The notes under the pieces: generated by a model
Databases searched by the model: none
The model's input: the letters and a program-made list of their open reading frames with translations, nothing else
Told to the model about the DNA's origin: nothing
Shown: in pieces, positions 1 to 32,178 of the stretch
Numbering within the stretch: the stretch's first letter is position 1
How the letters are laid out: the number at the start of each line of letters is the position of its first letter
Made by a program: the position numbers and the translations under genes
Assembly (NCBI GenBank): GCA_026398615.1
Contig: JAPLSN010000009.1
Coordinates: forward strand, 1 to 32,178
Reading direction: 5' to 3'
DNA: 32,178 nucleotides
Source of the DNA: Spirochaetota bacterium
GTDB lineage: Bacteria; Spirochaetota; Spirochaetia; Treponematales; UBA12059

Positions 1-64
1 CCGCACTGACCCGCCACGGGGCTTTCAGCCCAAGAAGTTGCTCGTAAAGTTCTTTGTCTTGCAT
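1..64 (-). CDS. ISL3-family transposase, N-terminal fragment running off the window
   Basis: Reading minus from an ATG at 64 gives 21 codons open to the window edge, beginning MQDKELYEQLLGLKAPWRV. This resembles the N-terminus of ISL3-family transposases (the 'LYxQLLGLxxPWxV' opening that precedes the zinc-binding region and DDE domain). The rest of the gene lies outside the window, so whether it is intact cannot be seen. The sequence upstream (65-120) is less GC-rich than the neighbouring genes and should contain the element's end, but the terminal repeat cannot be fixed from one side. No clear Shine-Dalgarno sequence precedes the ATG. The call rests on recognition of a short peptide. Confidence 0.6.
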   Translation of the reverse strand, partial: MQDKELYEQLLGLKAPWRVSA

Positions 65-143
65 GAGCTCAGGGTGGCACAATTTACGATTTTGATCACC
101 CTACCCACACGAAGGTCCGAAGCCCCAAACTTCCTTACTTGCC

Positions 144-203
144 CCGGGTTGCCCGAAATAAAAAGACGGTCCGTAGACCGTATTTTTATTTAGGGCAACC
201 CGG
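144..203. repeat. Long imperfect inverted repeat (28-bp arms, 4-nt loop) duplicating the tRNA 3' end
   Basis: Arms 144-171 and 176-203 are inverted copies of each other with only two mismatches, separated by the tetranucleotide CGTA. The right arm contains the 3' acceptor strand and 3' T-stem strand of the tRNA (down to 191) plus its immediate downstream sequence. The inner part of the repeat is a normal terminator hairpin. The outer part carries an extra copy of the tRNA acceptor sequence CGGGCAA followed by CCCGG, which is more than a terminator needs. Confidence 0.85.
156..181 (-). terminator. Intrinsic terminator of the tRNA-Pro gene (bidirectional)
   Basis: On the minus strand, just after the tRNA, a stem ACGGTC/GACCGT closes a TACG tetraloop (UNCG class, very stable when closed by C-G) and is followed by CTTTTTATTT. 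An A-rich tract precedes it, so the plus strand also reads as a terminator. Confidence 0.8.
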
Positions 204-264
204 ACGCGAACCGGGGACCCCGAGTCCCCCAGACTCTTACGCTAACCACCTGCGCTATTGCCCG
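191..264 (-). tRNA. tRNA-Pro (anticodon GGG)
   Basis: The minus strand folds into a full 74-nt cloverleaf. The acceptor is CGGGCAA/TTGCCCT; the D-arm is GCGC/GCGT with loop AGGTGGTTA; the anticodon loop is CTGGGGG (anticodon GGG, G37); the variable loop is GGGTC; the T-arm is CCCGG/CCGGG with loop TTCGCGT; the discriminator is A73. U8, A14, G18G19, A21, C48 and T54T55C56 are in their usual places. Oddities are a C1-U72 mismatch, an A27-G43 mismatch and C instead of A at position 58. No CCA is encoded; the sequence continues AATAAAA. A promoter lies 26 nt upstream and a terminator immediately downstream, which argues for a transcribed gene, although the deviations leave room for a degenerate copy. 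Confidence 0.8.
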
Positions 265-289
265 CAATCCGTTCATGAAAAGAGACGCG

Positions 290-319
290 ACTCTAGCACG
301 AAGTATTGACAGGGGTCAA
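290..319 (-). promoter_or_regulatory. Promoter of the tRNA-Pro gene
   Basis: On the minus strand TTGACC (319-314) and TAGAGT (295-290) are separated by 18 nt. The tRNA 5' end at 264 is 26 nt beyond the -10 hexamer, a normal distance for a precursor leader. The rest of 265-446 shows no other feature. Confidence 0.5.
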
Positions 320-446
320 GACGATTCCGGTGCCTCGTTCCTGGCCGCAGGGTCGTTCAGGGTGGAGCCCTCCATCCTGAGGGAGCCGAGTTTCGTGGAG
401 ACGGCGAAGCGGGCGGCGCCTAAGTGCCAGATGGGAGGCGGGAAGC

Positions 447-926
447 TCAGCCCGGTCGCCAGAATCCTTCGTGGACGTCCTCTGCCCCCGGGACGTCCAC
501 GGGGCCTTCCACTTCCACGATGCGCTGGCCCCGTGCGAACACCTCGCGGCAGGGCAGGTCCAGGGTGGGGTTTCCCGGGTCGTCGCCCGTCAGCGCCTTC
601 AGGGCGGCCTCGGACAGGGCGTAGACCACGCGGCCGATCCCGGACCAGTAGATGGCGCCCGAGCACATGGCGCAGGGTTCGGCGCTCGTGTAGAGGGTGC
701 AGGTTCGCAGGAATTCGCGGTCGTAGGCTTTCGAGGCCAGTCGCGCGAGATTGGTTTCGGCATGCCCCGTGCAATCCCCTTCGACGGGCACGGTATTCCC
801 GGCGTCGAGGAGCGCGTTTCCCCGCGCGTCAGCGAGCAGGGCGCCGAACGGGTGGTTGCCCTCGGCGCGAGAGCGGCGTGCCCGGTCGATCGCCAGGTTC
901 AATAATTTTCTATCCATATCGTTCAC
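447..926 (-). CDS. Nucleoside/base deaminase of the cytidine-deaminase fold (guanine/adenine deaminase-like)
   Basis: This 159-residue protein is a zinc-dependent deaminase related to GuaD-type guanine deaminases and TadA. The zinc and proton-transfer signature is complete: H55-A-E57 and P84-C85-A-M-C88, with the family's N-terminal 'NHPFGALL' substrate loop at 24-31. The length fits GuaD-like enzymes (about 155 residues). A GTG start at 926 is preferred because GGAGG lies 5 nt upstream; an in-frame ATG at 917 is the alternative. It is transcribed away from the nucleoside-uptake operon at 1066, suggesting a role in purine base or nucleoside salvage. The exact substrate cannot be decided from the sequence, and tRNA adenosine deaminase is less likely given the 'TLDLPCREVF' C-terminal type. 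Confidence 0.85.
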   Translation of the reverse strand: MNDMDRKLLNLAIDRARRSRAEGNHPFGALLADARGNALLDAGNTVPVEGDCTGHAETNLARLASKAYDREFLRTCTLYTSAEPCAMCSGAIYWSGIGRVVYALSEAALKALTGDDPGNPTLDLPCREVFARGQRIVEVEGPVDVPGAEDVHEGFWRPG

Positions 927-960
927 CGGATCCTCCGTCCCTCGTTGCATGGTCTCCGCT

Positions 961-989
961 ACTGTTGCCGCGGGAAGCGGCCGCGTCAA
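961..989 (-). promoter_or_regulatory. Possible promoter of the deaminase gene
   Basis: On the minus strand TTGACG (989-984) is followed after 17 nt by AACAGT (966-961). This would place the start of transcription about 28 nt before the GTG at 926. The -35 is good; the -10 is weak. Confidence 0.35.
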
Positions 990-1013
990 GGCCGAAAAAG
1001 TGTGCAGGATCGG

Positions 1014-1029
1014 GGATAGCATGCTATCC
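1014..1029. promoter_or_regulatory. Perfect 16-bp palindrome, candidate operator
   Basis: GGATAGCATGCTATCC is its own reverse complement. It lies between the divergent deaminase and BMP-transporter genes, 36 nt before the ATG at 1066. Such a dyad in a divergent salvage/uptake region is typical of a repressor site. No regulator gene is adjacent. Confidence 0.5.
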
Positions 1030-1065
1030 TTGACGTGGAAATCCCGACAGACTCCAGGAGGACGT

Positions 1066-2061
1066 ATGAAGAAGGTTTTCATGGCGCTCATGGCAGTGGC
1101 GGTCCTGGTGGGCGCGGTATATGGCGCTCCCAAGGCCAAGGTTCGCATCGCCCTCATCATCGAATCGACGGTCGATGACAAAGGCTGGGGACAGGCGATG
1201 CATGACGCGATCATGGCCGTGCAGAAAAAGTACGGCGCCGCCCTCGTCGAATACAACTACAGCGAAAAGATGAAGCCCGTGGACGCCGGATCCGCCGCCA
1301 GGCAGTACGCCTCCCGCGGCTTCGACATCGTCATAGCCCACGGCGCCCAGTTCAAGAACCTGGTCCTCGAGCTGTGCGAGGAATTCCCCAAGACCACGTT
1401 CTCCTTCGGCACGAATGCCGAAATCGGGCCGAAGAACGTGTTCACGTACATGCCCATGAGCGAGGAGACCGGCTACGTCAACGGCATCATCGCCGGCATG
1501 GTCACCAAGACGAACGTGATCGGCATCGTCGGCCCGGTGGACGCCGGAGATTCCGCGCGCTTCAACCGGGGCTTCATCCTCGGCGTCAAGGCCGTCAATC
1601 CAAAGGCGGACATCAAGGTGGCCTTCACCGGTTCATTCGCCGATTACGTGAAGGCGGCCGAGCTCGCCCACACCCAGGTCAAGGCGAACGCCGACGTACT
1701 CACCGGCGCGGCCCAGCAGGCTACCGGCGCCCTCCGCGCAGTCGCCGAGTACAAGGACAAGCCGATCTGGTGGGTCGGGCAGGACACGCTCCAGATCACG
1801 ATGCCCGAGGGCTTCAAGGTCATCGCGGCCGCCAGCTACGATTACTCGGCGGTCATCGAGGTCATGATCGACAAGCGCCAGGCGGGCGTGCTCGGCGGCG
1901 AAAGCATCCCGCTGTCCTTCACCAACAAGGGTTTCGTCTTCAAGTACAACGACAAGGTCGGCGCCGTGCTCACCGCGGCCATCCGCAAGGCGGCGGACAA
2001 GGCTCTCGCCGACATCACCACCGGGAAACTCAAGATCGACTGGGCTCCCGTCAAGTACTGA
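1066..2061 (+). CDS. BMP-family (PnrA-type) nucleoside-binding protein of an ABC importer
   Basis: This 331-residue protein is a basic-membrane-protein family substrate-binding protein. The PnrA/BmpA relatives bind purine nucleosides and hand them to a dedicated ABC importer. Residues 1-21 form a signal peptide (basic MKK, hydrophobic core, likely cleavage near VYG/APKA). There is no lipobox cysteine, so this looks like a soluble periplasmic protein rather than a lipoprotein like PnrA of Treponema pallidum. The family landmarks 'DDKGWGQAMHDAI' near the N-terminus and 'AHGAQF' and 'GPVDAGDSARFNRGF' further on are visible. The start is set by AGGAGG a few nt before the ATG. It is the first gene of a four-gene operon with the ATPase and two permeases. 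Substrate assignment is by family. Confidence 0.9.
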   Translation: MKKVFMALMAVAVLVGAVYGAPKAKVRIALIIESTVDDKGWGQAMHDAIMAVQKKYGAALVEYNYSEKMKPVDAGSAARQYASRGFDIVIAHGAQFKNLVLELCEEFPKTTFSFGTNAEIGPKNVFTYMPMSEETGYVNGIIAGMVTKTNVIGIVGPVDAGDSARFNRGFILGVKAVNPKADIKVAFTGSFADYVKAAELAHTQVKANADVLTGAAQQATGALRAVAEYKDKPIWWVGQDTLQITMPEGFKVIAAASYDYSAVIEVMIDKRQAGVLGGESIPLSFTNKGFVFKYNDKVGAVLTAAIRKAADKALADITTGKLKIDWAPVKY

Positions 2062-2139
2062 TCCTTCGCGTTCCGGGTCCGCGCGCCGGCCGCCTACGGG
2101 CAGTCCGGCGTGCGGATCTTTCGTTCCCGAGGAGAAACG

Positions 2140-3663
2140 ATGCGACCAGAACCCATCCGCACCCTGGAATTGCGCGGGATCACGAAGCGCTTCCCCGGCG
2201 TGCTGGCCTGCGACGGCATAAACCTGGACGTTCCGGAACACTCGGTCCTGGCCCTGGTGGGCGAGAACGGAGCGGGCAAGACGACGCTCATGAACATCCT
2301 CATGGGCCTCTACCAACCCGACGAGGGATCCATACTGCTCAACGGCCGGGATGTGAAATTCCGCTCGCCGAACGACGCATTCGGGCACGGCATCGGCATG
2401 GTGCACCAGCACTTCATGCTCGTTCCCAACATGACGGTCGTGGAAAACATCGCCCTGGGCATGAAGGAGACGCACAAGACCTTCGGGCTCGACCTGAAGC
2501 AGGTGCGCCGGCGCATCCTGGAGATTTCGGAGCGGCACGAGCTGCCGGTGCAGCCGGACGCCTTCGTCTGGCAGCTCTCGGTCGGCGAACAGCAGCGCGT
2601 GGAACTCGTGAAGACGCTCTGCCTGGGCGCGCGCTTTCTCATCCTCGACGAGCCCACGTCGGAGCTCACGCCGCAGGAGACGGACGAGCTCATCGTCCTG
2701 CTGAAGAAGATGAGCGACGAGCTGTCCATCATTTTCATCAGCCACAAGCTGCACGAGGTGAAAGCGCTCAGCGACACCGTGTCGATCCTCCGGCACGGCC
2801 GCATGGTGTTTCGCGGGAACACGGCGGATCACTCGTCGTCGGACCTGGCGGCGCTGATGACCGGCCACGAGGTCAATCTGCCCAGGAACGAGTGCGGCGA
2901 CGGGTGCGGCGATGTCCTCTTGGAGATACGCGACCTCCGCGTCAGGAGCGACCGCGGCTACATGGCCCTGGACGGGGTTTCCCTGGACGTGCGCGCAGGA
3001 GAGATCCTCGGTGTCGCGGGCGTCTCGGGCAACGGCCAGCGCGAACTCGCCGATACCCTGAACGGGCTGCGCCGCGCCGAGTCCGGCACCGTGCTGCTGG
3101 GCGGAAAGCAGCTGCTCAACCGCTCTCCCCGGGACGTCATCGACAGCGGCATGGGCTACATCCCGGAAGACCGGAACACGGAAGGCATCGTTCCGTCCTT
3201 CTCCATAAAAGAGAACCTGGTGCTCAAGGATTTCGCGGCAGGTACTTTCAGCGCGCTTTCCTTCCTCAGGCTCGGGACCATCCGGCGGAACGCCGACAAC
3301 CTGAAAAAGCGCTTCGATATCCGATGCCCGTCCACCGACACGGCGGCCGGCTCGCTGTCCGGCGGCAACATCCAGAAGGTCATCCTGGCACGCGAGCTTG
3401 CCCGGGGTCCCAAGGCGCTCGTGGCGGTCTATCCCACCCGGGGCCTGGACATGGGCGCAGAGGAATTCATTCACAACCAGCTCCTGGAACGACGCAGGGA
3501 AGGCGTCGCCATCCTGCTCATTTCCGAGGAGCTGGAAGAAATCATGAACCTGTCCGACAGGATCGCGGTGATCTACAAGGGGCGCATCCTGAAGATCATC
3601 CCGGGCGGGGAGGCTACCAAGAAGGGTCTCGGCATGCTCATGGCGGGGGTCATGGATGAATAG
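2140..3663 (+). CDS. ABC transporter ATP-binding protein, double-domain (nucleoside importer, YufO/NupO-like)
   Basis: This 507-residue protein has two fused ABC nucleotide-binding domains, as in sugar and nucleoside importers (RbsA/YufO class). Domain 1 is complete: Walker A GENGAGKTT (41-49), Q-loop Q90, signature LSVGE (146-150), Walker B LILDE (167-171) and switch H202. Domain 2 has a good signature LSGGN (406-410), but its P-loop is degenerate (GVSGNGQR, no lysine) and the Walker B acidic pair is replaced (VAVYPTRGLD). One consensus and one degenerate site is usual for this class. The ATG at 2140 has GAGGAG just upstream; an in-frame GTG at 2110 lacks one. The stop overlaps the start of the next gene by 8 nt, so translation is probably coupled. 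Confidence 0.93.
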   Translation: MRPEPIRTLELRGITKRFPGVLACDGINLDVPEHSVLALVGENGAGKTTLMNILMGLYQPDEGSILLNGRDVKFRSPNDAFGHGIGMVHQHFMLVPNMTVVENIALGMKETHKTFGLDLKQVRRRILEISERHELPVQPDAFVWQLSVGEQQRVELVKTLCLGARFLILDEPTSELTPQETDELIVLLKKMSDELSIIFISHKLHEVKALSDTVSILRHGRMVFRGNTADHSSSDLAALMTGHEVNLPRNECGDGCGDVLLEIRDLRVRSDRGYMALDGVSLDVRAGEILGVAGVSGNGQRELADTLNGLRRAESGTVLLGGKQLLNRSPRDVIDSGMGYIPEDRNTEGIVPSFSIKENLVLKDFAAGTFSALSFLRLGTIRRNADNLKKRFDIRCPSTDTAAGSLSGGNIQKVILARELARGPKALVAVYPTRGLDMGAEEFIHNQLLERRREGVAILLISEELEEIMNLSDRIAVIYKGRILKIIPGGEATKKGLGMLMAGVMDE

Positions 3664-4861
3664 GGCGGCAAAGGTGGCGTACGGCGGCTTCGTCGTGGCC
3701 GCCGCGATCTTCGCGGCGATGTTCGTGGGCGCCCTGGTCATGATGGCGATCGGTGCCGACGTCTTCAGGACGTACTGGGTCATCCTGACGGAGCCGCTGC
3801 AGGACCTGTTCGGCGTCACGGAAATCCTCGTCCGGGCCATCCCCCTTTCCCTGGTCGCCCTCGGCATCGCCATCGCGTTCCGGAGCGGGATCCTGAATAT
3901 CGGCGCAGAGGGACAGATGCTCATGGGCATCCTCGCGTACGCGGCCACCGCCATCGCCCTGCCCGGCCTCCCCAAGTTCATCCTCCTGCCGCTGTCCCTG
4001 CTCGCCGGGGCGGCGGGCGGCGCGCTCTGGGGCGGCATCGCGGGATTCCTCAAGGCCCGGCTCCAGGTCAACGAGATCCTGTCGACGGTGATGCTCAATT
4101 ACATCGCCGCGCAATTCTATACCTTCCTGCTCCGCGGCCCCCTCATGGATCCGGGGGAACTCGTCACGGGCACGGGCACGCCGCAGACCATACGCCTGCC
4201 CAAGGGGGCCTGGCTCGATCGCCTGGTCGAGGGGACGCGGCTGCACGCCGGCCTCGTCATCGCGCTCGCGCTGGCCGTCGCGGTGTTCTTCCTGCTCTGG
4301 CGCACCACGGTCGGATTCCGCATGCGCGCCGCGGGGGCGGAGGCCAAGGCCGCGCGCTACGCCGGCATCGGGGTGGAGCGCTACCTGATCATCGCCATGC
4401 TCCTGTCGGGAGCCTTCGCGGGCCTCGCGGGCGCCGTCGAAGTGGCGGGCGTCCACCGCAGGGCGATAGAAGGCATCTCGGGGGGCTATGGCTTCACCGG
4501 CATCGTCGTGGCCCTGTTCGGGGGCCTGCATCCCGCCGGCATCATCCCAGCCTCCGCGGTGTTCGGGCTCCTGCTCCTGGGGGCCGACATGACCCAACGA
4601 TCGGCCAACGTGCCAGCCAACATGGTGCTCGTCCTCCAGGGCGCGATCATCCTTTCCATCGTGGCGGCGCGCCAGTTCATGAACAACCCCTACGTGCAGG
4701 ACAAGGTGACGCGGCGCTTCGCGAAATGGTTCGGGAAGCGGGTGCCGACCGTGCCCGAGGCCGCCGAGGCAGCCTGCCCTGATCCGGCTGATGTCGCCGG
4801 ACCGTGCACGGCCGGCGAAGACGGGCAGGGCGACGGGAAAAATCCGGCGGAGGGGCGGTAG
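3656..4861 (+). CDS. ABC transporter permease 1 (nucleoside importer, YufP/NupP-like)
   Basis: This 401-residue polytopic membrane protein of the BPD-transporter type 2 family starts inside the end of the ATPase gene. It begins with a transmembrane helix (VVAAAIFAAMFVGALVMMAI region) and shows the family motif around 'RSGILNIGAEGQMLMG', 'NEILSTVMLNYIA' and 'GAFAGLAGAVEVAGV', the conserved cytoplasmic segments that contact the ATPase. The C-terminal about 45 residues, after 'RRFAKWFGKRVP', form a hydrophilic acidic tail rich in Ala, Pro, Asp and Glu that relatives usually lack. It pairs with the next gene to form the heterodimeric channel. Confidence 0.92.
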   Translation: MNRAAKVAYGGFVVAAAIFAAMFVGALVMMAIGADVFRTYWVILTEPLQDLFGVTEILVRAIPLSLVALGIAIAFRSGILNIGAEGQMLMGILAYAATAIALPGLPKFILLPLSLLAGAAGGALWGGIAGFLKARLQVNEILSTVMLNYIAAQFYTFLLRGPLMDPGELVTGTGTPQTIRLPKGAWLDRLVEGTRLHAGLVIALALAVAVFFLLWRTTVGFRMRAAGAEAKAARYAGIGVERYLIIAMLLSGAFAGLAGAVEVAGVHRRAIEGISGGYGFTGIVVALFGGLHPAGIIPASAVFGLLLLGADMTQRSANVPANMVLVLQGAIILSIVAARQFMNNPYVQDKVTRRFAKWFGKRVPTVPEAAEAACPDPADVAGPCTAGEDGQGDGKNPAEGR

Positions 4862-4864
4862 GAT

Positions 4865-5809
4865 ATGGTGAATTTCCTGACGAACATCCTGATCCTCGGC
4901 GTGCCCTTTTCGGTGGCCCTCCTCCTGGCGGGGCTTGGCGAGATGTTCAACCAGCGCGCGGGGGTTTTCAACCTCGGCTGCGAGGGCATCATGGCCATGG
5001 GCGCCTTCCTCGCGTTCATGCCGCCGTATTTCCTGGCCGGCAGCATGCCCGCCGGCATGGCGAACCTGGTCGGCATCCTGGTCGCGATGGCGGCGGGGGC
5101 GCTCATGGGCCTGGTCTTCGCCCTGGTGACGGTCACCTTCCGCGCGCCCCAGGGCATCGCCGGCATAGGCTTGCACATGCTCGGCTGGGGAACGGCCGGA
5201 ACCCTGTTCCGCCATTTCGTCGGCGGCGTGACGGGCGTGCCGGGAATCCAGACCCTGCCGATTCCCTTCCTGTCCGGGATCCCGTTCCTGGGTCCCGTGC
5301 TGTTCAACCACAATCCGCTCGTCTACCTGGCGTTCCTCCTGGTGCCCGCGGCCTGGTATCTCCTGTTCAAGACCCCGTGGGGCCTGAAGGTGCGGTCGGT
5401 CGGCACCTACCCGCGCGCGGCCGATACCATGGGCATCAACGTGAATCGCGTGCGCTACCAGGCCCTTGCCCTGGGCGGCGCGATGGCGGGGCTTGCGGGG
5501 GCGTACCTGAGCCTGGCCCAGGCCAAGATGTTCGCCGACGACCTTGTGGCCGGCCGCGGTTTCATCGCGGTAGCCCTGGTGTACTTCGGCCGCTGGCACC
5601 CGGTGGGTATCCTGGGTGGAGCCCTGCTGTTCAGCCTGGCCCAGTCACTGCAGCTTTCCATCCAGGTGGCGGGCATCGACTTTCCCTACGAGTTCGCCGT
5701 CATGCTGCCCTATGTCCTCGTGATCGTGGTGCTTGCCCTGTCCGGGAAGTCGAAGATGGCCAGCCCGACCGATCTGGGCAAGCCGTACAACCGCGAACAG
5801 AGGGTTTGA
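4865..5809 (+). CDS. ABC transporter permease 2 (nucleoside importer, YufQ/NupQ-like)
   Basis: This 314-residue membrane protein starts 3 nt after the first permease stops, with GGCGG upstream of the ATG. It has the same fold as its neighbour: 'NQRAGVFNLGCEGIMAMGAF' near residues 30-50 is the paralogous conserved loop, and 'RYQALALGGAMAGLAGAYLSL' near 200 is the second. It is the last gene of the operon. Downstream, 52 bp of almost wholly palindromic DNA separate it from a convergent epimerase gene. Confidence 0.92.
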   Translation: MVNFLTNILILGVPFSVALLLAGLGEMFNQRAGVFNLGCEGIMAMGAFLAFMPPYFLAGSMPAGMANLVGILVAMAAGALMGLVFALVTVTFRAPQGIAGIGLHMLGWGTAGTLFRHFVGGVTGVPGIQTLPIPFLSGIPFLGPVLFNHNPLVYLAFLLVPAAWYLLFKTPWGLKVRSVGTYPRAADTMGINVNRVRYQALALGGAMAGLAGAYLSLAQAKMFADDLVAGRGFIAVALVYFGRWHPVGILGGALLFSLAQSLQLSIQVAGIDFPYEFAVMLPYVLVIVVLALSGKSKMASPTDLGKPYNREQRV

Positions 5810-5859
5810 CGCGAACCGCGCGGCTGACCGCGCGCGCGTCAGCGCACAGGCGCGCGCCT
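5807..5859. terminator. Strong GC hairpin plus palindrome between convergent genes (no U-tract)
   Basis: 5807-5841 folds as TGACGCG, bulge AAC, CGCGCGG, loop CTGA, CCGCGCG, CGCGTCA: 14 base pairs that include the permease stop codon. A perfect 12-bp palindrome AGGCGCGCGCCT follows at 5848-5859. Neither is followed by a T-run, so a factor-dependent or purely structural 3' end is more likely than classical intrinsic termination. Confidence 0.4.
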
Positions 5860-5861
5860 CG

Positions 5862-6860
5862 TCAGGCGCCGGTTTTCCCCTTCCACGCCGCGAGCAGCCT
5901 TTCGATGGTCGCGTCCAGCCCCGGTTTCACGACGCGGTGGCCGGGATTCTCCTCGAGCCAGCGGATCGACGCGCGGATGCCCTGCGAAAAGGGGATGACG
6001 GTGCGGAAATCGGGAACCAGGCGCTTCAGCTTGGAGCAGTCGAAAATCGAGCTCCAGGTCTTGTCGCCCAGGAGGTGGGAGCCCAGTTCGGGGTCGACCG
6101 AGGCGATGAACTCCGAGGGCATGTGGACGATCTTCGGTTCCACCCCGAGGGCGGCGCCCACCGCGCGGTGGATGGCGTCCCAGGTGAGGGCTTCGTCGGA
6201 AGTGACCTGGAACGCTTCACCGATGGCGGCGGGATTCCCGAGGAGCCCGACGAGTCCCCGGGCGAAGTCCCGCGCGTGCGTGAGGGTCCAGAGCGACTGG
6301 CCGTCGCCGTGGACGATCACTTCCTTGCCGTCCAGCATGCGCTGCGGCACGGTGAAGTCCGAGGAGGAGAAGGGCAATGGCACCCAGCCGTTCCCGTAGG
6401 TGTGCGAGGGCCGGACGATCGTGACCGGGAAGCCGCGTTCGCGGAAGCTCGCTTCGAGGAGCCGTTCGCACGCTATCTTGTCGCGGGAATAGCCCCAGTA
6501 GGGGTTCGAAAGCGGCGTGGCTTCCGTGATCACGTGGTGGACGGGCGGCTTGCGGTACGCCGACGCGGAGCTGATGAAGACGTACTGCGCGGTCCGGCCC
6601 TCGAAGAGCCGCATCGCGCTTTCGACCTGGGCCGGGACGTAGGAGATGAAATCCACCACCGCGTCGAACTCGCGGCCTTCGAGGGCGGTCGCCGCCGCCT
6701 TTTCGTCCCGGATGTCCGCGCGGAGCGTCGCGACTTCGGGCGGCGTGAAGCCCGGGTTCGAACCCCGGTTCAGGTGGAAGACATCCATCCCCTTGGCGAG
6801 CGCTTCGTAGCTGCAGTCGAGGGAAAGGTTGCCGGTGCCGCCCACGAACAGGATCTTCAT
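5862..6860 (-). CDS. NAD(P)-dependent epimerase/dehydratase-like protein (extended SDR)
   Basis: This 332-residue protein has an N-terminal Rossmann fold (MKILFVGGTGN, residues 1-11). The third glycine of the usual TGxxGxxG is absent, as in atypical SDRs. The active-site pair Y124 and K128 sits in 'YWGYSRDK', with an upstream Ser-rich strand 'YVFISSASAY' (93-102) giving the catalytic Ser. The substrate half contains 'IVRPSHTYGNGWVPLP'. These features support a nucleotide-sugar or related epimerase/reductase, but no specific substrate can be named. GAAGGACG precedes the ATG. It lies 19 nt after the HEAT-protein gene on the same strand and is probably in its operon. It converges with the transporter operon. 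Confidence 0.85.
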   Translation of the reverse strand: MKILFVGGTGNLSLDCSYEALAKGMDVFHLNRGSNPGFTPPEVATLRADIRDEKAAATALEGREFDAVVDFISYVPAQVESAMRLFEGRTAQYVFISSASAYRKPPVHHVITEATPLSNPYWGYSRDKIACERLLEASFRERGFPVTIVRPSHTYGNGWVPLPFSSSDFTVPQRMLDGKEVIVHGDGQSLWTLTHARDFARGLVGLLGNPAAIGEAFQVTSDEALTWDAIHRAVGAALGVEPKIVHMPSEFIASVDPELGSHLLGDKTWSSIFDCSKLKRLVPDFRTVIPFSQGIRASIRWLEENPGHRVVKPGLDATIERLLAAWKGKTGA

Positions 6861-6879
6861 GCGTCGTCCTTCGCGCGCG

Positions 6880-8058
6880 TCAGCGCAGTTTCGAGAGGGC
6901 GTCCCGGGCGGCCCGCTTCACGGAATCTGGGTACTGGAGATAGCCCATGTACAGCACGTCGTCGTAGGCGATCTTGTCGCCGATGATGCCGAGGTTCATG
7001 ACGACGGCCAGGGCGATCTGCTCGTCCGGCGCCTTGCCGCGCTCGGTTTCGGCGTTGAGGGCTTCGAGGTAGAGGGTGAGCGCCTGGGCGGCGTCGTTCG
7101 TCCCCATCGCGCCGAGGCAGGCGACCGCCTCGAGGAGGGCGTACTTGGGCGCGTTCCCCCGGGCGTAGTCCGTGATGGTCTCCCGGAGGTTGCGGACCGC
7201 GAGCGGCGTCGCTTTCACCCACTTGGCCCGCGTGAGTTCCGTGACGGCTTCGTAGCGCATGTTCCTGATGACGGACTGGTCGGCGAAGCTCGGCGTGGAA
7301 AAGGTCAGCGCGACGCGCAGGGCCGATTCCGCGACCGTCGCCCGGTCGTCGGACGACAGTTTCGTCGTCTCCAGCGCCAGCTTGAGGGCCGCGGCTTTTT
7401 CGGCGGGCGGGTTCGATTCGATCACCCGGATGATGGAGGCGCGGTAGTCGCCCTTGAGCGAAGACAGCGCTTCCGAGGTCCGTTTGCGGATGCTCTCCTG
7501 GTAGCCGGTGGTGAGGGTGGAAAAGAGCACTCCGAACGAGGAACCGTCGCCGAGCTTGCCGAGGGCGTCGACCGTCGCGCCGAGGACGGACTGGTCCGGT
7601 TCGGAACCCGAGCGGTGGAGGGCGTTGAAGGTGGCGAGTATCTCGTTGAGCTCGAGGACGACCGTGGCGTTTCCCGCCCCGACGACCGCCAGTGCGCTCA
7701 TCGCCGGGATCCGGACGCCAGCTTCCGTATACACGTGGAACAACCGGATCAGGTTCGGCGCGGCTTCGAGGTATTTCGTCGCCTCGATCCTGCGGACCGT
7801 GAAAGTGGCGATCTCCCGGAGCACCGAGTCGGTGGCCAGGAGCGATGAATTGTCGAGGACGAACTGGAGGGATTGGCCGTACAGCGGGCCCATGTTCTCG
7901 TCCGTGTACCCGGCGGCTTCCTTGAGGAGGTCCAATTTGGTCGGGAGGCTGGCGCGCACGAAATTGCGGCGGTACACTTCCACGACGGATTCCCGCTCCT
8001 GCGCGAACGTTCCGGAAAGGCAGGCGGCGAGCGCGATGCCGAGAAAAAGCTTCTTCAT
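6880..8058 (-). CDS. Exported HEAT-repeat protein of unknown role
   Basis: This 392-residue protein starts with a clear signal peptide (MKKLFLGIALAACLSGTFA, cleavage likely before QE at 19/20). The mature part is almost entirely alpha-helical, with repeated helix pairs of HEAT type, for example around 'IPAMSALAVVGAGNATVVLEL', 'VLGATVDALGKLGD' and 'YALLEAVACLGAMGTNDAAQAL'. It has no catalytic motif, and HEAT solenoids normally act as protein-binding scaffolds, so a periplasmic scaffold is the inference. GGAGG lies 10-11 nt before the ATG. The gene sits between the PilZ gene (121 nt upstream) and the epimerase gene (19 nt downstream). Confidence 0.8.
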   Translation of the reverse strand: MKKLFLGIALAACLSGTFAQERESVVEVYRRNFVRASLPTKLDLLKEAAGYTDENMGPLYGQSLQFVLDNSSLLATDSVLREIATFTVRRIEATKYLEAAPNLIRLFHVYTEAGVRIPAMSALAVVGAGNATVVLELNEILATFNALHRSGSEPDQSVLGATVDALGKLGDGSSFGVLFSTLTTGYQESIRKRTSEALSSLKGDYRASIIRVIESNPPAEKAAALKLALETTKLSSDDRATVAESALRVALTFSTPSFADQSVIRNMRYEAVTELTRAKWVKATPLAVRNLRETITDYARGNAPKYALLEAVACLGAMGTNDAAQALTLYLEALNAETERGKAPDEQIALAVVMNLGIIGDKIAYDDVLYMGYLQYPDSVKRAARDALSKLR

Positions 8059-8179
8059 GATCGTGCGTCCTCCGAGGCGGTCAATGGGATGGCCGGCGGC
8101 ACCGGCTCCACATGCATTGAAAACCGCGGCTCATCCCCTACGATACGGCATTTCGGCGAAAATTGCTCGTGCCCGGATT

Positions 8180-9199
8180 TCAGGCGAAGGGGCCGTCCGC
8201 GTCTCCGGTTTTTTCCGAGTAGAGGTCGTAGACGAAAGTCCGTATGAGGTTGCTCATCCTCGGGCTCGGTTTCACCGCTTCCACGTGGATGACCGAATGG
8301 TTCTTGTCGGAGGAGAAGTCCACGGCGCGGACGGTTCCGCTCATGACGATGTGGTCCTCGCCGACGTAGAACTGCGCCTTGACGAGCAACCCTTCCCTCG
8401 CCTTGCCGCCGATGAGGAGGGAAAAGCCGTCTTCGGAGACGTCCTGGATCACGCACTTCATTCCGGGCGAGCGTTCGGGTTTTTCGAACGCTCCCTCGAG
8501 GCGGTTCACCAGGTAAAGGTAGGCGGGGATCTTGGAAACGATGCGCCGCGACTTCCGTTTCTGGGTCCGGAACATGGCTTCCGTGTGGGCGAGGTGGAGG
8601 GTGGGGATGCCCTTCGTCTGGATCTCGTCGATGACGAAGGTGTCGTAGACGTACCCGGCGTCCTCGCGTTTCCAGAAATACACGGAGACGTGCTTGCCCT
8701 GCCAGGAGAAGCCCTTGGGAAGCCTGATCCCGATCGGGAAGGAGCAGACCATGAAGCGGTCGTTGTTGTCGACGACCGAGGAATTGAAGACCCCGACGCC
8801 CCTTACGAGGATGCGGAGCCGCTGGTTCCGCGAGATCATCTTCGTGGAACCCAGCCCGTACTTGTGCCCGGGCTGCTCGTACTCGAGCTTCTTGCGGAAC
8901 TGGAACAGCCGGTCGAGGTAGCTGTCGAACTCGCGGTCCCCTTCCCCCACATTCCCGCGCGCGGCGACGATCTTGATGACCTGCTCGAGTTCCTCCGCGT
9001 TCCAGAATATCGAAGCCGGTTCCGAAAACCCGAGCGTGCCCGCGATCGACTTGAGTTCCCTGGCTTCCCCGAAGCTGAATCCCTCGCCGCGCCCCCTCGC
9101 GTAATACCGGATGAAGGAATATCGGCCGCTCCCCATGAGGAGCGCGATGAGACTGATGATGCCGAGGACGGCGATGATGAAAATCAGGATGATGTACAT
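8180..9199 (-). CDS. Membrane-anchored PilZ (c-di-GMP-binding) protein
   Basis: This 339-residue protein has an N-terminal transmembrane anchor (residues 2-22, MYIILIFIIAVLGIISLIAL), about 185 residues of unassigned cytoplasmic sequence and a C-terminal PilZ domain. Both parts of the c-di-GMP-binding signature are present: RxxxR at R215-R219 in 'KRKSRR' and D/NxSxxG at D253-G258 (DVSEDG). It should therefore respond to c-di-GMP at the inner face of the membrane; in spirochaetes such proteins affect motility. GGAG 6 nt before the ATG sets the start. It is transcribed divergently from the CPBP gene with only 33 bp between the start codons. Confidence 0.88.
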   Translation of the reverse strand: MYIILIFIIAVLGIISLIALLMGSGRYSFIRYYARGRGEGFSFGEARELKSIAGTLGFSEPASIFWNAEELEQVIKIVAARGNVGEGDREFDSYLDRLFQFRKKLEYEQPGHKYGLGSTKMISRNQRLRILVRGVGVFNSSVVDNNDRFMVCSFPIGIRLPKGFSWQGKHVSVYFWKREDAGYVYDTFVIDEIQTKGIPTLHLAHTEAMFRTQKRKSRRIVSKIPAYLYLVNRLEGAFEKPERSPGMKCVIQDVSEDGFSLLIGGKAREGLLVKAQFYVGEDHIVMSGTVRAVDFSSDKNHSVIHVEAVKPSPRMSNLIRTFVYDLYSEKTGDADGPFA

Positions 9200-9217
9200 G
9201 AACGGCTCCAGTGCGGC

Positions 9218-9224
9218 TATACTA
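9218..9224. promoter_or_regulatory. Overlapping divergent -10 boxes of the PilZ and CPBP genes
   Basis: The plus strand reads TATACT at 9218-9223 and the minus strand reads TAGTAT at 9224-9219, within the near-palindrome GCTATACTAGC. On the plus strand the ATG at 9233 is only 9 nt beyond the -10, so the CPBP mRNA would have almost no leader. On the minus strand the PilZ leader would be about 12 nt. No consensus -35 is evident. Confidence 0.45.
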
Positions 9225-9232
9225 GCATTCTT

Positions 9233-9919
9233 ATGGACGATCGCACTACTGGTGACTTTCCGGCCGAGCCCATCCTGCGGCGCGGCGGCCCGCTCGAGGC
9301 GTTCATCGTTGCGGCCGCTTTCGCGTTGCCCGGCCCGGGGCAAGGCTTCGAACCCCTCTGGAAGGCTTCCCGCCACGTCGATAACCTCATGGCTCTCGCC
9401 CCTCAGGCGGCGCTCCTCCTCTACATTATCGGCTCGGGAGCCGGTTTCGGGGCCTACTTCCGCCTGAAGCCGAAGCTGTCGGACCTGTTCGGGGCGGTAA
9501 TGTCGGCAGGGGCCTGCGTCGGGGCGTCGATCTGCGTGAGCTGGCTGTCGGGCGCGCTTGGCATGCCGTCGGCGCCCGGGACCGGAACGGCGGATCTTCC
9601 CGCCGTGCTCTTCCTGCCCCTCGTCGCGTTGTCGGCCGCCGCGGTCGGCCTTCGCGAGGAACTCCTGTATCGCGTCTACTTCATCACGACACTCCGACGC
9701 TCGGGAGTCCCGGTCATCGTCGCCGCGGCCGCGTCGACCGCCCTGTTCGCGGCGGGGCACGCATACCTGGGGCTTCCCGGCGTCGCGTCGGCCGCCGTGC
9801 TCGGCGCCATTCTCGCGGCGTTCTACCTCCGCAGCGCTTCGCTCTGGGTCGTGGCGGGGGGCCACGCGCTCTACGATTTCATCGCCATGGCATCAGCCGC
9901 GCGGTTCTGGGCGCCGTGA
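9233..9919 (+). CDS. CPBP-family intramembrane glutamic protease
   Basis: This 228-residue polytopic membrane protein has the CPBP (Rce1/Abi) active-site motifs in order: REELLYR (EE at 142-143, R147), FAAGHAYLG (H176) and GGHALYD (H211). Members are membrane proteases or maturation factors, some protecting against bacteriocins; the bacterial substrate is unknown here. Helices are visible at about 55-72, 86-107, 122-139, 160-176 and 184-217. There is no Shine-Dalgarno sequence, and a -10-like TATACT ends 9 nt before the ATG. It is transcribed away from the PilZ gene. Confidence 0.85.
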   Translation: MDDRTTGDFPAEPILRRGGPLEAFIVAAAFALPGPGQGFEPLWKASRHVDNLMALAPQAALLLYIIGSGAGFGAYFRLKPKLSDLFGAVMSAGACVGASICVSWLSGALGMPSAPGTGTADLPAVLFLPLVALSAAAVGLREELLYRVYFITTLRRSGVPVIVAAAASTALFAAGHAYLGLPGVASAAVLGAILAAFYLRSASLWVVAGGHALYDFIAMASAARFWAP

Positions 9920-9953
9920 CGCCGCGCTCTGGCGCGGGTCCGTCCGTTCGCGC

Positions 9954-9959
9954 TATAGT
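9954..9959 (+). promoter_or_regulatory. -10 box of a leaderless transcript
   Basis: TATAGT is followed by six nt (gtgcgc) and the ATG at 9966. No Shine-Dalgarno sequence lies between. No clear -35 is seen. Confidence 0.5.
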
Positions 9960-9965
9960 GTGCGC

Positions 9966-10322
9966 ATGAGAAATGCCGACAAGTTCCGGTCGGATGTCGA
10001 TCGCTGGGCGAAAGCGCCGCCGGATCCGGAACGCCTGCGCGAGCTCCTCTGCCGCAGTTTCCCCACGTTGCCGCGCGACACCATGGATGGCGTGTTCTAC
10101 GCTTTCCGGGAACGCCTCGATGCCGCGCCCGGAGGCTCGGAAGCTCCCCTGGAATGGCTCGGGACCGTCGCTTCCATCTTCGAACTCGACTACGACGGGA
10201 CTCCGCTCGCGGCCGCCGACTGGGACGAACTGCGGGAGATCGTCGAGGCCGACTCCGGCGAAATGGACCTGGATGTCCTCACCTACGTCATGGCGCTCCT
10301 GCTCGAGCACGGCGGCATCTGA
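9966..10322 (+). CDS. Small acidic protein of unknown function
   Basis: This 118-residue protein is not recognised. It is acidic and predicted mostly helical, without signal peptide or membrane segment. The C-terminal half ('ADWDELREIVEADSGEMDLD') is strongly acidic. The start codon sits 6 nt after a TATAGT box, suggesting a leaderless message. The stop is 2 nt before the GTG of the methyltransferase, so the two are very probably co-translated and may act together. Confidence 0.75.
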   Translation: MRNADKFRSDVDRWAKAPPDPERLRELLCRSFPTLPRDTMDGVFYAFRERLDAAPGGSEAPLEWLGTVASIFELDYDGTPLAAADWDELREIVEADSGEMDLDVLTYVMALLLEHGGI

Positions 10323-10324
10323 TC

Positions 10325-11068
10325 GTGGCCGAGTGGTTCGCCGATCCCGATTTCTGGGCCGGGTTCGCCCCGGTCATGTTCGACGGCGAACGATGGGCCG
10401 AGGTTCCCGCGGTCGTGGACGGCATCGAGCGCCTGGCGGGGCTGAGGCCGGGTGCCGCGGTCCTCGACCTGTGCTGCGGCCCGGGGCGGCATGCCCTCGA
10501 GCTGGCCGCCCGGGGCTACAGGGTCACCGGCGTGGATATCACCGAAAGTTTCCTGGAAGCCGCCCGCGGAAGCGCGGCCGACCGCGCTCTCGATATCGAA
10601 TTCGTGAACGCCGACGCCCGGGTCTTCGAACGGCCCGGGGCCTTCGCTCTCTGCGTCAACCTCTTCACGTCCATCGGCTATTTCGCTTCCTCCGACGAAG
10701 ATCTCGCCCTGGTGCGCCGCGTGTTCTCGTCGCTCGCGGACGGCGGGGTTTTTATCGTGGAAACCCTGGGGGAGCGTCTGGCACGGCGGGATTTCGTCGG
10801 ATCCGAACGCTTCAAGCGCGAGGGGTGGACGGTGGAATCGCGCTACGAGCCTGTGTGCGATTGGGAAGCGCTGCAAACGAGGTGGGTGATCACCCGCGGG
10901 ACCGAGCGGCGGGAACGCCGATTTGTCCAACGGCTCTATTCCGAGGAACGCATGGAGTCCGTTCTCGGGAGCGCGGGTTTCGTCGGGATTGAATTTCGGG
11001 GTTCGTGGGCCGGGGCTGCCTATGACGCCTCGGCGACACAGTTCATCGCCATCGCCAGGAAATCCTGA
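10325..11068 (+). CDS. Class I SAM-dependent methyltransferase
   Basis: This 247-residue protein has the Rossmann-like methyltransferase core. Motif I is VLDLCCGPGRHALELA (46-61), followed by 'GVDITESFL' (motif II acidic end) and 'NADARVF' (motif III). Later, 'CVNLFTSIGYF' occupies the motif IV region. The substrate is unknown; relatives are usually annotated as small-molecule methyltransferases. The GTG start is 2 nt after the preceding stop and has only a poor Shine-Dalgarno sequence, so it probably depends on translational coupling. The 154-nt gap to the next gene holds a small hairpin (CGGCG ttat CGCCG) and no obvious terminator. Confidence 0.85.
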   Translation: MAEWFADPDFWAGFAPVMFDGERWAEVPAVVDGIERLAGLRPGAAVLDLCCGPGRHALELAARGYRVTGVDITESFLEAARGSAADRALDIEFVNADARVFERPGAFALCVNLFTSIGYFASSDEDLALVRRVFSSLADGGVFIVETLGERLARRDFVGSERFKREGWTVESRYEPVCDWEALQTRWVITRGTERRERRFVQRLYSEERMESVLGSAGFVGIEFRGSWAGAAYDASATQFIAIARKS

Positions 11069-11222
11069 TTGGGCTGTCAACGTCCTGAAACGGGTTATTT
11101 TTGCCATGCGGGAAGGAAAAACCGAAAAAAGAGCTTCCAAACAGGTGCGCGAAACGGCGTTATCGCCGATAATGATAAACGATACCGGCGTACCGTCGCA
11201 GGGCGTCGTAACGGAAGGCACT

Positions 11223-12191
11223 ATGTCTGATACGCGGATTGGCATCAAGCTGGCGAACGGCGAATTCTACCCCATACTTGCCGACGGCGAAGCCGCGGCG
11301 AAGCGTCTCGTCGTCACGACCGTCTCCGACGAACAGCCGAGCGTCCAGATCGACCTTTACCGGGGGATGGGGCCGGTGGTCGAGAACGCCTCGTACATCG
11401 GCAGTCTCGTGATCGAGAACATCTCGCCCATGCCCAAGGGCGATCCCGACATCGCGCTCGAACTACGCCTGGACGGGGAGGGCAACCTCACCGTCACGGG
11501 ATCGGAAGAGACGTCGGGCGAAAGCCAGAAGCTCTCGGTGTCGCTCACGGCCCTGTCGAACGAACAGACTTACGAGATCCCCGATTTCGAATTCGAGGAT
11601 GCCGGCACGCCCGTCTCCGACTCGGGACTGGAGTCGTTCTCGCGCGAAGCGGGCCCGGACGGGAATCCCTTCGAAACCATGGGGGATGAAGAGGCGGCCC
11701 CGGGAGTGCTCTCCGACGAGGACCTGTACGGCACCCTGACTGGATCCAAGCCGGTATCGAGCCCGGCCGCCGGGAGCCGCCCGCGCCTGCCCTGGATCAT
11801 CCTTTTCGTCGTCGCTGGGCTGATCCTCGCCTTGGTGTTCAGTTTCCTCGTGTACAGGTGCGCCACGGGAACTCCTGCCGCGGCCGCCAAGCCCGCGGCC
11901 ACGACGCCCGCTCCCGCGGCCACGACGCCGGCTCCCGCGGCCACGACGCCGGCTCCCGCGGCCACGACGCCGGCTCCCGTCCAGGGCGCTACGCCGCCGA
12001 CGACACCGGTCGTTCCCCCCAAGCAAAATCCGGGGGTCTGGTACAAGATCAAGTGGGGCGATACCCTGTGGGATCTAGCGTATGTATTTTACCGTGATCC
12101 TTGGCTCTATCCCAGGATCGCAAAGGCGAACAAGCTCAAGAATCCGAACCGGATCATCGCCGGTGCGTCGATCTTCATTCCACCCCGTTGA
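11223..12191 (+). CDS. Hsp70-substrate-domain / transmembrane / LysM fusion protein
   Basis: This 322-residue protein has three parts. Residues 4-95 ('IGIKLANGEFYPIL', 'RLVVTTVSDEQPSVQIDLYRG', 'YIGSLVIENISPMPKGDPDI') match the beta-sandwich substrate-binding domain of DnaK, without an ATPase domain. After an acidic linker there is one transmembrane helix (190-211). Outside it follow an Ala-Thr-Pro linker with four AATTPAP repeats (225-252) and a C-terminal LysM domain (272-320, 'WYKIKWGDTLWDLAYVFYRDPW'). With no signal peptide, the chaperone-like part should be cytosolic and the LysM part periplasmic, bound to peptidoglycan. I recall similar proteins in treponemes; their function is not known to me. 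GGAAGG 5 nt before the ATG fixes the start. A strong terminator follows. Confidence 0.85.
   Translation: MSDTRIGIKLANGEFYPILADGEAAAKRLVVTTVSDEQPSVQIDLYRGMGPVVENASYIGSLVIENISPMPKGDPDIALELRLDGEGNLTVTGSEETSGESQKLSVSLTALSNEQTYEIPDFEFEDAGTPVSDSGLESFSREAGPDGNPFETMGDEEAAPGVLSDEDLYGTLTGSKPVSSPAAGSRPRLPWIILFVVAGLILALVFSFLVYRCATGTPAAAAKPAATTPAPAATTPAPAATTPAPAATTPAPVQGATPPTTPVVPPKQNPGVWYKIKWGDTLWDLAYVFYRDPWLYPRIAKANKLKNPNRIIAGASIFIPPR
11892..11979 (+). repeat. 21-bp tandem repeat, about 4 copies, in the LysM-protein linker
   Basis: A 21-bp unit (CCCGCGGCCACGACGCCGGC plus T) occurs four times in tandem, the first copy with one mismatch. It encodes the PAATTPA heptad of the periplasmic linker. In-frame copy changes would alter the reach between membrane and cell wall. 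Confidence 0.9.
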
Positions 12192-12221
12192 GGTCGTGAT
12201 GGTTCAGAACATCGTTCGAAG

Positions 12222-12243
12222 GCCCGCGAGAGCGGGCTTTTTT
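12222..12243 (+). terminator. Intrinsic terminator after the LysM gene
   Basis: The stem GCCCGC/GCGGGC with a GAGA tetraloop is followed directly by TTTTTT, 30 nt after the LysM stop codon. Confidence 0.9.
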
Positions 12244-12270
12244 CATGGTAAAAGCGCGCGGGTACGGGCC

Positions 12271-14439
12271 ATGGGCGCGATCCGCGTCTTTCTCTTTTCG
12301 TTCCTGGCCTGTTCCTGCGGGAACCGGCTCTACGGCTTCACGCAGGACGATTTTCTCGACCGCGTCCGGGCGGGAGATCCCGAGGTTTTCGAAAGGCTCC
12401 GCTCGGGCGGGCTCGCGCGTCTGGAAACCCTCGGGCCGGGTGCCTTTTATTACGTGGCGAGGGCGGCAGGTGCGCTCGGCTACGGGGAGCTCGAGATCGC
12501 GCTGCTCGAAAACGGACTGGAACGGGAGAGCGGAATCGCGAAGCGGCGCTGCGCCGAAGTCCTCGTGGAGCGCCTGTCCGCGGCGGGCGACGGCGCGAAA
12601 ACCCTTGCCGCGCTGGACGTTCTCGAATCCCTCGGAAAGCCCCGCTGGGCCTTGGCCTCGCTCCGCGTGACCGCGCTGGCCACGCTCGATCCGCAAGGCG
12701 ACGTGAGCGCGGCCGTCGCGAAACTGCGGAAGGCGTACCCGGACGAAGCGTCGCGCGACGGTGGCGCTCTCGCGGTCGCGGCCGCGGGCTACGAGCTGAA
12801 GGCGGGACTCGGACGCTGGAAGGACACGCTGCGCTCGGTGTTCGCCCGGCAGGAGATCCCGGATGAAATATTCGCCGCCTGCGCCCTGATCCTGGACGGC
12901 GCGCCGGACGCCTTCGAGCCGGCGGAACTTGCCCGGTTCCGGCTTCGGATGGCCGTGGCGGCGCGCGAGTACCAGGCGGCCGTCGTCATCGCGGAAGCAT
13001 CGGGCGCCGCGTTCACTGAAAGCCTGCCGCGGGCCTACCTCTCCGATTTCGCCAGGGCATACCTGTACGCCAGGGAGTTCGAGCGCGGCGAAGCGGTCCT
13101 CGCGCTGCTGGAAGCCGCGGCGCTCAAGGCGGGGAAGAAGGAAGCGGCCTTCCTGGCTGCCTTCTACCGGGGCCGCCTGGCGAGCGAAGCGGGGAAGTAT
13201 CCAGCCGCGGCCGGGCACCTCGCCAGGGCCGCCGCGGCCGCGGTTTTCGCGCCGGACCGGGATGTCGCGCTCTGGTACCTCGTGGATTCGCGAAGGCATG
13301 AATCCGCGGCGGCCGGCTTCGCGGAGCTGGCAGCACGGGTCGGGGCGTGGACCGACAAATACGCCTTTGCCGACCTCGTCGACGACCAGCTCAGGACCGC
13401 GCTCGCGGTGGGCGACTGGAAAACGGTCAAGGCCCTCTGGGACGCGGTGGGAGTTCAAGCCGACCGAAGGACTCGAGCCCGCCTGGCATACGTCGCGGGC
13501 AGGGCCGTGGTCGAAGGCGGACTCGGGAAGGACCCGGCGTCAGAGGCCGCGAAACTCTTTGCCATCGCGCTGGCCATTCCTGAGGCGGACCAGTATTACC
13601 GGATCATGTCGGCATTCAGGCTCGGAAAACCGGTGTTCACGATGGCGGAAAGGCGCCCGCCGCGTTCCGCTCCGGTCCCGTCATCCCAGAAGGACGAATC
13701 GGCCTCGGATCGCGCCGAACGTTTCCTGGCCGGGTTCGCGGAATTCGGCCTTTCGTTCCTGGTCAGGGAGGAAGCCGAGCTGGTCCTGGCGGAGCTGTCT
13801 GACGACGCGCTCAGGCGGACTGCCGCTCTCTGCGCTTCCGGCGGCCATCCCGACGCCTGGGCGGATTCCATACGGCTTGCACAGAAGCTCATGGCGAGGC
13901 CCGGCCGGACCCTGTACCGCGAAGACCACGAAGCCGCCTGGCCTCTGGCTTTCCGCGACGAGCTCGCGGGAGCCGTCGGGCGCTTCCCCGTCCCGTCGTA
14001 CCTCATGTACGCCCTCATGCGGAGCGAAAGCTTCTTCCGCCCCCAGGTCGTCTCGCGCGCAGGCGCCGTCGGGCTGACCCAGCTCATGCCGTCGACGGCC
14101 GACGCCGATGCCATGTCCCTGTCCCTGGATTCCTGGGATCTCCGCCGTCCGGCGGACAATATCCTCATCGGGACCTACCATCTCTACGGGCTCCAGCGCG
14201 CCACGGGCGGCAGGTTCCTGCAATCCCTCTTCGCGTACAACGCGGGGCTCGGGCGGCTCAGGAGCTGGCAGAAGGGCATCGCGGCCCTGCCGGACGACCT
14301 CTTCCTGGAAGCCATCCCGATCGCGGAAACCCGCCAGTACGGCCGGAACGTCCTTTCGGCGGCCGTGTCGTATGCGGCACTCTACGGCTTCACCGACCCC
14401 TCCGCCGCGGTGGCGGAACTGCTGGGCGAGGAACGCTGA
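12271..14439 (+). CDS. Lytic transglycosylase (SLT domain) with helical N-terminal region
   Basis: This 722-residue exported enzyme cleaves peptidoglycan glycan strands. The N-terminus (MGAIRVFLFSFLACSCG) is a signal peptide that may be a relaxed spirochaetal lipobox (FLAC). Residues about 30-560 are repeated alpha-helices of TPR/SLT70-superhelix type. The C-terminal goose-lysozyme-like SLT domain spans about 575-705: catalytic E586 in 'MRSESFF', then 'GAVGLTQLMPSTA', 'NILIGTYHL' and 'LFAYNAG'. The architecture and length fit the Slt70 class. The ATG at 12271 has no Shine-Dalgarno sequence. The gene lies 28 nt beyond the LysM terminator and both act on the cell wall, so functional linkage is plausible. 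It converges with the next gene, 13 nt away. Confidence 0.88.
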   Translation: MGAIRVFLFSFLACSCGNRLYGFTQDDFLDRVRAGDPEVFERLRSGGLARLETLGPGAFYYVARAAGALGYGELEIALLENGLERESGIAKRRCAEVLVERLSAAGDGAKTLAALDVLESLGKPRWALASLRVTALATLDPQGDVSAAVAKLRKAYPDEASRDGGALAVAAAGYELKAGLGRWKDTLRSVFARQEIPDEIFAACALILDGAPDAFEPAELARFRLRMAVAAREYQAAVVIAEASGAAFTESLPRAYLSDFARAYLYAREFERGEAVLALLEAAALKAGKKEAAFLAAFYRGRLASEAGKYPAAAGHLARAAAAAVFAPDRDVALWYLVDSRRHESAAAGFAELAARVGAWTDKYAFADLVDDQLRTALAVGDWKTVKALWDAVGVQADRRTRARLAYVAGRAVVEGGLGKDPASEAAKLFAIALAIPEADQYYRIMSAFRLGKPVFTMAERRPPRSAPVPSSQKDESASDRAERFLAGFAEFGLSFLVREEAELVLAELSDDALRRTAALCASGGHPDAWADSIRLAQKLMARPGRTLYREDHEAAWPLAFRDELAGAVGRFPVPSYLMYALMRSESFFRPQVVSRAGAVGLTQLMPSTADADAMSLSLDSWDLRRPADNILIGTYHLYGLQRATGGRFLQSLFAYNAGLGRLRSWQKGIAALPDDLFLEAIPIAETRQYGRNVLSAAVSYAALYGFTDPSAAVAELLGEER

Positions 14440-14452
14440 CGAAGGGACTTTT

Positions 14453-14839
14453 TCAGGCGGCGAGGGAGACGAGCATGCCGGGTTCGACCGTGGCTGCCGG
14501 AAGGTAGGGGAGCGAGGGCTTCGACGCCAGGGAATGCAGTTCCCTGCCGTACTGCTCGATGAGGGCGTCGATACGGTCGGGCGTCAGGTCCTGGGAGCGT
14601 TCGCGCGCCGGGAGCGGCTCCGATTTGGCCGCCGAGAGCCTGTCGATGAGGGTGTCGAGGATCTTGATCTTGTCGATGGACGACACGTATTCGGCGGTCG
14701 ACGGGACGCCTGAAACATGCTCGAAGTTGGCGTAGATGGCCAGGTTGGGACGGACGGGGACGCTGAGCCTGCCCGACGATGCCGACAGGGAATGCACATA
14801 CGAGAGAGGAAATCCGTTGGATGCCATCGATCCGATCAT
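14453..14839 (-). CDS. Small conserved-looking protein of unknown function
   Basis: This gene encodes about 128 residues and I do not recognise it with certainty. The centre ('RPNLAIYANFEHVSGVPS', then 'SSIDKIKILDTLIDRLSAAK') looks like an ordered helical segment, and the sequence has no signal peptide or membrane helix. Two in-frame ATGs are possible: 14839 (purine-rich GGGAGG about 10 nt upstream) and 14827. The codon pattern matches its neighbours, and the competing plus-strand frames carry no recognisable protein. It converges with the transglycosylase gene, 13 nt away. Confidence 0.6.
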   Translation of the reverse strand: MIGSMASNGFPLSYVHSLSASSGRLSVPVRPNLAIYANFEHVSGVPSTAEYVSSIDKIKILDTLIDRLSAAKSEPLPARERSQDLTPDRIDALIEQYGRELHSLASKPSLPYLPAATVEPGMLVSLAA

Positions 14840-15107
14840 CGCCTTCGCCCCTCCCGGCGAATTCTCGATCCGCCTGGGAACGCGGGATCTGTTTTCCCGC
14901 ATCCAGTCTGAATATCGGACGGTTGCGGGGGGGAAATAAGCACATCATGGCAGGCCCCCGGAGCGCCTGCGGCCGATCTGCCGCATTCAGGTTTTTCAGA
15001 CCTCGTGGATGTTTTCCGTCGCGGACCCCGGGGAAAAAGCATTATGATGGATGGAAGGCGGCTGGGCGCGAACCGCACCCGGCGGGCGCCCAAGGATGGA
15101 ACGGACG

Positions 15108-17045
15108 ATGGAAAACCCGAAGCCGGAACCCGCCGACGCGAACATCGTGCCGGGAATGACGCTCGACGCGGAAACGCGGCTCAAGCTCATCCTGGAAAAC
15201 ACTCAGGACAGCTACTGGATCTCCGACCTGTCCGGGAAGACGATCTACATGAGCCCTTCCGTCGAGCGCCAGCTCGGGTACACGGTCGGGGAATATCTTG
15301 GCATGACGCTCGAGGAACGGCTGCCCGCGGAATCCGCCAAAAAGATGACGAGCGTCCTGCACGAGGCGATCGAGGGGGCGAGGCTGGGCCTCTTCAGGCA
15401 GGGTTCACCCGGCATCAGCTTCGAGCTTCTGCACCGCCACAAGAACGGGCGGCTCGTCTGGGGCGAGGTCCACGCGTCCATCGTGTTCGACGACGGCGGA
15501 CTTCCCGTCGCGGTCAACGGCATCACGCGCAATATCGACGAGCGAAAGCGCTACGAGATGGCCCTCAAGGCCAGCGAAACCCGCTACCGGGCTATCCTGT
15601 CCCAGATTCCCGACGCCGTCGTCATACACCGCAAGGGAACCTTCGTTTTTGTGAGCGATGCCATCGAGAAGATCACCGGGTTCAAGCCCCATGAGCTGGT
15701 CGGCAGGAGCATCGTCGATTTTTCCGATCCGGCCGAGGTTCCGCGGCTCAACGAAATAGGGAACAAGCGCGAAGCCGGCGAGCCGGTGCCCGGTTTCCAC
15801 GAGAGCCGCATCCTTTCCACGTCGGGAGAATACCGGGACATGGAAGTCCGCGCGACCCTCCTCGAGATGGACGACAAGCTGTTCACCATCGCGGTCCTCA
15901 CCGACATCACCGAGCGGAAACGGGCGGACGAGGCGGCCCGGGAGACCGAGGGAAAATACCGGGACCTCGTGGACCTGCTCCCGACCGGGGTCTTCGAGAC
16001 CGACCTCAATGGCCGCGCGGTCTACGTGAACGACCAGATGTACCGCCTCTTCGGGTACGACTGGATGAACGATCCGCTTCCCTCCAGTATTTTCGATACC
16101 ATCGCGCCCGAATGCCGCGAACAGGCCGGCGAGAACATGCGCAGGATCGCGGGCGGGGAATCCATCGGGCCGAGGGAATACACCTGCCTCCGCAAGGACG
16201 GTACGCGCTTCGACGTCCAGATCCATTCCTCGGTCTTCCTGCGGAACGGCGCCCCGATCGGGATGCGCGGCGTGATGCTGGACATCACGGACCGGAAACT
16301 GCGCGAACGGGAGCTGCTCAAGGCCAACAAGCTGGAAGCCATCGGCGTCCTCGCCGGGGGGATCGCCCACGACTTCAACAACATCCTCACCGCGGTCATG
16401 GGGAACCTGAGCCTGGCCGCGATCGAGGACGGCCTTCCGGCGGAAGCCAGGAATTTCATCGTCGAGGCGGAACGGCAGATCATCCGCGCCCGCGACCTGA
16501 CCGGCCGCCTCATGCTCGTGGCCAAGGGCGGCGTCATCATCCGCAAGGACGCTCCCGTCGCGGAGATCATCGGCGATGTCGTCGACTTCAACCTGAAGGG
16601 CTCGAAATCGTCCTACTGGGTCAGGTTCGGCGATGACGTGCCCGCGATCGGGATCGACGGCGACAGTTTCAGCCAGATCGTGACGAGCCTCGTGATCAAC
16701 GCGAGCCAGGCGATGCCGAAGGGCGGGGTCATCGAGATCGACGTCAGCCGGCACGGTTCCAGGAAAAGGTCCGCGAAGGCCCGGGATGCGGCGGGCGAAG
16801 CGGGCCTTCCCGCCGGGGACTATCTCTGCCTCTCGATCCGGGACGAGGGCATCGGCATACCGCCGGAAAACCTGGACCGCATCTTCGACCCCTATTTTTC
16901 GACCAAACCCGGCGGTTCCGGGCTCGGTCTCGCGGTGGTCCAGGCCATAGTGGAGAAGAACGGAGGGCGCATCACCGTCCAGTCCCGCCCGAACGAGGGG
17001 ACGCGCTTCGCCGTCTACCTTCCCGCCGCCGATCGGCCGGCGTGA
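15108..17045 (+). CDS. Cytoplasmic PAS-PAS-PAS sensor histidine kinase
   Basis: This protein of about 645 residues has no membrane helix. Three consecutive PAS domains begin near 'ILENTQDSYWISDLSG', 'ILSQIPDAVVIHRKG' and 'LVDLLPTGVFETDLNG', each ending in a PAC-type 'ITxxxxERK' or 'ITDRKLRE' segment. The H-box is GVLAGGIAHDFNNILTAVMG with H421, an HDFNN-type dimerisation domain. The ATPase shows an N-box (VINASQAM), G1 (RDEGIGIPPE), F-box (FDPYFSTK) and G2 (GGSGLGL). There is no receiver domain and no response-regulator gene nearby, so the partner is elsewhere. A TATGAT box at 15043-15048 may be the promoter. Starts at 15051 and 15096 are alternatives. The stop is 13 nt from the convergent TsaC gene. 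Confidence 0.9.
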   Translation: MENPKPEPADANIVPGMTLDAETRLKLILENTQDSYWISDLSGKTIYMSPSVERQLGYTVGEYLGMTLEERLPAESAKKMTSVLHEAIEGARLGLFRQGSPGISFELLHRHKNGRLVWGEVHASIVFDDGGLPVAVNGITRNIDERKRYEMALKASETRYRAILSQIPDAVVIHRKGTFVFVSDAIEKITGFKPHELVGRSIVDFSDPAEVPRLNEIGNKREAGEPVPGFHESRILSTSGEYRDMEVRATLLEMDDKLFTIAVLTDITERKRADEAARETEGKYRDLVDLLPTGVFETDLNGRAVYVNDQMYRLFGYDWMNDPLPSSIFDTIAPECREQAGENMRRIAGGESIGPREYTCLRKDGTRFDVQIHSSVFLRNGAPIGMRGVMLDITDRKLRERELLKANKLEAIGVLAGGIAHDFNNILTAVMGNLSLAAIEDGLPAEARNFIVEAERQIIRARDLTGRLMLVAKGGVIIRKDAPVAEIIGDVVDFNLKGSKSSYWVRFGDDVPAIGIDGDSFSQIVTSLVINASQAMPKGGVIEIDVSRHGSRKRSAKARDAAGEAGLPAGDYLCLSIRDEGIGIPPENLDRIFDPYFSTKPGGSGLGLAVVQAIVEKNGGRITVQSRPNEGTRFAVYLPAADRPA

Positions 17046-17058
17046 AGGGGTTCCGGCC

Positions 17059-18042
17059 TCATTTCATGGAGGCCTTGTAGAGGCGGTCGTTCACCGCCCG
17101 CCCGATGCCCTCGTCGGGGACGCGCTCCGCCCAGATTTCGGTGTACGCGAAAGCGTCCATCTCGTGGAGCAGATCGAAGAGCGCCGCCGCCGCTTCCACG
17201 GTGTCGCCCGACGGGGAGAGGCAGCGGGTGACCGCGAACAGCCCGGCCGCGGCGCCCGAGTTCCGTCGCGTCGCGTTGGAGAAAAAGATCGCGGCGGCTC
17301 CCGATGCCGGTTTCGCGCGGGCGAGGCCGCCCAAAGGGACGAGGTGGAGCGTCGAGCGTGGCGCGTAGTGGTGGGGGAGCTGGCCCGGCGAAGTCGGGGC
17401 GCCTGCCGACCAGTCCCGCAGTTCGATATCCCCGACGACCTCGCGCAGGCGTTCGAGCGTCAGGCCGCCCGTACGCAGGATGACCGGATTTCCCGATGAA
17501 ACGTCCACCACGGTGCTCTCCACGCCGACTTCGCAGCGGCCGCCGTCCAGGATGAAGTCCACGCGATCCCCGAGTTGCTCGGCGACGTGCTCCGCGCGGG
17601 TCGGCGAAAGGTAGCCGAAGGGATTAGCGCTCGGGGCAGCCACGGCGCCGGTGGAGCGCTCGATGAGGGCTCGGGCGACGGGGTGAGATGGGAAGCGGAT
17701 CGCCACCGTCGGGAGTCCGCTCGTGGCGATATCGGGCACGATCGCCTTCTTGGGCATGACGAGGGTGAGCGGCCCGGGCCAGAAGGCTGCCATGAGTAGA
17801 CGAGCCGTCGAACCCGGCGGCTGGGCCAGCAGGGACACGGTAGCCATGTCGGCGATATGGACGATGAGGGGATCGAAATGCGGGCGCCGCTTGGCTTCGA
17901 AGATGCGGGCCAGGGCGATGGGATCGTAAGCGTTGGCGCCGAGGCCGTACACGGTCTCGGTGGGCATGGCCACGAGCCGGCCGGCCTTGATCGCCTCGGC
18001 CGCCCGCGAGATGTTTTCGTCGGTCGGTTTCAGGATTTCCAT
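17059..18042 (-). CDS. L-threonylcarbamoyladenylate synthase, Sua5 type
   Basis: This 327-residue enzyme makes threonylcarbamoyl-AMP from threonine, bicarbonate and ATP for the t6A37 modification of ANN-decoding tRNAs. The N-terminal YrdC/TsaC domain shows 'GRLVAMPTETVYGLGANA' (25-42), 'KRRPHFDPLIVHI', 'FWPGPLTLV' and 'AVAAPSANPFGYLSPT'. 'VESTVVD' and 'ILRTGG' close the active site. The extra C-terminal part, from 'SPGQLPHHYAPR' on, is the Sua5 domain, making this the long form. The ATG at 18042 follows a TATACT box after 17 nt, giving a predicted leader of only about 10 nt. It is transcribed divergently from the SprA-like gene. Confidence 0.93.
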   Translation of the reverse strand: MEILKPTDENISRAAEAIKAGRLVAMPTETVYGLGANAYDPIALARIFEAKRRPHFDPLIVHIADMATVSLLAQPPGSTARLLMAAFWPGPLTLVMPKKAIVPDIATSGLPTVAIRFPSHPVARALIERSTGAVAAPSANPFGYLSPTRAEHVAEQLGDRVDFILDGGRCEVGVESTVVDVSSGNPVILRTGGLTLERLREVVGDIELRDWSAGAPTSPGQLPHHYAPRSTLHLVPLGGLARAKPASGAAAIFFSNATRRNSGAAAGLFAVTRCLSPSGDTVEAAAALFDLLHEMDAFAYTEIWAERVPDEGIGRAVNDRLYKASMK

Positions 18043-18059
18043 GTGCGCGTACCGCGGAC

Positions 18060-18065
18060 AGTATA
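18060..18065 (-). promoter_or_regulatory. -10 box of the TsaC/Sua5 gene
   Basis: TATACT on the minus strand, 17 nt before the ATG at 18042. It shares an 85-bp divergent intergenic region with the box at 18116. Confidence 0.45.
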
Positions 18066-18115
18066 GCAACGACGCATCACCATCGTCGACCGTTGTTCCG
18101 CCGCCCGGATTCCGC

Positions 18116-18121
18116 TATATT
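18116..18121 (+). promoter_or_regulatory. -10 box of a leaderless transcript (SprA-like gene)
   Basis: TATATT is followed by six nt (ccacgt) and the ATG at 18128. No Shine-Dalgarno sequence is present. Confidence 0.5.
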
Positions 18122-18127
18122 CCACGT

Positions 18128-19099
18128 ATGGTGCGCATGGGTCGCGTCGACAGCCTGTTCGTATCCTCATGGTCCGTCACGGCCGCCCGGGGCGTTTCCG
18201 CCGTCGGGAAACCCGCTCCTGCCCGGGAAGTTTCCGCCCTGGCGGCGGAACTTCCGGAGGTTCCATCGCGCCGTGGAGGCATCTTATCCGACATTTCCCC
18301 CGAAGCGCGACGGGCTTTCGAAGCCATTCCCGCCGTGGCTCCCCAGGAGTCCCGCCCCGGCGGGAAAGCCATCGGGGAAATTCCCGGTGAATCGACCGGC
18401 AAAAAGGCCGCCAGCCCTGCCAAACCCGGCGATGAGGACGCGGACGACGGCGTCGGAAGCGCGAAGGGAAGGGACTTGGCCGCGGAAGCGGACAAGGAAG
18501 CCGCGAAAGCCGATGCGGAAGCCGAGGATGACGAAGCGAAGCGCCTCCTGGACAAGGGCGGCCGCAAACGGGGCGCCGAGCGAAGGCTGGACGAAGCCCT
18601 AGCCGAAAAGGGAAGGGCGGAAAACCGGGACGAAGCAAGGCGAGGCGAAAACCGGTCCGATACCGCGCAGGTGATCCGCGCCCTCAGCAGCCGGGACGCC
18701 GAGGTGCGAGCGCACGAAGCCGCACACGTCGGGGCGGGCGGCCGATATGTCCGGGGCGGCGCGAGCTTTTCCTACCAGCGCGGGCCCGACGGCAGGATGT
18801 ACGCCGTAGGCGGCGAGGTCGGCATCGATACCTCCCCCGTTCCGGGGAACCCCGAGGCGACCGCGGCCAAGATGCGCACCGTCCGCGCCGCCGCGCTCGC
18901 CCCCGCAGATCCCTCGGGCGCTGATCGTTCCGTGGCCGCCGCCGCGGCGCAGCAGGAAGCGGCGGCGCTGTCCGAACTGGCGCAAAAACGGTCTGTCGCT
19001 TCCGTGGCGGCCGCGCCCGGCGGCGCTGCCTCGGCGAAGGACGCCACGAAACCCCGGGGCGCGTACGAAGTCGGGAATTCCATCGATACCTACGCCTGA
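18128..19099 (+). CDS. SprA-related putative metalloprotease
   Basis: This 323-residue protein has an N-terminal half of low complexity, rich in Ala, Lys, Glu and Asp, with a charged helical stretch at about 115-185. A conserved SprA-related domain follows. The domain shows '[13 protein letters not shown]' with a zinc-protease-type HExxH (H196, E197, H200), '[22 protein letters not shown]' and '[16 protein letters not shown]'. The family is annotated as putative metalloprotease catalytic domain; its substrate is unknown. There is no signal peptide. The ATG lies 6 nt after TATATT and has no Shine-Dalgarno sequence; a second in-frame ATG is three codons on. It precedes deoD by 80 nt on the same strand. 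Confidence 0.82.
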
Positions 19100-19179
19100 T
19101 CGTCCCGGCAAGGGAATGCATCGCCGCGGGGCGGCTCGCGCCATCCCCGGGCCGGATATCCATGCAAGGAGTACACAGC

Positions 19180-19887
19180 GTGAGCGTCCACATCGAAGCG
19201 AAACCCGGAGAGATCGCCGAGAGCATCCTCCTCCCGGGCGACCCCCTGCGCGCCAAGTTCATCGCGGAGACCTTCCTCGAGAATCCGGCCTGCTTCAACC
19301 GCGTCCGCAACATGTTCGGCTACACCGGAACCTGGAACGGGGTACGGGTGTCGGTCATGGGCACCGGGATGGGCATGCCCTCGCATTCCATCTACGTCAA
19401 CGAACTCCTGCGGGAATACGGGGTCAAGCGGGCCATTCGCGTCGGTACCTGCGGTTCGATCAGGGAGGAGGTCCGCGTGCGGGACATCGTTCTAGCGATG
19501 AGCGCGTCGACCGATTCCAACGTGAACCGCATACGTTTCAGGGGATTGGACTACGCGCCCGCCGCGTCCTTCGGCCTCCTCGGCCTGGCCGCCGAGGCGG
19601 CGCGGGAAAGCGGCGTGCGCGTCCACGTGGGGACGATACTGTCGAGCGACAGTTTCTACGGGGACGATCCGGAGGCGTGGAAGCTCTGGGCCAGGTACGG
19701 CGTCATGGGGATCGAGATGGAATGCGCCGAACTCTACACCCTCGCGGCCAGGTACGGCGCACAAGCCCTCGCCATCCTCACGGTGAGCGACAGCATCGTG
19801 ACGGGGGAATCGACGTCCCCGACGGAACGCGAAACCGGTTTCGGGGCGATGGCGGAGATCGCGCTGCGGACCATGGCCGGCGGCTGA
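19180..19887 (+). CDS. deoD: Purine nucleoside phosphorylase, DeoD type
   Basis: This 235-residue enzyme splits purine (deoxy)nucleosides with phosphate into base and (deoxy)ribose-1-phosphate. Hexameric DeoD landmarks are complete: H4, '[14 protein letters not shown]' (18-30, G20 and R24 phosphate ligands), R43, R87 with 'RVGTCGS' (phosphate), E179-M-E181 (ribose) and D204 in 'TVSDS', the purine N7 protonating residue at the same number as in E. coli. The GTG at 19180 is chosen because AAGGAG lies 8 nt upstream and the length then equals the family norm; an ATG at 19162 would put the Shine-Dalgarno inside the gene. It fits with the nucleoside importer and deaminase in this window. Confidence 0.95.
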
Positions 19888-19918
19888 CCGGAAGCCGCAC
19901 TTCGGGCGCGGCGAACGG

Positions 19919-22900
19919 TCAGGTCTTCGATCCGAGTTCCAGGATCAGTTCCACTTCGCCGCGCGAAAGCTTGACCGTCCGCGCGATCTCCTCGACCGTC
20001 CAGCCCTGGTGGGCGAGCTTCCGGACCGTTTCCTGGACGCTTACTGACGGTGCGCCGCGCTCCTTCTTGCCCGATCCCGCCTCTTCCTTGAGCAGGGAGT
20101 TGAGCAGCTTGAGCTGGTCGGTGGCTTTCCGGTTGATCTCCTCCAGGCGGGTTTCGGTGCGCGCGAGCCATTCGCGGGCCTTGCCGACTTCTTCGGAGCG
20201 CTTTTCGAGATCAGCCATCGCGGTTTCGATCCCTTCCAGTTTTTCCGCCGCGACGTCGATCTTCTCCTTGCCGTCGAGCACGAAATCGATGGAGCGCCCG
20301 AGTTCGGCCACCCGTTCGGGGTAACCCTTCACCGCGGCGTCCAGCTCGCGCACCGTCTTCTCGAGTCCCTGGACCGCGGCGAAATTCTTGTCCACGGCGT
20401 CGATCGTCGTGTCGAGGATGTTGGATTTCTTTTCGAGGCGCTGGTACTTGGACTCCGCCTCGCTCGAAAGCTCGGAAAGCTTGCGCACTTCCGCCTGGAT
20501 CTGCGTGAGCGCGTCGCCCGAGGAATTGACCTGCGCCAGCTTGCGGTCGACCTCCGCCGAGAGCGCGAGCAGGCGGTTGAAATCCTCTTCCAGCGCGTCG
20601 ACCCGCCGCTTTTCGGCGGTGAAGCGGCCGAGCTTCTGGTTCAGATCCTCCTCGAGCTTCCTGACGGCGGTCATGCGGTTGTCGATTTCGGCCAGCTCCC
20701 CGCGCCTGGATTCCACGCGGGCGGCTTCGGCCTTGAGGCCTTCGATCCGTTCGGCGAGCCCGGCGCGGAGTTCGTCCGCGCGTTCGAAGAGCTTGGTCTG
20801 CGAGGTGAAATCCTTGACGCGCCGGTCGATGTCCGCGACGTGGGCCTGGCGTTCGCGCGATTCCTGGTCGAAGCGGGCGAGGACCTGCTTTTCCCCCGAC
20901 TCGAGCCGCTCGCGAGCTTCCTGCGCCGACCTGCGGAAATCCTCCTGGGCAAGGGCTATCTCGTCCTCGATCTCCTTTGCCCGTCTGGCGGCGTCGGCGG
21001 ACAGGCCGTCACGGGTCCGGGTGAAATCGCGCAGGGTTTCGGAGGTCTGCTCGGAGAGCTCGGTGCGGAACCGGGCGATCTCCGCGGCGTACGAGGAGAT
21101 TTTCTGGGAAAGGGATGCGTGCTCCGTCTCCGCTTCCCTGATGGCCTTGTGCACGGATTCGCGGTGGGCCTTCGTGTCGCGCTCGGATTGATCCCTCGCA
21201 TTTTTTTCCGCGGACGCCCAGTCCTTGCGGGCCGATTCCGACAACTTCCCGAGGGATGCGTCGAGCTCGGTTTTCCAGCCGGACAGCTTGACTTCGACGT
21301 CCTCGCTCCTCGTTTTCAGGCCCGAGAAGAAGTCGTCCTCGAAGAGCCTGAGCTTTTCCGAGACGTTCGAATAGGCCTGGGTCTTGAGGACGTTGAGGTC
21401 CTTTTCGATCGACTCCATGGACGAACGCATCCTGTCGTACTCGGCCTTCATCTCGGCTTCGAACGAAATCTTCCGTTCGGCGAAATCGCGGCCGAAACGC
21501 TCGAAGTCCTCGCCGACGGCGCGTTGGACGCCGGTCATGGTTTCGCGGAGCGCCCGGTCCAGCCGGCCGATGTCCGTCTCCGCGTCTTCCAGCTTGGCGA
21601 TCCGGCGCTCGACGTCCGAACGGTACGCTTCGAGCCGTCCGTCGAACCCTTCCGCGAGGCGTTTTTCGGTCTCCGCGCCTTCCCGCGCGATCTTTTCGTT
21701 GAGGGCAAGCACGATCTCCTTGCCGCGGCGGTCGGTCTCCGCGGCTTCGATCTCGAGGGCGACGGCGCGATCGACGAGCTTCCCCGCGGTTTCCTCGACC
21801 CCGATCCTGGCTTTTTCGATCGCCGCGCCGGCTTCGGAAGCCACCCGTTTTTCGGCGTCCGCGAGTTCCTTCGCCATCCGCTCGCCCATGGCCCTGGTCG
21901 CTTCCTTCGCCCGGGCTTCGGCGCCCGAGAGCTCGGACTGCAGCGCGGACGCGCCGTCGGTGAAATTCCTCGTCGCTTCCTCGAGTTCGCGCTTCGATTC
22001 CGCGACGGATTCCCTCGTGGAGGATTTCAGCTCGGCCTGGCGCCTGACGAGGTCTTCCTGGAGGGCTTTCAGGTTGTCCTTCACCTTGAGGCCGAGCGCG
22101 TCCGCCAGCTCGACGAACTTCCGCTCGACGCGGCCGTAGCGTTCCTCGTAGAGTTTTTCCGCGTCCGCCACGCGGCTTTCCGCCGCGCCGATCCTGGCGG
22201 CCAGGCGTTCGGCTTCCGCCGTCATCTCCGCCCGGTTGCCTTCGATCAGTTCTTCGGCTTCCTTCTGCCATTCGGACTTCACGGACCTGGCGAGGGCTTG
22301 CGCCTCGACGAGGCGGTCCTTGGCGGCTTGCTGTACGGTCTGGAACTTGGATTCGAGGGCTTCCCTGAGCTTGTCGCCCCGGCCGTCGATCTGGGCCTTG
22401 AGCTTTTCGTAGGTGGCGTCCTCGAGGGATTCGGCTTCCGCCCTGGCGCGCTTGAACGCGTCGGCGAGCATCGCCTCGATCTCGGCGGCGCGGAACCTGG
22501 CGCGTTCGGCGGCTTCACGGTAGGCGGCCTGGACCGACTGGGCTTTCTCGTCCGCGCGCGAGGCGAGGCCATCGATCTCGGCGGAAACTTCGCCGAGCCT
22601 GCGGTCGGCTTCCTCGGAAACGCCGTCCCTGACCTGCCTGAGCTCGTCGCGGGCATCCGCGATGAAACCCTCGCGCAAGACCGGGAGTTCGGCTTCGATG
22701 AGGTCCATCGATTCACGGGCTTTTTCGAGCTTGCCTGAGACCCCGTCCACGAAGACGCTCTCGTCGTGCATGCGCCGGAGGTTCGCGTCGACCGCCTGGG
22801 TCATCTTCATGAGCTGGGCGAGCGCATTGTCGTACTCGGCGATGCGGGATCCGATGGTTCCGATCGCCTCGGCGCGGGAATTGAGCGCTTCTTCCGCCTC

Positions 22901-23134
22901 GCGGACCTTGTCGAGCGCGACCCTGGCGGCTTTCTGCCGGACGTCCAGCTCGATCCCGTACGAGTTGAGATCCTCGCTCCGCTTGTCCACGTAGGCCGAA
23001 AGCTCGTCGCGGAGCCTGTCCGTGAATTTTTTCACCTTCTCCAGCGACCTGTTGCTGCGGTCGAGGAAACGATAGACGGCGAGCACGATGATGACGATTC
23101 CCAAGGTTATGAAATGGCCCGTTTCCAGCGGCAT
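19919..23134 (-). CDS. Giant membrane-anchored coiled-coil protein (SpiroCoCo family)
   Basis: This 1,071-residue protein begins with one transmembrane helix (about 7-24, 'HFITLGIVIIVLAVYRFLD'). About 1,000 residues of almost uninterrupted coiled coil follow, rich in Glu, Ala, Arg and Lys with heptad spacing. It ends in a short helix-turn-helix-like domain ('LAHQGWTVEEIARTVKLSRG', then EVELILEL). This fits the spirochaete-restricted SpiroCoCo family. The long coil should lie in the cytoplasm, tethered to the membrane; a cytoskeletal or spacer role is inference. GGGGAG 5 nt before the ATG supports the start. It lies 150 nt downstream of the CHAT gene and converges with deoD. Confidence 0.88.
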   Translation of the reverse strand: MPLETGHFITLGIVIIVLAVYRFLDRSNRSLEKVKKFTDRLRDELSAYVDKRSEDLNSYGIELDVRQKAARVALDKVREAEEALNSRAEAIGTIGSRIAEYDNALAQLMKMTQAVDANLRRMHDESVFVDGVSGKLEKARESMDLIEAELPVLREGFIADARDELRQVRDGVSEEADRRLGEVSAEIDGLASRADEKAQSVQAAYREAAERARFRAAEIEAMLADAFKRARAEAESLEDATYEKLKAQIDGRGDKLREALESKFQTVQQAAKDRLVEAQALARSVKSEWQKEAEELIEGNRAEMTAEAERLAARIGAAESRVADAEKLYEERYGRVERKFVELADALGLKVKDNLKALQEDLVRRQAELKSSTRESVAESKRELEEATRNFTDGASALQSELSGAEARAKEATRAMGERMAKELADAEKRVASEAGAAIEKARIGVEETAGKLVDRAVALEIEAAETDRRGKEIVLALNEKIAREGAETEKRLAEGFDGRLEAYRSDVERRIAKLEDAETDIGRLDRALRETMTGVQRAVGEDFERFGRDFAERKISFEAEMKAEYDRMRSSMESIEKDLNVLKTQAYSNVSEKLRLFEDDFFSGLKTRSEDVEVKLSGWKTELDASLGKLSESARKDWASAEKNARDQSERDTKAHRESVHKAIREAETEHASLSQKISSYAAEIARFRTELSEQTSETLRDFTRTRDGLSADAARRAKEIEDEIALAQEDFRRSAQEARERLESGEKQVLARFDQESRERQAHVADIDRRVKDFTSQTKLFERADELRAGLAERIEGLKAEAARVESRRGELAEIDNRMTAVRKLEEDLNQKLGRFTAEKRRVDALEEDFNRLLALSAEVDRKLAQVNSSGDALTQIQAEVRKLSELSSEAESKYQRLEKKSNILDTTIDAVDKNFAAVQGLEKTVRELDAAVKGYPERVAELGRSIDFVLDGKEKIDVAAEKLEGIETAMADLEKRSEEVGKAREWLARTETRLEEINRKATDQLKLLNSLLKEEAGSGKKERGAPSVSVQETVRKLAHQGWTVEEIARTVKLSRGEVELILELGSKT

Positions 23135-23196
23135 GGACGTCTCCCCGTTCCAGTCTGCGGCGCGATCCGCGTCCGTCGGCCTTCAGCAATCGGCTC

Positions 23197-23202
23197 AGTA
23201 TA
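23197..23202 (-). promoter_or_regulatory. -10 box of the SpiroCoCo gene
   Basis: TATACT on the minus strand within GATATATACTGAG, 62 nt before the ATG at 23134. A weak TTCTAT sits 17 nt upstream as a possible -35. It suggests the gene has its own promoter rather than relying on CHAT read-through. Confidence 0.4.
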
Positions 23203-23284
23203 TATCATAAGCGGCGGGAATAGAAGCCAAAGCCGGGGAAACGCGGGCCGCCTGAGCGTTCGTGGCGATGGAAACCCCGGCGGC

Positions 23285-26200
23285 TCACTCGTACACGGTG
23301 AAGGCTGCCCAGTGCACGGGCGCGCGGAAGCGCTTGTCGGCCATGAACTCGAGCCGGACGCGCCGGAATGCCTCCGGGAAACCGATGCCCTCGCGCGCGA
23401 CGAGGCTGTAGGCGCGGACCATGAACTCGGCGGTGGACTCGTCGTACACGGTCCAGAGCGTGACCCCGACCTTGCGCGCGCCGGCGATCATGAACGCGCG
23501 CGTCAGCCCGACGAGCCCGTCGCCCCGCCGTTCGGAACCCAGGCCCGTCTCGCAGGCGCTGAGCATGACCATGCCGGCGTCCAGCCTGAGGAGGGCGGCT
23601 TCCCCGACCGTGAGGTAGCCGTCCTCCGGCGAGCCGTCGACGGTCCCGGACACTTCGGAGAGCACGATGGCCGACATCTCCGGCAGTCGCCCGTCCCAGT
23701 ACCCGTGGACGGCCAGGTGCACGAGCCCGAATTTCCCGAGTTCGCCGGAGGCGGACAGGGACTTGATCGTCCTCTCGCTCGCGTCGGTTCCGGTAAGGGC
23801 GCGGACCCCGCGGCCGGCCAAGGCTTCCCCGGCGATCCTGCCGACCTCGATCCGGGTGCCAGGCAGATCGCACCACCGCAGGCGGGCCTGGGCGAAATAG
23901 GCCGCGTCCCCCTTGGCCGCGACCTGGGCCAGGAAGTCCGCGCCGGCGCCGCTGGTTGCGCCGGGGGCCTGCGTGACCAGCACGGGGGAACGGGAAGCCG
24001 AGGCGCCGCTCGTCGAGTAGACCGCGCCGCCGACGGCCAGGAGCCGTTCGTCGTCGGCTCCGGCCGCGCCGTGCGCCATGAGGCTCACCGACACGGACGG
24101 GCTCAGGGTGACGCGGTAACGGGTGCCCAACGGCGTCCCCGTCGCGGAGTCCGTCAACGCGTCGAAGGGCAGGAAGGCGAGCGGTCCGTCTGGCACGATG
24201 ACGATGCCCTCCATGCCCTGCAGATGCGGCTCGACCGGCCTGATCAGGGCGGCATATAGCGTGGCACCCTTCGTCTTCCAGTCGGGCATCTCCTCGGTTA
24301 TGGAAGACCGGAAGGCGGCGATCGAGCCCCGGTAATCGAAATCGCGGGGCAGCTCCACGATGATTTCGCCGTCCTGCCGCACCACGATGCAGGCGCAGCG
24401 CCGTTGGGCTTCCACGAGGGGTTCGGAGTCGCGCTCATCCCAGATGACGTACTCCAGGAGAACGCGGCCCTTTCCGGCCAGAGTGCGCGCGTCGGCGAGC
24501 GTGGCCGTCCGCGGATTCCGCAGGGCGGCGTAGCGGGGAGCCGCGGACGCCAGCGCCTTGTCCGCAGCCCCGAACGCGCGTTCCGCGTCGTGACGCTCCT
24601 CGAGGAGTTTCGGGAGCGAGCCCGGTTTCCGCTCCTTCGGAGCGAGCCCCGTTTCCGCGCGGATGGCCGCGTCGAGTTCCTCGATGCGGGTCGCCATGGC
24701 TGCCAGCGCCTCCCGCTGCCCGGGCGCGACACCCGGGGCCTGGAGCGCCTTGGCCAGCGCCAGCTGGTCCAGGAAGCCCCGTGCCCGCATGCCCTCGGCG
24801 TAGCCGAACGCCGATTCGACGTCGCCGAGGCGGCGGGCGGTCTCGAACGCCAGCTGGTACACCGTGATGTTCCGCGCGGTGAAGTCGGTCTTGCCCGACG
24901 CGAGGCCGCTCCGGGCGTTTTCCGAAGCCGCGATGGCCTCGGAAAACGCCGCGGCGGCACGGGCGGGACGGCCGTATTCGAGCCAGGAGAGGCCGACGAC
25001 GCGCGCGGCGTCCGCCCAGTCCTGGTAGGCCCGCGCGTCGCGGTAGGCGGCGTAGGCCCGCGCAAAATCCGCCTCGGCGCCCTTCTCGTCGCCGGAAGCC
25101 AGTCGGACGATCCCGACGGCCATCCGCGAGTAACCGATCTGCGGGGGCGCGCTGCCGGGCGTCGCTTCATAGATCGCGGCGGCACGCTCCGCGAAGGCGA
25201 GAGACTGTGCGTAGTCCCCGGCGAGCGACAGGATCGTCGAGATCTGGATGCAGATGTCCGCGGTTTCCGGACTGTCGGTTCCGAGCAGTCCTTCGAAGAT
25301 GGCGAAGGCGGTCTTGATCGCGAGCGAAGCCCCGTCCGCGTCGCCCGAGTTGACCTTGGCCAGGGCCAGGGAAAGCCAGTCGGTGGCGATCGACGCCCGG
25401 TCCGTGGCGAGCTCGGCCTCCCGCACCGCGATCGCCCGCTCATACCAGGACATGGACGCTGCCGGGTCCCCCAGGTGGCCATACGCCTGGGCGATGCCCT
25501 CGAGCGCCGACGTGATCTCCTCGGGATCGCGTGGTTCCAGACGCTCGTGGATGGCGAGCGCCTGCCGGTACTGGTCGAGGGATTGACGATGGTCTCCACT
25601 GCTTTTGTAGGCCATCGCAAGCGAGCCGATGATCTGCCCCACCTGAAGACTGTTCTCGCCGTAGAGCTCCAGGCGGATTTCGAGGGAGCGCTTGAAGTGG
25701 TCGATCTCCCGCGTGAAGTCACCCATGCGGGAGTACGCGAGGCCGAGGCCGGAGTGGCAGAGGTCCGCACCGGCGGCCCCGAACCTGCCCTGCCGCTCGT
25801 AGGCGCGGAGCGCCTCCACCAACCGGTCGACGGCGCCGGGATAGTCCCCGATCTCCAGCAGGTCGTAACCGAGCCCGCTGAGCGCCGATGCCAACCCGAT
25901 GTCGTTCTTTCCGGCGTTCTCCCGCATGATCGCCAATGCCCGCTCCCGGTACGCGATGGCCGCCATCCGGTCGCCGAGCCGGGATGCCGCTTGCGCGAGC
26001 CCCTCCAGGCATTCCGCAGCGTCCAGGCTGCCCGGGCCACGCGAGGCTTCGAAGGCGGCGAGCGCGCGCTTGTAGGCTTCCTGAGCCCCCGACCAGTCCC
26101 CACGCTCCAGGGCCAGCCGGGCGAGGGAGGCCATGCTCCTTGCTACGTCGGGGCTGCCCGGCCCGCGTGCCTTCTCCCTGATGGCGAGCGCCTTCCTGAA

Positions 26201-27037
26201 TGCCGTTTCCGCCTCGTCCAGACGCCCGAGCGACAGGAGCGCCTTGCCGCACGCGTCGTACGAGTCGGCGACGCGTGGATGTCCCGCGCCCAGGAACCGT
26301 TCGCGGATCCTGACGACCTTGCGATCCAGCTCGAGCGCGCCGTCCGAGTCACCCCGCGCGGCCATGCAGGTGGCCAGGTATTCGGCGACCGTAGCTTCGA
26401 ACAGTTCGTCCGTGCCGAAGATGGCCCGGAACTTTCCCTGGAGCGCCCCGGCCGCTTGTTCGCTGGCGTCGAGTGCGCCGTCGCCCGCGATCAGGTCGCC
26501 GTACCGGCCGCGCAAACGGCGGAATTCCCCGATCTTCCGGGATGACCGCGTCCACAGTGCTCCCTTTCGGAAGCTCGCCAGGTCGGGTTCCGTCGCCATC
26601 GCCTCGAAGTCGTCGTAGAGGCAGGACAGCGCGACGAGGAAACAGCGGTCGGCTTCCTCCGCGTCGCCGCGGACCGAAGCGACGCGCTGCAGGAAGCCAT
26701 ACACGTAGGCATTGGTCGAGTGCATCCGCTCGGCCCGCCTGAGCCAGGGCAACGATTTCCGGAATCCGGGGCGATCCTCGGGCATGGCGAACCACAGCGT
26801 GCCCAGGAGCTCGATCACCGGGAGGTTTTCAGGGTCCTTCTTCGCCTCGGCTTCCAGCCAGGACAGCGTGGCGGGTATGCCGCCTTCCTGCATCCTGGTC
26901 ATTGCCTCCCCGTAGATCGTCGCCATGTCGGCATACGGGTCTTTCCAGACGCGGGATTGGGCGGGCACGATCGGGGGGAAAGCTGCAAAAGCCGCAAGGG
27001 CGAGCACGCGGACAAGCCGGGAAGTTTTCACGGTCAT
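23285..27037 (-). CDS. Exported TPR-CHAT protein (putative caspase-like protease)
   Basis: This 1,250-residue protein has a signal peptide (about 1-27, cleavage near VPA/QS). A region of kinesin-light-chain-like TPRs of about 42 residues runs through roughly 200-700, recognisable by repeated 'DxAxxxxxxALAIRE' helices, followed by further helical sequence to about 880. A C-terminal CHAT domain (about 950-1250) follows. The caspase-like dyad is intact: H1111 in 'LVHLAVHGYWDG' and C1162 in 'LSACETGLG'. TPR-CHAT proteins are proteases whose TPR part binds a trigger or substrate. The predicted export is notable. The ATG lies 6 nt after TATACT without a Shine-Dalgarno sequence. It sits between corA and the SpiroCoCo gene, all on minus. 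Confidence 0.9.
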   Translation of the reverse strand: MTVKTSRLVRVLALAAFAAFPPIVPAQSRVWKDPYADMATIYGEAMTRMQEGGIPATLSWLEAEAKKDPENLPVIELLGTLWFAMPEDRPGFRKSLPWLRRAERMHSTNAYVYGFLQRVASVRGDAEEADRCFLVALSCLYDDFEAMATEPDLASFRKGALWTRSSRKIGEFRRLRGRYGDLIAGDGALDASEQAAGALQGKFRAIFGTDELFEATVAEYLATCMAARGDSDGALELDRKVVRIRERFLGAGHPRVADSYDACGKALLSLGRLDEAETAFRKALAIREKARGPGSPDVARSMASLARLALERGDWSGAQEAYKRALAAFEASRGPGSLDAAECLEGLAQAASRLGDRMAAIAYRERALAIMRENAGKNDIGLASALSGLGYDLLEIGDYPGAVDRLVEALRAYERQGRFGAAGADLCHSGLGLAYSRMGDFTREIDHFKRSLEIRLELYGENSLQVGQIIGSLAMAYKSSGDHRQSLDQYRQALAIHERLEPRDPEEITSALEGIAQAYGHLGDPAASMSWYERAIAVREAELATDRASIATDWLSLALAKVNSGDADGASLAIKTAFAIFEGLLGTDSPETADICIQISTILSLAGDYAQSLAFAERAAAIYEATPGSAPPQIGYSRMAVGIVRLASGDEKGAEADFARAYAAYRDARAYQDWADAARVVGLSWLEYGRPARAAAAFSEAIAASENARSGLASGKTDFTARNITVYQLAFETARRLGDVESAFGYAEGMRARGFLDQLALAKALQAPGVAPGQREALAAMATRIEELDAAIRAETGLAPKERKPGSLPKLLEERHDAERAFGAADKALASAAPRYAALRNPRTATLADARTLAGKGRVLLEYVIWDERDSEPLVEAQRRCACIVVRQDGEIIVELPRDFDYRGSIAAFRSSITEEMPDWKTKGATLYAALIRPVEPHLQGMEGIVIVPDGPLAFLPFDALTDSATGTPLGTRYRVTLSPSVSVSLMAHGAAGADDERLLAVGGAVYSTSGASASRSPVLVTQAPGATSGAGADFLAQVAAKGDAAYFAQARLRWCDLPGTRIEVGRIAGEALAGRGVRALTGTDASERTIKSLSASGELGKFGLVHLAVHGYWDGRLPEMSAIVLSEVSGTVDGSPEDGYLTVGEAALLRLDAGMVMLSACETGLGSERRGDGLVGLTRAFMIAGARKVGVTLWTVYDESTAEFMVRAYSLVAREGIGFPEAFRRVRLEFMADKRFRAPVHWAAFTVYE

Positions 27038-27043
27038 GTCTCA

Positions 27044-27049
27044 AGTATA
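27044..27049 (-). promoter_or_regulatory. -10 box of a leaderless transcript (CHAT gene)
   Basis: TATACT on the minus strand is followed by six nt (tgagac) and the ATG at 27037. No Shine-Dalgarno sequence is present. It lies downstream of the corA terminator, so the CHAT gene is an independent unit. Confidence 0.55.
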
Positions 27050-27095
27050 GCGCGGAGCAGGCGCCGGAGAAGTCGTGCTACCGAGGCTGTTCGCG

Positions 27096-27139
27096 AAAAA
27101 GGCGACGACCCCCGGACTCGATGCCCGGGGTTCGCCGCC
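27096..27139 (-). terminator. Intrinsic terminator of corA
   Basis: On the minus strand a 15-bp stem (27139-27125 with 27115-27101, two G-T pairs) is followed by TTTTT, 9 nt after the corA stop. Confidence 0.88.
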
Positions 27140-27148
27140 TTACGTCGT

Positions 27149-28141
27149 TCAGCGCCGGTAAGGCGGAGGCGCGACGATGGCTCCGGCTGCCGTCTTCGCC
27201 ATCCTCGGCTTGCGGCGCGAAGGTCGGCCGCTGAGGAGCAGGGCGCCGACGGAGCCGGCGGCCACGCAGATCCCCGCGATGATGGCAAAGGCATTCGGGA
27301 GCTCCCCGAGAGGCACCTTCACGTTCATCCCGAACATGCTGACGATGAGAGTCGGGATCATGAGCACGATGGAGATGACCGTGAGCCGTTTCATCTGGAT
27401 GTTGAGATTGTTCGAGATGACCGAAGCGAAGGCGTCCATCATGCCCGAAAGGATGTCCGAGTAGATGTTCGCCATTTCGATGGCCTGCTTGTTGTCCGTG
27501 AGGACATCCTCCAGGAGTTCGGTTTCGTCCTCCTTGAATCGGATCGTCTTCGTCGCCTGGAGCTTTTCGAGGACGATTTCGTTCGACTTCAGGCTGGTCG
27601 TGAAGAATACCAGGGACTTCTCGAAGGCGAGGAGCTGGGTGAGTTCGTGGTTCTTCACCGAGCGTTGAAGCTCCTGTTCGATTACCGCGGTGCGGCGGTT
27701 GATGTCCTTGAGGTAGCGCAGGTAGACGATGGCGGCACGCCCGAAGAGCTTGAGCACGAAGGCGCTCTTGTTCTTGAGGTCCAGCGCGCGGCGGCCGCCT
27801 CCGAGGAGCTCCTCGAGCACTTCGGAGTCGCCCGAGCAGATGGTGACCACTCGGTCGGGAAAGAGGATGAAACCGACCGGTGCCGTGTAGTACGAGACTT
27901 CGTATCGGGCGTCGAAGACCGGGAGGCGGACGATCAGGAGCGAATATTCATCCTCCTTCTCGATGCGCGACTGTTCGTCGAGGTCCATGATGTCCTGGAG
28001 ATGTTCCGGCAGGATGCCGAAATCCCGTTCGAGGAGGTTGAGATCATCGCGGGTCGCGTTGCGGACGTCGGTCCAGGTCCCTCGTTCCGCCGAGTCGACG
28101 CGGGCGAGCCCCGTCTCCTGGTTCTTCCAGATTGCGAGCAT
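27149..28141 (-). CDS. corA: CorA-family magnesium/divalent cation transporter
   Basis: This 330-residue protein has a cytoplasmic N-terminal funnel domain, a long stalk helix and two C-terminal membrane helices. The family signature G271-M272-N273 closes the first helix ('ISIVLMIPTLIVSMFGMN') and 'AFAIIAGICVAAGSVGALLL' is the second helix. CorA proteins form pentameric channels for Mg2+ (also Co2+ or Ni2+). The last about 25 residues are basic and proline-rich. GGAGGG lies 7-8 nt before the ATG. It is followed at once by an intrinsic terminator and so forms a single-gene unit. Confidence 0.93.
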   Translation of the reverse strand: MLAIWKNQETGLARVDSAERGTWTDVRNATRDDLNLLERDFGILPEHLQDIMDLDEQSRIEKEDEYSLLIVRLPVFDARYEVSYYTAPVGFILFPDRVVTICSGDSEVLEELLGGGRRALDLKNKSAFVLKLFGRAAIVYLRYLKDINRRTAVIEQELQRSVKNHELTQLLAFEKSLVFFTTSLKSNEIVLEKLQATKTIRFKEDETELLEDVLTDNKQAIEMANIYSDILSGMMDAFASVISNNLNIQMKRLTVISIVLMIPTLIVSMFGMNVKVPLGELPNAFAIIAGICVAAGSVGALLLSGRPSRRKPRMAKTAAGAIVAPPPYRR

Positions 28142-28526
28142 GCAAGTACCCTCCGCCCTCGCGGAACGGCGTCGCGTCGGGAATGTCCGGCGTGAATGTG
28201 CCGCGTTACGGACGCGACGTTCGGATCGCGCTCCGCGGGGGCCGTTGTATGAATGGAGCAGGCGACTCTGAACGACTACCGTCAGGGTCCATTCGGTTCC
28301 CCCTTGTCTGAATGCGCGGATGCGTCCCCGTACGGGAACGCGGCAGGTGGGGCGTCAGACGAGCTTTGAAAAAAATCCGGATCCCGACAGGCTGTCGAAG
28401 ATCCAAGGATATGTTTATAGCGAAATGGAGCTTCGGGAGCAAGTCATTTCCCGAACGGCGGCGTTTTTCCGCGCATTTCGCGTTCAGATACGGTCGAATG
28501 TGTGCTTTCGCCGCGTTCCGTAGAAC
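28142..28526. other. Divergent intergenic region without a recognised gene
   Basis: These 385 nt separate corA (minus) from comEC (plus). A 32-codon plus-strand frame at 28425-28523 has no recognisable product. GACAGGCTGTC (28385 region) is a small dyad, and a possible AT-rich -10-like patch (GGATATGTTTATAG) lies near 28408-28421. Nothing here reaches the level of a gene or a defined RNA. Confidence 0.5.
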
Positions 28527-30023
28527 ATGCGCGAAACGGAAACTTCGCCGGGTCCCGCGAAACCGTCGCGCGCGCGGCCGTTCGAACCGCTCATTCCCGC
28601 GGCCTGCGCCCTGGCCGTCGGCCTGTACATTCCCGTCCCTCCCGTGATGGCGGTTTGCATGGCCCTCGTCGCGGCGTCCGCCGCGGTCGCCGCGCTCGCC
28701 GTGCCCGCGAAAATGCCGAAGCTGGCCGGCGCTCTCTGCCTCGCCGTCGCCTGCGGTCTTGTCCTCGGCGTTGCGGCGCGGTTCTCGGAGGAGTGGCGGA
28801 AGGCGGGAGCCGGTTTCGGGCTTCCCGTGGGCCGCGTGGCGCGCGTCGAGGGTATCCTGGTCAGGGATTCCGCGCCGATCCGGGGCGGTACCAGGTATCT
28901 CCTCGAACTCGATGCCTGTTCCGACACCTTCGGTGCCGGGGCATCCGCGGGGGGGCGACTCGTGATCATCGCGACCCCCGCGGGGCGGGGGATGGAAGCG
29001 GGAACGCACGTGGCCGTCGAAGGACGGTTTTCCCCCGAGCAGGCTGGCGATGGTTTCATCTCGTTCAACCCTCGTCTGGCCATACTCTCCGAGCCAACCG
29101 GTTTCCGGGGAATCCGCGCGGTCGTTTTCCGTTCGCTCGAGTCGGCGGCGTCGCGCGTGGGCACCGTGTCGACGCCCCTCCTCAAGGCCCTGCTCCTCGG
29201 GATCCGCGAGGATCTCGACCGGGAAACCCAGGATCTCTTCAAGCGTGCCGGCTGTTCCCACATTCTCGCGTTGTCGGGGCAGCACCTTTCCGTGCTCGCC
29301 TCCCTCGCGATCGCCCTGTCCTCGCCGGCGCTCGGGAGCTTCGTCGCGCTGGGGGCGGCCACCGTGCTCGTCGCGGCGTATGCTGCCGTCGTCGGCGCGG
29401 AAGCCTCGGTGCTGCGGGGCGCCCTCATGTTCACCCTCATGGCGCTGGGCCGCCTCCGGGGGCGGCCGAACTCCCCGCTCAACGCCCTCGCCGCCTCGTT
29501 CGTCATCCAGGCTTCGCTTTTCCCGGAAACGGCCTTCCAGTGGTCCTTCATCCTTTCCTACCTGGCGATGGCCGGGCTCGTGAAGCTGGCTCCCGCCTTC
29601 GATTTCGCGCTCAAGCCGCGGATCGGCGCCGGCCTGTCGGCGGCTTTTTCCGCGTCGCTCGGCGCGACGGTGGCTTCTTTCCCGTTCTGCGCCGTCGCGT
29701 TCGGCGCGGTCTATCCCGGCGGCATCCTCGCGGCCACGGCGGCCGGTCCAGTCTCGGCGCTCTTCCTGTGGACCGGGACCCTCGGGGTCGCCGCCGTATC
29801 GGCCTTTCCCTTCCTCGTCGGTCCCGTCTCGTCCATCGTGGACATCGCGTACCGCGCACTCGTTTTCCTGCTGGAGGCAGGCGCCGCCTTTCCCGCGCTC
29901 GAACTCGGGCCCGGACCGCCCAGGATCATCGCCATAGGCGTCGTTGCGCTCGCCGCGGGCCTCGTGTATGCTTGGCCACATGTCCAGTACTTCCGCTACC
30001 GGTCTTTTCCGGATCGATTATGA
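28527..30023 (+). CDS. ComEC/Rec2-family DNA-uptake channel, short form
   Basis: This 498-residue polytopic protein has the ComEC competence domain. N-terminal helices (about 20-80) are followed by an OB-like soluble part (about 100-190, 'VARVEGILVRDSAP...') and a large helical core. The family motif 'HILALSGQHLSVL' begins at H245; 'GAEASVLRGALMF', 'NSPLNALAASFVI' and 'FQWSFILSYLAMAGL' follow. It should carry single-stranded DNA across the inner membrane. The C-terminal metallo-beta-lactamase-like nuclease domain found in full-length ComEC (about 750-800 residues) is absent. No Shine-Dalgarno sequence precedes the ATG. The end overlaps rsmA by 44 nt in another frame. Confidence 0.88.
   Translation: MRETETSPGPAKPSRARPFEPLIPAACALAVGLYIPVPPVMAVCMALVAASAAVAALAVPAKMPKLAGALCLAVACGLVLGVAARFSEEWRKAGAGFGLPVGRVARVEGILVRDSAPIRGGTRYLLELDACSDTFGAGASAGGRLVIIATPAGRGMEAGTHVAVEGRFSPEQAGDGFISFNPRLAILSEPTGFRGIRAVVFRSLESAASRVGTVSTPLLKALLLGIREDLDRETQDLFKRAGCSHILALSGQHLSVLASLAIALSSPALGSFVALGAATVLVAAYAAVVGAEASVLRGALMFTLMALGRLRGRPNSPLNALAASFVIQASLFPETAFQWSFILSYLAMAGLVKLAPAFDFALKPRIGAGLSAAFSASLGATVASFPFCAVAFGAVYPGGILAATAAGPVSALFLWTGTLGVAAVSAFPFLVGPVSSIVDIAYRALVFLLEAGAAFPALELGPGPPRIIAIGVVALAAGLVYAWPHVQYFRYRSFPDRL
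29967..29972 (+). promoter_or_regulatory. Possible internal -10 box for a leaderless rsmA transcript
   Basis: TATGCT inside the end of comEC is followed by seven nt and the rsmA ATG at 29980, with no Shine-Dalgarno sequence. This fits the TAnnnT-N6/7-ATG pattern seen at three other genes here. Confidence 0.35.
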
Positions 30024-30855
30024 TTCGCCGACGGCCATCTCCGCGCTGCTCGAGTCGGAGGGCTTCGCGATGCGGAAGCGCTACGGCCAGAATTTCCTCG
30101 TGAACGCATCCTCGCGCGCGCGCGTTTTCGCGGCCGCGGAATTCCGCCCTTCCTGCTCGGCGTGGGAGATCGGGCCGGGGATCGGGGCCATGACGGGAGC
30201 CATCCTGGGCGCCGGCGTCAGGCTCAGCGCCTTCGAGATCGACGAAGGATTCGTCGGGCTGCTCGCGCGGGCCTACGGCGACGATCCCGCCTTCCGGCTC
30301 TACCGGGGCGATTTCCTCAAGACCTGGCCCGAGGCGCTCGCCTCGGGCGGCATTCCCGACAGGATCTTCGGCAACCTACCGTACAATGCCGCGGCCGCCA
30401 TCGTCGCGGCCATCATCGAAGGCGGCGCGACGCCGGAGCTCATGGCCTTTACCGTGCAGCGGGAAGCTGCCCGCAGGATGGCGGCGGTCCCGGGAACCAA
30501 GGACTATTCGAGCTTTTCCGTGCTCTGCTCCTCGGTATGCGAGGTCCGCGTCGCCTTCGACCTTGGTGCCGGCTGCTTCTGGCCCCAGCCGCGCGTCATA
30601 TCCTCCGTCGTCGTCATGCGCCGCAAGGTCGACCGCCCGCCCGAGGCGGGGACGAAGGACTTCTCCCGCTTCACGCGCTCGCTGTTCGCCACAAGGCGAA
30701 AGACGATACGCAACAACATGAAGGCGGCGGGTTTCGACGACGGGGGCATACGATCCGCCTGCTCGTCCGTCGGCATCGACCCTGAAACCCGGGCTGAAGC
30801 CTTGCGCGTCGAAAAGCTCCTAGAGCTGTACCGGGCGGCGGGCAGCCCGCCATAA
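29980..30855 (+). CDS. rsmA: 16S rRNA (adenine1518-N6/adenine1519-N6)-dimethyltransferase
   Basis: This 291-residue enzyme dimethylates two adjacent adenines near the 3' end of 16S rRNA during small-subunit assembly; its loss gives kasugamycin resistance. Family motifs are 'MRKRYGQNFLVN' (start of the fold), 'WEIGPGIGAMTGAIL' (motif I, SAM binding), 'FEIDEGF' (motif II), 'NLPYNAAAAIV' (motif IV, the catalytic NLPY) and '[12 protein letters not shown]' near the end. The ATG at 29980 overlaps comEC by 44 nt and has a TATGCT box 7 nt upstream; initiation is either leaderless or coupled. The IS3 element begins about 50 nt after its stop. Confidence 0.93.
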   Translation: MSSTSATGLFRIDYDSPTAISALLESEGFAMRKRYGQNFLVNASSRARVFAAAEFRPSCSAWEIGPGIGAMTGAILGAGVRLSAFEIDEGFVGLLARAYGDDPAFRLYRGDFLKTWPEALASGGIPDRIFGNLPYNAAAAIVAAIIEGGATPELMAFTVQREAARRMAAVPGTKDYSSFSVLCSSVCEVRVAFDLGAGCFWPQPRVISSVVVMRRKVDRPPEAGTKDFSRFTRSLFATRRKTIRNNMKAAGFDDGGIRSACSSVGIDPETRAEALRVEKLLELYRAAGSPP

Positions 30856-31937
30856 TCCGGGAAACGCGATTTTCCGCTTTCGATGCTTGCGTTCGGGGTA
30901 TGCTGAGCCCATCTGTCAAGGCACATTCGTAAGGAAAATAAGTTGGATTCACCTTTCCCTTGTTTCCATGCGGCAGAATGCAATTCTTCCTCAGTTCTCT
31001 GGAACCTGCTCGCGTAGACTTCGTTCGGAGTCTGGTAGTCGTGCGATGAGTGGACCCGTTCTCCGTTGTAGAAATCCATGTACCGTTTGATTCCTGCCTT
31101 CAGCTTCATCGGCGTACGGTAGTCGCTGAGATAGATGTCCTCGTACTTCAGGGTTCTCCAGAAGCGCTCGATGTAGATGTTGTCCAAAGCCCGGTTTACG
31201 CCATCCATGCTGATCCGAATGCCATGCCCTTCGAGGACAGCGATAAAGGCATCAGACGTGAACTGGCAGCCCTGATCCGTGTTGAAGATCGCCGGAACCC
31301 CGTAGAGCGCGATCGCCTCCTCGAGCGCGGCCATGCAGAACTCCGCATCGAGGGTGTTCAAGACCCGCCACGTGAGGATCTTCCGCGAGTAAATGTCGAT
31401 GATCGCCGCGAGATACACGTCACCGCCAGAGAGCTTGATATTCGTGATGTCCGTAGCCCAGACCTGGTTCGGTAGCCAAATTCCCTTGCCCCGCAAGAGA
31501 TACGGATACTTCTTGTGGTGCTTCGCCTGAATGCTCGTTCGTTTACCTGGATAGATGGCTCGCAGTCCGGCTCTCCTCATGATTCGACGAACCTGTTTGC
31601 GTGTAACGCCAAGCTCAACGAGTTCCCTCGCCACCTTCCGATAGCCGTAGAACGGGCGCCTCCCAAGAACGTCCAGAATGGCTCTCGGAATTGCGATCTC
31701 ACGTTCGTCCTCAGTCTGCTCCGGCTTGTAGTAATACGAGGCTCTGCTGATACCCGGAATCCCGCATTGCTTCGCGATCGAGAGCTCGGGATCTATAGCC
31801 CCGGCTCGCTCCCGTACAGACGCCTGTACTTTTTTCAGGAACTCGTTCTCGACCTGGATCTGGCCGATCTCCTTGAACGGTTCGTCCTGCTTACGCTCGG
31901 CCGATTCCGCGTCCTTGTCCTTCCCTGCCACCTTCAT
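30504..31937 (-). CDS. IS3-family transposase (OrfB-type DDE), with chimeric C-terminus
   Basis: The open frame spans 477 codons. Residues 1-36 are the tail of an OrfA ('[13 protein letters not shown]', leucine-zipper type). Residues 50-312 are a typical IS3 OrfB: an HTH_21-like region (83-140) and an rve integrase core with the full DDE triad D163 (WATDIT), D221 (NTDQG) and E257 (IERFW), D-35-E spacing. The OrfA/OrfB joint retains the slippery A6G run (CTGAAAAAAGTA), but the two parts are now in one frame. There is no stop within the element; beyond about residue 345 the frame continues antisense through rsmA, so the last 130 residues are not transposase. The transposase is probably damaged, because OrfA is broken. 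Confidence 0.85.
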
Positions 31938-31989
31938 GGGGTAAGTTCAGGCGAAAACCGGCAAAATCAAATCGGCGTGGACATTTCAT
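31891..31989 (-). pseudogene. OrfA remnant of the IS3 element (internal deletion)
   Basis: An ATG at 31989 with a strong GGAGGAG site 4 nt upstream opens MKCPRRFDF, which resembles IS3 OrfA N-termini (MKxxRRFDxxFK). The frame then departs from the family and stops at 31891 after 32 codons. The OrfA C-terminus is found again in another frame about 50 nt after the start ('[13 protein letters not shown]'), so the helix-turn-helix middle of OrfA appears deleted. Confidence 0.6.
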
Positions 31990-32063
31990 TTTCTCCTCCG
32001 CAGGAAGCGAGAATTGCATAGTACATTCATTATGTCCATTACATATTGATCGAATCATCATTA

Positions 32064-32072
32064 ATTATAGCA
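32064..32072 (-). promoter_or_regulatory. Extended -10 promoter of the IS3 transposase
   Basis: The minus strand reads TGCTATAAT, a perfect extended -10, about 75 nt before the OrfA ATG at 31989. The surrounding DNA is AT-rich and no consensus -35 is needed for this class. Confidence 0.5.
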
Positions 32073-32099
32073 AAATGACTTTTACAATCATTAAATTGC

Positions 32100-32128
32100 T
32101 TGACAACGGCGTTACCTCGCTGTACCCT
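32100..32128 (+). promoter_or_regulatory. Promoter-like pair pointing out of the window
   Basis: TTGACA (32100-32105) and TACCCT (32123-32128) are 17 nt apart on the plus strand. Whatever it might drive lies beyond the window. The TTGACA overlaps the putative IS end. Confidence 0.3.
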
Positions 32129-32178
32129 GCACCATTAAGAGGGTTCCGGGGCAAAAACGCTAGAGACCCGAGTTATGG

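Follow-up and report, generated by a model that had tools for sequence, protein, structure and literature searches.

Hsp70 substrate binding is usually seen as an ATP-driven cycle. The Hsp70 substrate-binding domain (SBD), the LysM domain, and the spirochete transglycosylase BB0259 are all known parts. In Borrelia, BB0259 is required for passage of the hook through the peptidoglycan wall, and it binds FlgJ (PMC8517470). The last gene of the flgB superoperon in Borrelia is bb0264 (PMC11607428); the sequence at this position is a short Hsp70, the match to the locus tag having been made from gene order. Outside the spirochetes, an interaction between DnaK and flagellin has been described in Pseudomonas (PMC11816700).

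The DNA considered here, referred to below as the window, is a 32,178-nt stretch from a Spirochaetota bacterium. It encodes a protein in which an Hsp70-type SBD, a membrane helix, and a LysM domain are joined, and whose relatives, among the 295 Spirochaetota genomes sampled, are found only in those with flagellar genes. Neither this domain combination nor the flagellar pattern was found in the literature searched.

An Hsp70 substrate-binding fold on a membrane protein

The open reading frame begins with an ATG at 11223, ends with a TGA at 12189–12191 (+ strand), and translates to 322 amino acids (Table 1). The Pfam HSP70 profile matches it with an E value of 3.1e-10, over profile positions 417–503 of 599 only, and a phmmer search against the PDB aligns residues 6–108 with the SBD of HSPA1A (E 4.4e-10). 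An AlphaFold model of the head has eight strands (pLDDT 83). All of the best 50 Foldseek matches to this model are Hsp70 structures, aligned at their SBD, and VIA-align places model residues 1–117 on DnaK 394–514 (Z about 16, 24% identity). The head is unambiguously an Hsp70 SBD-beta fold; the significant sequence matches (Pfam, PDB) and the Foldseek results rule out a chance resemblance to Hsp70. The original prediction, from sequence alone, was of an Hsp70 peptide-binding beta-sandwich without the ATPase at residues 4–95, to be checked by structure prediction against DnaK. That comparison has now been made and agrees, with the domain extended to residues 4–115.

Table 1. Features of the SBD gene and its neighbors, in window coordinates.
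Feature	Position	Strand	Basis
Hsp70-SBD/transmembrane/LysM protein, 322 aa	11223..12191	+	Translation; Pfam HSP70 and LysM; full-length model
Hsp70 substrate-binding beta-sandwich, residues 4-115, predicted cytosolic	11232..11567	+	Pfam; phmmer vs PDB; AlphaFold; Foldseek; VIA-align
YEIPDFEF motif directly after the sandwich, conserved	11571..11594	+	P120 and F122 nearly invariant; model confidence low
Acidic disordered linker, residues 125-188	11595..11786	+	Net charge -14; pLDDT about 50
Single transmembrane helix, residues 189-215	11787..11867	+	Hydropathy 3.16; helix core pLDDT >90
Pro/Ala/Thr-rich spacer, predicted periplasmic	11868..12035	+	Translation
LysM domain, residues 272-320, predicted periplasmic	12036..12182	+	Pfam, over cut-off; model pLDDT 92-97
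Intrinsic terminator between SBD gene and transglycosylase	12218..12241	+	Fold -17.5 kcal/mol, z -3.6; T-tract
Flagellar-type lytic transglycosylase (BB0259 family), 722 aa	12271..14439	+	NF047373, over cut-off
SAM methyltransferase upstream of SBD gene	10154..11068	+	Pfam Methyltransf_25

With DnaK and other Hsp70s (PF00012) the family shares this eight-strand peptide-binding sandwich; unlike them it is membrane-anchored, and it is without the ATPase, interdomain linker, and alpha-helical lid. By Pfam and structure alignment, the window ORF begins at about DnaK 394 and includes no actin-like nucleotide-binding domain; the interdomain linker is absent as well, and in place of a lid the full-length model has just a short helix (residues 108–114), followed by disorder and the membrane helix. 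Because it has neither ATPase nor lid, the protein fails as an Hsp70 chaperone, while keeping the substrate-binding fold.

The same model gives the overall arrangement as SBD (1–115), a disordered stretch of about 70 acidic residues, the helix, a disordered Pro/Ala spacer, and LysM (272–319). The LysM is modeled as beta-alpha-alpha-beta, matches its Pfam profile over residues 274–320 (E 1.6e-6, 28.4 bits against a cut-off of 20.9), and is predicted to bind peptidoglycan. One membrane helix and one LysM, as originally read, are thus borne out, the helix by hydropathy as well as by the model. The spacer ahead of the LysM is partly encoded by a 21-bp tandem repeat (11892–11979; 4.2 copies, 98% matches) that translates as TTPAPAA. 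A single C-terminal LysM behind a Pro/Ala spacer is also what other LysM membrane proteins (PF01476) have; the differences are the predicted cytosolic Hsp70-type head of the present family, and that its LysM is dispensable.

The head was first read as cytosolic, and it probably is. No N-terminal hydrophobic signal or signal peptide is seen in the window protein, and in 85 of the 96 relatives compared, K/R residues are more numerous ahead of the helix than behind it; for these two reasons an N-in orientation is the probable one. The window protein itself does not add to the argument, its flanking K/R being even around the helix (2 vs. 2).

Gene neighbors and family distribution

The family is present in 109 of 295 Spirochaetota genomes by profile search, a count that excludes rows where the ORF is a complete Hsp70. 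When 84,980 species were scanned with a sequence pattern, 413 places were found, and the best 80 of the 413 are all labeled as spirochetes except for one MAG named “bacterium.” The spirochete distribution suggested initially is supported.

The next gene was recognized from the start as a lytic transglycosylase, and it scores 460 bits with NF047373 (BB0259_flg_lyt; cut-off 234, E 1e-137). In 65 of 80 neighborhood loci, taken from named genome records, it directly follows the SBD gene, and 13 of the remaining 15 loci hit a contig end. What the first reading lacked is the intervening terminator, which argues against strict cotranscription of the two genes in the window genome; it was found by RNA folding and not called by a promoter/terminator scanner. 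The SBD protein and BB0259 (LTase-Bb) have their conserved adjacency in common and, probably, the peptidoglycan side of flagellum assembly. BB0259, however, is an enzyme secreted to the periplasm, whereas the SBD protein lacks a catalytic domain and has been lost independently of the BB0259-type gene. On the other side, the methyltransferase is a conserved neighbor in the nearest families, and adjoins the transglycosylase in loci that lack the SBD gene. Farther along the window (19919–23134, − strand) is a gene for a SpiroCoCo-family coiled-coil protein, over the cut-offs of both NF047515 and NF047514.

Not all members have a LysM. In a Borrelia-like genome, the BB0260 position, immediately upstream of bb0259, is occupied by a 427-aa ORF (L177:4953–6236, − strand) that consists of a very divergent SBD, a stretch of acidic residues, and a helix at the C-terminus, with no LysM. 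The first profile scored Borrelia-like genomes only at the level of DnaK; a deeper one gave E values of 5e-12 to 2e-6, and in profile-profile comparison the Borrelia member matches the SBD family (97%, E 6e-11) and does not match DnaK at all. Members without LysM are also found in families f6, f8, f9, and f12, several of them directly beside the transglycosylase gene; in f6 there is another copy elsewhere that does have LysM. Since the Borrelia protein and those of several other lineages stop just after the membrane helix, the core of the family is head, acidic linker, and helix, with LysM an optional addition. The link between cell interior and wall that was first proposed is only partly supported: as LysM is absent in Borrelia and several other Spirochaetia families, in some cases right beside the transglycosylase, wall binding is not part of the conserved core.

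The Treponema pallidum counterpart beside the transglycosylase is probably TP0042. From its position, TPASS_0042 would be our locus L033; it is listed solely as a LysM protein. The literature search turned up no paper dealing with BB0260 or with what TP0042 does, and the Hsp70 domain of these members has gone unrecognized in the papers searched and in Pfam, which returns no match for the Borrelia ORF. A 163-aa ORF with a helix in family f14 (L250:4576–5067, − strand), upstream of and overlapping the transglycosylase gene, is possibly a worn-down member with SBD and helix; its match (E 0.2) is not significant.

Co-inheritance with flagellar genes

All 109 genomes carrying the SBD gene have flagellar genes: fliF is present in 107, and the remaining two (G007 and G312) have flhA. 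The SBD gene is absent from both groups of non-flagellated genomes. In family f4, 17 genomes have neither fliF nor flhA, and none of the 17 has it; eight of the nine flagellated f4 genomes do, and the ninth (G056, in 650 contigs) has flagellar genes and no SBD match. In family f13, probably Sphaerochaetaceae, all 26 genomes are without fliF and without the SBD family. These flagella-less lineages probably represent only two independent losses.

Other genes of the neighborhood behave differently. A transglycosylase over the cut-off is retained in 13 of the 17 non-flagellate f4 genomes, and in all nine loci examined there (L240–L248) the SBD gene is gone and the methyltransferase adjoins the transglycosylase. 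The SBD gene and the transglycosylase are therefore not an inseparable pair, and the BB0259-type enzyme is not purely flagellar in f4. The f13 genomes listed have no transglycosylase either. The short Hsp70 follows the SBD gene instead: it is found in the eight flagellated f4 genomes that carry the SBD gene and is missing from the 17 non-flagellate ones, where DnaK is the only Hsp70 match. In the f13 genomes tested no second whole Hsp70 was found, apart from one split DnaK. The first reading of the window had mentioned co-inheritance neither with flagella nor with the flagellar-operon short Hsp70.

The association holds in one direction. Flagella without the SBD family occur in genomes G042 and G045, in families f11, f16, and f19, and in numerous lineages from outside the class, so flagella as such do not require the gene.

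Possible functions of the head

We favor, with moderate confidence, a bitopic inner-membrane protein of spirochete flagellum biogenesis, whose lidless, ATPase-free Hsp70 head serves for docking. The head would probably be a permanently open, nucleotide-independent site for an extended segment of some cytosolic flagellar protein; candidates would be a component of the basal body or of the export apparatus, or else one of the clients of the flagellar-operon Hsp70. The flexible acidic linker and single membrane helix would position the head on the inner membrane; where present, as in many lineages, the periplasmic LysM would additionally anchor the protein to the wall, and the adjacently encoded transglycosylase, perhaps in physical contact with it, would open the peptidoglycan there for the hook. 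No report of a deletion phenotype or other experiment on the SBD gene was found in the literature searched. A more specific version is tentative and goes further than we would readily commit to: that the ATPase-free clamp evolved from a flagellum-dedicated Hsp70 and is now the fixed inner-membrane receptor of the periplasmic flagellum, capturing a cytosolic flagellar protein and marking the site of wall opening.

The protein could conceivably belong to cell shape rather than to flagella, as a scaffold by which a partner in the cytosol (from the cytoskeleton or the elongasome) is tied to peptidoglycan and the transglycosylase. It would then have disappeared with flagella only through loss of helical shape, which flagella-less cells may also have undergone. 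Most members have a LysM, and the conserved wall-lytic neighbor persists in non-flagellate genomes, both of which would suit such a role. So would a faint likeness of the YEIPDF motif to the tail of FtsZ, which in the window genome ends ELEIPTIIRDRRFAPDRSQA; mimicry of this tail is a weak lead. If this were its function, however, non-flagellate f4 genomes with a transglycosylase should often keep the SBD gene, and none of the 17 does; LysM, moreover, is missing in several lineages. We consider a wall scaffold unlikely.

Equally unlikely is that the beta-sandwich has been reused simply as a scaffold, its groove no longer functional and binding left to the acidic linker or the YEIPDF motif. The conservation of the peptide groove, proposed as a check along with the original prediction, bears directly on this. 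In an alignment whose sequences were not selected by sequence pattern, the groove-lining positions (as defined in DnaK) are more conserved than the remaining domain (p 2e-4), and also more conserved than its other hydrophobic positions taken alone (p 0.005). The positions corresponding to DnaK I401, V436, I438, I472, and Q433 are retained in most lineages. The arch pair is different, with A/V for DnaK M404/A429, and in the Borrelia members the groove loop is degraded, T32, T33, and Q38 not being retained; peptide binding in Borrelia is therefore doubtful. Groove conservation accordingly holds for most lineages and not for Borrelia. The YEIPDF motif, in which P120 and F122 are nearly invariant, is as conserved as the groove; it may be a second contact site, or could be the real one in the groove's place. 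In most lineages the groove is the more conserved part of the domain, which speaks against a dead groove.

The short Hsp70 raises another possibility. In the window genome, on contig C2, the last genes of the flagellar run are a short, lid-truncated Hsp70 (549 aa; L197:12725–15012, + strand) and, after it, a J-domain protein. The SBD protein might be a membrane adaptor for this pair, its head mimicking the SBD so as to hold the same clients or compete with the chaperone, and either handing flagellar clients over to it or receiving them from it at the membrane. The short Hsp70 at the bb0264 position has the nearest SBD by profile (E 1e-21 for short Hsp70s, 1e-15 for DnaK) and the same f4 pattern as flagella, so that it and the SBD gene are lost together. 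It differs in keeping its ATPase, in being soluble, and in lying within the flgB superoperon, where the SBD gene is instead beside the transglycosylase. In a tree, all SBD-family members fall into a single clade (98/95) that the short Hsp70s separate from DnaK, though neither its placement nor the rooting is settled; simple descent from DnaK is unsupported by this tree. The clade stands apart from both Hsp70 groups, contact with the Hsp70/J-protein pair is hypothetical, and we consider an adaptor role quite improbable.

A chance resemblance, or an N-out protein with a periplasmic head, can be given almost no weight: the even charges of the window protein would allow the latter, against which stand the missing N-terminal signal, the charge bias of its relatives, and a LysM at the opposite end, and the former is already refuted by the fold.

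A docking head at the inner membrane, by contrast, fits a protein that is probably part of how spirochetes build or place their flagella. Evolution has here kept the peptide-gripping half of an Hsp70 alone and fixed it to the membrane, and the protein offers a concrete candidate for how spirochetes may place their periplasmic flagella and coordinate the opening of the wall.
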